The notes under the pieces were generated by a model. It saw nothing but the letters and a program-made list of their open reading frames with translations, had not been told where the DNA came from and did not search any database. This document shows positions 1 through 44,436 of a DNA stretch of 44,436 bases, in pieces. The first letter of the stretch is position 1; the number at the start of each line of letters is the position of its first letter. The translations under genes and the position numbers were made by a program. Location of the stretch: assembly GCA_025362585.1 (NCBI GenBank), contig JANYFR010000011.1:1-44436 (forward strand), given 5' to 3'. The stretch comes from Acidimicrobiales bacterium. GTDB lineage: Bacteria; Actinomycetota; Acidimicrobiia; Acidimicrobiales; RAAP-2.

Positions 1-114
1 TGTCGACGCGGCCCGCGCCAGTGCCAATTTGATTGGGGCCGTTCGCGTGTGCTCGGATGGCGTACACCGAGGATCGTCGCGATGGTTTCGCGGCTTCGAT
101 GAGAGGAGGGTCAG

Positions 115-327
115 TTGATCAATTTCGTCTTCATGCTCACCGACTCGGACAGCACCATCGATCGAGCCCTCGACGTCGTTGGGGAACTCTCTGGCACGGA
201 ACTTCACTACGTGGGCTTCAAGGATGTCGGCGCGACGCCTGAACGCCAGCGCGCGATCACGACCGCGGCTCACGAGGTCGCCCGGCGCGCGGGCGGTGCC
301 GCGTCCGGCGCGAATCGTCGGTCCTGA
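115..327 (+). pseudogene. 5' remnant of a truncated gene (unknown family)
   Basis: A strong GAGGAGG ribosome-binding site lies a few bases before a TTG start at 115, so translation probably begins here. The first ~55 residues look like a genuine domain start: strand INFVFMLT, an acidic helix, then strand LHYVGFKDVG, the alternation expected at the start of a beta/alpha barrel. After ERQRAITTAAHEVA the sequence becomes low-complexity Ala/Gly/Arg and stops at 70 residues, far short of an enzyme domain. The TGA overlaps the next ATG by one base (TGATG), so the fragment may now act only as a translated leader for the dehydrogenase. I infer an internal deletion that removed most of the gene. The family is not recognised with certainty; a genuine small protein is the alternative. 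Confidence 0.5.
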
Positions 328-1250
328 TGGGCGTGCCACTAGTAGTGAGTTTGCCGAGTGAGCCGTTGCGCGCGGCCCTTCGTGCCCTTGGCCGCGACGT
401 CGTGGTCGTCGAATGGGACCTGACGACCCCGTCGCCCCTCGAGCACGTCGATATCGTGGTGCCGCCCTATCTCAGTGCGGCGACGCTTCTGGCGAACCTT
501 GCCTCACTGACGACGGGTCTGGTTCAGAGCCAGTCAATTGGCTACGACGGGGTCGCCGAGATTCTGCCGCCGGGCCACGTCTTCGCGAACGCCGCCAGCG
601 TGCACGAAACGTCGACCGCTGAACTCGCCTTGGCGCTGATCCTGGCGTCCCAGCGTGGTATCCCGGACTTTGTTCGCGACGCCCAAACGGGAAGTTGGAA
701 CCGTTCGTGGCGACCGAGCCTGGCCGACCGTACGGTACTACTCGTTGGCTACGGAGGCGTCGGACGCGCCATTGAGGAGCGCCTCATCCCTTTTGAGGTC
801 AACGTCGTACGGGTCGCTCGTCGTGAGCGATTCGATGATCGAGGGACGATCTACGGCTTCGAGCGAATCGCCGAGCTACTGCCCCGTGCTGACGTCGTCG
901 TCGTAGGGGTGCCGTTAAGCGACGCGACCACGCATCTCATTGACGACCACTTTCTCGGCCTGGTTCGCGACGGCGCCCTGGTGGTCAACGTGTCCCGTGG
1001 ACTGGTCGCCGACACTGAGGCCCTCGTCGCGCACGCGAGTAGGGGGCGGCTGCGGCTGGCCCTGGACGTCACCGACCCGGAGCCGTTGCCCGCCGGACAT
1101 CCCTTGTTCGATTTCTCGAACGTCCTCATCTCACCTCACGTGGGAGGAGCGACCTCGGCGATGTTGCCGCGGATGGTTCGTCTCGTCGACCGACAGATCG
1201 TGTTGATGCAAGCGGGCGAGGCGCCAGTGAACGTCGTGCTGCGAAGCTGA
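327..1250 (+). CDS. D-2-hydroxyacid dehydrogenase (NAD-dependent)
   Basis: Family role: NAD(P)-dependent oxidation of a D-2-hydroxyacid or reduction of a 2-oxoacid in the cytoplasm; the substrate cannot be read from sequence. The 307-residue length is normal. The Rossmann loop GYGGVG is at residues 141-146. The three catalytic residues are in their usual settings: Arg224 in NVSRG, Glu252 in TDPEP and His271 in SPHVGG. The substrate-binding N-terminal half is shorter and less conserved than in phosphoglycerate dehydrogenase, and there is no ACT domain, so serine biosynthesis is unlikely. The ATG overlaps the stop of the preceding remnant (TGATG). The stop abuts that of the converging gene with no spacer. 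Confidence 0.88.
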   Translation: MGVPLVVSLPSEPLRAALRALGRDVVVVEWDLTTPSPLEHVDIVVPPYLSAATLLANLASLTTGLVQSQSIGYDGVAEILPPGHVFANAASVHETSTAELALALILASQRGIPDFVRDAQTGSWNRSWRPSLADRTVLLVGYGGVGRAIEERLIPFEVNVVRVARRERFDDRGTIYGFERIAELLPRADVVVVGVPLSDATTHLIDDHFLGLVRDGALVVNVSRGLVADTEALVAHASRGRLRLALDVTDPEPLPAGHPLFDFSNVLISPHVGGATSAMLPRMVRLVDRQIVLMQAGEAPVNVVLRS

Positions 1251-2234
1251 TCAGCTCGCGTCCCAGTCGACATCGCTGAGCGACGCCAAGGCACGGATGA
1301 GCGCCTGGGTTCCGTTGCGCCCACCCCCCTGGGCCTGGAGTGCGACGTAGAGCTGGTGGGCGAGCGCGAGGCCCGGCAGCGAGAGTTGGAGGCGGCCGGC
1401 CTCGCTGAGGGCGATCCCCATGTCCTTGACGAAGTGGTCGACGTAGAAACCTGGTGCCATGTTCTTGGCAATAATCCGGGGCCCGAGATTCGACAGCGAC
1501 CAACTGCCCGCCGCACCGCCGCTGACCGACGTCAGCAATGTCTCGAGGTCGAGACCGGCTCGGTAGGCGTAGAGGAGTGCCTCGCAGACCCCCACCATGT
1601 TGCCGGCGATGAGGATCTGGTTGGCCATCTTGGCGTGCTGGCCCGCGCCGCTGGCACCCTGGCGCACGATCGTCGTGCCTAAGAGCGCGAAGCACGGCTC
1701 GACGGCCGAAACGACCTCGGGCGCGCCGCCCACCATGATCGACAGGGCGCCGTTGCGGGCACCTACGTCCCCGCCGGATACTGGCGCGTCGAGGGCGAAC
1801 AGGCCCCTCGCCGTCGCCCGCTCGTCAATCTCGCGTGCGAGCGCCGGCTCGCTGGTGGACATGTCGACGATGATGGCGCCTTCGCTCAGGTGGGCAAGCA
1901 CGCCGCGTTCGCCCAGGACCACCTCTCGTACGTCGCTCGGGTAGCCCACCATGGTGAAGACAATGTCGCTGGCGGTGGCGACGGCGTCGGGTCCGTCAGC
2001 CCACGTCGCTCCGGCGTCGAGCAGTCTCCGGGCCCGTTCTTTGGTTTTCGTGAAGACGCTCATCTCGTATCCGCCAGCCAGCAGGTGGGCGGCCATGGAG
2101 GAACCCATCACACCGACGCCGATCCAGCCGATCGTGGTCTCTTCGGGAGCAGCGGTGCGCACCTTCGTCACGACTGCCACTGTAACGGGGTCGAATCGTG
2201 CGAGCCGGCAGTCGGCATTGACATGACTCGTCAT
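1251..2234 (-). CDS. 3-hydroxyisobutyrate dehydrogenase / beta-hydroxyacid dehydrogenase family
   Basis: The family oxidises beta-hydroxyacids such as 3-hydroxyisobutyrate, tartronate semialdehyde or 6-phosphogluconate analogues with NAD(P). Visible motifs in order are the dinucleotide loop [10 protein letters not shown], the substrate signature [22 protein letters not shown] carrying the catalytic lysine, and KDMGIAL in the C-terminal helical domain. With the ATG at 2234 the protein is 327 residues, ~35 longer than usual before the Rossmann fold. No convincing ribosome-binding site was found, and a downstream GTG inside VTVAVVTKV would give a more typical length. The reading frame is open further upstream to 2414, but that part is low-complexity and not protein-like. 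Whether it works with the converging D-2-hydroxyacid dehydrogenase is unknown. Confidence 0.82.
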
Positions 2235-2462
2235 TAGTTCGAGAGGGACTCGTGATCGGGCGATTGGCCCATCGCCTTGGCAGATTGTGCAACGACGTCG
2301 CCCGAGAGGTGTCGTCGTTGCTCGAAGTTTGTGATGGTGAAGCTTTTCGTCCGGTGAGGCTCGTCGTCGACTTGGACGCCATGACCACCCCGCCCCGTTT
2401 GCGTTGTGGCGCACTATTGATCCGACGGTGTGCCCGAGGCTTAGTCGAACCAGCTCGCGGTT

Positions 2463-3287
2463 CTAGCGCTGCCCAATGGTGTAGCGAACATACTGATCAA
2501 ACCCAATGCGGCCCGTCGGGTCGTGGCACCGTTCGACGGCCGCAAATAACGTGGTTCGTGCGTCGTCGAGGTGATGTTCGGGAATCGCTTCCCAGAATTG
2601 GCGCTGACCCACTGACATGGACCAGCGATACCAGTGCTCGGCGTCGTCGAACCGCGGCGACACGATCGTCGCGGCGGTCCGCACGCCACGAAAGCCGGCG
2701 TTTCGTAGCAGCGTCTCCATTGACTCATCAGAGGCGAATGGACCTGGCGGGCCAGGGGCCCGGGCATCGGCAATTTCCGGGGCCGCGAAGTCGCGAAACA
2801 CGGCATCCACCTCGTCTTGCCAGCGTTGGTCACTCTCACCGAACGTCGAGACTCCCACGCGGCCGTCCTCTACGAGTAGAGCACTCCAAGCTCGCAGGGC
2901 CGCAAGGGGATCGGGCAGGAAGAACAGCACCAGCGATGAGGCCACCGCGTCGTAGAAGTCGATTGGCAGATCCGGATTCATCGCGTCACCGACGGACACG
3001 TCGGCCTCGACCCCGGCCCTCGTAACTTCGACACGCGCCAGTTCCACCATCCGTGGCGACGCGTCGATGCCCATGACTGACCCCTCGGGCGCCACGGCGC
3101 GAGCGAGAGGAATGAGCGCCGCTCCCTTTCCACAACCGATGTCGAGTGCTCGGTCACCGGGTTGTACACCGAGCACCGCCACGAGGCCCTCCGCGATTGG
3201 TTGGCAGAGATCAACACCGACCGCGTCGTAGGAGTCGGCGAGTCGATCAAAGAGCTTGGCGACGTCTCCCGATGCCATGCTTCGCAT
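2463..3287 (-). CDS. class I SAM-dependent methyltransferase
   Basis: This 274-residue cytoplasmic protein has the class I methyltransferase layout. Motif I is ALDIGCGKGAAL, the glycine-rich SAM loop. An acidic residue follows in MGIDASPRM and binds the ribose. DFYDAVASSLVLFF is motif IV-like, and the GRVGVSTFG strand follows. The N-terminal helix LFDRLADSYDAVGVDL resembles UbiE/Coq5-type and small-molecule methyltransferases. The acceptor is unknown. An ATG three codons further in (3278) is an equally possible start. It is on the same strand as the dehydrogenase but 228 bases upstream of it, so co-transcription is uncertain. Confidence 0.85.
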   Translation of the reverse strand: MRSMASGDVAKLFDRLADSYDAVGVDLCQPIAEGLVAVLGVQPGDRALDIGCGKGAALIPLARAVAPEGSVMGIDASPRMVELARVEVTRAGVEADVSVGDAMNPDLPIDFYDAVASSLVLFFLPDPLAALRAWSALLVEDGRVGVSTFGESDQRWQDEVDAVFRDFAAPEIADARAPGPPGPFASDESMETLLRNAGFRGVRTAATIVSPRFDDAEHWYRWSMSVGQRQFWEAIPEHHLDDARTTLFAAVERCHDPTGRIGFDQYVRYTIGQR

Positions 3288-3544
3288 TATGCCCCGTCGC
3301 GCCAGGCGGCGCTGCGGTCGCGCAGCGAAAGTTAATCGAAGTGGCCACTAACGCAGTGTTGAGCGCCAAGCCTCGACGACGTCAAACTGTCGATGGTCGA
3401 GACGGAGCGCGGCGCAGCAATCGACGCTCACCGACCGGTCGTTGGTGTCGCCTCGACAATTGGACCAGAATCTATGGAGGTATCGACATCGATGGGGTCT
3501 GTACGGTTTGATATTGACGTCGGATCGCAAGCCGTGGGAACGCG

Positions 3545-3952
3545 CTACGGCTTCCCGGGATGGGGTGAGAGGTGCTCGTGCACGGCCAACCATTTCAAGC
3601 CACTCTTCGAAAACACGATGGTCTCTCGCTCGTGAAGTTCCGTCGGTTCTTCGACGGGGCCTAGCGTCGTGAAGACCTCGTGAGTGAAGACTGCCGTCGT
3701 GGCACTGATCACTTTCACGCTCGCACCCAGTGAGCGGCAGTGCAACACCAGCCAGCCGTCGGCGACCCACTCGTCCCAGGCCCGTTCGTACGAGGCGCGA
3801 TCGTTGAACGTCACGTCGGAGTTGTAGAAGATGAAGTTCGCCATCTCGTCGAACGCTGCGAAGTACGCCGCTCGATCGAATCGGGCGAATGCGTTGACGA
3901 GCACCCGTGCCGCCTCGAAGACTTCGTCGGCCGCGCTCGTCGTCGCGCTCAT
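3545..3952 (-). CDS. NTF2/SnoaL-fold small protein
   Basis: This 135-residue protein has the pattern of the NTF2-like superfamily (SnoaL, DUF4440, ketosteroid-isomerase-like). An N-terminal helix carries ARVLVNAFARFDRAAYFAAF, then NFIFYNSDVTFNDRASYERAW, and then alternating strands TAVFTHEVFTTL and LHERETIVFSKSGLKWLAVHEH ending in HLSPHPGKP. The final strand with HEHLS is typical of this fold, which forms a cone-shaped pocket used by small isomerases, cyclases or binding proteins. The substrate is unknown. The 257 bases downstream, to the methyltransferase start, contain no recognisable gene. Confidence 0.75.
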   Translation of the reverse strand: MSATTSAADEVFEAARVLVNAFARFDRAAYFAAFDEMANFIFYNSDVTFNDRASYERAWDEWVADGWLVLHCRSLGASVKVISATTAVFTHEVFTTLGPVEEPTELHERETIVFSKSGLKWLAVHEHLSPHPGKP

Positions 3953-3995
3953 TGGGATGACTCGCGTTCGCTCGTCAAGTGTCGCTGGGCGGAGA

Positions 3996-4937
3996 TCACG
4001 TCGACGGAGCCACCATCAGTGCCAGCATTTCGTAGGCGACGTGGGCGGCCGCGATTGAGGTGATTTCGGCGTGGTCGTACGCCGGCGAGACTTCGACGAC
4101 GTCGCCGCCCACGAGCTTGACGCCATGCATCGCCCGTATCGATTGCAGCAGCTCGCGCGATGAGAGGCCGCCGGCCTCGGGAGTGCCCGTACCGGGCGCG
4201 AAGCCGGGGTCGAGGACGTCGATGTCGATTGAGAGGTAGACCGGACGGGTCCCGACCCGCCGTTTGATCTCCTCACCGACGGCCCTGGGTCCAATCTCTG
4301 AGAATCGATCAGCGCTGATGAGCGCGAAGCCGAAGCCCCGGTCATCCTCGAGGTCACTTCGCGCGTAGAGCGGACCGTGGGTGCCGACGTGGATGCAAGA
4401 CTCCTCGGCGAGTAGTCCCTCTTCGAAGGCCCGTCGAAACGGCGTGCCGTGGGTATAGGGTGCTCCGAAGTAGGTGTCCCAGGTGTCGAGATGCGCGTCG
4501 AAGTGCACGAGGGCGACCGGTCCGTGTTGTTTAGAGACTGAACGCAGCAGGGCCAGCGCAATCGTGTGGTCACCGCCGAGCGTGATAACTCGTCGTCCCT
4601 TGGCGAGGTGCTCGTCAGCGGCTGCCTCGACGATCTGCAACGTCTCGACGATGTCGAACGGGTTGACGCTCACGTCGCCGGCGTCGGCGACCTGCACGAT
4701 GTTGAACGGTTCAAGGTCGAGCGGCGGGTGATAGGGGCGAAGGAGTTTCGATCCCTGCCGGATCGCCGTCGGGCCGAAGCGGGCACCGGGGCGGTAGGAC
4801 GTGCCCGAATCGAAGGGGACTCCGAGCACGATGACGCTCGCCTCATCACCGACCTCGTCGAGGCGCGGGAGTCGCGCGAACGTCGAAGAGTTGGCGAACC
4901 GCGGCTGCTTGAACGAATCAGCGGGCCCCGTTGGCAT
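3996..4937 (-). CDS. agmatinase/arginase-family ureohydrolase
   Basis: The family is binuclear Mn or Ni enzymes that hydrolyse guanidino compounds (agmatine, guanidinobutyrate, arginine, formiminoglutamate, guanidine) to urea or formamide plus an amine. All metal-ligand motifs are present: GGDHT with His124, FDAHLD with Asp147/His149/Asp151, and SIDIDVLDP with Asp238/Asp240. The segment [16 protein letters not shown] is agmatinase-like. The ATG at 4937 was chosen because GGAGGT lies five bases before it; this gives 313 residues, the family norm, whereas upstream in-frame codons run into the promoter region. It diverges from an NCS1 nucleobase-type permease and a PuuR-like regulator, so imported substrate probably feeds this enzyme. 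The exact guanidino substrate is not decided by sequence. Confidence 0.87.
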
Positions 4938-5006
4938 ATCCACCTCCGCTCTCGATCCGATCTTCGGCCCCGACAATACCTGATGACTATCCGCAAAGTT
5001 GCCCCA

Positions 5007-5053
5007 TTGACAACTACCGTTGTGCCATGCGACACTCGTGGTCGCTACGAGTG
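5007..5053. promoter_or_regulatory. candidate divergent promoter/operator
   Basis: The 137-base gap between the ureohydrolase and the permease holds TTGACA at 5007-5012, matching a -35 element for the permease, overlapped by the palindrome ACAAC-TACC-GTTGT (5010-5023). A second inverted repeat, CACTCGT / ACGAGTG (5033-5039 and 5047-5053), lies just before the permease ribosome-binding site. Either could be the operator of the XRE-cupin regulator encoded two genes on. The -10 is not clear. No known riboswitch core was seen. Confidence 0.35.
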
Positions 5054-5074
5054 CAACATTGACCGGGGGAAACC

Positions 5075-6541
5075 ATGGCAACTGAGGCAGATGCGGTTCG
5101 CAAAATCGAGCCGATCAAGTACAAGGGCGTCGAAGTGCGCTCGATCGACTGGGTCCCCGACAAGGAGCGCCACGGCAAGTTGTGGCACCAGGCTCCGCTC
5201 TGGTTTCTCGGGAATTTCCAGTATTTCTCGATCCCCATTGGCTTCATCGGGCCGTCCCTAGGACTCTCGTTGTGGTGGACGATTCTCGCCTCGATCCTCG
5301 GCATCTACATTGGCACCGTCTTTATGGCGTTCCATGGTTCACAGGGACCGAAGCTCGGCCTGCCTCAAGTTATTCAGTCGCGCGCGCAGTTCGGTTACAA
5401 GGGTGTCGTGATCGTCGCCTTCGCCGCCCTCTTTACGTACATGGCCTTCAACGTGTCCGACCAGGTACTGCTCGCCCAAGGGCTCGCGGGTACGTTCCAT
5501 TGGAATGCGAATTTCATCGCAGCGCTCTCGGCGGTGCTCGCGGTCCTTCTGGCAATCCTCGGTCATGACTGGGTGCACCGCGCCTTTCGCACGCTGCTCT
5601 ACATCTCGGCGCCGCTGATGACGATTCTCACCTTCGGCATCATCTTCGGCGCGGCCGGTGGGCACGCCACGACCGCTCACTACGGATTCACCCTGACTGC
5701 CTTTATGGCCCAGTTCACGACGGCGGCGGCCTACAACATCACGTTCTCCGTCTACGTGTCGGACTACTCCAGGTACCTTCCAAGGTTCACGAGTTCCAAA
5801 AAGGTCATTGCGTCAGTGTTCTTTGGCGCGTCCTCGTCCGCAATCTGGTTGATTGCGGTCGGCGCGTGGCTCGCGATTCGACTGGGTGCGACCGATGGAC
5901 TGGTGGGTACCCAAACTGCTGGCAACAATATCTTTAACCACCTCGGCGGCGTCACGGCGTTCTTCCTCGCGGCCGCCCTGCTGGCCACAATGGGCATGAA
6001 CGCGTACGGCGCCATGTTGACCCTGCTGACGGGGATCGACTCGTTCTGGAAAGTGAAGCCGACTCGTAACGCCCGGATCTTCACCATCATCGGTCTCGGC
6101 CTGGTGTGGTACCTGATCGGCGTAAGCATCACCACCTCGGCGGTGGCCACCGTGTTCGCAGCGTTGACGCTGATGCTCTACCTACTGGTGCCGTGGACGG
6201 CGACGAACCTGATGGACTTCTTCTTCGTCCGCCGGGGCCACTACGCGATCACGAATCTCTTCTCTCCCGACGGCATCTACGGGCGCTGGGGAGCGAGGGG
6301 GCTCCTCGCGTACCTGATCGGCTTCATCGTGGAGATTCCGTTCATGATTGTGCCCAACATCGGCGGCTTTCACTTCACCGGTCCGATTGCCAAGCAGCTC
6401 AACAACACCGACATCACCTTCCTCGTGGGATTCGTCGTCACGTGCATTGCCTATCTCATCCTGGCCAGGGGCATCGACCTGAAGTCCGAGGAGCCGGCCA
6501 TTGCCGAGAGCGAGCGCGAGCTTCGCCAGGCCTTCGAATAA
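5075..6541 (+). CDS. NCS1-family nucleobase:cation symporter
   Basis: This is a 488-residue integral membrane transporter, the usual length for NCS1 permeases (cytosine, allantoin, hydantoin, purine and thiamine-precursor importers). About twelve hydrophobic segments can be traced from [15 protein letters not shown] to [14 protein letters not shown]. Family features include the early [15 protein letters not shown] stretch and the [16 protein letters not shown] loop after TM6, both characteristic of the CodB/FurE/Mhp1 group. A GGGGGAAACC ribosome-binding site precedes the ATG. It diverges from the ureohydrolase and is followed seven bases later by the XRE-cupin gene, so the three look like one import, degradation and control unit. 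The cargo is unproven; a guanidino compound or purine derivative fits the context. Confidence 0.88.
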
Positions 6542-6547
6542 GAAGCC

Positions 6548-7123
6548 GTGCAGCACCGTCTGCCCATTGGTGAGCGGCTCCGTCACGCCAGAGAGGCACG
6601 ACAACTCACGCTGGCGGTCGTGGCGGAGCGCTCGGGGCTCACCAAGGGGTTCCTCTCCCGGGTGGAGCGGGAAGCCACGAGTCCGTCGGTCACGTCACTC
6701 CTGACGATCTGCGAAGCCATCGGCGTGCCGCTCGCGGACATTTTTGCGACGCCCAAGGCAGTCGTCATGCGAGCGGCCGACCGGCCGCACGCGACGCTGC
6801 CGGGTCAACTCGTCGTTGACACTTTGCTTACTGCCCCCCAGGAGCGCAAGCTGACGGTCATTGAAACGGCGGTGGGACCCGACGGATCGGGAGGCGACGA
6901 GCTCTACAGCTTGCCGTGTGCGACGGAGGTCTGCTACGTGGTGGAAGGTGAGATCGAATTGATTCTGGACACGGACACGTATCGCCTGGCCACGGGCGAC
7001 TGCATAACGTTCGACGGCACCGTGCCGCACACGTGGCGAAGCGGCTCCGCTTTGAGCCATGCCCGGGTGATCTGGATACTGGCGCCGGGCCTGCCCGACC
7101 CATTGCACTACGTGCACTCTTGA
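6548..7123 (+). CDS. XRE-cupin transcriptional regulator (PuuR-like)
   Basis: The 191-residue protein has an N-terminal helix-turn-helix of the Cro/C1 type (residues ~8-62, with LTLAVVAERSGLTKGFLSRVEREATSPSV). A C-terminal cupin (~100-175) follows, with YVVEGEIELILD and TFDGTVPHTWRS containing the conserved pocket His. Proteins of this form bind a small ligand in the cupin and control nearby polyamine, amino-acid or purine catabolic genes. The GTG start follows the permease stop by six bases, so it is almost certainly co-transcribed with it. It probably controls the divergent promoter at 5007-5053; whether it represses or activates is not visible. Confidence 0.85.
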   Translation: MQHRLPIGERLRHAREARQLTLAVVAERSGLTKGFLSRVEREATSPSVTSLLTICEAIGVPLADIFATPKAVVMRAADRPHATLPGQLVVDTLLTAPQERKLTVIETAVGPDGSGGDELYSLPCATEVCYVVEGEIELILDTDTYRLATGDCITFDGTVPHTWRSGSALSHARVIWILAPGLPDPLHYVHS

Positions 7124-7554
7124 CGATTGCCCCGATGGGTGGCCGAGGGGGTCTCTCTTCCCCGGCGGCGCAACTTTACCTACCTCACCCCCTTTCGGAC
7201 GCACTCGATCGTCGTTGGAGAGTGGGTTGGTCATAGTGATGACTACATGCGAACCCATTCGACTGGACGGTTTGCGATGCGACCTCGAGGTCTGTCTCAT
7301 CAACCGCCGACGTCAGTCGACCACGATAGAAGTCGGCCTCACCAACATACCGAGAGACCAGTACCCCTCATCGTGATGGCATTGGACGCCTCGTCATCGC
7401 CTCTCTTTCATCGATGCACCTACAGCCCTCACAAGGGTGGCGACACCAGCCGCGACGAACCGACAAACACCACGCCTTCGAGGCGCTGTCATGATGGCTG
7501 GGCCACGAGAATCCGACCCGCGTTCCCAGCGTGGGACCGTGCGAACGACGGCGG
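7124..7554. other. 431-base intergenic region, nothing recognised
   Basis: It lies between the convergent regulator and hydrolase genes. All six frames give only short frames with no family resemblance or plausible ribosome-binding site. No RNA gene, clear terminator hairpin or transposon end was identified. Confidence 0.5.
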
Positions 7555-8907
7555 CTACAACGACTCTTTGATGAGTAGCGATGGACCGTACTTGAGCGTC
7601 GCGATTCGTCCTTGGCGGTCGGCTCCAAAGGTGATGATCTCGCCCAGATGTCCAAAGTCGTCACCCTCGGCGATGAGGAATCGCCTCTTGCCCTTGGGCA
7701 CCAGTCGTGCTGCGACGGAGAGGGGTGACGGCTCTTTCGGATCGACGAGGAAGAGGGAGCCATTTATGCGAACTACCAGGAGGTCATCCCCCCAAATCCG
7801 GTAGCAACCGATGAACGGAGCAAGCGTTCCGCGCGTGTGCCACTTCGTCGACGCCTCGGCGTCACTCCAACGTCGTCTGACCTGGGCTGCTAAGTGGAAG
7901 AGCAGGTCAAGTGCCTCGGCGGCAAGCGGCGAGTTCGCATTGGTGAGGACTGCGCCAGCCAGTCGCTCGACCGGCGAGAAGCCAACCTTCGTCACGAAGC
8001 CGGGATATCCCCCGCTGTGACCAAGGATTTTCGTCCCGTCAACGTGCCAGGACATCCAACCAAGGCCGAAGTGCGGCTCCTCGTCGCGCAGCCACTGCGT
8101 GCGCTGCATCTCGCGCTTGGCGTATTCGCTCAGCAGGCGCTGGTCCCCTGAAAAGTGGGCCGCAAGATACTCGAGCAGATTTGGCACGGTCGAAATGAGT
8201 CCGGCCGCTGGGGCCACCGCTCGCGCGGCGAAGTGCCCCGCCTCGATTATTGGCTCGTTCGGGCGGCCCAGAAGGTAGCCGGTGGCGAGATTGCGACGCG
8301 CCGCGGGCACGAGGTCGGGATAGGTGTCGCTGAGACCCAGTGGCGTCAAAACCTCGCGACGCAGGAGTGTCCCGTACGTGCGTCCACCTGCCTGCTCGGC
8401 GATTTCACCGAGCATCGAGAACGCCACATTCGAATATCTGAAGTGAACTGACGGCTCAGTGAAACTGGCGCCGCGTGCGAACTCGCGGCGCAGCTCCTCG
8501 GTGTTCGAGAGCGATGTAGACCAGTCGTTCCCACCATCGCGCAGGACGCCCCCAGCGTGCATGAGCAGGTGTCGGATTGTGAGGTCGGCACCGACCGCGG
8601 ACACGGTCCACGGGAGCCATCCGCGAACGGTGTCGTCGAGGCGGAGTTTTCCCCGGTCAGCGAGGCGCATGATGAGCGTCGAGGTGAACGTCTTCGTGAT
8701 TGAGGCGCACCGGAACGAGGTGGACGTCGGATCCACGGGACCCTCGCTCGCAGCATCGGCCACACCATGACCGCCCAGGAGGACGGTCTCGTCACCGTGG
8801 CGCAATCCGAAAGCCACGCCAGGCACTCGCGCGTAGAGGGCGCGGAGATGAAGGAGCGGATCGGCGATGCGTGCGACGTCGGCGAGCTGACGCGAGGAAA
8901 ATAGCAT
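7555..8907 (-). CDS. beta-lactamase-fold serine hydrolase (class C/EstB/DD-peptidase type)
   Basis: Family members are penicillin-recognising serine enzymes acting as esterases, D-aminopeptidases or DD-carboxypeptidases; true beta-lactamase activity is not implied. The three active-site elements are present: SITK (Ser69/Lys72), YSN (158-160) and HSGG (297-300), the class C version of KTG. The 450 residues exceed the ~360-residue core by a C-terminal domain of strands (~360-450, GCYRIWGDDLLVVRING onward), like the lipocalin-like tails of other members of this group. No signal peptide is visible, so it is probably cytoplasmic, and a wall-remodelling role would be surprising. Neighbours give no functional hint. 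Confidence 0.82.
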   Translation of the reverse strand: MLFSSRQLADVARIADPLLHLRALYARVPGVAFGLRHGDETVLLGGHGVADAASEGPVDPTSTSFRCASITKTFTSTLIMRLADRGKLRLDDTVRGWLPWTVSAVGADLTIRHLLMHAGGVLRDGGNDWSTSLSNTEELRREFARGASFTEPSVHFRYSNVAFSMLGEIAEQAGGRTYGTLLRREVLTPLGLSDTYPDLVPAARRNLATGYLLGRPNEPIIEAGHFAARAVAPAAGLISTVPNLLEYLAAHFSGDQRLLSEYAKREMQRTQWLRDEEPHFGLGWMSWHVDGTKILGHSGGYPGFVTKVGFSPVERLAGAVLTNANSPLAAEALDLLFHLAAQVRRRWSDAEASTKWHTRGTLAPFIGCYRIWGDDLLVVRINGSLFLVDPKEPSPLSVAARLVPKGKRRFLIAEGDDFGHLGEIITFGADRQGRIATLKYGPSLLIKESL

Positions 8908-8957
8908 GGCACCACGCTAGGTCGGTGTCCGTTGGCGGGAGGGGATGATCGGACAGC

Positions 8958-9140
8958 GTGAATGCCAACCGACGCATGCTCCATCACATCAGCGTGGGGC
9001 GTCGCTACCGCGGACAGCGCATCATCATGTTGATGGCCGATCTGGACGTTCGAGTCGTCAGCCATGACGGCGAACTGCTGCGCCACTTCACGCTGAATCC
9101 GAACAAGAACTACCAGCCGAGAAAGGACGACGTAGTCTGA
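8958..9140 (+). pseudogene. C-terminal remnant of an IS transposase
   Basis: This 60-residue frame reads RRMLHHISVGRRYRGQRI, then LMADLDVRVVSHDGELLRHF and LNPNKNYQP. That is the extreme C-terminal end seen in DDE integrase-type transposases of actinobacterial insertion sequences (probably IS481/IS3-like; family assigned from memory). The catalytic core and N-terminal HTH are absent, because the frame begins immediately after the hydrolase promoter region. It is therefore a dead fragment. It sits directly beside the tRNA-Leu gene, a common place for element debris. Confidence 0.6.
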
Positions 9141-9176
9141 GGGTTCATTAGTCCCAGAAATACTGAAACATCACAA

Positions 9177-9263
9177 TGGTGGGCGAGGGGGGACTTGAAC
9201 CCCCACATCCTTTCGAATACAGGCACCTGAAGCCTGCGCGTCTGCCAATTTCGCCACTCGCCC
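9177..9263 (-). tRNA. tRNA-Leu (CAG)
   Basis: The 87-base minus-strand gene has acceptor stem GGGCGAG/CTCGCCC, discriminator A and an encoded CCA. Its D-arm contains AAATTGGCAGACGCG, the anticodon stem CAGGC/GCCTG encloses TTCAGGT with anticodon CAG, a long variable arm follows, and the T-arm carries GTTCAAGTC. The long variable arm and size are right for leucine. It is divergent from fhaA, the arrangement of leuT and fhaA in mycobacteria. Confidence 0.96.
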
Positions 9264-9348
9264 CGAGACCTTGCAACATTAGTCGAACTGTTGAGGCCTT
9301 CCATTTGCCCATATCCGCAGGTTCGACCGCTTGTACAGTTGGATTGTT

Positions 9349-9996
9349 ATGGTTCTGAAAAGTGTGGAAAACCGCCTGGAGCGGATCTTTGAGAGGACGT
9401 TCTCGCGTCCGTTTAAAAGTGCCCTGCAGCCCATAGAGATTGGCACGCGCATTGTGCGGGAAGTTGATTTGACTCGTCGGCTCTCGAGTCAAGGACCGAT
9501 CTCGGCGAACCAGGTACGCGTTTGGCTCGGGCCGGTCGACGCTGCCCGTTTCGACGGTTTCCAGAAGGCGCTGGTGACCGAGCTCGAAGAGACCGTTCGC
9601 CAGCACGCGGTGAGCGAGGGCTACAGCTTCGTTGGTCCGGTCCAGGTCGAGATCTTCATCGACGACGACATCAAGGCGGGGAACCTCGAAGTGAAGACCG
9701 AGTTTGTGGGCGGTGAGAGTCAACCCCGGGTAATCCTCAGTGACGGTCGAACCTTCAACATCGGAGATCGCCCACTGGTCGTTGGACGCAGCCCCGACAT
9801 CGAACTCGTCATCAACGACAGTAATGTTTCGCGACGCCACGCCGAGTTCTGGCGTACCAGTGAGGGCGTGGCGATTCGTGACCTGCAGTCGACCAATGGA
9901 ACGTTTGTGAACGGCCATCGCATCAACGCCGTCTCGCTCTCGCCGCGTGATGACGTCACGATTGGCACGCTCCACCTGCGCATCGAGCTCGCTTGA
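9349..9996 (+). CDS. fhaA: FhaA: DUF3662 plus FHA-domain protein
   Basis: The 215-residue cytoplasmic protein binds phosphothreonine. In mycobacteria, FhaA is a PknB substrate that binds the phosphorylated MviN pseudokinase domain to restrain peptidoglycan precursor flipping. The N-terminal DUF3662 domain (~1-115) starts with SVENRLERIFERTFSRPFKS. The FHA domain (~130-212) has GRSPDIELVINDSNVSRRHAEF and the phosphate-binding pair around QSTNGTFVNG. The long disordered linker found between the domains in mycobacterial FhaA is nearly absent, making this a short version. ATG 9349 is preferred over an in-frame TTG at 9331. The stop overlaps the fhaB start (TTGA), the first link of the operon. Confidence 0.92.
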   Translation: MVLKSVENRLERIFERTFSRPFKSALQPIEIGTRIVREVDLTRRLSSQGPISANQVRVWLGPVDAARFDGFQKALVTELEETVRQHAVSEGYSFVGPVQVEIFIDDDIKAGNLEVKTEFVGGESQPRVILSDGRTFNIGDRPLVVGRSPDIELVINDSNVSRRHAEFWRTSEGVAIRDLQSTNGTFVNGHRINAVSLSPRDDVTIGTLHLRIELA

Positions 9997-10454
9997 CACT
10001 TCTGGCCGCGACGTCCACGTACGCGGCGATCGTGCGCCCCCTGCAGGTGCTGGTAATGGTCGTCGCGGTCTTGTTCTTCGCGCGCATTTTGCGAGTCGCT
10101 GCCGTGCAGGCCCGCCCGGTCGATGCCACGCCACGGGTGCGTCGTCAGCGACCGAGTGCTCGTTCGGCGCTCGCTCTCGAGTTCATTGAACCACTCGACC
10201 GGTCCGGGGAGCGCGTCGACGTCGATCTCGCAGTGACGATCGGTCGAAGTCCCGACTGTGACCTCCATCTCTCCGACACCTACCTGTCCTCGCGCCACGC
10301 CCGGGTCGCGAACGATAGTGGTGACCTCTGCATCGAAGACCTTGGCTCGACTAACGGCACCTACGTCAATCAGGAACTCGTCGAGGGACGCGTCCACCTC
10401 GTGCGGGGCGACATCGTGCAGGTGGGCGGCATCTTGTTCGAGGTGGTTCGTTGA
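9993..10454 (+). CDS. fhaB: FhaB/FipA: membrane-anchored FHA protein
   Basis: This 153-residue protein has one N-terminal transmembrane segment (~9-30, AAIVRPLQVLVMVVAVLFFAR), a basic/proline linker and a C-terminal FHA domain (~75-150) with GRSPDCDLHLSDTYLSSRHARV and STNGTYVN. In mycobacteria the equivalent FipA links phosphothreonine signalling to FtsZ/FtsQ at the septum. The start is a TTG overlapping the fhaA stop in TTGA, and its own stop overlaps the next TTG in the same manner. Two consecutive TTGA junctions imply translational coupling of fhaA, fhaB and pstP. Confidence 0.92.
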   Translation: MTLLAATSTYAAIVRPLQVLVMVVAVLFFARILRVAAVQARPVDATPRVRRQRPSARSALALEFIEPLDRSGERVDVDLAVTIGRSPDCDLHLSDTYLSSRHARVANDSGDLCIEDLGSTNGTYVNQELVEGRVHLVRGDIVQVGGILFEVVR

Positions 10455-11692
10455 CGCGTTGGCGTTACGCCGGAGCGACCGATATTGGATTGGTGCGTCA
10501 ATCGAATCAGGACGCGATCTACGTCGATGATCGGCTGGCGATGGTCGCGGACGGCATGGGCGGTCACGCCGCCGGCGAGGTGGCCTCCGCCATTGCCATC
10601 GACTTCATTCGTAGCGCATTCGATGAGCGTCCTACGGTCGAGGGCCTTCACAACGCGATCAATTCAGCCAATTCGGCGGTCTTGAAGGACGCGCACGACA
10701 ATCCCTCTCACTTCGGTATGGGCACCACGGTCATCGCCGTCGGTCTGACTCGCGACATTGAGGGTGTCACGTCGCCGACCCTGGTCCACGTGGGTGATTC
10801 GAGGGCGTACCAACTGCGCGACGGAGCGCTTCGTCAACTCAGCGAGGATCACAGCGTCGCTGAGGAGTGGGTCCGTATGGGACGACTCACCCCCGAAGAG
10901 GCCGCGGTGCACCCGCGTCGACACCAGCTGACGCGAGGCGTCGGGGTGGAGGACACCATTGCGATCGACGTGATGTCACTGCACGCCGAACCCGGGGACC
11001 GAATTCTGCTCTGTAGTGACGGCCTCTCCAACGAACTTGACAACGACACGATCGCTCGTCTCGCCAGCGCCCCCAACGGCCTCGACGAGGCGGTCACGCA
11101 GCTGGTCACGTCGGCGAAAGTGGCGGGTGGGCGCGACAATATCTCGGCGGTGTTGTTGGAGTTCGACGAGGTGAACGTTGCGGCGGTCCCCGTCAAGCGC
11201 ACCGTGACGTCGAATCCGCCGCCGGTGGCGCCGCGGGGCCAGTCGACTTCGTCACGGGCGTCGCGTCACCGTCGAATGACCTGGCGGGTCTGGCTGTCAA
11301 TGGCCCTGTTCGCGGCGGTCGTCGCCGGTGGCTTTGCCGTGGTCCACTGGTACGCCTACTCGACCTACTACCTCGCGGACGATGCCGGGACCATTGCCAT
11401 CTTCCAGGGCCAACCGAACGGGGTGCTCTGGTACCAGCCGGTGAAAGTATTTGACACCCAGTACCAAACGGCACAACTGCGACCGACCGACCGCCAGGCC
11501 CTGAGAGCGACGATCGGCGAACCTACGTTGATGGCGGCCGAGAACTGGGCCAACTACATTCACTCTGAGTACTGTCATTACTCTTCTTGTGGAGCTCGTC
11601 CCGTGACCACCACGACCGTTCGAGGAACGACGACGACCGTGCTGGGTACAACGACGATTCATGTCACGACGACGACCGCGAAGAAGGGATAG
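10451..11692 (+). CDS. pstP: PstP: PP2C-family Ser/Thr phosphatase
   Basis: The cytoplasmic PP2C domain (~1-235) dephosphorylates PknB and its substrates using Mn ions. Visible signatures are TDIGLVRQSNQDA, DGMGGHAAGE (34-43), VHVGDSRAYQLRDG, CSDGLSNEL and GGRDNISAVL. A basic linker leads to one transmembrane helix (~279-301) and a ~110-residue external domain. The last ~26 residues are threonine-rich (VTTTTV, TTTTVLGTTT, VTTTTA), probably an exported glycosylatable tail. TTG 10451 overlaps the fhaB stop. pbpA begins three bases after the stop, with AAGGGA as its ribosome-binding site. No FtsW/RodA gene intervenes, unlike the mycobacterial order. Confidence 0.93.
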   Translation: MTRWRYAGATDIGLVRQSNQDAIYVDDRLAMVADGMGGHAAGEVASAIAIDFIRSAFDERPTVEGLHNAINSANSAVLKDAHDNPSHFGMGTTVIAVGLTRDIEGVTSPTLVHVGDSRAYQLRDGALRQLSEDHSVAEEWVRMGRLTPEEAAVHPRRHQLTRGVGVEDTIAIDVMSLHAEPGDRILLCSDGLSNELDNDTIARLASAPNGLDEAVTQLVTSAKVAGGRDNISAVLLEFDEVNVAAVPVKRTVTSNPPPVAPRGQSTSSRASRHRRMTWRVWLSMALFAAVVAGGFAVVHWYAYSTYYLADDAGTIAIFQGQPNGVLWYQPVKVFDTQYQTAQLRPTDRQALRATIGEPTLMAAENWANYIHSEYCHYSSCGARPVTTTTVRGTTTTVLGTTTIHVTTTTAKKG

Positions 11693-11695
11693 TTC

Positions 11696-13198
11696 GTGTC
11701 GCGCCGACTGGGCACTCTCGCGTCGATCATCCTGCTGCTGTTCGCGGTCGTCGCCGTTCAAGCAGCCAACGTCCAGTTCTTCAAAGCGGGCGCCCTCGCC
11801 ACCAACGCCCTCAATCCGCGCCTCGGCACTGCCTCGATCCAGTACCCGCGTGGTGAGATCATCGGGGGCGATGGCACCATCCTCGCCCGATCGGTGGCGC
11901 AGAAGACCGGGTCCTACCCGTACCGTCGCACGTACCCCCTCGGCTCACTGACGTCGGGCGTGATCGGATTCTCCGGTCCGTCCTACGGGAGCTGGGCCCT
12001 CGAAGCCCAGTACGACGGGAACTTGAGTGCTCATCCCCTCGCGCCCCAGAGCTTTGCTCAAGTCCTGGCTCCAACGAGCGCCGCCGACAGCATCACGCTG
12101 ACTCTGCAGCCAGCGCTACAGCGCATCGCGGCCAACGCGCTCGCGGGCCAAGACGGTGCGGTGGTCGTGCTCGATCCGCGAACCGGTGCGGTGCTCGCAA
12201 TGTACTCAAATCCGACCTACAATCCCACGCCCCTCACGTCGCCCTCGTTCCCGGTGGCCGCGGCGGCCTGGAAACTGGTCAATCAGAACAACGCCCACGG
12301 CTTCCCGCCGCTCGGACTCGTTGCGACCCAGCAGACCTTTCCACCGGGTTCGAGCTTCAAAGTCATCACCACTTCGGCCGCGGTCATCGGACGACCCGAT
12401 CTCGTGACCAAGTCGTACCCTCAACTGGGTAAGGTTCGATTTCCGACGTCGGGCGTGGACTTCTTCAACTTCGGTAAAAGTGTCTGCGGCGGCAACATCG
12501 CCCAAATGCTCCCCGTGTCGTGCGACATTGGCTACGCGCTACTCGGCCTGGACCTGGGTGGCACGTTGCTCTCGGCGACCGCGAACGCCTTTGGCTACAA
12601 CCAGATTCCACCGCTCGACTTACCGGGCGTCGTGAAGAGTTACTTCCCCCCGGCGTCGACATTTCTGACCGACATCCCGGGACTCGCCTACTCCGCGATC
12701 GGTCAGAAGAACGTACGGACGTCCGCGTTGCAGAATGCCCTGGTCGCAGCGGCAATCGCCAATGGTGGCGTGATGATGTCGCCCCACCTGCTCGACTTCA
12801 TCTCGGCGCCCGACGGTTCGGTCGTGAAGCGATACGTTCCCACGACGTGGCTCACGCCCCTTACGTCGAGCCAGTCCCTCCAGCTAGTGCCCCTGATGCA
12901 AAATGTCGTGAAGTTCGGTACCCTGGCCGGCGTAGGATTCCTGGCGGTCGACAACGTCGCGGGCAAGACCGGGACCGCTCAGGTCGGCAACGGCGCAAAG
13001 AATACCGACGACTGGGTGATCGCCTTCGCACCGGCCAATGCGCCCACCATCGCCGTGGCAGTGGTACTGCCCTTCCAGCCCACCGGACAAGAGGGCGCGA
13101 CGACCGCCGGTCCGGTCGCCAAGTGCGTGGTCGAAGGTGCTTTGGCGCTGCAGGCCGGCCAACCGCCGACGGGAACCTCGACGACATGCGCGCACTGA
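11696..13198 (+). CDS. pbpA: PbpA: class B penicillin-binding transpeptidase
   Basis: The enzyme makes D,D-crosslinks in peptidoglycan outside the membrane. A basic start and single membrane anchor (~5-24) precede the N-terminal dimerisation region containing YPRGEIIGGDG. The transpeptidase domain (~150-490) has the nucleophile motif SSFK (Ser219/Lys222) and KTGTAQ (424-426). The second motif, normally SxN, appears as SCD (275-277) within MLPVSCDIGY. Asp at this place is unusual here but occurs in some PBP2-type enzymes, so loss of activity is not implied. The length of 500 matches mycobacterial PbpA. It follows pstP by three bases, and pknB follows 41 bases downstream. Class B PBPs usually work with a SEDS polymerase, whose gene is missing here. 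Confidence 0.93.
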   Translation: MSRRLGTLASIILLLFAVVAVQAANVQFFKAGALATNALNPRLGTASIQYPRGEIIGGDGTILARSVAQKTGSYPYRRTYPLGSLTSGVIGFSGPSYGSWALEAQYDGNLSAHPLAPQSFAQVLAPTSAADSITLTLQPALQRIAANALAGQDGAVVVLDPRTGAVLAMYSNPTYNPTPLTSPSFPVAAAAWKLVNQNNAHGFPPLGLVATQQTFPPGSSFKVITTSAAVIGRPDLVTKSYPQLGKVRFPTSGVDFFNFGKSVCGGNIAQMLPVSCDIGYALLGLDLGGTLLSATANAFGYNQIPPLDLPGVVKSYFPPASTFLTDIPGLAYSAIGQKNVRTSALQNALVAAAIANGGVMMSPHLLDFISAPDGSVVKRYVPTTWLTPLTSSQSLQLVPLMQNVVKFGTLAGVGFLAVDNVAGKTGTAQVGNGAKNTDDWVIAFAPANAPTIAVAVVLPFQPTGQEGATTAGPVAKCVVEGALALQAGQPPTGTSTTCAH

Positions 13199-13239
13199 CG
13201 CCATGACGCGCCAATTGCAGAGCGTAGGCTAAGCAAGGT

Positions 13240-15174
13240 ATGGAGCCCGTTACCGACCAACGACTGTATTCGGGGCGTTATCAGGTGACGCACCTGATCG
13301 CCCGTGGTGGAATGGCGACGGTCTTCCGTGCCCAGGACCGTCTGTTGAATCGTCCGGTGGCGCTCAAGATCCTCGACGCCGAACTCAGCGCCGACCCCCT
13401 GTTCGTCGAGCGATTTCGACGCGAAGCCCAGGCGGCTGCCAACCTCTCCCATCCCAATATTGTCCCGGTCTTCGACTGGGGTGAGGACGAGGGCACGTAC
13501 TTCATCGTGATGGAGCTGATCGACGGCACCTCGCTGGCCGATCTGCTGCGGGGATCACGGACCTTGACCGCGACGCGATCGGCCCAGTTGATCGCGCCAG
13601 TCGCCGCCGCGCTCGGCTACGCCCACCGCAACGGCGTGGTGCACCGCGACGTGAAGCCCGGCAACATTCTGATCACCAGTGACGGCCAGGTGAAAGTCAC
13701 CGACTTCGGCATCGCGCAGGCGGTCTCGAGTGAGGATCACCTCGCCGAAGAAGGTTCGGTCATGGGCACCGCCACGTACTTTTCGCCCGAGCAGGCCGAA
13801 GGTGCGGCCGTCGACGGACGAAGCGACGTGTACTCGCTTGGCGTCGTGCTCTACGAGATGCTCGCTGGACGCCCACCGTTCGTCGGAGACTCGCCGGTCG
13901 CCGTGTCGAGTCAACACGTCCACGGCGTCGTGCAGCCTCCGACGCAGTTCAACGGATCGATTCCTCGAGACCTCGAGGCGATCGTCATGGAGTCGTTGGC
14001 CAAGTCGCCGGCGCAGCGCTATCAGTCGGCCGACGAGATGCGGGCGGACCTCATTCGTTTCACCGATGGCCAGCCCGTCCAGGCCTTCACTCGCGACGCC
14101 GCGTTCTACGGTGCGGACGCGACCCGAGCGCATCCGACGGTCGCGCCCGGCGAGCGGACCCAGGCCGTGCCCATGATGACCGGACCGCGCACCGACGTCC
14201 GGCGACGACGCAACAACCTCACGGCGATCATTGCCACTGTCGTGATGCTGTTGTTGGTCGGAGCGGCCGCCGCGTACTTCCTCACCAGGAAGGATGCGGT
14301 GACCCAGATGCCCAATGTCACGGGTCAACCAGTAGCGGCCGCCCGACAGACCCTGTTGGCCGACGGCTTGGTCGTCGGCTCCACGAAACAGGAGTCGTCG
14401 AATAAGCCAGCGAATACGGTCCTGTCCACCAACCCGTCGGCGGGCGCCACTATCCACAAGGGCGAGACCGTGACCTTGAAGGTCAGTCTGGGGCACACCA
14501 CGACGCCCGTCACCGTGCCCGACACCACCGGCATGACCCTGAGTGCCGCGGAGAACTTGCTGGTCACCGCCCACTTGAGTTTCGTGCCGAGATTCACGAA
14601 TTCCAGTCCACCCGGTACGAATCCGATTCCCAATACGGTGATCTCGCAGTCACCGGTCGGAGGCACGCAGGGCCAGACCGGCGACCGGGTGACGCTCACC
14701 ATCTTGAACGCCGGCGCGCCGTTCCACCTGCCCGACCTCGCTGGCAACACGCAATTGCAGGCCGCCACAACGATCGGCATGCTCAACCTGTCGCTCAATC
14801 CGTCGACCCCCTCCCAGTGCTCGAATACCGTCTCTTCTGGCCTCGTTCTGGCCACGATTCCTTCGGCCGGCGCGTCAGTCAAGGCGGGCAACAAGGTGCA
14901 GCTCGTGACGTCGTCGGGTTACTGTCAGGTCGTCGTGCCGAGCGTCGTTGGACGAGGCCAGGCCGGGGCGGGGGCCGCGCTGAAGTCCCAAGGGCTGGTC
15001 GCCGCGTTCACCCCCGCCGACCCCTCCTTCTGCACCCCGGGCGACCTCGGCAACGTCATCGCCCAGAGCCTGCCGCCCGGATCGTCAGCGCCCTTCAACT
15101 CAACGGTGGCGCTCTCGGTCTGCCAGGCCTCGTCAACCTCGACAACCACGACGACCACCCTGGCGCCGGGGTAG
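13240..15174 (+). CDS. pknB: PknB: PASTA-domain Ser/Thr protein kinase
   Basis: This membrane kinase senses muropeptide/lipid II outside and phosphorylates wall and division proteins inside. Its kinase domain (~12-275) has the G-loop ARGGMATVF, Lys43, Glu62, HRD (135-137), DFG (155-157) and a Thr-bearing activation loop GTATYFSPEQ. A juxtamembrane linker and transmembrane helix (~327-348) are followed by four PASTA repeats (~354-417, 423-491, 492-560, 563-633), then an STSTTTTTTL tail. PASTA 3 and 4 contain paired cysteines (QC, YC, FC, VC), suggesting external disulfides. The ATG has AAGG close upstream. It is probably the only kinase of the operon, since no pknA is present, and is expected to be opposed by PstP. 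Confidence 0.95.
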   Translation: MEPVTDQRLYSGRYQVTHLIARGGMATVFRAQDRLLNRPVALKILDAELSADPLFVERFRREAQAAANLSHPNIVPVFDWGEDEGTYFIVMELIDGTSLADLLRGSRTLTATRSAQLIAPVAAALGYAHRNGVVHRDVKPGNILITSDGQVKVTDFGIAQAVSSEDHLAEEGSVMGTATYFSPEQAEGAAVDGRSDVYSLGVVLYEMLAGRPPFVGDSPVAVSSQHVHGVVQPPTQFNGSIPRDLEAIVMESLAKSPAQRYQSADEMRADLIRFTDGQPVQAFTRDAAFYGADATRAHPTVAPGERTQAVPMMTGPRTDVRRRRNNLTAIIATVVMLLLVGAAAAYFLTRKDAVTQMPNVTGQPVAAARQTLLADGLVVGSTKQESSNKPANTVLSTNPSAGATIHKGETVTLKVSLGHTTTPVTVPDTTGMTLSAAENLLVTAHLSFVPRFTNSSPPGTNPIPNTVISQSPVGGTQGQTGDRVTLTILNAGAPFHLPDLAGNTQLQAATTIGMLNLSLNPSTPSQCSNTVSSGLVLATIPSAGASVKAGNKVQLVTSSGYCQVVVPSVVGRGQAGAGAALKSQGLVAAFTPADPSFCTPGDLGNVIAQSLPPGSSAPFNSTVALSVCQASSTSTTTTTTLAPG

Positions 15175-15204
15175 CACGCATCACCACAGGTAACATCGAG
15201 CCCT

Positions 15205-15480
15205 ATGGCGAAGTCCTCCTCTAGGCCCAACAGTCGAAAGACCGTAGGCCGTTACGTGTCGCCAGAATCGAGCGGTCGCGTCACGGCGCGAAAGCCGCCG
15301 GGCGAGTCGCACAGTCCCCACTGGTACGGGTGGCTGATTGTCGACCTGTTGGCCGGCGGAATGTTGATCATCCTCTTGAACTACCTGCAAGTGCTGCCCG
15401 GCGCGGTCTCCCCGTGGTATCTCGTCGCCGGGCTCGTCGTGATGTTTACCGGTTTCTACCTGGCGACCCGGTACAAGTAG
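15205..15480 (+). CDS. crgA: CrgA cell division protein
   Basis: The 91-residue protein has two transmembrane helices (WYGWLIVDLLAGGMLIILL and WYLVAGLVVMFTGFYLA) after a basic soluble N-terminal half. This is the shape of CrgA, which recruits and stabilises FtsI, FtsQ and the Wag31/FtsZ divisome in actinobacteria. Family marks include NYLQVLPG between the helices and the terminal FYLATRYK. It sits 30 bases after pknB on the same strand, close to the kinase cluster as in mycobacteria, so read-through from pknB is likely. A hexanucleotide tandem repeat begins three bases after the stop. Confidence 0.9.
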   Translation: MAKSSSRPNSRKTVGRYVSPESSGRVTARKPPGESHSPHWYGWLIVDLLAGGMLIILLNYLQVLPGAVSPWYLVAGLVVMFTGFYLATRYK

Positions 15481-15482
15481 AC

Positions 15483-15530
15483 GTCGCAGTCGCAGTCGCA
15501 GTCGCAGTCGCAGTCGCAGTCGAAGTCGCG
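15483..15530. repeat. hexanucleotide tandem repeat (GTCGCA)n
   Basis: Six perfect GTCGCA units (15483-15518) are followed by two imperfect ones (GTCGAA, GTCGCG). The array begins two bases after the crgA stop and is in the 3' flank of the converging thiolase gene, so it is outside both coding regions. Slippage could change its length without harming either gene. Confidence 0.95.
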
Positions 15531-15594
15531 CTGCGTCGAGTGTCCAACGGAGTTGGCTACCCGGAGCGTCGCGTGAGGTTGCCGACGGGGTGTA

Positions 15595-16773
15595 TCAACC
15601 GAGCCGCTCAATGATGGTGGCGTTCGCGAGGCCACCACCTTCGCACATCGTGAGCAGTCCGTAGCGACCACCGGTGCGTTCGAGCTCGTTCAGCAACGTC
15701 GCACAGAGTTTCGTGCCCGAAGCCCCGAGGGGATGTCCCAACGCTATGGCGCCACCGTTGACGTTGACCTTAGTCATGTCGGCGAGGTGCTCTTTCTGCC
15801 AGGCAAGGACTACTGACGCAAATGCTTCGTTGATCTCTACGAGGTCGATGTCCGCCAACGTGAGACCGGCCCGTTCGAGGACTTTCGTGGTGGCTGGGAT
15901 GGGGCCGGTCAGCATGGTCACGGGATCGACGCCGGCGAGGGCGAAGGTGTGAAACTTGGCGCGAGGGGTGTAGCCGAGCTCACGGGCCTTCTCCTCGCTC
16001 ATGATGAGAACCGCCGATGCTCCGTCGGTGATCTGGGAGGAGTTGCCGGCGGTCACCTTGCCACCCTCTTTGAAGGCGGGCTTCAGACGTGCGAGCGTCT
16101 CGACCGTGGAGTCGGCGCGGATGCCCTCGTCGGACGTGAACAGTTCATCGGTCGCCTCGCCGTTCTCGTCGCGCACGAAGATCGGCACAATCTCGCGCTC
16201 GAAGCGTCCCTCGGCGGTCGCGCGCGCGGCGCGACGATGGCTTTCGGCGGAGAAGGCATCCAGGTCCTCGCGAGTGATGGCCCACTGGTCGGCGATCATC
16301 TCGGCACCGATGCCCTGGTTCTTCAGTCCACCGACCGGCTCGTAGCGGGCCATGACTCTTGGACCGAAGGGGAAGCCGGAGTCCTTGCCGATCGACGAAC
16401 CCATGGTGACGCGCGACATGGCCTCGACGCCAGCGGCGACCACGATGTCGTAGGCGCCGGCCATCACGCCCTGGGCGGCGAAGTGCAGGGCCTGCTGGGA
16501 CGAGCCGCACTGGCGGTCAATGGTGGTGGCGGGCACCGACTCGGGCCAGCCGGCGGCGAGCACCGCGTTGCGGGCGACGTTGAACGTCTGTTCACCGGTC
16601 TGGGAGACGCAGCCCATGATGACGTCGTCGATCAACGCGGGGTCGAGGCTATTGCGACTGGCGAGGGCCTTTAGAGCTTCGGAGGCGAGGTCGACGGCGT
16701 GCCAGTTCTTCAGTTTGCCGTTGCGCTTGCCCCCCGGCGTGCGAACCGCGTCCACAATGACCGCTACTGGCAT
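15595..16773 (-). CDS. acetyl-CoA acetyltransferase (thiolase)
   Basis: Thiolases cleave 3-ketoacyl-CoA in beta-oxidation or condense two acetyl-CoA. The length of 392 residues is standard. The catalytic set is complete: nucleophile Cys89 in DRQCGSSQQ, NEAF, His347 in GGAIALGHPLGASG and Cys377 in CEGGG. The N-terminal AVIVDAVRTPGGKRNGKL and GNSSQITDGAS are also typical. Many homologues are annotated as steroid or fatty-acid thiolases (FadA-type), so the chain-length preference is open. It diverges from a PaaI-type thioesterase 75 bases away, which fits an acyl-CoA theme shared by this part of the window. Confidence 0.93.
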   Translation of the reverse strand: MPVAVIVDAVRTPGGKRNGKLKNWHAVDLASEALKALASRNSLDPALIDDVIMGCVSQTGEQTFNVARNAVLAAGWPESVPATTIDRQCGSSQQALHFAAQGVMAGAYDIVVAAGVEAMSRVTMGSSIGKDSGFPFGPRVMARYEPVGGLKNQGIGAEMIADQWAITREDLDAFSAESHRRAARATAEGRFEREIVPIFVRDENGEATDELFTSDEGIRADSTVETLARLKPAFKEGGKVTAGNSSQITDGASAVLIMSEEKARELGYTPRAKFHTFALAGVDPVTMLTGPIPATTKVLERAGLTLADIDLVEINEAFASVVLAWQKEHLADMTKVNVNGGAIALGHPLGASGTKLCATLLNELERTGGRYGLLTMCEGGGLANATIIERLG

Positions 16774-16847
16774 GGCTGTCTCCCTGGTGATCGGTCGAGT
16801 GCTCCCACCGCGCGAAGCCTAACGGCCGTGGGAGTAACGTCGCCAGC

Positions 16848-17294
16848 GTGACCGATGGGCGCAAGAACATGGACCGGTGGCTCGGTAATGGCGGTATGGC
16901 GATCATCGACGCGATCGGGGGAGCGTTCGAGTCGTACGGCGTCGACGGCGAGGACCTCGGCTGGGTGAGCGGCTCGTTCGAGCCAGCGCCACTAGCTTGT
17001 AACCCACACGGCACCGTGCAGGCCGGGGTGCACTCCGTCTTGCTCGACGCGGCGATGAACTTTGCGGTCAACGCCGCTCTGCTCGGGCGCGACCGCACCC
17101 ACGCAACCATCGAAATGACGACGGAGCTGATGCGCCCCGCGGCACTCGCGGGCCACTACCTCATCCGCGGTGAGGTAGTGCGGCTGACCCGCCAGATTGC
17201 CTTCGCCGAAGCGACGATCTCTTCGAGCGAGGGAAAGTTAGTCAGTCGTGCGACCGGTACCTTTCTCGTCCATCGCGAAGCGTCCTTCGACTAA
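16848..17294 (+). CDS. PaaI-type hotdog thioesterase
   Basis: The 148-residue protein has the hotdog fold of small acyl-CoA thioesterases. GSFEPAPLACNPHGTVQAGVHSVLLDAAM contains the PHG(x)nG and helix Asp positions that form the active site in PaaI relatives. It is followed by IEMTTELMRPAALAG and the final strands FAEATISSSEGKLVSRATGTFLV. The GTG start at 16848 gives the normal size. It diverges from the thiolase and its stop interlocks with that of the converging pirin gene (the two stops share four bases). The acyl-CoA substrate is unknown. Confidence 0.82.
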   Translation: MTDGRKNMDRWLGNGGMAIIDAIGGAFESYGVDGEDLGWVSGSFEPAPLACNPHGTVQAGVHSVLLDAAMNFAVNAALLGRDRTHATIEMTTELMRPAALAGHYLIRGEVVRLTRQIAFAEATISSSEGKLVSRATGTFLVHREASFD

Positions 17295-18247
17295 ATGTGG
17301 TTCGCGGGAATCTGGCCGAGGCGTCCCGCCTGGTAGTCGTCGAATGCCTGCTGGAGCTCCACTTTGGTGTTCATGACGAACGGTCCGTAGGCGGCGACGG
17401 GCTCGCGGATCGGCGCGCCCCCGAGGATGAGTACCTCGAGGGCGTGGGTTCTCGAGTCCTGGCGCTCATTGGCCGATAGCACGATGAAGTCACCGTCGAC
17501 GTGTACGGCCATCTGGCCCTCACCGATCGGTTGACGGTCCAGTCCGACCGTACCCTGGCCCGCCAGCACGTAGGTCAGGGCGTTGTACTCCGGTTTCCAC
17601 GGGAGTGACAGCGTGCCACCGGGCAGTAGTGACGCGTGCACAATGGTGATCGGCGTGTGGGTGACCCCCGGGCCGGCGGCGTCGCCGAGGGCGCCGGCGA
17701 TCACCCGAATGATGGCGTCGCCGTTCTCATTGGTCAGCAGCGAGACGGACGTCGCCTCGATGTCTTGGTAACGGGGAGTGGTCATCTTCAGCTTCGCCGG
17801 AAGATTTACCCACAACTGGATGCCGTGAAAGAGGCCACCCGAGTCGATCAACGCGTCGGGTGGGCGCTCGATGTGCAAGATCCCGGCTCCCGCGGTCATC
17901 CACTGGGTCGCGCCGTTTTGAATCGTGCCGCCACCTCCGATGGAGTCCTGGTGCAGGAACGTACCCTCCATCATGTAGGTCACGGTCTCGAAGCCGCGAT
18001 GCGGATGCCACGGCGTGCCCTTCGGTTCACCCGGGCCGTAGTCAATCTCGCCCATTTGATCAAGGTGGATAAATGGGTCGAGGTCGGCGAGGTCGATGCC
18101 AGCGAAGGCGCGTCGCACTGGGAAGCCCTCGCCCTCGAGGCCGCCCGGCGCGGTGGTGATTGACTTCAGCCGTCGGGGGTGCTCGCTCGTCGCGGGCTTG
18201 ACGACCTGGGGAAGTTCGAGCGGATTCTCTACGGTGATTGCGGGCAT
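17291..18247 (-). CDS. pirin-family bicupin protein
   Basis: Pirins are two-cupin-domain iron proteins; some act as quercetinases, others modulate regulators or metabolic enzymes. The metal-binding signature is complete in the N-terminal cupin: HPHRGFETVTY, then a second His in GTFLHQDS and the Glu of HIERPPD. The C-terminal cupin (LPWKPEYNALTYVLAGQG) lacks the metal ligands, as usual. Length 318 is close to the family norm. Function beyond the fold cannot be assigned. The 112-base gap upstream separates it from the frameshifted thioesterase on the same strand. Confidence 0.9.
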   Translation of the reverse strand: MPAITVENPLELPQVVKPATSEHPRRLKSITTAPGGLEGEGFPVRRAFAGIDLADLDPFIHLDQMGEIDYGPGEPKGTPWHPHRGFETVTYMMEGTFLHQDSIGGGGTIQNGATQWMTAGAGILHIERPPDALIDSGGLFHGIQLWVNLPAKLKMTTPRYQDIEATSVSLLTNENGDAIIRVIAGALGDAAGPGVTHTPITIVHASLLPGGTLSLPWKPEYNALTYVLAGQGTVGLDRQPIGEGQMAVHVDGDFIVLSANERQDSRTHALEVLILGGAPIREPVAAYGPFVMNTKVELQQAFDDYQAGRLGQIPANHI

Positions 18248-18359
18248 GGCACCATAATAATGACGAGTTACCTACTTCGGACCGCGCTGACACCTCGGTT
18301 GATCGCCGCCGTTGCGACGGCGATGGTCGTTGTAAGGGTGCGACGTCGCAACGTCACGC

Positions 18360-19005
18360 TCAAGTGCCCGGTACGGCATTTCGTTGCAGGAAGCTTCTCG
18401 GGTCGATCTCGATAAAGGGGGCCGTGGCGGCGGCGACGATCTTGCTGGAGGCCTCGACCTTCGCCTCAATGAACTGCGTGCGCCGTTCGCTGCGCCAACC
18501 AAGCCCGAGCGGCGATCGACTGGTTGACCGGGGTCGGTTCCAAGTAGAAGATGTCCAGTTGCACGCTGAAGGTCAGAACGTGATGGATGGCGTTCACGAG
18601 TCCCATCGTCTGGTCGAGCAGCGCCGCGACGATCCCGCCGTGGGCCCGACCAGGTGTACCCTCGACGACCGTACCGAGTGTGACATCCATGACTGCCGTG
18701 TCGCCCTCACGCCAGAACGAGCCGTCGCGCCCCATCGGATTCGCGGCGCCCGAGACAATCGAGTCGGCGAAGAGCTGATGCCTCATTGCCTGGTCGCGTT
18801 CGGGAATCGCCGCTTTGAATTTCGCGAATCCCTCACTCGGGATGCTTTGCTGGCGCGGTTCGGCACCGCCGACGAGGTCGAGGAGTTCGCTCAGGTGAAC
18901 GGTTACCTCATCGAGCTGATCGGCACTGAGGTCGCGCGCGACGAAGTCGTGGCCCAGTTCACGCGTCAACGAGGCGGCGCGCATCCGGCGATCCTCGTCG
19001 GACAC
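18360..19005 (-). pseudogene. frameshifted hotdog thioesterase
   Basis: Translation from GTG 19005 gives a PaaI/4HBT-like protein: an N-terminal helical extension, then GTPGRAHGGIVAALLDQTMG (active-site HGG and helix) and QLDIFYLEPTPVNQSIAARAWL. The frame then runs into a stop at 18466. The expected last strands are found in the +1 frame, beginning ERRTQFIEAKVEASSKIVAA and ending RNAVPGT at 18360. The interval is 646 bases, one more than a multiple of three, consistent with a single-base insertion near 18485-18510. The GTG overlaps the aminotransferase stop (TAGTG), so the two genes are coupled. A recent inactivation or a base-calling error are the likely explanations; a shortened but active product is possible. 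Confidence 0.8.
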
Positions 19006-20348
19006 TACGCACCGGTGTAGTAGCGATCTGCCACCCGAAGGGCGCGCTCGAGACGGGCGAGCCCTTCGCGGGCCTCCTCTTCGGTGATGTTGCACGGCGG
19101 CACGACGTGGACGCGATTGAAGTTCGAGAAGATGAGGAGTCCCTCGGTCTTGCACGCCGCCACGATCTCGCCCATCGCCGGAGAGCTGCCGCCGTAGGGG
19201 GCCAAGGGCTCCTTGGTTGCGCGGTTCGTCACGAGGTCGAGGGCGAAAAAGACGCCGAGACCGCGGACCTCGCCGATGATCCGCTGGGTCGCGGCGATGC
19301 GCTCGAGTTCGGGGCGCAGGACCTCGTCGCCGATGCGCCGGGCATTGTCGATCATGCCGTGGCGCTCCATGGCTTCGATCGTCGCGACGGCCGCGGCGCA
19401 GGCCAGGGGGTGTCCCGAGTAGGTGAGCCCACCCGGGTAGACGCGGTCATTGAACGTCGCGCTGATCGCCTCGTTGATGATGACGCCGCCGAGGGGCACG
19501 TAGCCCGAGTTGATGCCCTTGGCGAAGACGACGAGGTCGGGCCTGACGTCGTGCTGTTGGAAAGCGAACCACGAACCGGTCCGACCGAATCCGCACATCA
19601 CTTCGTCGGCGATGTACACGATGCCGTAGCGATCGCAGATGTCGCGAACACCCTTCAGGTAGCCCCTCGGCGGGACCATGATGCCGGCCGTGCCGGGCAC
19701 CGATTCGAGGATGATCGCGGCGATGGCGGTGGGACCCTCAAAACGAATGGTGTTCTCCAGGCTCTCGAGCGCGCGTTGGCACTCCTGCTCTTCGGTGGTG
19801 GCGTGGAAGGTGCTGCGATAGAGGAAGGGACCGAAAAAATGGACCACGCCCGCGGTGCCACTGTCGTTCGGCCAGCGTCGGGGGTCGCCAGTCAGGTTGA
19901 TCGAAGTGGCCGTCGCCCCGTGGTAGCTGCGGTACGCGGCGAGGACCTTCGGTCGCCCGGTGTGCAATCGCGCCATGCGCACGGCGTGCTCAACGGCCTC
20001 GGTGCCACCGTTAGTGAAAAAGACCTTGGCGGCGCCCTCGAATGAGTGGTCGAGGATCATCTCGGCCGCTCGGTAGCGCGCGACGTAGCCGTGTTGAGGG
20101 GCAATGGTGCAGAGCAAACCGGCCTGGTCTTGAATGGCGCGAACGACGTCGGGATGCTGATGACCGATATTGACGTTGACGAGCTGGGACGAGAAGTCGA
20201 GGTAGGTCCTGTCGTCCTCGTCGGTGACGTAGACCCCGTGGGCCTCCTTCACCATCATGGGGTTGATAGACGCCTGGGCCGACCACGAATGGAAGACTGA
20301 CGCCTTCTCGCGTTCGACGCTCGTCAGTGCGGTACGGTCATTTGCCAT
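19005..20348 (-). CDS. class III (omega) aminotransferase, PLP-dependent
   Basis: The 447-residue cytoplasmic enzyme moves an amino group from an omega-amino substrate to a 2-oxoacid. PLP-binding features are FFTNGGTEAVEHAVRMAR (phosphate cup), SYHGATATS, IADEV with Asp248 and the Schiff-base Lys277 in VVFAKGINSGYVPLGG. The overall pattern (FSSQLVNVNIGHQHPDVVRAI) resembles taurine-, beta-alanine- or putrescine-pyruvate aminotransferases. It could process a diamine from agmatine, but it lies 14 kb from the ureohydrolase, so this is only a thought. Its stop overlaps the start of the frameshifted thioesterase. DUF885 lies 69 bases upstream on the same strand. Confidence 0.9.
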   Translation of the reverse strand: MANDRTALTSVEREKASVFHSWSAQASINPMMVKEAHGVYVTDEDDRTYLDFSSQLVNVNIGHQHPDVVRAIQDQAGLLCTIAPQHGYVARYRAAEMILDHSFEGAAKVFFTNGGTEAVEHAVRMARLHTGRPKVLAAYRSYHGATATSINLTGDPRRWPNDSGTAGVVHFFGPFLYRSTFHATTEEQECQRALESLENTIRFEGPTAIAAIILESVPGTAGIMVPPRGYLKGVRDICDRYGIVYIADEVMCGFGRTGSWFAFQQHDVRPDLVVFAKGINSGYVPLGGVIINEAISATFNDRVYPGGLTYSGHPLACAAAVATIEAMERHGMIDNARRIGDEVLRPELERIAATQRIIGEVRGLGVFFALDLVTNRATKEPLAPYGGSSPAMGEIVAACKTEGLLIFSNFNRVHVVPPCNITEEEAREGLARLERALRVADRYYTGA

Positions 20349-20417
20349 GGTGAGATCCTCTGCTGGTCCTAAGAGACGCTAACGCACCATTGGCAGTGCA
20401 AGGGCGGACGGCGCGAC

Positions 20418-22127
20418 CTACGCCGTTCCGGTCCACGACGCCATCTCGGTCGAGAACGTGTCCAGTCCGAGTGGACCCATCGCGAGAGCGTGAGCGTGGA
20501 ACGCCTTCAGGCTGAATGAATCGCCCAGGCGCTCCTCGGCCTCGCGGCGGGCGTTCAGCCACGCCCGCTCGCCGACCTTGTACGAGATGGCCTGAGCGGG
20601 CATTCCGAGGTAGCGATCGACCTCGGAGATCGACATCGGGTGATCCTGGATGGCCCAGTCCTCCAACAGCGCGACCGCCATCTCGGGAGTCCAGCGCCGG
20701 TTCGAACAGTCGCCGAGCGTGCCGAGGACCCCGATGTCCCCGGGCGCGTCGAGTTCTAAGTGCAGGCCAATGTCGACAACGACGCGCGCGGCGCGAAGCG
20801 CCTGGTTCGCGAGGTAGCCGAGTTCGTCGCCGGGGTCCGCGAAGTAGCCCAGCTCGTCCATCAGCCGCTCGGCGTAGAGGGCCCAGCCCTCGGCGTAGCC
20901 ACTGGTGTTGCCCGCGAGACGGTGGAACCGGCTCTGGCGCCGCGAGGCGAGCATCGCCGTCGCGATCTGCAGGTGGTGACCCGGCACCGACTCGTGGTAC
21001 CACGTCGAGGCGAATCGCCACCACGAGAAACTGGTCGCGCCCATCGTCGGGAACCACGTCGTGCCGGGCCTCGAAAGGTCCTCGCTCGGCCCGATGTAGT
21101 ACGGCGCCGCGGCCGACCCTTCGGGGGCGAGCCGAGCGTCGCAGACCCGGATCCGCTCGTCGATGTCGAAGTGGACACCGTCGAGCTCGTTGATTGTCGT
21201 CGCGGTGAATGCCCTTAAGCGCGCCAGCAACTCTTCGGTGCCCGCGACGGCCCGACCGGAATCGTTATCGAGGAAATCGGCCACGGCGACGAGGCTCGTC
21301 GCCCCGGGCAGAATCCGGTGCGCGAGCTCCCACATTCGAGAGTGAATGCGACGCAGGTCCCCGTAGCCCCATTCGTACAGCTCGTGCAGGTCGAGTGTCG
21401 CGCCCGAGAAGTAGGCCGACCATCGGTGGTAGCGCTCCTCGCCGCACGCCTCGTGCGTGGTGGCGATTGGCGCAAGATCGCTCAGCAGCCACGCGGCGAG
21501 TTCGCGGCAGGCCGCCTCGGCGTCGTGGGCGGCCCCGGTCAGACCCGAGGCGACCGCGTCAACGGACGCCGCGGCCGCGACACGTTCGCCAAGCGCGACG
21601 TACTCCCCACCGGCGTAGCGGGCTGCCTGTTCCGCCACTCCAATGACGTGGCGCACGGCGGGCAACTGGTTGGTCCGGACGGCGTCACCTAGGGCGCTGC
21701 GCCAGCTCTCCAGAGAGGGCCGAACCTGCGTCAGACGGGCTCGCACGACGTCGGCGTCCTTCGACGAGTGAACGGCCATGAGCTCGAAAACCTGACGGAT
21801 GGACGAGACCGGGGAACTGATCACCGAGAACGTACGGGTGATTTCGCCGTGGCGCACGAGGTCGAGCATGGTCTCGAGACGTTCGCCGATGACGGCCGTG
21901 GCGATGCGGTCAACGTCGCTGGTGACCGCGAGCGCCGCGAGCTCTTCCAGGTTCGCGACAGCCTGGGTTTCGTCGCGACGTTGCTGCTCGGTCGAAAAGT
22001 CCGGCAGGAGGTGGTCGTACCCGACGATGCCCGCGTCGGTCGCGAAGAGGGGATCGCTCTCAGCCATCTGTTCGACGATCCTCTCGGCCAAAGCGAATAT
22101 GGGTGTGGTGGAGTTGGGTGTAGTCAT
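20418..22127 (-). CDS. DUF885-family putative metallopeptidase
   Basis: DUF885 proteins resemble M2/M3-type helical metallopeptidases. The key element is WYHESVPGHHLQIA, a variant of the HE(x)PGHH zinc motif, followed downstream by YAEGWALYAERLMDELGY where the third ligand Glu is expected. With the ATG at 22127 the length is 569, in the family range. The open frame continues to 22298, but that extension is Arg/Pro-rich and unlike the family. No signal peptide is visible, suggesting an intracellular peptidase. No recognisable partner is adjacent; it is the first gene of a run reading into the aminotransferase. Confidence 0.85.
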   Translation of the reverse strand: MTTPNSTTPIFALAERIVEQMAESDPLFATDAGIVGYDHLLPDFSTEQQRRDETQAVANLEELAALAVTSDVDRIATAVIGERLETMLDLVRHGEITRTFSVISSPVSSIRQVFELMAVHSSKDADVVRARLTQVRPSLESWRSALGDAVRTNQLPAVRHVIGVAEQAARYAGGEYVALGERVAAAASVDAVASGLTGAAHDAEAACRELAAWLLSDLAPIATTHEACGEERYHRWSAYFSGATLDLHELYEWGYGDLRRIHSRMWELAHRILPGATSLVAVADFLDNDSGRAVAGTEELLARLRAFTATTINELDGVHFDIDERIRVCDARLAPEGSAAAPYYIGPSEDLSRPGTTWFPTMGATSFSWWRFASTWYHESVPGHHLQIATAMLASRRQSRFHRLAGNTSGYAEGWALYAERLMDELGYFADPGDELGYLANQALRAARVVVDIGLHLELDAPGDIGVLGTLGDCSNRRWTPEMAVALLEDWAIQDHPMSISEVDRYLGMPAQAISYKVGERAWLNARREAEERLGDSFSLKAFHAHALAMGPLGLDTFSTEMASWTGTA

Positions 22128-22759
22128 GGCGGCCCGCTTCTCGAGGTTCGAAACGCTCCCGATGCTACACACGACCCGTCGCTGTTCGACTGGGTAGTGT
22201 CGCCTCAGAGGAGAAGGACCGTGTCGTGTCGAGTCGCACCTCTGGTCGAGTAGAACTCTGCCACCGGGTGGGCGAGTTCTGGATCCGAGTCGTCGCAACT
22301 CCAGTCGTGGCGCCTACTTCGGTGTGCGAGTCATAGTGACGGGAATGCCCCGACCCTGGGGTCGACTTGTCGTATCAGCACGGGCTTGGGTCCCACGAGC
22401 GCGGCATCGGGCATCACCGTGAGGGAGATTTCCCTTTTCGCCACGCAAACTGAAGCACCTTTGTTCACGTGCGTGGAGCATCGCTCAAGGCCTCACCCCG
22501 CTCACTTCCGATGAGCTCAAATGGTCTGGCCCTCTTTGTCCAAATCCCTCCGTGGTGTGGTGAGCGTTTCGGACAAATGGGAACTCCAGTGAAACAAGGG
22601 GCTTTCGAGAGCCATTCGAGTGTCAGATTCGAACCGTCGCCGACCCTTTCGAACTCGCTCACCGGCAAACGCGCTCGTCATCACCGGCCGTGAGAAGCAG
22701 CGAGGGGCTCGTGGTGCTGACGCGCTGACGGCCGGCGAGAAAGGAATTACCATTCGACG
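22128..22759. other. 632-base gene-free region
   Basis: This stretch between the divergent DUF885 and thioesterase genes looks less GC-rich than its surroundings. Short open frames occur on both strands (for example 22465-22693), but none has a convincing ribosome-binding site, family resemblance or domain-like composition. No RNA gene or transposon end was recognised. It probably contains degraded sequence plus two promoters. Confidence 0.5.
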
Positions 22760-23551
22760 ATGACATTGGGCGACCTTGATAACGCACTCAGGTTGCACCA
22801 CTCAGCGCCAAGGCTTTGGACCGCGCACGCTGACCAGAAGTACGAGTCCGCGAACGGGATGTTCGGTGGTTGGACCACCGCAGTAGCGCTCCGAGCGATT
22901 TGTGACGATGCTGATGGTGACGCCACGCCCTCTGCGATCACGATCAACTTCGTCAACAAGATTGAGCCGGGAAGTGACGTGGTGATCCAGACGCGACGGG
23001 TCGGCGAGGGTCGCTCCGTGAGCTACTGGCAATCAGAACTCACGGTTGACAATCTCCCTATGGCGGTAGCGTCCGTCGTGCTCACCAAGCGACGAGAAAC
23101 CGATGGGCATATTGAGATCACGATGCCCGAAGGTCCGGAACCCTCCACCCTCGAGTTGCTGCAACTGGCTCCGGGGCCTTGCGGTCAGCAAATGAGTGAC
23201 CGCCCGATCGTCGGATATCCACTGCACAACCAGGACAGCACGTACTCGGCCGGATGGGTACGTGAGATGAGTGGGCGAACTATCGATCATCTGCAACTTG
23301 CGTTCCTTGCCGATCATCGAGCTCCTAGGTCGTTCTTTTGGAGCCACGGTCCTCGGCCCAGTGCGACGCTCTCACTTTCGGTCTACTTCCACGCGACCGA
23401 AGACGAGTTGGCCTCGGTCGGGGACGACGAGGTCCTCAGTGAGGCGTTCGGTACTCGAGGCGTGCAGTCGACCTCTGAGGAGCATCTGCGCCTATGGAGC
23501 CGCCACGGTGCACTGTTGGCGACGTCCGTGCAGATAGGTTGGTACCGATGA
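22760..23551 (+). CDS. TesB-like double-hotdog acyl-CoA thioesterase
   Basis: The 263-residue protein has the double-hotdog layout of the 4HBT_3/TesB-like group. The first half contains NGMFGGWTTAVALRAI, SAITINFVNKIEPGSDVVIQTRRVGEGRSVSYWQSEL and MAVASVVLTKRR. The second half carries PSATLSLSVYFHATEDEL and ends LRLWSRHGALLATSVQIGWYR. These are the strand and helix signatures seen in actinobacterial acyl-CoA thioesterases. It hydrolyses acyl-CoA to free acid and CoA; chain length is unknown. It is a likely distant paralogue of 23962-24801, with matching WSR(H/S)G(A/T)LLATS ends. A 13-base direct repeat flanks the gene (22761 and 23611). Confidence 0.8.
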   Translation: MTLGDLDNALRLHHSAPRLWTAHADQKYESANGMFGGWTTAVALRAICDDADGDATPSAITINFVNKIEPGSDVVIQTRRVGEGRSVSYWQSELTVDNLPMAVASVVLTKRRETDGHIEITMPEGPEPSTLELLQLAPGPCGQQMSDRPIVGYPLHNQDSTYSAGWVREMSGRTIDHLQLAFLADHRAPRSFFWSHGPRPSATLSLSVYFHATEDELASVGDDEVLSEAFGTRGVQSTSEEHLRLWSRHGALLATSVQIGWYR

Positions 23552-23848
23552 CGTCATCGTTTGCGTCGACGATCTGTCAATTCGGGTGAACGGGGCGACG
23601 CCCACCATCGTGACATTGGGCGAGGTCTGAGTCCGCCTTCGATGCGATCCTGTCGTGTTGAAGGGTGACGTGTACTTGCCCATTCGGCGCATAGATGTTC
23701 CTGCACCTCATTATTGGCCTACTGAGGTTCCCAGTGCACTGAACGTCCTACTGCAGCAAGAATCGCACCACGTCACCAGGTGAGTGTGCACTGGCAGTTG
23801 TCCGAGCGTTTGTCCGAACGGCTGGGCAGCATTCATCCAAATGCCTCG
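23552..23848. other. intergenic region with short direct repeats
   Basis: No gene was seen. The motif TGACATTGGGCGA at 23611-23623 repeats the 13 bases at 22761-22773, at the start of the preceding thioesterase gene. A second pair, TTGTCCGAGCG and TTGTCCGAACG, lies at 23798-23808 and 23810-23820. They could be scars of past rearrangement next to the tRNA, or chance. Confidence 0.45.
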
Positions 23849-23925
23849 TGGTGGGGCTAGTAAGAATCGAACTTACGACCTCGTCATTATCAGTGACGCG
23901 CTCTAACCGACTGAGCTATAGCCCC
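23849..23925 (-). tRNA. tRNA-Ile (GAT)
   Basis: The 77-base minus-strand gene has acceptor GGGGCTA/TAGCCCC, D-arm GCTCAGTCGGTTAGAGC, anticodon loop CTGATAA with GAT, T-arm GTTCGATTC, discriminator A and encoded CCA. No rRNA gene is near it. Confidence 0.97.
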
Positions 23926-23961
23926 GCAGGGGTACCAATCTACTCCAGCGCCACGACGACC

Positions 23962-24801
23962 CTAGAGGGCCGCGACGTCCCAGAGTTTCGCGGCGATTGA
24001 TTGGCTGGCGGTGGCGAGCAATGTTCCCGATCGACTCCACATGAACGCAGTTCCCTGGGCGAAGCCGCCAGCGAGGGCGTGCATGTGGATCTCGCACAGT
24101 ACCCACTCCGTCGGTTCGAGCGTCGCGATGCGGATTGTGTTATCGAGACTGCGACCCATGGTGTTGTGACCGAGGGGCTGGGTGAGACCACCCGCGACGT
24201 AATCGCCGAAGATAGCGAGCGTCGCGGCCGACGGGTCGAAGTGTCCCGGTACCCGCGACCAGAGGGCCGAGACGGGGGAGCCCGGTGTCCCGTCGATCTG
24301 ATCGAACGATCGCCCGATCGCGATTCTCGATTCGAGGTGGTTGAAGATCGACGCGGCGAATCGCTTGGGCATCACGCGCGCGGGACAGTCCTCGGGGGCG
24401 GGCACGTCGGGCATGGTGATCCACGGATCGGGCGCGTTCAGTTCGCCGGTGCCGAGCGCCGCGTTGACGGTGAGGATCTCTCGCCCTTCGGCGTAGGTCG
24501 TCGCACGGGCTTGGGTGACGCGACCACCGACGACGGCAAGGTCGGTGGTCACCGTCACGGACGCGCCGAGTGGCGCGTACGAGAGGTACTGGGCCGTGGC
24601 CCAGATCGTCGGGCGTCCACTGGCCTCTTCCAGCGCGACCAGTCCCGACGCGAGACCGCATCCCCCGAAGAGGAACTTGCCGGGGGTCATGAGCCGCTCG
24701 GTCACCTCGAATCCCCAGGTGTCATCACCGAGTCGCGACATATCGAGAAAGGATCGTGCGTCCACGATCGCCGACACTACCGGACCGTCGCGCGCACTCA
24801 C
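23962..24801 (-). CDS. TesB-like double-hotdog acyl-CoA thioesterase
   Basis: This 279-residue protein belongs to the TesB-like double-hotdog group. The first domain has LMTPGKFLFGGCGLASGLVALE and WATAQYLSYAPLGASVTV. The second contains LAIFGDYVAGGLTQPLG, RSLDNTIRIA, WVLCEIHMHALAGGFAQGTAFMWSRSGTLLAT and a short tail. DNTIRI and the AGGFAQGTA stretch are well-conserved marks of the thioesterase II C-terminal half. Acyl-CoA hydrolysis is the expected activity. It diverges from the membrane-protein gene at 24840 by only 38 bases. Confidence 0.82.
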   Translation of the reverse strand: MSARDGPVVSAIVDARSFLDMSRLGDDTWGFEVTERLMTPGKFLFGGCGLASGLVALEEASGRPTIWATAQYLSYAPLGASVTVTTDLAVVGGRVTQARATTYAEGREILTVNAALGTGELNAPDPWITMPDVPAPEDCPARVMPKRFAASIFNHLESRIAIGRSFDQIDGTPGSPVSALWSRVPGHFDPSAATLAIFGDYVAGGLTQPLGHNTMGRSLDNTIRIATLEPTEWVLCEIHMHALAGGFAQGTAFMWSRSGTLLATASQSIAAKLWDVAAL

Positions 24802-24839
24802 CAGATCACCTCGGGCGCGTTTGCGGGCAGACTTGAGCG

Positions 24840-25457
24840 ATGATCAATCCGCGCTTCGTCTACCTTGCGGTGGTCCTCTCGATTGTCGGCGCGTGGGGAT
24901 ACGTCCGCGACACCTTGCGGGGCGCCACGTCGCCGAACCGGGTCACCTGGAGCCTCTGGGGTGTCGAGGGGGTCCTGTCGTTCGTGCTCGAGGTCCAACA
25001 GCACATTGGCCTGGCGTCGCTCATGACCCTGATGTTGGGTCTGGTGCCGTGCGTCGTCGTTCTTTCGTCGTTCCGCCATCCCCTCGGCGTCTGGAAGATC
25101 GGGGGTTTCGACGCCGTCTGTGGCGTCATCTCGGTCGCCGGGCTGCTCTTCTGGGCCTCCATCAATCAGCCAACGGTCGCGCTGATCTCCTTCGTCGCCG
25201 CCGATCAGGTGGCCGCCCTACCCACGATTCGCAAGTCCTGGATCGCGCCCACCACGGAGTCGTCGCGCGTCTTTTTCATGGTCTCACTTAACTGCGCCAT
25301 CACGCTCTTCACCCTGAAGACCTTCACGACGGCGGGCGTCCTCTTTCCCGGATGTATTTTGGTGGCGGACCTGATCCTCGGCCTGCTCATCGTGAGCAAC
25401 GCCGGACCGAGATTTCGAGGCGAGTACATGAGCTCTTCCGCATCGCTGACGGCGTGA
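24840..25457 (+). CDS. multi-pass membrane protein, unknown function
   Basis: The 205-residue protein has six or seven hydrophobic segments: VYLAVVLSIVGAWGYV, VTWSLWGVEGVLSFV, ASLMTLMLGLVPCVVVL, AVCGVISVAGLLFWA, ALISFVAADQVAALP, VFFMVSLNCAITLF and LFPGCILVADLILGLLIV. The NRVTWSLW motif early on and two similar halves are reminiscent of small triple-helix-bundle (PQ-loop/SWEET-like) transporters, but I do not recognise the family with confidence. Its last codons overlap the next start (GTGA), so it is translationally coupled to the DUF2252 gene. Confidence 0.7.
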   Translation: MINPRFVYLAVVLSIVGAWGYVRDTLRGATSPNRVTWSLWGVEGVLSFVLEVQQHIGLASLMTLMLGLVPCVVVLSSFRHPLGVWKIGGFDAVCGVISVAGLLFWASINQPTVALISFVAADQVAALPTIRKSWIAPTTESSRVFFMVSLNCAITLFTLKTFTTAGVLFPGCILVADLILGLLIVSNAGPRFRGEYMSSSASLTA

Positions 25458-26839
25458 GCGCCGTGTCGTCACTCCCGACGCTCGACGAGGCGAAGCGTCG
25501 TGGACGGGCGTACCGCGAGCAGTGCGCGAGAAGCGCGCTCGGTGTCCTCAGCCCTCGACCCGACACCTATGACCCGGTCGCGCGCTTGATGTGGCAAGGT
25601 CAGTCCCGGGTATCGGCGCTCTTGCCCATCCGCTATCAGCGCATGCTCACCGATCCCCTGTCGTTCTATCGTGGGACCGCTCTCGTGATGGCCGAGGACC
25701 TCGCCCGTGGCGCGAGCAGTCCACTGGAAGTGCAGATCAGTGGCGACGCCCACCTGGCGAACTTCAACCTCTTCTCGTCGCCCGAGCGCCATCAGGTCTT
25801 TGACATTAACGATTTCGACGAGACCGACGTCGGGCCATTCGAATGGGACGTTAAACGACTGCTGGCCTCACTCGTCGTCGCCTCGGACCACCTCGGACAC
25901 AGTCGCGCCCAACAGCAGTCCATCGCTCTCGATGCCGCCGGTAAGTACCGAACCTCAATTCGCCGATTTGCCCTCCAGACACGACTGGAGAACTGGTACG
26001 CCTCCCTGGACATTGGCTCGATCATGCCGACCCTCGGAGGCTTCTTCACCGAGAGCGCGCTGCGCAAGGTCGACGACGTCGTGCTGCGCGCCAGCAGCGC
26101 CAACACCGTGAAGGCGTTCGCCAAGCTGGTCTCCTACGACGGGGGCCTGCACATCGTGTCCAACCCACCGCTGCTCGTGCCCATGGACCGGCTGACTGAT
26201 GAAGGGCACCTCACGAGAGACGAGCTCTACGCCGTCGTCACTGGCTACGCCGAGACCCTGAGTCACGACCGTCGAGCACTGCTACGCCAGTTCACGCCGG
26301 TCGACGCCGCGCGCAAGGTCGTGGGGGTCGGCTCCGTCGGCACCGACTGCTACGTGGTGCTGCTGGTCGGACGCGACGTCCACGACCCCTTCTTCCTGCA
26401 AGTCAAGGAGGCCGCCTCGTCCGCCGTGGCGGTCGCGCTGGGTCGAACCAGTTCGGTGGCGCCCGGCGAACGTATCGTGCGGGGCCAACGGATGATGCAG
26501 GCGACGCCCGATGTCTTTATTGGTTGGAACACGTCGACGCGCGGCCCGCTGTCCCAGCACTACTACGTGCGACAGCTCTACGACAACAAGTCGTCCATCG
26601 ACGTCGAACACCTCAACGAGTCCCTGCTGGTCACCTACGGCCGGATCTGTGCGTGGGTCCTCGCTCGCGCGCACGCGCGCAGTGGCCGCGCCGCCGAGAT
26701 TGCGGGCTACCTCGGCAAGTCCGACGTGGCTGATCGCGCGCTGGCGACCTTCGCGACGGCCTACCGCGAGCGCAATCTTGCGGACTTTGCGGCGCTGCAG
26801 CGCGCGGCCAAGGAGGGGCGAATTGCCGTAGCGACGTGA
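25454..26839 (+). CDS. DUF2252-family protein
   Basis: DUF2252 proteins have a kinase-like (aminoglycoside-phosphotransferase-like) fold and no settled function. Marks seen here are FYRGTALVMAEDLA, the invariant SGDAHLANFN, FDINDFDETDVGPFEWDVKRLLASL, KVVGVGSVGTDCYVVLLVG with LQVKEA, and GQRMMQATPDVFIGW. GDAHLxN and DFDE correspond to the catalytic Asp and metal Asp of such kinases. Start GTG 25454 overlaps the previous stop, giving 461 residues; the frame is open upstream only inside the neighbouring gene. The stop overlaps the CtaG start in another GTGA, tying it to an oxidase assembly factor. Confidence 0.87.
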   Translation: MSAVSSLPTLDEAKRRGRAYREQCARSALGVLSPRPDTYDPVARLMWQGQSRVSALLPIRYQRMLTDPLSFYRGTALVMAEDLARGASSPLEVQISGDAHLANFNLFSSPERHQVFDINDFDETDVGPFEWDVKRLLASLVVASDHLGHSRAQQQSIALDAAGKYRTSIRRFALQTRLENWYASLDIGSIMPTLGGFFTESALRKVDDVVLRASSANTVKAFAKLVSYDGGLHIVSNPPLLVPMDRLTDEGHLTRDELYAVVTGYAETLSHDRRALLRQFTPVDAARKVVGVGSVGTDCYVVLLVGRDVHDPFFLQVKEAASSAVAVALGRTSSVAPGERIVRGQRMMQATPDVFIGWNTSTRGPLSQHYYVRQLYDNKSSIDVEHLNESLLVTYGRICAWVLARAHARSGRAAEIAGYLGKSDVADRALATFATAYRERNLADFAALQRAAKEGRIAVAT

Positions 26840-27669
26840 CGTCGTTGCTGCCGTTCCACTGGCACGTGTTCGAACTGCTCGCGATCGTTGCCGTGGGCGT
26901 CCTTCATCGACGGATCGTTCACGATGCGCGACTTCGTCGATTGGCGCTCTACGCGTTGGTGTCATTGACCGCAGTGATCGCGTGGCCGATCGGCGACGTG
27001 GCGGCGTCGGTGTCCATCTCGGTCGCGACGCTCCAACGACTCGTGATCATGCTGCTCGCCGCGCCCCTCCTCGTCCTCAGTCTGCCGACCGCGGTGCTGG
27101 CCCGGTGGACCCGTCCGGCGTCCATGGACTACGTGGCACGATTGGTCGCTCATCCCGGCGCGGCGATGGCCCTCGTGACCGTGATCGGCACTGCCACCCT
27201 CAGCGCGCCGGCGGTCGATTGGGGCGCCCACTCGGCGGCGGGACGCGACCTGGTCCTGTGTTGCGTGCTCGTGGCCGGCGTGCTGCTTTGGTTGCCGGCG
27301 TTGTCGGTACTTCCGGGTACGCGACACCTCTCACCCACGGCGAGGGCCGGCTACGTCTTCGTCGCGTCGCTCGTGGTGACGAGCCTCTCATTCGTGTGGA
27401 TCTTCTCTCGTCACCCGCTCTATTCGGCCCTCGGTCATCAGTACGCGCTGCTGCACCTGACGCCACTGCTGGATCAACAACTGGCCGGATTCGTCGCCAA
27501 GCTCGGTGCGTACGTGCCAATGTGGGCCGTGTCGTTCACGATCTTTTCGCGCGCCGAGGATCAGGGCCTGGCCGTGGAGGAGACCCCCCTGCACTGGGCC
27601 GACGTCGAACGTCAGTTGCTGCGAGTCGACCGCCAGCGCGCCAAGGAACAACGACGCCGCTCGGACTGA
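26836..27669 (+). CDS. CtaG-like cytochrome c oxidase assembly factor
   Basis: This 277-residue membrane protein has about seven helices and matches the caa3-type CtaG family, which helps deliver copper to heme-copper oxidases. Family-typical points are the early FHWHVFELLAI, the LQRLVIMLLAAPLLVLSLP helix, and the late HLTPLLDQQLAGFVAKLGAYVPMW containing DQQLAG. The cytoplasmic tail is basic and mostly helical. The GTG start overlaps the DUF2252 stop (GTGA). Heme A and heme O synthases and a TlpA thioredoxin within 5 kb support a role in oxidase maturation. The oxidase subunits themselves are not in the window. Confidence 0.83.
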   Translation: MTSLLPFHWHVFELLAIVAVGVLHRRIVHDARLRRLALYALVSLTAVIAWPIGDVAASVSISVATLQRLVIMLLAAPLLVLSLPTAVLARWTRPASMDYVARLVAHPGAAMALVTVIGTATLSAPAVDWGAHSAAGRDLVLCCVLVAGVLLWLPALSVLPGTRHLSPTARAGYVFVASLVVTSLSFVWIFSRHPLYSALGHQYALLHLTPLLDQQLAGFVAKLGAYVPMWAVSFTIFSRAEDQGLAVEETPLHWADVERQLLRVDRQRAKEQRRRSD

Positions 27670-27694
27670 GCGAATTGGTAAGATGGTCGTCCTT

Positions 27695-27770
27695 GGGGAT
27701 GTAGCTCAGTTGGTAGAGCGCGGGCTTTGCAAGCCTGAGGTCGTGGGTTCGATCCCCATCGTCTCCACCA
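27695..27770 (+). tRNA. tRNA-Ala (TGC)
   Basis: The 76-base gene has acceptor GGGGATG/CGTCTCC with one G-T wobble, D-arm GCTCAGTTGGTAGAGC, anticodon loop with TGC between GGGCT and AGCCT, T-arm GTTCGATCC, discriminator A and encoded CCA. It starts 25 bases after the CtaG-like stop and is not linked to rRNA. Confidence 0.97.
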
Positions 27771-27803
27771 CGTTCGTATCGGTCGGTCTGTAGTAACTCG
27801 GCT

Positions 27804-27909
27804 GTTCTGTCTCACTTTGGCCTCGGCACATCTGTCCCACTACTCGGCCCGACCTCGGTAGTTCTGTCACAGTTCTGTCACAGTGGCTCCGGTACCTCTG
27901 TCCCACTCC
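27804..27909. repeat. imperfect ~38-base direct repeats, possible IS debris
   Basis: Two related units occur, 27804-27842 and 27872-27909, each running GTTCTGTC..CA, then GGC.TC.GG.AC, then TCTGTCCCACT. An extra half copy, GTTCTGTCACA, is at 27861-27871. On the other strand they read GTGGGACAGA / GTGACAGAAC, a look I associate with ends of actinobacterial insertion sequences (inference). The rest of the 363-base gap from 27771 to 28133 contains no gene, only the hairpin at 28088-28123. Confidence 0.55.
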
Positions 27910-28087
27910 TTCACTTCTCCCTGGGCCCAACCTTCGTTCGAAGATCGCGGCCGCCCGTTTACAAGGCACGAGCAAATGTCGCGCAGCGCAACCGCTCCCA
28001 GGATCTGACGGCACCGGCACCACCGCGGCTCGCGTCGGCGTCCAACCGAGGAGATAGCCAGTGGGCCGGGTCCGTCCAGACCGGCAA

Positions 28088-28123
28088 CGCCACGACGCCG
28101 GGCGCGGGCCCGGCGTCGTGGCG
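28088..28123 (-). terminator. strong hairpin after the cytochrome b operon
   Basis: Sixteen-base perfect arms (CGCCACGACGCCGGGC and its complement) enclose a GCGG loop. It lies ten bases after the stop of the minus-strand gene ending at 28134. No T-run follows, as is common for high-GC actinobacterial terminators. Confidence 0.75.
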
Positions 28124-28133
28124 GTCCAATCGA

Positions 28134-29075
28134 CTACTGCTGGTAGTGCTCTCGCCAGATCAGGCGGTAGACCTTGACCTTGCGCGGAATGGCCCGCAGT
28201 CCCGGGATCAATGGGAGGAACAAGAGCACGGCCGACAGGGCCATCATCGTTCCCCACACCAGTACGTCGGCGTTGGTGCTGGCACTGTAGGGACGAATCT
28301 GGTACCAGAAGGTGTAGAGCCAGAGCCACGCCTGGCCCGGGTACTGACCCGTCTCGTTCATCATGCCCCACTGGGTCCCCGTGAGGTGTTGATTGGCGGC
28401 GAGGCCCGCGAGGTAGGTGCCGTCGGCGAGGAACAGGAGGGGCTTCGTGTAGTCAGTGGTGTAGTAACCGCCCCCGGTCACGAGGGCCTGGTCGAGCGCC
28501 CCGGATCGGGCCATCTGGGTGAGGTTGTCGACCAAGACCGACACGGGGCCCGCGTTGGTGGTCGGCACCACCACGTGGCCGTTGACGAACGTCATCTTGG
28601 GCACGGCCTTGACGTAGTCCGTCACCCAACCCGATTGCGTCGAGGAGGAAGCGCTCGACCACATTGCCAGGTTCTGTTGGAGCACTGGCTGACTCGGCAT
28701 TGACTCCAGTGGCTTGATGACGAAGTCGCTGACCGGGTTGATGGGGATGCGGACGCCGGCCCACTTCGCGAGCGAGAGCGGTCCCAGTTTCTGTCCGATC
28801 GCGGCGTGGTTGTACGGCGGTCCGTAGCCCGCGGTCAGCGAGGTGCCGTTCAACTCGTTCGCCGCCGTGGTGGCGAAGTCGATCGGGTTGGCGTTGGCCC
28901 ACTTCTTGACCGTGACCGCGGCTTCGTCGGGTGAACCGAAGAAGACCGAGAGGAGGACGGTCAAGACGCCGACCACCACCAGCGCGATGGTGCCCTCCTT
29001 GATGATGTCGTAGGGGCTATGGCCACCACGCCACGTGGGGGCGTCAACGTCGGGACGAAAGGCTTTCTTACTCAT
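28134..29075 (-). CDS. cytochrome b complex second subunit with large external domain
   Basis: This 313-residue protein replaces the C-terminal half of cytochrome b or subunit IV in this operon. SPYDIIKEGTIALVVVGVLTVLLSVFFGSPD gives a first transmembrane helix (~29-47) with the sequence style of cytochrome b C-terminal domains. About 200 mostly hydrophilic residues follow and then a final helix (~270-292, VLVWGTMMALSAVLLFLPLI) before the cytoplasmic RAIPRKVKVYRLIWREHYQQ. The external part has no CxxCH heme site and no Rieske cluster motif. Its Pro/Tyr-rich ends (GYGPPYNHAAIGQKLG, SGALDQALVTGGGYYTTDY) suggest a folded domain. ATG 29075 overlaps the cytochrome b stop (ATGA). The function is inferred only from context. 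Confidence 0.72.
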   Translation of the reverse strand: MSKKAFRPDVDAPTWRGGHSPYDIIKEGTIALVVVGVLTVLLSVFFGSPDEAAVTVKKWANANPIDFATTAANELNGTSLTAGYGPPYNHAAIGQKLGPLSLAKWAGVRIPINPVSDFVIKPLESMPSQPVLQQNLAMWSSASSSTQSGWVTDYVKAVPKMTFVNGHVVVPTTNAGPVSVLVDNLTQMARSGALDQALVTGGGYYTTDYTKPLLFLADGTYLAGLAANQHLTGTQWGMMNETGQYPGQAWLWLYTFWYQIRPYSASTNADVLVWGTMMALSAVLLFLPLIPGLRAIPRKVKVYRLIWREHYQQ

Positions 29076-29698
29076 TGGACGATCTCCGAATCCTCTTCGT
29101 ACGGTGGAACAACACCCTTGACGCGAACCAAGAGGACGTGCACGGCCGTGAGGGCGATCGCGGCGAGGGGCAGCAGGACGATGTGCCACATCAGCATCTG
29201 ACCGAGGTTCAACACGTTGAAGATCGATCCGCCGCCGGTGGCGTTGATGCCGTCCTTGGCCTGGGTGGAGATCCACTGGGAGTCGAAGTTGGTCTGGCTG
29301 ACGTAGCCCGTGAACCCGGCGAGGATCGAGGCGAAGAACGTCACGCACCCGGTCATCCAAGTCATGGTCCGGCCTCCACGCCAGGCGCCCATGAAGAACT
29401 TGCCCCACAGGTGTATGACCATTGCGAAGAAGAAGATCTCGACGCTCCACAGGTGCAGGGAGTTCACGAAGTGGCCAATGGACGACTGGTGCCACCACAG
29501 GGGGCCACGAATCGACAGGACGCAGCCGGTCGCGATGACGATGATCAGCGCCGCCAACGTCGCGACGCCAAAGACGTAGATCCAGGACGACACGTACGCG
29601 GGCTGCGTGTCGGGGAGCAGTTTCTCCGGGGGCAGCTTGCCGGCGACACGCTTGCGCAGGCGCGTCGTCCACTGCCGATCGATCTCGGTGGTACTCAC
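29072..29698 (-). CDS. b6-type cytochrome b (diheme, four helices)
   Basis: The 208-residue protein is the N-terminal four-helix bundle of cytochrome b. Heme-ligand pairs are visible: His82/His96 in LHLWSVEIFFFAMVIHLWGK and His172/His187 in MWHIVLLPLAAIALTAVHVL. The spacing of fifteen in the second pair matches cytochrome b6 rather than mitochondrial-type b. The quinone-site GYVSQTNFDSQW segment also fits. There is no Cys near residue 35 for the extra covalent heme of plastid b6. It transfers electrons from (mena)quinol through two b hemes across the membrane. The GTG start 29698 overlaps the preceding small gene (GTGA) and the stop overlaps the next start. No Rieske or cytochrome c gene adjoins. 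Confidence 0.87.
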   Translation of the reverse strand: MSTTEIDRQWTTRLRKRVAGKLPPEKLLPDTQPAYVSSWIYVFGVATLAALIIVIATGCVLSIRGPLWWHQSSIGHFVNSLHLWSVEIFFFAMVIHLWGKFFMGAWRGGRTMTWMTGCVTFFASILAGFTGYVSQTNFDSQWISTQAKDGINATGGGSIFNVLNLGQMLMWHIVLLPLAAIALTAVHVLLVRVKGVVPPYEEDSEIVQ

Positions 29699-29868
29699 TT
29701 GCTCGCCTTGCGACCACCGCGGCCCGGGAAGGGCAGTAGGAGTGCGGCGATGAACGTGACGACCATCAGGCCGATCACCACCAGATTGCCGACACTTATG
29801 AGAATCACGTGCCAGTGGATGTAGTGACCTAAATGGTCGAGGGGAATAATCGAACCGAGCCAGCTCAT
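29695..29868 (-). CDS. 57-residue single-span membrane protein of the cytochrome b operon
   Basis: ATG 29868 has GGGAGA six bases upstream, and the frame runs 57 codons to a TGA overlapping the cytochrome b GTG (GTGA). It starts MSWLGSIIPLDHLGHYIHWH, then one transmembrane segment (~18-45, VILISVGNLVVIGLMVVTFIAALLLPF) and the basic cytoplasmic end PGRGGRKASK. The good ribosome-binding site, hydrophobic pattern and coupling make it a real gene. Four His residues lie near the outer membrane face (DHLGHYIHWH), so heme or metal contact is conceivable. I know no named family; it may be a small accessory subunit. Confidence 0.78.
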   Translation of the reverse strand: MSWLGSIIPLDHLGHYIHWHVILISVGNLVVIGLMVVTFIAALLLPFPGRGGRKASK

Positions 29869-29962
29869 AAGTTTCTCCCAATCGCTCTTTGCCTGACCCC
29901 AAGTGTCACAGCACCGGGTCCCACCGAACTAGGGGCCAAAGGCCCACATTTCAGCACATGCT

Positions 29963-30895
29963 CTAGGCGACAGCCATTTTAGTGCCCGGTTCACGGTCGT
30001 GGGCGCTCTGGCGCAGGTGAAATTGGGTCACGCCAATGGTGAGCGACGTCGCACCGGCGATGTGGAGTTCGACCAGCCACGCCGGCACGTGGGTGAGGTA
30101 CTGGGTGGCACCGATAGCCGCTTGAAGAAGCGCGATGACGACGAGCCGTCGTACCCCGAGCTGCAACGCGACGGGCGCGCCGCTCTTCCAAATGGCGAAG
30201 ACCAGCCCGGTCACCAGGCCAATGAAGAGCGTCGCCGCGAGGGAGTGGACCCACGCCGCCGAGGAGAACGCGAAGGGAAGTCGGCGCGCGACCAATTGGC
30301 CCACGGACGAACCGGCGTGGGGCCCCGATCCCGTGGCCATGGTGCCGGTCGCCAGTAGCACCACGAACGGGATCCAGAGCAGTCGCGCGATGAGCCGGAA
30401 GTGGGGATCACGGACGTCACTACGCGCGCCCGGCCCGTAGACGTACTTCGAACGGTGATAGAGGACGGCGCCGACGACCACCATGGCCAGCGAGAGCAGC
30501 AGGTGGAACGAGACCAGCCAGGGGTTGAGTTTGCTGTAGACGACGAACGCGCCGAGAATGGCGTCGGCGAACACGCCCAGCACCAGCAGTCCCGAGAGCG
30601 CGACCAGGTCGCGCCGACGCACTTCGCGCAACAGAGCGGCGACGAAGGTCGCCGCGGTCACGCAGACGAGGACGACGGTGACGACGCGATTGGAGTACTC
30701 GATCAGGGGATGGATGCTCCACGACCCGGTCAGGCGGCGGTGAAAGCAGGTCGGCCAGTCCGGACAGCCCAATCCCGAACCCGTGAGGCGTACCGCGCCA
30801 CCGGACAGCACGATGAGGATCATCGAGAGGAAGGACGCGAAGGCGAACCAACGAAAGACCGGTCCCGAGAGACGTCGTCGAGATGGTGCGGGCAC
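29963..30895 (-). CDS. ctaA: heme A synthase (Cox15/CtaA)
   Basis: This membrane enzyme oxidises the C8 methyl of heme O to a formyl group, making heme A for aa3-type oxidases. The 310 residues hold eight helices in two similar four-helix halves. Signatures are GGAVRLTGSGLGCPDWPTC with the loop cysteine pair, HPLIEYSNRVVT (His-Glu-Arg of the first half), VSFHLLLSLAMV, and in the second half WVHSLAATLFIG and VELHIAGATSL. It diverges from ctaB with a 44-base gap, so one regulatory region probably drives both heme steps. Confidence 0.93.
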   Translation of the reverse strand: MPAPSRRRLSGPVFRWFAFASFLSMILIVLSGGAVRLTGSGLGCPDWPTCFHRRLTGSWSIHPLIEYSNRVVTVVLVCVTAATFVAALLREVRRRDLVALSGLLVLGVFADAILGAFVVYSKLNPWLVSFHLLLSLAMVVVGAVLYHRSKYVYGPGARSDVRDPHFRLIARLLWIPFVVLLATGTMATGSGPHAGSSVGQLVARRLPFAFSSAAWVHSLAATLFIGLVTGLVFAIWKSGAPVALQLGVRRLVVIALLQAAIGATQYLTHVPAWLVELHIAGATSLTIGVTQFHLRQSAHDREPGTKMAVA

Positions 30896-30939
30896 TTCTG
30901 CAGCCTAGGGATTCTCCGCGGACTCGTAGGATGTCCCCT

Positions 30940-31854
30940 ATGACGATTTCGGCCACCGCGCCGCACACCCGCGCGCAGGTTCTGAGGGGCTACGTCGCCT
31001 TGACCAAGCCGCGCATCATCGAACTGCTCTTGGTGACGACGATTCCCACCATGGTGGTCGCCGCCAACGGGATACCGGGACTGTGGCTGATCGTCGCGAC
31101 GCTCGCCGGCGGCACCCTGGCGGCCGGGGGGGCCAACGCCATGAACATGGTGATCGACCGCGACATCGACGCCATCATGGAGCGCACGAAGAAGCGGCCT
31201 TTGGTGACCGGCATGATGTCACCGAGGGCGGCCACACTCTTTGCGGTGGCGCTCGAGGTGATTGCCTTTGGCGTGCTCGCGATCTGGGTCAACCAGATGT
31301 CGGCGTGGCTCGCGATGTCCGCGACCGCCTTTTATGTAGTGGTCTACACGTTGTGGTTGAAGCGTCGCAGCCGTCAGAACATCGTCATCGGTGGCGCCGC
31401 TGGTGCGGTGCCGGTGCTGATTGGCTGGTCGGCCGTCACGAACACGCTCACCTGGACTCCGGTGCTGCTGTTCCTCGTTATCTTCATCTGGACGCCGCCC
31501 CACTTCTGGGCCCTCGCGGTGCGCTACCGCGACGACTACGAAGCGGCCAACGTGCCGATGATGCCCGTGGTGACGTCGCTTCGCCACACGACCCTCGAGA
31601 TCCTCGTGTACTCGGTGCTGATGTGGGCCCTCACGGTCCTGATCGGCCCCACCGCCCACCTCGGGTGGATCTACGCGGTGTCGGCCACGGTGCTCGGCGC
31701 CCTCTTCACGTTCTACGCACTGCGCCTCTACGTCCACGCGTGCGCGGACCGGGCCAACGTCGGTGAGGCAATGCGCCTCTTCCACTTCTCCATCACCTAC
31801 CTCACCGCGCTCTTCATCCTCATGGCCGTCGATGTCCTCGTCCGATTCCACTAG
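30940..31854 (+). CDS. ctaB: heme O synthase (protoheme IX farnesyltransferase, CtaB)
   Basis: This UbiA-type membrane prenyltransferase adds farnesyl to protoheme IX. The Mg-pyrophosphate motif NAMNMVIDRDIDAIMERTKKRP and the second motif near YTLWLKRRSRQNIVIGGAAGAVPVLIGW are complete, as are WTPPHFWALA and DDYEAANVPMMPVV. About nine helices are present. ATG 30940 (AGGA about eight bases upstream) gives 304 residues; ATG 30931 is an alternative. It is divergent from ctaA, the next enzyme in the pathway, and its last codons overlap the following thioredoxin gene. Confidence 0.94.
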   Translation: MTISATAPHTRAQVLRGYVALTKPRIIELLLVTTIPTMVVAANGIPGLWLIVATLAGGTLAAGGANAMNMVIDRDIDAIMERTKKRPLVTGMMSPRAATLFAVALEVIAFGVLAIWVNQMSAWLAMSATAFYVVVYTLWLKRRSRQNIVIGGAAGAVPVLIGWSAVTNTLTWTPVLLFLVIFIWTPPHFWALAVRYRDDYEAANVPMMPVVTSLRHTTLEILVYSVLMWALTVLIGPTAHLGWIYAVSATVLGALFTFYALRLYVHACADRANVGEAMRLFHFSITYLTALFILMAVDVLVRFH

Positions 31855-32416
31855 GGCCCGGCGCGGGCACCCGTCGCCCATGATGTTCGTCTCGATCGGG
31901 ATTGGCACGGTGATCGCCGTGGCCTTGATCGTCGTCGTGTCGTTGCTGACGAGCGGGAACGGCACGGCGAGCAACGGACAGCCGGCGAACGCCCTGGTCG
32001 GTACGTCGGTCAAGGAGTTCACGTTGGCGGGACTGAACGGTGGCACGGTGGCGTCGCCCTGGACGAGCGGTCACGCGGGCGTCCTCATCTTTTTCGCCAG
32101 TTGGTGCGAGCCCTGCAAGACCGAAATGCCCAAGGTCGCCGCGTACCTACGTCGCCACCGCCAAGGCTCGATCGAGATTGTCGGTATCGACGTCAACGAC
32201 CTGCCCGGCCCGGCGCAGCGTTTCGTCACGTCGTCGGGCGTCTCCTTCGCGGTGGCGGTCGACCCCGCCTTCACGCTGACCAGTGGGGCCTTTCACTTCA
32301 TTGGCATCCCCGAAACGGTCTTCGTCAACGACGAGGGCGTGGTCACCGAGGTGTACTCCGGGGCGATTCCGAAGGAGCAGCTGATGAAGGGCCTCGCGGC
32401 GCTGAAGGCCGCTTAG
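31832..32416 (+). CDS. TlpA/ResA-like membrane-anchored thioredoxin
   Basis: An N-terminal anchor (~17-39, FVSIGIGTVIAVALIVVVSLL) is followed by a Ser/Gly/Asn-rich linker and a thioredoxin fold facing outward. The redox motif is FFASWCEPCKTEMP (Cys92, Cys95) and cis-Pro occurs in IGIPETVFV. Members reduce apocytochrome c or oxidase copper-site cysteines. ATG 31832 was chosen because it provides the positive RARRG before the anchor; it overlaps ctaB by 23 bases. ATG 31880 would shorten the protein by 16. The location behind ctaB suggests oxidase or cytochrome maturation. Confidence 0.87.
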   Translation: MSSSDSTRARRGHPSPMMFVSIGIGTVIAVALIVVVSLLTSGNGTASNGQPANALVGTSVKEFTLAGLNGGTVASPWTSGHAGVLIFFASWCEPCKTEMPKVAAYLRRHRQGSIEIVGIDVNDLPGPAQRFVTSSGVSFAVAVDPAFTLTSGAFHFIGIPETVFVNDEGVVTEVYSGAIPKEQLMKGLAALKAA

Positions 32417-33144
32417 TCGAATCGGAAGGTCCGGGCGGCCGCGAGGGGAGCCAGCACGGCCCACAGTCCGAGGACCAGCCAGTCGGTGCCGGTCACGGCG
32501 ACACCACGACCGAGGACTCGATGGAGACCTTCGGCAAGTGCGCCCGTCGGTAGGACGACGACGGCGCGACGAACGAAAGGTGGCAGCGAGGTGAGTGGCA
32601 CGACGATGCCCGACACCAGGAGTAGCACGAGGTAGAGGCCGTTGGTCGCCGCGAGGTTGACCTCGGCGCGCAGACGGCCGGCGAGCGCCAAACCAATGCC
32701 CGCGCAGCCGGCCGATCCGAGCAGCAGCACCGCGGCCACCTCCGTGGCGCCGAAGAGCCCACCGCGCGGGTGCCAGTGCAACAGGAGTGCGACCCCGGCG
32801 AGGATGAGGACCTGGAGAACTTCAGTGACGACGACGCCCGCGATTTTGGCGCCAATGAGTCGTCGCCGACCAAGCGGCGTCACGTGCAACCGTCGCAGGA
32901 CGCCGAACGACCGTTCGAAGCCAGTCGCGATCGACAGGGCCACTAGTGACGTGGACAGCACGCACAGGGCGAGAATGCCCGGCGCCACGAAGTCGACCCG
33001 GCTGCGGTCGGGGGTCGCGATCACGTGGGCCTCGGAGAAAAAGACGAGCAGCAGCACCGGGATGCCCACGGTCAGGAGCAGCGTCTCGCCGCGGCGAACC
33101 GTCATGCGTACTTCGGCGAGGGTCTGGGCCCACCACGCCCTCAC
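32413..33144 (-). CDS. ABC-2 type transporter permease
   Basis: The 243-residue membrane protein has six helices in the ABC-2 pattern. These start with the amphipathic WWAQTLAEVRMTVRRGETLLLTVGIPVLLLVFF. GVLRRLHVTPLGRRRLIGAKI is the cytoplasmic coupling loop, typical of daunorubicin/heme-exporter-like permeases. SGIVVPLTSLPPFVRRAVVVLPTGALAEGLHRVLG is the external re-entrant segment. Its ATG overlaps the stop of the ATPase gene by four bases (ATGA), so the two form one exporter. The stop overlaps the converging thioredoxin stop. The substrate is unknown; drug or lipid-like molecules are usual. Confidence 0.88.
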   Translation of the reverse strand: MRAWWAQTLAEVRMTVRRGETLLLTVGIPVLLLVFFSEAHVIATPDRSRVDFVAPGILALCVLSTSLVALSIATGFERSFGVLRRLHVTPLGRRRLIGAKIAGVVVTEVLQVLILAGVALLLHWHPRGGLFGATEVAAVLLLGSAGCAGIGLALAGRLRAEVNLAATNGLYLVLLLVSGIVVPLTSLPPFVRRAVVVLPTGALAEGLHRVLGRGVAVTGTDWLVLGLWAVLAPLAAARTFRFD

Positions 33145-34052
33145 GACCCGGTCGCGTTTCGTTCATCCGCGAGCAGCTCCATGTAGCGCTCCTCGAGCGA
33201 CGCGCGTGTTCGTAGCGACACTATGGAGAGTCCGACGTTCGCGAGGTGGCCCGCGATGGTCGCGATCCGCTCCGGGGTCGAGGCCGTCGCGCAGCGCAAC
33301 CGCAACGGTCCGTCGAGTACAACTGCGCATCCGAGCAACGTCGAGAGTGCCGCGGGGTCGACCGACCCCGACGTCTCGACGATCATCGCAGGGTCGCCCG
33401 CCAACTCCTCGAGGGTTCCCTGCGCTATCACGTGACCGCGGTTCAAGATCACGAGGCGATTGGCCATTCGTTCGGCCTCTATCAGCTCGTGGGTCGTGAT
33501 CAACACCGCGCAGCCTCGCTCACGTTCCGACGCGATGATGTCGCGGATCACCTGGCGACCCTCGGGGTCGACCGAGGTCGTGGGCTCGTCGAGCACCAGG
33601 ACCCTCGGGCGCCCGAGCAGGGCGAGGGCCAGCAGCGTGCGCTGCTGCTCGCCGCCACTTAGTCGGCGCCACGGCGTGCGCGAACATTCGTCGAGGTCGA
33701 GAAGAGTGAGCAGTTCACTGACTGCGCGAGGAGCCTCGTAGTACGTGGCCGTTAGCGTGAGGACCTGGCGAGGCGTCAGTGGGGCCCAGACGCCCCCACG
33801 CTGGAGTAGCGCGCCGGTGCGCACGACCACTTCGCGGTGGTCGCGAAGTGGATCGAGACCGTGCAGTCGCACGGTCCCCGTCAGGGGCGATCGAAAGCCC
33901 AACAGCGTCTCCACGACCGTCGTCTTGCCGGCGCCATTTGGTCCGAGCAACGAGACCACTTCGCCGTAGTCGACGTTGATCGACACGTCGTCGACGGCGC
34001 GTCGCTCGCCGTAGCGCACCGCTAGATGGTTGACCTCGACTGCGTTGCTCAC
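33141..34052 (-). CDS. ABC-2 transporter ATP-binding protein
   Basis: The 303-residue ATPase has Walker A GPNGAGKTT (37-45), signature LSGGEQQR, Walker B VLVLDEPTTSVD and switch His in ITTHEL. A C-terminal domain (~215-303) is of the DrrA type. The start is GTG 34052, giving SNAVEVNHLAVRYGE as a normal beginning. The frame extends upstream to 34226 only through sequence overlapping serS on the other strand. With the downstream permease it makes a homodimeric exporter. Confidence 0.9.
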   Translation of the reverse strand: MSNAVEVNHLAVRYGERRAVDDVSINVDYGEVVSLLGPNGAGKTTVVETLLGFRSPLTGTVRLHGLDPLRDHREVVVRTGALLQRGGVWAPLTPRQVLTLTATYYEAPRAVSELLTLLDLDECSRTPWRRLSGGEQQRTLLALALLGRPRVLVLDEPTTSVDPEGRQVIRDIIASERERGCAVLITTHELIEAERMANRLVILNRGHVIAQGTLEELAGDPAMIVETSGSVDPAALSTLLGCAVVLDGPLRLRCATASTPERIATIAGHLANVGLSIVSLRTRASLEERYMELLADERNATGS

Positions 34053-34112
34053 GACCCTTGAACCTAGACGGTACGACGGGGTCGTCCAACGCTCCTCGGT
34101 AGGCTGACGAAC

Positions 34113-35420
34113 ATGATCGATCTCGTTCAGCTCCGTCGCGAACCAGACGTCGTGAAGGCAGCGATGGCTCGCCGGGGGGTGTCGTCGGGAGCCATGGACG
34201 CCGTCCTCGCCCTCGACCTCCAACACCGTGGTCTGTTGCAGGAGGCCGAGCGACTGCGCGCTGAGGTCAAGTTCCTGTCACGCCTGGTGGGCGAGGCACG
34301 CCGCGAGAAGGACGTCGCGACGGCCGAACAGTTGGCCGCCAAGAGCCGCGTCGTGGGCGAGGAAGAGCGCCAGGCGACCGAAGCGACCGCGCGCGTCGAG
34401 ACGTTGCTGCGCGCGCAACTCCTCGCGCTGCCGAACGTGCCATCGCCCGACGCTCCCGATGGCGTCGACGAGAAGGACAACGTCGAGCTCCGTCGCTGGT
34501 GGGTGGGGATGGACGAAGGCCGGGCCTTTCCCACGTACGAGCCGTTTCAGCGAGTGGCGCACTGGGATATCGGTTTGGAACTCGGCATCCTCGACCTCGA
34601 GACCGGCGCGAAGATCGCCGGATCGATGTTCCCGCTCTTTCGCGGTGACGGCGCGAGGTTGTTGCGAGCCCTCGGCTCCTACGCGCTCGACCAGCATTGT
34701 GACGCGTACGAGGAGATCCGACCTCCGAGTTTTGCGCTCACCGAGACGATGATGGCGACGGGTCACCTGCCCAAGTCCGCCGACGACATGTACGCGATCG
34801 AGCGCGACGGGCTGTGGGCGATCCCGACGGCCGAGGTGCCGCTCACGTCGATGCACCGCGGTCAGATCCTCGACGAATCGAGCCTCCCAATTCGCCTCAC
34901 CGCCCAGACGGCCTGTTTCCGTCGCGAGGCCGGGGCCGCGGGGCGTGACACGCGAGGGCTGTTGCGGGTTCACGAATTCGACAAGGTCGAACTGTTCGCC
35001 TACTGCACGCCCGACCAGGCCGAAGCGGCCCACGCCGATATTCTGCGTCGCGCCGAACGCCTGCTCCAGGCCCTCGGACTCACCTACCGGCTCCTCGACC
35101 TCTGCTGTGGCGACCTCGGCACCTCATCGGCGCGAACCATTGACCTCGACGTGTTCAGTCCGGGCGTCGACCGGTGGCTCGAAGTCTCGTCGGTGAGCTG
35201 GTTCCGGGACTTCCAGGCCCGACGTGCCAACGTGCGCTACCGAAAAGATGACGGCACCACGGCACTGGTCCACACCGTGAACGGTTCGGCCCTCGCGTGG
35301 GCGCGAATCTGGGCGGCCCTCGTTGAGACCTACCGTCACGCCGACGGCTCGGTGCACCTTCCCGAGGTCCTCGCGCCGTATATGGGCGGCGTGGCGACGA
35401 TCCTTCCTAGGACTTCGTAG
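34113..35420 (+). CDS. serS: seryl-tRNA synthetase
   Basis: SerS charges tRNA-Ser in the cytoplasm. The 435 residues comprise an N-terminal two-helix coiled-coil arm (~25-100, LQHRGLLQEAERLRAEVKFL onward) that grips the long variable arm, then the class II core. The core has the TAEVPLTSMHRG motif, motif 2 (TACFRREAGAAGRDTRGLLRVHEFDKVELF) and motif 3-like NGSALAWARIWAALVETYR. The last is a slight variant of the usual NGS(G/A)xAxxR. The stop overlaps that of the converging response regulator by 14 bases. The 60-base gap upstream contains both this promoter and that of the divergent ABC genes. Confidence 0.95.
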   Translation: MIDLVQLRREPDVVKAAMARRGVSSGAMDAVLALDLQHRGLLQEAERLRAEVKFLSRLVGEARREKDVATAEQLAAKSRVVGEEERQATEATARVETLLRAQLLALPNVPSPDAPDGVDEKDNVELRRWWVGMDEGRAFPTYEPFQRVAHWDIGLELGILDLETGAKIAGSMFPLFRGDGARLLRALGSYALDQHCDAYEEIRPPSFALTETMMATGHLPKSADDMYAIERDGLWAIPTAEVPLTSMHRGQILDESSLPIRLTAQTACFRREAGAAGRDTRGLLRVHEFDKVELFAYCTPDQAEAAHADILRRAERLLQALGLTYRLLDLCCGDLGTSSARTIDLDVFSPGVDRWLEVSSVSWFRDFQARRANVRYRKDDGTTALVHTVNGSALAWARIWAALVETYRHADGSVHLPEVLAPYMGGVATILPRTS

Positions 35421-36129
35421 TCTCGAAGCGGTAGCCGACGCCACGAACGGTGGTGATGTGCACCGGACTCTTCGGGTCGATCTCAATGTGCGAACGTAAC
35501 CGTTTGATGTGCACGTCGAGGGTCTTGGTGTCGCCGACGTAGTCGTTGCCCCACACCCGGTCAATCAGGACCTCGCGGGTCAACACTCGACCGGGATTTT
35601 CGAGTAGCAGCCGAAGAAGCGCGAACTCCTTCTTGCGCAACTTGATCTCCTCGTCACCGACGAAGCAGCGTCGCCCTTCGATGTCCATCCGGATGGGACC
35701 GTGGGTAATCTGCTCATCGGAGTCGTAGACGAACTCGTGGCTCTCGCGTCGGCGCAGCACGGCGCGTATTCGCGCCACCAGCTCCCGCAGTCGATAGGGC
35801 TTGGTCACGTAGTCGTCGGCCCCAATCTCGAGCATGAGGACCATGTCGACCTCTTCGCCCTTCGCACTCACAATGATGATCGGCACTTCGCTTCGAGCAC
35901 GAATAGCGCGACAGACATCGAGACCGGACATCTTGGGCAGCATCAGGTCGAGCAGGATGACGTCGAATGACTCCCTCGCGACGACGGCCAACGCCTGCAG
36001 ACCGTCTCGGGCAATCTCCACTGCGAAGCCCTCACGGCCCAGACCCACGGTGAGCGCATCGATGAAGGACTCTTCGTCTTCGACGACGAGAACCCGCACC
36101 TTCTTCTCCGGCGTGGTCTGCTTCGCCAT
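35407..36129 (-). CDS. regX3: OmpR/PhoB-family response regulator (RegX3-like)
   Basis: The receiver domain (~11-125) has acidic residues VVEDEE, phospho-acceptor Asp61 in LLDLMLPKMSG and Lys in VSAKGEEVD. A winged-helix DNA-binding domain (~145-236) contains LRKKEFALLRLLLENPGRVLTREVLIDRVWG and VDVHIKRLRSHIE-like KTLDVHIKRLRSHIE, ending VRGVGYRF. Its ATG overlaps the kinase stop (TAATG). In mycobacteria RegX3 with SenX3 controls phosphate-starvation genes; the assignment here rests on gene order and similarity. No phoU gene is adjacent. Confidence 0.88.
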   Translation of the reverse strand: MAKQTTPEKKVRVLVVEDEESFIDALTVGLGREGFAVEIARDGLQALAVVARESFDVILLDLMLPKMSGLDVCRAIRARSEVPIIIVSAKGEEVDMVLMLEIGADDYVTKPYRLRELVARIRAVLRRRESHEFVYDSDEQITHGPIRMDIEGRRCFVGDEEIKLRKKEFALLRLLLENPGRVLTREVLIDRVWGNDYVGDTKTLDVHIKRLRSHIEIDPKSPVHITTVRGVGYRFETTKS

Positions 36130-37424
36130 TACTGGTTCATGGGGAGTTCGAGGGTAAAGGTGGATCCCTCTCCTTCACGAGACTCCACCAGGACGTTGCC
36201 GCCGTGGTTCTGGGCGACGTGGCGCACGATACTGAGGCCGAGACCGGTGCCGCCGGTCTCACGAGCGCGGCCCGGATCGACGCGGTAGAAGCGCTCGAAG
36301 ATCCTTTCGAGGTCCTTCATCGGGATGCCGACGCCTTCGTCGCGGATGGCGATGCGTGCGAACGGACCGATCACCTCGCCGTTGCCGTCGACTGTGGCCT
36401 CAATCCGATAGGCGGTGATATGGACGGCCGCTCCTCGGGGAGAGTAGACGACGGAATTCTCGAGCAGCGCGTGGATCGCCGAGATCAGCTGTCGCCGATT
36501 GCCGACGACCACGAGGCTCTTCTCGGGCTCTTCGAAGTTGATCTTGACGTCGTGCTGCTCGGCGGCGGTGCGGATGCGCTCCGTGGCATCGGCGATGATC
36601 AAAGAGATCGGAATGGGTTCGCGCGTTGGCGATCCCTCGCCCTCGATTCGCGAAAGATCGAGGAGGTCTTCGATAATTCGATTCACGCGGAACGCTTCGG
36701 AGTTGATGCGCTCGGCGAGTCGCGTGGCGACCACCGGGTCGCGCTCAAACTGGAGGGTCTCGGCGAGAAGTCCCAGCGCGCCCATCGGGGTCTTCAGTTC
36801 GTGCGACACGTTCGCGATGAAGTCGCGCCGGGTGTCTTCGAGGCGACGTCGTTCCGAGACGTCCTCGATGATGGCGAGCACGCCGAGCGGTCGTCGGCCG
36901 TCGTCGATCACCGAGGCGCGAATGGTGAGGGTTCGTCGCGGAGGGCCGTAGATGTCGATGGTTCGTTCCGCCCGGCCTTCGGACCAGCCGTCCGCCAGCA
37001 CGTCGGTGACCGCCTGGGCCGCAATGGCGTCACCGTAGCGGCTCGTCATGAGGGTCTCAGCCCGCCTATTTCGAAACAGGACGCCTCCGGATTCGTCACA
37101 CAACACGAGTCCGAGCGGTAACGCGTCGAGTGATTCGCGAAGACGTACGACCTCGGAACTGGATGCACTGACCGCGGTCGTCGCCGCGCCGGTCGCCTCC
37201 TCGAGGTGACTCAGGGCGGCCTCGACCTTCCCCCTCTCATCACGAGGCTCGACGCCGAGCCGCGACGCCAGGGCGGTAAGTCGCTGGGCGATCGCTCGAT
37301 GACCGCGACGGCGGTTGGCGAGGACGCCCACCAGAACGCCGAAGACGAGGACGCCGACGCCCGCGAGGTAGATGGCGTAGGCCGGCCACAGGGAGACCAC
37401 GTTTTTGGTCGAAGCGACGATCAC
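36129..37424 (-). CDS. senX3: sensor histidine kinase (SenX3-like)
   Basis: The 431-residue membrane kinase begins with one transmembrane helix (~14-36) and has almost no external domain. A PAS-like segment (~95-190, LDALPLGLVLCDESGGVLFRNRRAE) is followed by the HisKA domain with phospho-acceptor His208 in NVSHELKTP. The ATPase domain has N-box ALLENSVVYS, G1 RDEGVGIPMKDLERIFERFYR and G2 GGTGLGLSIVRHV. One helix plus PAS is the SenX3/PhoR layout used with PhoU. GTG 37424 is chosen as start because the open frame beyond it overlaps the divergent genes. Its start is only 30 bases from the divergent secretion operon. Confidence 0.87.
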   Translation of the reverse strand: MIVASTKNVVSLWPAYAIYLAGVGVLVFGVLVGVLANRRRGHRAIAQRLTALASRLGVEPRDERGKVEAALSHLEEATGAATTAVSASSSEVVRLRESLDALPLGLVLCDESGGVLFRNRRAETLMTSRYGDAIAAQAVTDVLADGWSEGRAERTIDIYGPPRRTLTIRASVIDDGRRPLGVLAIIEDVSERRRLEDTRRDFIANVSHELKTPMGALGLLAETLQFERDPVVATRLAERINSEAFRVNRIIEDLLDLSRIEGEGSPTREPIPISLIIADATERIRTAAEQHDVKINFEEPEKSLVVVGNRRQLISAIHALLENSVVYSPRGAAVHITAYRIEATVDGNGEVIGPFARIAIRDEGVGIPMKDLERIFERFYRVDPGRARETGGTGLGLSIVRHVAQNHGGNVLVESREGEGSTFTLELPMNQ

Positions 37425-37454
37425 CGACCCATTCTCGCAGACGGAGTCACGCGC

Positions 37455-37787
37455 GTGGGTGTTGCGACCGTTGGGATCTCTCTCGTTGAAAGTGTGGTCA
37501 CCATGTTGTTTGCCAACGTCAGCCTCAATCCCTCCACGTCCGACCTTCCAGGAAGCGCGGCGTTGCAGCAGATCACGAACGGGATCGCCGCGTGGGCACT
37601 TATTGGGGCCCTGGCGGCGCTGCTCCTGGGAGCGGCCCTGTGGGCGGTCGGGAGCCACACCCAGAATATGCATCAGTCGGCGCAGGGGCGCCGTGCGGTT
37701 CTCACGTCCCTCGGCGCCGCGATTCTGATTGGCGCCGCGCCGAGCCTGATCAACTTCTTCTTCCGCACTGGGCTCAGTGTTCACTGA
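37455..37787 (+). CDS. VirB2/TrbC-like pilin-type protein (DUF6112-like)
   Basis: This small membrane protein of ~110 residues has three hydrophobic stretches: an N-terminal one that may be a signal segment, then WALIGALAALLLGAALWAVG and AVLTSLGAAILIGAAPSLINFFF. A polar loop HTQNMHQSAQGRR separates the last two. Preceded by LNPSTSDLPGSAALQQITNGI, it closely follows the pattern of actinobacterial conjugation-locus proteins comparable to VirB2 pilins. GTG 37455 has GGAG eight bases upstream; ATG 37503 would remove the first hydrophobic stretch. The stop overlaps the next ATG by one base. Expected role: subunit of a channel or surface filament. Confidence 0.68.
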   Translation: MGVATVGISLVESVVTMLFANVSLNPSTSDLPGSAALQQITNGIAAWALIGALAALLLGAALWAVGSHTQNMHQSAQGRRAVLTSLGAAILIGAAPSLINFFFRTGLSVH

Positions 37788-38899
37788 TGGGTCACCTGTC
37801 GTGCATCATTTCGCCGGCGTCGTGCATCATCAAATCGATCGCGAAGTCGACGCTCGGAGGTTTCTTTAACACGTTGACGAGTTGGGTGCTCGACAGTGTG
37901 CACTGGTTCTTCTCGGCGACCGGCAGCGTTCTCACGTCGGCCAGTGAGCCCTCGACTGTCGTGCGGGCGTCGTCTCAAGAGTTCGCGGTCCTGTTGAAAC
38001 TGGCCCCGGCGATTCTGTTGCTCGGTCTGCTCGTCAGCACCCTGCACGCCCTCCAGCGAGGAGAGGGCTCTTCGCTCTGGCGCCTCTACTTCGGCGTCGC
38101 GCCGGCCTGCGTCGCCGCCATTGCCCTCGCGCGGCCGATGGCGTCGCTCGTGTTGGAGGCGGTGAATCAACTCTCGAGCACCGCGGCGACCACGGTAACC
38201 CAGCACGAGGCCGCCCTCACCAAGGCAATGACCGAACTCACGATCACCACGCCCGGATTCGGCCTCTTCCTTCTCGGACTGACCGTGGTCGTCGGCACGT
38301 GGCTGTTGTGGTGCGAACTGATCGTGCGAACCGTCGTACTCACCTTGCTCCTGGTGCTGGTGCCCGTCATCGTGCCCCTCTCGGTACTGCCGTCGGGTCG
38401 TCGACTGGGTTGGCGCCTCGCCGAGACGTTCCTCGCGGTCGCCGCCAGCAAATTATTGATCGTGATCACCCTCTCGTTGGGTCTCAATGAACTCATGGGT
38501 AGTTCGGCGACGCAGATCATCACCGGTGCCGTCACGCTGTTGTTGGCGACCGCCTCCCCGTTTCTCCTCTTACGCGTGATTCCGTTCATCGAGCAGTCGG
38601 CCCTGCACAATCTGGAGGGCGTGCGATCGCGCTACACCCGCCTCGTCACCGGGGCGTCTTCGTCGCCGCTCGCGACAGTAGCGCGCAACCTCGTTCCCGA
38701 GATGCCAGTGCCGGGTCCGACACCGCGTCCGGACGATCTCGGTCTCGAGATGTGGCGAGGCAGCGGGGAGACGCCCATGCCCCCCATGGACGGCGAACGG
38801 CCACCACCACCAATCGGTGAGCCTCGCGCCCGTGGGGGCCACGTTGCCTACTACAAGGACGACATGGGACCGGTCGTTGGCTGGCACTTCGATGAGTGA
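37787..38899 (+). CDS. VirB6/TrbL-like polytopic channel protein
   Basis: The 370-residue protein has at least six transmembrane helices. These include LKLAPAILLLGLLVSTL, LYFGVAPACVAAIALARPMASLVL, FGLFLLGLTVVVGTWLLWCELIVRTVVLTLLLVLVPVIVPLSVLP, LAETFLAVAASKLLIVI and ITGAVTLLLATASPFLLLRVI. The WCELIVRTVVL...PLSVLPSGRRLGWRLAETFLAV block is the type of conserved core seen in TrbL/VirB6 proteins of actinobacterial conjugation loci. A cytoplasmic proline-rich tail (~300-370, with PMPPMDGERPPPPIGEP) follows. N-terminal Cys pairs CIISPASCIIK are unusual. It overlaps the upstream stop (TGATG) and the next start by eight bases. Confidence 0.75.
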   Translation: MGHLSCIISPASCIIKSIAKSTLGGFFNTLTSWVLDSVHWFFSATGSVLTSASEPSTVVRASSQEFAVLLKLAPAILLLGLLVSTLHALQRGEGSSLWRLYFGVAPACVAAIALARPMASLVLEAVNQLSSTAATTVTQHEAALTKAMTELTITTPGFGLFLLGLTVVVGTWLLWCELIVRTVVLTLLLVLVPVIVPLSVLPSGRRLGWRLAETFLAVAASKLLIVITLSLGLNELMGSSATQIITGAVTLLLATASPFLLLRVIPFIEQSALHNLEGVRSRYTRLVTGASSSPLATVARNLVPEMPVPGPTPRPDDLGLEMWRGSGETPMPPMDGERPPPPIGEPRARGGHVAYYKDDMGPVVGWHFDE

Positions 38900-39956
38900 G
38901 TATCTCCAGCTCGGTGGCGCGGACGCCGAGACGAGGTGGTTCGGTGTCCGACGCCATCAGGCGATCCTCGCCGTTGTGGGTGCTGGACTCGTGGGTGACT
39001 GGATGACCCGGACGGCGACATCGTTTATTGAGTTCGTCGCGGGCCTGCTGCTCGTGGCGAGCGTGATACCGACATACGATCAACGGACCGTCGCTGAATG
39101 GGCTCTCATCATTCTTCAATTCGCGCTCCGTCCGCGCTGGCTCAATCGCGTCGGGGCGCCCGACCGGCGTCGACGCTCCGGTCCGGGCAGCCTGCGCGTG
39201 GCGTCGCGGCTGCTCACCTTGGTGCATCGGGGCCGCCTGGACCTGACGGGACGCGACGTCGAGTGCGCCGACGGACTGGCTCGCCTGGCCGACGCGATGA
39301 GTGCCGCGGAACACGGTGGCCATTTTTCGATCCACACGTCGGTCGACGTCGAGCACGCCACGACGTGGCTCGTGCTCCCGGTCGACGCCACCGCGCCCGA
39401 AGGCTGGGTCGCGTCTGATGAGGTCGAATGGCCGTCGGGTCGGCCCGAAGCGCTCGACCCGACTGAGGTACTTATCCGGTGGCGCTACGTGCGGGGCTCG
39501 AACGGACTCGTCCGAGTGCTGCGCGTACGAGACTTGGGCACCGCGTCAGACGGTCGGGCGGTGCTGGAACGGATCCAGTTCGCCGCGGCGCTCGTGGACG
39601 TCGTCATTCACGTTGACGTTGTCGCTCGAGCCCGCGGCCACCGCGTCGTCTCTCGTGCCGTGCACCGAGACGGGAGTGACGACGCGGTGACGACGGCCGC
39701 CGGATTCCGGCGCAACGCGCGAAGTCGTCAGCGGCTGCTTCGACTCCACCAGCGCGAGGAACTCGTCGCCGGTGGTCGTTCGTTGTTGCGGATCGCGGTC
39801 TTCGTCGTGGTGCGCGCAGCCGACCCGGACCAACTGCGCACCGGGGTGGTCAACGTCCGCAGCGTTCTGAACGACGCTGGGCTGCAGTTCGAGCAGGGAC
39901 TCGGGCGTCAGGCGTCGTGGTTCGCCGACCAGTCGCCGTGCGGGCTGGGCCGGTGA
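38892..39956 (+). CDS. PrgI-like/VirB4 N-terminal-domain membrane protein
   Basis: The 354-residue protein starts with a soluble segment (YLQLGGADAETRWFGVRRHQAIL), two close transmembrane helices (~24-62) and a basic loop, the arrangement of PrgI/SCO6880-type conjugation proteins. The remaining ~260 residues are soluble. They contain VRVLRVRDLG and RQRLLRLHQREELVAGGRSLLRIAVFVVVRAADPDQLRTGVVNVRSVLNDAGLQFEQGLGRQASWF, which corresponds to the region just before the ATPase domain of VirB4 proteins (helix pair then FxxxxP-like end). The next gene carries the ATPase, so VirB4 seems split here. ATG 38892 is set by operon overlap; GTGA couples it downstream. Confidence 0.7.
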   Translation: MSEYLQLGGADAETRWFGVRRHQAILAVVGAGLVGDWMTRTATSFIEFVAGLLLVASVIPTYDQRTVAEWALIILQFALRPRWLNRVGAPDRRRRSGPGSLRVASRLLTLVHRGRLDLTGRDVECADGLARLADAMSAAEHGGHFSIHTSVDVEHATTWLVLPVDATAPEGWVASDEVEWPSGRPEALDPTEVLIRWRYVRGSNGLVRVLRVRDLGTASDGRAVLERIQFAAALVDVVIHVDVVARARGHRVVSRAVHRDGSDDAVTTAAGFRRNARSRQRLLRLHQREELVAGGRSLLRIAVFVVVRAADPDQLRTGVVNVRSVLNDAGLQFEQGLGRQASWFADQSPCGLGR

Positions 39957-41131
39957 GCCCCTCCTGGACCCACTGGGCCACCTCGCACGACCTGAGGAGC
40001 CTTCGCGTGCCCGCGCACGACGCCGGGACGAGCCTCGAGGGTCGCAGCCTCGGTCGGGCACTGCGAGGATCGTCATTTGTCCTCGACCCGTTCGACGCGT
40101 ACCGGACGGGACTGGTGTCCAATCCCAACGTCATCGTCGCCGGCTCGATTGGGGCCGGCAAAAGCACGGTCGTCAAGATGATGCTCGACCGCGCCCTCGA
40201 GCGCGGACGTCGGGTCGTCGTGATCGACCCCAAGGGCGAGTACGGCGAGTTGGCACGGCGCCACGGCGCCACGGTCATTGCCTTAGGACGAGACGGCTGG
40301 TGCGATCCATTTTCCGACGACGACCTCGAGAGTCGTGACTTGCTGCGGGTCCTGATCGCGAGCGCGCAGGGCGCGCCCCTGAACCCCGACCAGCATTTCG
40401 TCATCGATGAGGCCTGGCGGAGCCTGAGCGGCTCTCGCCCACTGCGGGTACTGCGGGCCCTGTATCAACATCTCGAGGTCCACGTCACGACGCTCATCCC
40501 CACGCCGGAGCGCGCCGTGGCGCTCGTCCTCTATCGATTCGTTCACGGAGACTTGGCGGGACTGTTCGACGGACCGGGCGACCCCCTCACCTTCACGGGC
40601 GGGCTGGTCGTGCTCGACCTCTCGGCGCAGTGGGCGTCGGGCTCGTTCTCCGTGGCGGTGTTGAGCGCGGTGGCAGCGGCCCAGCAGGTCGTCGCGAACT
40701 CCGAGGCGTTGGGCTATCTCGTCCTCGACGAGGCGTGGGCCCTGCTGGCGGACGCCCACGCGCTTCGGTGGCTCCAGGGATCGTGGAAGCTCGCCCGGGC
40801 GAGGGGTCTCAGTCACGTCCTGGTCCTGCATCGTTGGAGCGACGTCGCGTCGGCGGGCGACGCCGGCAGCGCGCAGCGCGAGCGGGCCCAGGGACTGCTA
40901 CGAGAGTGCGAGACGGTGTGGCTGTTCCGCCAACCACCCGACGAGGCTCGCGAGATAACGCGCGCGCTCGGGCTCCGCGACCTCGAGGAGCGCTACCTCG
41001 TTGCGCTGCCCAAGGGCACCGCGCTCGTGCGATACGGCGTCCATCGATCGATCGTGCGAGTGCAGCCCGATCGGACCGACGATAGCTTCGTCGATACCGA
41101 CGGGGCAATGAGGGCGCGCCGTGGTGAATGA
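39953..41131 (+). CDS. VirB4/TraC-like conjugation ATPase (ATPase domain only)
   Basis: The 392-residue ATPase powers assembly or substrate movement in type IV secretion. GSSFVLDPFDAYRTGLVSNPNVIVAGSIGAGKST includes Walker A (64-72) with the DPF...NPN lead-in characteristic of actinobacterial VirB4 relatives. VVVIDPKGEYGELARRHGA follows, and Walker B is GYLVLDEAWALLAD. Later come SHVLVLHRWSDV, CETVWLFRQPPDEAREITRALGL and LPKGTALVRYG, the usual VirB4 end. The N-terminal VirB4 domain is missing but supplied by the previous gene. GTG 39953 overlaps that gene's stop (GTGA), and the stop lies inside the next gene's start region. Confidence 0.83.
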   Translation: MSPSWTHWATSHDLRSLRVPAHDAGTSLEGRSLGRALRGSSFVLDPFDAYRTGLVSNPNVIVAGSIGAGKSTVVKMMLDRALERGRRVVVIDPKGEYGELARRHGATVIALGRDGWCDPFSDDDLESRDLLRVLIASAQGAPLNPDQHFVIDEAWRSLSGSRPLRVLRALYQHLEVHVTTLIPTPERAVALVLYRFVHGDLAGLFDGPGDPLTFTGGLVVLDLSAQWASGSFSVAVLSAVAAAQQVVANSEALGYLVLDEAWALLADAHALRWLQGSWKLARARGLSHVLVLHRWSDVASAGDAGSAQRERAQGLLRECETVWLFRQPPDEAREITRALGLRDLEERYLVALPKGTALVRYGVHRSIVRVQPDRTDDSFVDTDGAMRARRGE

Positions 41132-42296
41132 CCGGCCCGTACTGGGACGCCGGACGTGGCACGGTCTGGCAATCGGTCCCCGAATGGCCCTCGCCCCGAA
41201 GAGCTCGCTGCTGATCGTCGGGCCGACCCAGGTCGGTAAGACGTCCTCTCTGGTGATCCCTGCGCTGCTCCGATGGGAGGGCGCGGCCGTCGTCACCAGC
41301 GTGAAGATGGACGTCGTGCGCGCGACCAGTGCCTGGCGGAAGACGCTCGGTGAGGTGCAGTTACTCGAGCCGGGCCGCGACGAGGGACTGACCTGGAACC
41401 CCCTCGAGGGGGTCTCGACCCTTCGCCACGCGCTACGCGTCGCCCGTGACCTCACGACGGGCCCGAGCGAGCGCGGCGACGTCGAGTTCTGGAACTCGCT
41501 CGCGACCAAGATGATCGCAGCCCTGCTCATGATGGCCCGGGCCCGAGGTCGCGACATCTTCGACGTTGCCTTGGTCGTCGAAGGGCGCGACCTGCGTCCC
41601 TGGGTGCAGGCGGCGGGCCGGACCGAGGAACGGGCCATCCTCGAAGGTTTCCTCGACTACGACGTGAAGACGCTCGAGGGCGTGTTAACGACGGCCGAGA
41701 CCATGATGATGCCGTGGCGATTTCGCCAACCGATGGCCCGGGTCCGCTCGGTGACCGTGGGCAACAACACGCTGTACCTCTGTAGCCCGCGAGGCGAGCA
41801 GCGTCACTACGATTCGCTCTTTCGTGGGGCACTGCGCATGGTGCTCGAAGAGCAACAACGCCTGGTCGACGTCGGCGCCCAACGCCGACTCCTGGTCGTG
41901 CTCGACGAGGCGGCCACGGTGGGCTCGCTCGACGAACTCGACCAACTCGCGGCCACGGTGAGTGGTCTCGACGTCACTCTCGTGACCGTGGTCCAGGACT
42001 TCGCGCAGCTGACGTCACGCTGGGGAGCGCGCGCTTCCACGATCGTGAACAATCACACCACGCGGCTCGTCCTGGGTGGACTGGCCGATCCCACGATCGT
42101 GAACTACCTGCCCGAGTTGGTGCAAGCCCACGAGGGCTCGTCGCTCGTGCCGATCCGCCAGCGACCGGCCGGGAGCGGCACGGTGGTCGCCGGACAGTCG
42201 CCCATGTTCGCCGTTCGCCTGCAGCCCTGGTGGAGATGTCGCCGCCTCCGACACCGTGGGCGCCGTGAGACCTCGGTACGATTCCCCCATGGGTGA
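41121..42296 (+). CDS. VirD4/TraG-like coupling ATPase, compact form
   Basis: Coupling proteins bring DNA or protein substrates to the secretion channel. Walker A is VGPTQVGKTSSLVIPALL (34-41 core), followed by AAVVTSVKMDVVRATSAWR, WNPLEG, FWNSLATKMIAALLMMA, GNNTLYLCSP and Walker B LLVVLDEAATVGSLDEL. VTVVQDFAQLTSRWG and NNHTTRLVLGGL match the TraG C-terminal motifs. At 391 residues it lacks the N-terminal transmembrane pair of VirD4 and therefore looks soluble. The C-terminus (RCRRLRHRGRRETSVRFPHG) is strongly basic and may be extra sequence or read-through. It overlaps the VirB4-like gene by 11 bases and the next gene by eight. Confidence 0.82.
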   Translation: MVNDRPVLGRRTWHGLAIGPRMALAPKSSLLIVGPTQVGKTSSLVIPALLRWEGAAVVTSVKMDVVRATSAWRKTLGEVQLLEPGRDEGLTWNPLEGVSTLRHALRVARDLTTGPSERGDVEFWNSLATKMIAALLMMARARGRDIFDVALVVEGRDLRPWVQAAGRTEERAILEGFLDYDVKTLEGVLTTAETMMMPWRFRQPMARVRSVTVGNNTLYLCSPRGEQRHYDSLFRGALRMVLEEQQRLVDVGAQRRLLVVLDEAATVGSLDELDQLAATVSGLDVTLVTVVQDFAQLTSRWGARASTIVNNHTTRLVLGGLADPTIVNYLPELVQAHEGSSLVPIRQRPAGSGTVVAGQSPMFAVRLQPWWRCRRLRHRGRRETSVRFPHG

Positions 42297-43050
42297 ATCG
42301 GTCGTTGATGGCGAAGGCGTGGTGCTCGCGATTGACATCGGGGCGACCAACGTGAAGTTCTGTCACGTCGACGGTGGCGGCGACCTCCTGGAGGCGCCGA
42401 AGCGGCGTCCCACCCCGTACCCGTGTTCGCCGGCCCGTCTCATCGAAATGCTGGTCGTACGAATACTCGCGAGTGACTGCCCGCGCTGCGGCGTTGGCTT
42501 CCCCGGGGAGTTCCGCGACGGTCACGTCATTGCGCCCGGCAATCTTTCGCGACCGGGTGGGGTGACGACGGAGAAAGACCCCGTGCTCGACGGGCAGTGG
42601 CGCGGCTTCGGACTTCAGGCGGCATTGCGCGACGCGTCGCGCCGAGACGTACGCGTTGTCAATGACGCGACCCTCGCGGCACTTGGATCAATCGACGGTG
42701 TCGGCACCGAGCTGGTGCTGACCCTCGGTACCGGACTGGGAATGGCCCTCGCCATCGACGGCGCGATGCAGCCGGTCCGCGACGTGGGGGCCGAGCTCTT
42801 CGTCGACGACAAAACCTACGACCAACTCGTCGGCGAGCGATCGAGAGCGAGTGACGAGACCCAGTGGGGCCTCTTGCTGCGTCGTGCGGCGGAGGGTTTT
42901 GCCAAGGAGTTCCACGCCACGAAAATCCATCTCGCCGGAGGCAACGCCCGGCGCGTGATGGTCGATCTCTTCGCCGACGCGCCCTTCGAGGTCGTGGTCA
43001 ATGGCAATGAGGCGTCGCTGCGCGGCGCGGCCATGTTGTTCTACGACTGA
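42289..43050 (+). CDS. glucokinase-like protein (ROK/polyphosphate glucokinase type)
   Basis: This ASKHA-fold sugar kinase has 253 residues. LAIDIGATNVKFCHVD is the phosphate-1 motif, VGFPGEFRDGHV contains the usual (V/I)xFPG, RVVNDATLAALGS provides the catalytic Asp region and TLGTGLGMALAIDG is the phosphate-2 motif. Size and the absence of the ROK zinc Cys motif favour polyphosphate/ATP glucokinase-like enzymes, common in actinobacteria. No sugar-uptake gene is close. Its ATG overlaps the end of the coupling ATPase by eight bases, so it is probably carried on the same transcript as the secretion operon; the functional link is unclear. Confidence 0.8.
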   Translation: MGESVVDGEGVVLAIDIGATNVKFCHVDGGGDLLEAPKRRPTPYPCSPARLIEMLVVRILASDCPRCGVGFPGEFRDGHVIAPGNLSRPGGVTTEKDPVLDGQWRGFGLQAALRDASRRDVRVVNDATLAALGSIDGVGTELVLTLGTGLGMALAIDGAMQPVRDVGAELFVDDKTYDQLVGERSRASDETQWGLLLRRAAEGFAKEFHATKIHLAGGNARRVMVDLFADAPFEVVVNGNEASLRGAAMLFYD

Positions 43051-44228
43051 GCGAGGTCGACGGCGCTCGCGGCGAGCACCCCCGCGATGACGCGACAGGC
43101 GTCGTCGTCGATCGCAAAATTCGGACTGTGATGCATTCCGCTCGTCCCGTCCGCCAAGGCGCCCCCGATCAGCAGGTAGCAGCCCGGTACCTGGTTCAAG
43201 AACTCCGAGACGTCGTCACTGGGCGAAACCGGGGGGATCGTTATGACGCCCTTTGGACCGACCACCTTCGCGGCGCTCGCCATCACCCGCTGGACGACCT
43301 CCACGTCGTTGTGTACCGCGGGCGTGCCCTCGTGCAGCTCGAGGGTGGAGGTGACGCCGAACGCGGCATCGACCTCGGCGAGGAGCGCCCGGAGTCGGTC
43401 GAGCGCGACGCCTTGCTGACCGGGCACGAACGTGCGCAACGTTCCCCGAAGTTGCGCGTGACGCGGGACGACGTTGTTGGCGTTCCCGGCGCTCAGGACC
43501 CCGGCCGAGCATGCACAGCTGGTGCCGTCAAAGTGGAGCCCGTCGACGACCTCGCCGAGTCGTGGCGCGAGGTGACTGATCGCGAGCACGACGTTCCCAT
43601 CGGTTGACGCCATGGCGCCGTGACCACCCTGACCGGAGAGATGAACGTCAATCGCCAGCGCCTCGCTCATCAAGATCCCGGGACGAGTGGCGACAAGGCC
43701 GACGGGAGCGACGGAGGTCACGTGCGCGCCGATCACGAAGTCGACGGGGTTCGTGTCGAGGACGCCGCCCGCGATCATGGCCCGAGCACCGCCGAGCGCC
43801 TCCTCGGCCGGTTGGAAGATGAGGGTGAACTCGCCGGCGAGGAGGTCGCGGCGCCGAGCGAGCAGGTCAGCGACGCCGAGCAGGGCTGCGGTATGAACGT
43901 CGTGGCCGCACGCGTGCATTACGCCCTCGTGGAGAGACGTGAAGGAAACGTCGACCTCCTCGGTGACCGGCAGGCCGTCGATGTCCGCGCGAATCATCAC
44001 CCGTCGTCCCGGTCTCGCACCACGCAACGTGGCGACGGCACCGGTCTCGGTCGGACATGCGGCCAGATCCCATCCGATCGAGCGGAGCCGGTCCCTGATC
44101 ACCGCGGTGGTGTAGTGCTCTCGGAAGGCCAGTTCGGGGTGAGCGTGCAGATCGTGACGAATCTCCACCATCGGGTCGCGAATCGAGGAGAGCAGCTTGG
44201 GCAGATCGTCACTGAATGTGCGAGACAT
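43041..44228 (-). CDS. M20D-family amidohydrolase/peptidase
   Basis: The 395-residue enzyme hydrolyses N-acyl or N-carbamoyl amino acids or related amides (hippurate hydrolase/IAA-amino-acid hydrolase group). Metal-site motifs are HDLHAHPELAFRE, RADIDGLPVTE, HACGHDVHTAALLG (Cys107, His109), QPAEEALGGARAM and a final GMHHSPNFAIDD. A dimerisation domain with SGQGGHGAMAS lies between. ATG 44228 is preferred; ATG 44252 adds eight residues. Its end overlaps the glucokinase-like end by ten bases, tail to tail. The substrate is unknown. Confidence 0.92.
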   Translation of the reverse strand: MSRTFSDDLPKLLSSIRDPMVEIRHDLHAHPELAFREHYTTAVIRDRLRSIGWDLAACPTETGAVATLRGARPGRRVMIRADIDGLPVTEEVDVSFTSLHEGVMHACGHDVHTAALLGVADLLARRRDLLAGEFTLIFQPAEEALGGARAMIAGGVLDTNPVDFVIGAHVTSVAPVGLVATRPGILMSEALAIDVHLSGQGGHGAMASTDGNVVLAISHLAPRLGEVVDGLHFDGTSCACSAGVLSAGNANNVVPRHAQLRGTLRTFVPGQQGVALDRLRALLAEVDAAFGVTSTLELHEGTPAVHNDVEVVQRVMASAAKVVGPKGVITIPPVSPSDDVSEFLNQVPGCYLLIGGALADGTSGMHHSPNFAIDDDACRVIAGVLAASAVDLAQS

Positions 44229-44299
44229 ACAGGCATGGTAGTGAGCCACCACGGGATTCGCGGAATGACGGTCGGCTAGGATGGCACACCAGCAACAAT

Positions 44300-44376
44300 G
44301 CGGCTGTAGCTCAGCGGATTAGAGCATCGGTCTACGGAACCGAGGGTCGGGGGTTCGAATCCCTCCAGCCGCACCA
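44300..44376 (+). tRNA. tRNA-Arg (ACG)
   Basis: The 77-base gene has acceptor GCGGCTG/CAGCCGC, D-arm GCTCAGCGGATTAGAGC, anticodon stem TCGGT/ACCGA with loop CTACGGA (anticodon ACG, wobble A expected to be inosine), T-arm GTTCGAATC, discriminator A and encoded CCA. Confidence 0.97.
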
Positions 44377-44436
44377 ACTCATCTTCAACCTGGGCCCAGA
44401 AAATGGAAGTGCCTGGCCGAACGCCACCGTGTTCGT

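Follow-up and report, generated by a model that had tools for sequence, protein, structure and literature searches.

Conjugation machines are usually read as the tools of plasmids and transposons. The nearest known kind to the system described here is found in archaea, in the Ced and Ted systems, for which no relaxase is recognised. Expression of Ced is switched on by DNA damage, the single-stranded DNA of Ced and Ted is thought to derive from HerA-NurA, and in 2023, to the knowledge of the authors describing them, domestication for DNA transfer was unreported outside those archaea (PMC9905601). Among the papers listed from the open-licence PMC literature, judged mostly by title, none dealt with type IV secretion systems (T4SS), conjugation or relaxases in Acidimicrobiia or Acidimicrobiales, and a search of the same literature found nothing naming a relaxase together with PafBC.

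The window, that is, the whole stretch of 44,436 nucleotides that was analysed, carries five consecutive, overlapping genes on the forward strand at 37503-42296, which encode, in order, VirB2-, VirB6-, VirB3 plus VirB4 N-terminal-, VirB4- and VirD4-like proteins. Gene bounds were set by family alignments together with the upstream region. The operon and its surroundings are laid out as follows.

34113 to 35420, forward strand: serS (PF00587, 112.6 bits), the core-gene reference for vertical inheritance
35407 to 36129, reverse strand: regX3-like response regulator (Response_reg and Trans_reg_C)
36129 to 37424, reverse strand: senX3-like histidine kinase (HisKA and HATPase_c), the divergent neighbour kept with the operon
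37425 to 37502, no strand assigned: divergent promoter region of 78 bp between the senX3-like gene and the T4SS operon, with two conserved blocks
37433 to 37441: conserved block TCTCGCAGA of the promoter region
37465 to 37473: conserved block CGACCGTTG of the promoter region
37503 to 37787, forward strand: g1, VirB2-like pilin, 94 aa (DUF6112 match; family alignment)
37787 to 38899, forward strand: g2, VirB6/TrbL-like polytopic channel protein, 370 aa (weak TrbL_4; predicted fold)
38892 to 39956, forward strand: g3, an SCO6880-like protein of 354 aa that joins VirB3-like helices at its N terminus to a VirB4 N-terminal domain (family matches; predicted fold)
39953 to 41131, forward strand: g4, VirB4 ATPase, motor part (profile matches; Walker motifs)
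41121 to 42296, forward strand: g5, VirD4/TraG-type coupling protein, VirD4a (PF02534, PF12696)
42289 to 43050, forward strand: ROK-family kinase (PF00480, 32.5 bits), the conserved downstream neighbour
44300 to 44376: tRNA-Arg, to the right of the operon

The pilin matches PF19607 (DUF6112) at 38.7 bits against a Pfam cut-off of 25, with T4SS_pilin appearing only below its cut-off, and its family alignment of 19 rows has a mean column identity of 54%. A GTG start at 37455, proposed by the sequence-only reading, was rejected; the family alignment and a ribosome-binding-like stretch favour the ATG at 37503. For g2 the sequence evidence is weak, since TrbL_4 is reached only below its cut-off (18 versus 27 bits); its predicted fold (pLDDT 83) has TrwI/VirB6 of R388 as top PDB matches, at a probability of 1.00 but an E-value of 0.006. 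The third protein matches NCBIfam SCO6880 below the cut-off (32 versus 60 bits), a family matched by 17 of 18 aligned g3 homologues (best 6e-78), and its predicted fold (pLDDT 85) resembles TrwK/VirB4 and the VirB3-VirB4 complex of R388 with E-values of 2e-4 to 6e-4, ranking behind an ESX-3 chain (4e-6) as the first PDB match. The folds were computed from the window plus 45 of 66 available rows in one case and 48 of 72 in the other, and on these models both proteins are predicted to be the VirB6- and VirB3-like membrane parts of a monoderm (MPF-FATA-like) T4SS. In profile searches g4 is a P-loop ATPase of the VirB4/TraC type, whose Walker A (G..G.GKS) and Walker B (DE) motifs are invariant in 45/45 homologues aligned from carriers of the resident operon, and g5 matches PF02534 at 91.5 bits (cut-off 20.1) and PF12696 at 53 bits. 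Profile HMM searches and folds thus bear out the series of five genes that had been read from the letters, and add a VirB3-like part to g3. No peptidoglycan hydrolase (VirB1) is present among the five operon genes, and PF12642 (TcpC/VirB8) finds nothing in this genome at an E-value of 1, a search that divergent forms would escape.

The operon lies where the sequence-only reading had placed it, between senX3/regX3/serS and a group consisting of a kinase, an M20 amidohydrolase and tRNA-Arg, the kinase being assigned to the ROK family by domain search. Its GC content of 0.64-0.69, compared with 0.58-0.68 in the rest of the window, agrees with the earlier impression of a composition like that of the chromosome. 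The conserved promoter blocks recur among relatives: in 72 upstream regions including that of the window, TCTCGCAGA is found in 61, CGACNNTTG in 66 and CGACCGTTG in 55, with 35 of the 72 regions taken into the alignment. A senX3-like start at the CAT at 37430-37432 was discarded as out of frame; the likely in-frame start is the GTG at 37424 (37422-37424, reverse strand).

The site is kept well beyond this genome. Regions of the same family (20 around VirD4a and 20 around VirD4b) were chosen by VirD4 matches, so that VirD4 is present in them by design; their relaxase, pafBC and senX3 neighbours played no part in the choice. The operon is divergent from senX3-regX3 in 16 of 20 such regions, and all five genes stand in order in 18 of the 20 VirD4a regions. 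Public loci were ordered by how closely they resemble the VirB4 of the family, and among the named ones (the best 80 of 305) senX3 lies beside the operon in 72, a ROK kinase is found in 75, one or the other adjoins the genes in all, and all five genes are present in 62. At this same site the operon recurs in 14 further Acidimicrobiales families, including the cultured Acidimicrobium ferrooxidans. Within the order a pilin of at least 100 bits occurs in 59 of 198 genomes, and many genomes are without the operon; the genomes analysed are mostly MAGs. A draw of genomes from the class gave one strong VirB4 match and one relaxase match per genome in all 16 members of the same family. The scattered distribution and variable site of integrative conjugative elements (ICEs) and plasmids are thus not what the family regions and the best 80 of 305 loci display, and the comparison of gene order around senX3 in relatives supports the idea of a resident, domesticated machine.

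The absence of a relaxase, noted in the sequence-only reading, is true of the surroundings of the operon and untrue of the genome: the relaxase had not been visible because it sits elsewhere. On contig C7 of the same assembly, a TrwC-type (MOBF) relaxase of 362 aa (PF08751, 89.5 bits) and a second VirD4 (VirD4b) lie behind a PafBC-like gene, which resembles PDB 6sj9 (E-value 3e-18) as well as mycobacterial PafC/PafB and is the genome's only match to a PafBC protein at an E-value of 0.001, among the matches listed. In the VirD4b regions of the family the relaxase is convergent with VirD4b in 20/20, PafBC-like genes lie upstream on the relaxase strand in 20/20, and the distance to the relaxase domain is at most 60 bp in 15/20. 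Across 51 relaxases (24 of the same family and 27 other carriers), 50 have the active-site tyrosine and the remaining one a gap there; all 51 keep three motif histidines, and 49 a fourth. By its residues, the protein is a putative relaxase with its active site kept, at a locus unlinked to the operon. In one genome (G260) the region of the operon yielded no VirD4a, and VirD4b adjoins the relaxase, as if the second locus served the first. PafBC is a DNA-damage regulator that senses single-stranded DNA in mycobacteria. The consensus of the PafBC promoter motif has no exact match in the window, which leaves gene order as the one link between PafBC and the machine.

The two loci occur together. A relaxase was placed no more than 4.5 kb from pafBC in 20 of the 26 genomes that carry the resident operon, and in 0 of 24 that do not, among the matches listed, which are incomplete at the weak end, so that weak relaxases may be missed; a Fisher test, which ignores kinship, gives 5e-9. 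In the remaining six of the 26 the relaxase is not within that distance, A. ferrooxidans (7.9 kb) being one of them. The set was built from 29 resident-pilin genomes outside family f16 among 99, minus G322, G324 and G353, which have no listed relaxase position or no pafBC match; f16 (two genomes) was counted apart, pilins below 100 bits were scored as 'without', pafBC positions of G186 and G074 were taken from the regions, and relaxase positions of G074, G186 and G245 from the class-draw relaxase matches. Trees of the T4SS and the relaxase from 35 genomes have 17 of 32 splits in common (at most 3 in shuffles), with a distance correlation of 0.87. Distances of serS and T4SS correlate at 0.19 with the serS outliers G284, G425, G353 and G186 included; these were dropped for a second set of correlations. 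The operon is under purifying selection and diverges like serS, with dN/dS of 0.02-0.27 across eight species pairs (one exception at 0.41) and dS broadly like that of serS. Neither the T4SS tree nor the relaxase tree recovers the family of the window as a clade, and no clean split divides resident from mobile-type sequences, the best relaxase split holding 4 mobile-type rows and the best VirB4 split 10; a single capture is thus not proven.

Taken together, we consider it somewhat probable that the two loci form one mainly vertically inherited, chromosomal conjugation-type machine, which most likely serves to exchange DNA of the chromosome from cell to cell. The window operon would be the mating-channel half, with pilin, channel, two-part VirB4 motor and coupling protein, while the DNA-processing half would be the TrwC-type relaxase, often with the second VirD4, at the unlinked locus usually just behind pafBC. 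Judging from its kept tyrosine and histidines, the relaxase would nick chromosomal DNA and stay bound to the strand; VirD4a or VirD4b, going by their families, would then bring it to the VirB3/VirB4/VirB6 channel with its VirB2 pilus, and the single-stranded DNA would enter an adjacent cell of its own kind and recombine there. The gene order suggests that PafBC may time this process, either to DNA damage or to the act of transfer. A fuller version, in which Acidimicrobiales have an inherited, damage-timed mating system that exchanges the DNA of the cell and has ceased to move a plasmid, its relaxase adjoining PafBC and its channel genes divergent from those of a SenX3-RegX3-like pair, as a bacterial counterpart of Ced that keeps its relaxase, is put forward tentatively, at somewhat below an even chance. 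The sequence-only reading had left the choice among DNA export, protein export and surface structures. DNA export is predicted to be likelier than either of the others alone, because a TrwC relaxase and an additional VirD4 are present in the genome and because the one relaxase match recurs in 16/16 family members.

An alternative possibility, unlikely but still to be taken seriously, is that the operon is a domesticated T4SS that serves the cell envelope, development or the export of proteins, in the manner of the Streptomyces cmdABCDEF genes, and that the pafBC-linked relaxase is a separate nickase for repair or replication. The cmd genes are chromosomal relatives of VirB4 systems, their loss disturbs sporulation and chromosome segregation and not transfer of the plasmid tested, and SCO6880, which g3 resembles, has been likened to cmdC (PMC2782261). 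Chromosomal T4SS mostly without a relaxase are also described in Patescibacteria (PMC12102498). Such a division of labour does not account well for two unlinked loci that share both presence (20/26 versus 0/24, among the matches listed) and tree shape, for a relaxase that adjoins VirD4b in 20/20 of the family's VirD4b regions, or for a VirD4b that can be the coupling protein left, as in G260.

Less likely again, and in our view improbable, is a DNA-import machine as proposed for Ced, whose channel would take DNA up while the relaxase processed outgoing or incoming strands. Coupling proteins and MOBF relaxases serve export in characterised plasmid systems, which speaks against import. In favour of it are the VirB2, VirB6 and VirB4 core and the chromosomal residence, both as in Ced, although the available part of the same source names no relaxase for Ced or Ted (PMC9905601). 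Finally, a recent or still mobile ICE that came to lie beside senX3 by chance can be dismissed as highly improbable and was rejected, as the sequence-only reading had anticipated: close mobile-type relatives with T4SS and relaxase in one locus do occur, both in further classes of actinobacteria (L297-L299) and within family f16 (L221, L270), but the site is the same in 72 of the best 80 of 305 loci, family genomes have one strong copy each (16/16), dS is broadly like that of serS, direct repeats between 33000 and 44436 are only short (14-36 nt, none read as an att repeat), and no integrase, just as had been noted, occurs among the 10 neighbours covered by a scan that ran from 26836 to the right-hand edge of the window.

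These observations suggest that many Acidimicrobiales families may have a built-in mating system. If so, bacterial cells would have adopted conjugation to serve their own DNA, something known only in archaea according to a 2023 account (PMC9905601), and this would bear on recombination in uncultured, small-genome actinobacteria. The mating question is testable, because A. ferrooxidans, a cultured species, has a TrwC relaxase as well as the operon beside senX3. Given the two-locus layout, surveys that require a relaxase in the vicinity of virB4 would also overlook systems of this sort.

Compared with known systems, the gene upstream of the Acidimicrobiales relaxase is PafBC-like, whereas a review associates pafBC with the proteasome locus (PMC8223512). 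The MOBF/T4SS conjugative elements of other Actinomycetota (L297-L299) share the same gene families, and their relaxases reach 240-251 bits against the family profile; they differ in having relaxase and T4SS in one locus, not beside senX3, and in their scattered distribution. Streptomyces coelicolor cmdABCDEF (SCO4126-4131) and SCO6871-6884 are likewise chromosomal actinobacterial clusters, in which CmdB is VirB4-like and CmdC resembles SCO6880 (PMC2782261); the likeness of the operon to cmd comes from the SCO6880 family match (17 of 18 g3 homologues). Unlike the Acidimicrobiales operon, cmd has a sporulation and segregation phenotype and other neighbours and gene order, and the available part of its description mentions no relaxase (PMC2782261). 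The Patescibacteria T4SS, related to MPF-FATA, is similarly chromosomal, lineage-wide and of monoderm type, but the 109 relaxases in 103 of those genomes are read by their authors as acquired elements (PMC12102498), in contrast to the conserved relaxase partner locus of Acidimicrobiales. With Ced of Sulfolobales and Ted of Thermoproteales, the operon has in common a chromosomal, domesticated and vertically inherited set of VirB2, VirB6 and VirB4, subject to the reservations from the trees (a family that is not a clade, and mobile-type rows). Whereas Ced and Ted are archaeal, have no recognised relaxase and import DNA, the Acidimicrobiales system is bacterial and has a conserved relaxase partner and one or two VirD4 proteins.

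The operon occupies positions 37503-42296 of the window as five + strand genes, with neighbours overlapping by a few bases, for which profile searches gave the following matches:

g1, + strand: DUF6112, with a T4SS pilin match below the cut-off
g2, + strand: weak match to TrbL
g3, + strand: weak match to the SCO6880 family
g4, + strand: VirB4/TraC
g5, + strand: VirD4/TraG, the coupling protein VirD4a

The weak g2 and g3 matches were firmed up by homologues and folds, and thus the assignments of the sequence-only reading (VirB2-, VirB6-, VirB4 N-terminal-, VirB4- and VirD4-like proteins) are borne out by the profiles, the g3 homologues and the predicted folds of both proteins. SCO6880 was matched by 17 of 18 aligned g3 homologues (best 6e-78), while TrbL_4 and TrbL were each matched by 1 of 18 members of the g2 alignment. 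The predicted fold of g2 (pLDDT 83) has VirB6 of R388 as its top match, at probability 1.00 but only E 0.006. For g3 (pLDDT 85), the best structural match is an ESX-3 (type VII) translocon chain (4e-6), followed by VirB4 of R388 (2e-4) and the R388 VirB3-VirB4 complex (6e-4), and VirB3-like helices are to be added to its assignment. One g3 homologue also matches EccE by sequence. Together with the ESX-3 fold match, this makes it possible that VirB3/VirB4 and components of type VII systems are distantly related.

Between the operon and the likely GTG start of a divergent senX3-like kinase gene lie 78 bp. Among 72 extracted upstream regions, 35 of which were aligned, 61 carry TCTCGCAGA and 66 carry CGACNNTTG, the two blocks conserved in this divergent promoter region (window 37425-37502). 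The shared promoter region possibly links the T4SS operon to phosphate or stress signalling. Further out lie a regX3-like regulator and serS on the senX3 side, and a ROK kinase and an M20 amidohydrolase on the opposite side. No integrase was found among ten neighbouring genes scanned, including senX3, regX3 and the amidohydrolase. A PafBC promoter motif, taken as an exact consensus, had no match in the window, which is the whole of contig C60 in a genome of 2.09 Mb (64 contigs, 96.4% complete).

The earlier claim that no relaxase is visible beside the operon stands, but it does not extend to the genome, which has a TrwC-type relaxase on contig C7. A coupling-protein domain search of the genome found a second VirD4 (VirD4b) there, convergent with the 362-aa relaxase (89.5 bits, cut-off 25), their stops overlapping. 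Among solved structures, the relaxase profile finds TrwC and TraI (best 7e-48), and PF08751 was matched by 20 of 20 aligned family relaxases. Directly upstream of the relaxase is a 651-aa double-WYL protein whose best solved relatives are PafBC (6sj9, 3e-18) and mycobacterial PafC/PafB, and which is the sole match to that protein in the genome at E 0.001.

Both loci recur in the GTDB family of this genome. The VirD4a query matched VirD4a or its paralogue in 60 of 61 genomes and 21 of 21 genera, mostly in at least two places. Regions fetched around VirD4a held g1-g5 in order in 18 of 20 cases and senX3 in 16 of 20; L050 and L051 have g4-g5 only. All 20 regions fetched around VirD4b held a convergent relaxase (with 1 kb between the two stops in L064) and one or more PafBC-like genes upstream on the relaxase strand, no more than 60 bp from the relaxase domain in 15. 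Among sampled genomes of the class, 16 of 16 family members had a single relaxase match and a single strong match to VirB4, and G040 had an additional weak VirB4 match. As separate observations, region L054 has a PafBC-like gene near TldD-PmbA-MoaC and a relaxase (5883-7838), and a short Lys/Ala/Pro-repeat, histone H1-like reading frame adjoining VirD4b (10502-10762), whose antisense is resembled by frames in L065 and L073. In Actinobacteria, pafBC has been tied to the proteasome locus in a review (PMC8223512).

Co-occurrence, tree agreement and coupling-protein placement all indicate that the operon and the relaxase locus are one system. Among matches listed, relaxase and pafBC stand no more than 4.5 kb apart in 20 of 26 genomes with the resident operon versus 0 of 24 without it, a count limited to genomes in which both genes could be placed and with statistics that ignore kinship; the 20 genomes span 15 families. 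Five further carriers (G381, G388, G407, G410 and G424), read for the trees rather than drawn at random, have the pair as well. Over 35 genomes, 17 of 32 splits are common to the T4SS and relaxase trees, against at most 3 when the labels were shuffled 500 times, and the distance correlation is 0.87. VirD4b adjoins the relaxase in the family and in G225, G308, G318, G325, G334, G344, G351 and G358. VirD4a was not found in seven of the best 80 loci from public genomes (L157, L167, L170, L176, L183, L202 and L210), where ROK follows the g4 match by about 55-75 bases; for the one followed, L210, the genome (G260) has a relaxase-linked VirD4b.

Across eight close pairs, the operon genes have a dS broadly similar to the serS value. 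Their dN/dS is 0.02-0.27, with g3 of a single pair (0.41) as the exception. Of 29 splits, 12 are common to the T4SS and serS trees, whose distance correlation rises from 0.19 to 0.65 after four serS outliers are dropped. The family is not a single clade in either the T4SS or the relaxase tree, and some mobile-type sequences are nested among resident ones, both of which count against a simple vertical story. The relaxase tyrosine is present in 50 of 51 aligned sequences (one gap) and the four motif histidines in 51, 49, 51 and 51, in a set that comprises 24 relaxases of the family and 27 from other carriers and includes some without a pafBC link; the roles of these residues are assigned from TrwC/TraI. 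Walker residues of VirB4 (45/45) and the GKT and DE of VirD4b (32/32) are invariant. In VirD4a, the Walker A glycine before the lysine is kept in 24 of 44 and not in 20 of 44, the window's copy being standard.

Beyond the family, the best 80 of 305 public loci carry titles that are mostly acidimicrobial or other actinobacterial MAGs, a few standing under other phyla, and by name come from bog, palsa and fen soils, acid sites and freshwater bins. All five genes were present in 62 of these 80, senX3 in 72, serS in 68, ROK in 75, and senX3 or ROK in every one; many of the gaps fall at the ends of contigs. Six records with Saccharibacteria or Acidobacteria in the title (L161, L178, L189, L192, L206 and L213) carry the acidimicrobial locus, and therefore their titles are probably wrong. 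Across 198 genomes of the order, VirB4 was matched at E 1e-20 in 83 and the pilin in 73 (at least 100 bits in 59). In the regions read, strong pilins adjoin senX3 in families f3, f5, f13, f22, f23, f59, f64, f70, f74, f75, f78, f80, f82 and f90; region L254 (f65) has no senX3, nor do the weak-pilin regions read (28-64 bits), some of which are short contigs. G074, taken as the Acidimicrobium ferrooxidans type strain, carries the operon next to senX3-regX3 in L228 and a TrwC relaxase in L229. In f16 (pilins of 101-123 bits), regions L221 (G245) and L270 (G341) have a divergent relaxase beside the T4SS in place of senX3, possibly a mobile relative or a relocated copy with a resident-like pilin. 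Outside the class, senX3 was in none of 11 regions read from 9 genomes, and three regions in two genomes resemble mobile elements, with pilin gene and relaxase in one locus. Related T4SS genes also occur in f30 of another order (L216 of G069, with all five, and L226 of G218), with no senX3 in either region and no relaxase match in either genome, possibly a relaxase-free derivative.

The system is most likely a resident conjugation machine that has its channel at one housekeeping locus and its DNA-processing part at another. Transfer of chromosomal strands would be initiated by the relaxase, and their export would fall to VirD4 and the VirB proteins; we infer the substrate (DNA), direction and regulation. 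In mycobacteria, single-stranded DNA activates PafBC (PMC11804915), and the PafBC-like protein may link the machine to DNA damage or to the transferred strand, which would fit this activation.

By the tests made, the Acidimicrobiales system is not a mobile element, and judging by its parts it would work like a conjugation machine. Streptomyces cmd is a related chromosomal system whose phenotype is developmental, transfer of the tested plasmid being unaffected (PMC2782261), and Patescibacteria have chromosomal T4SSs mostly without a relaxase (PMC12102498). The archaeal Ced/Ted systems are described in one paper as T4SSs domesticated for DNA exchange with no recognised relaxase, its authors being aware of no other organism with such domestication (PMC9905601). 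Whereas none is recognised in Ced/Ted in that account, the Acidimicrobiales system has kept its relaxase.
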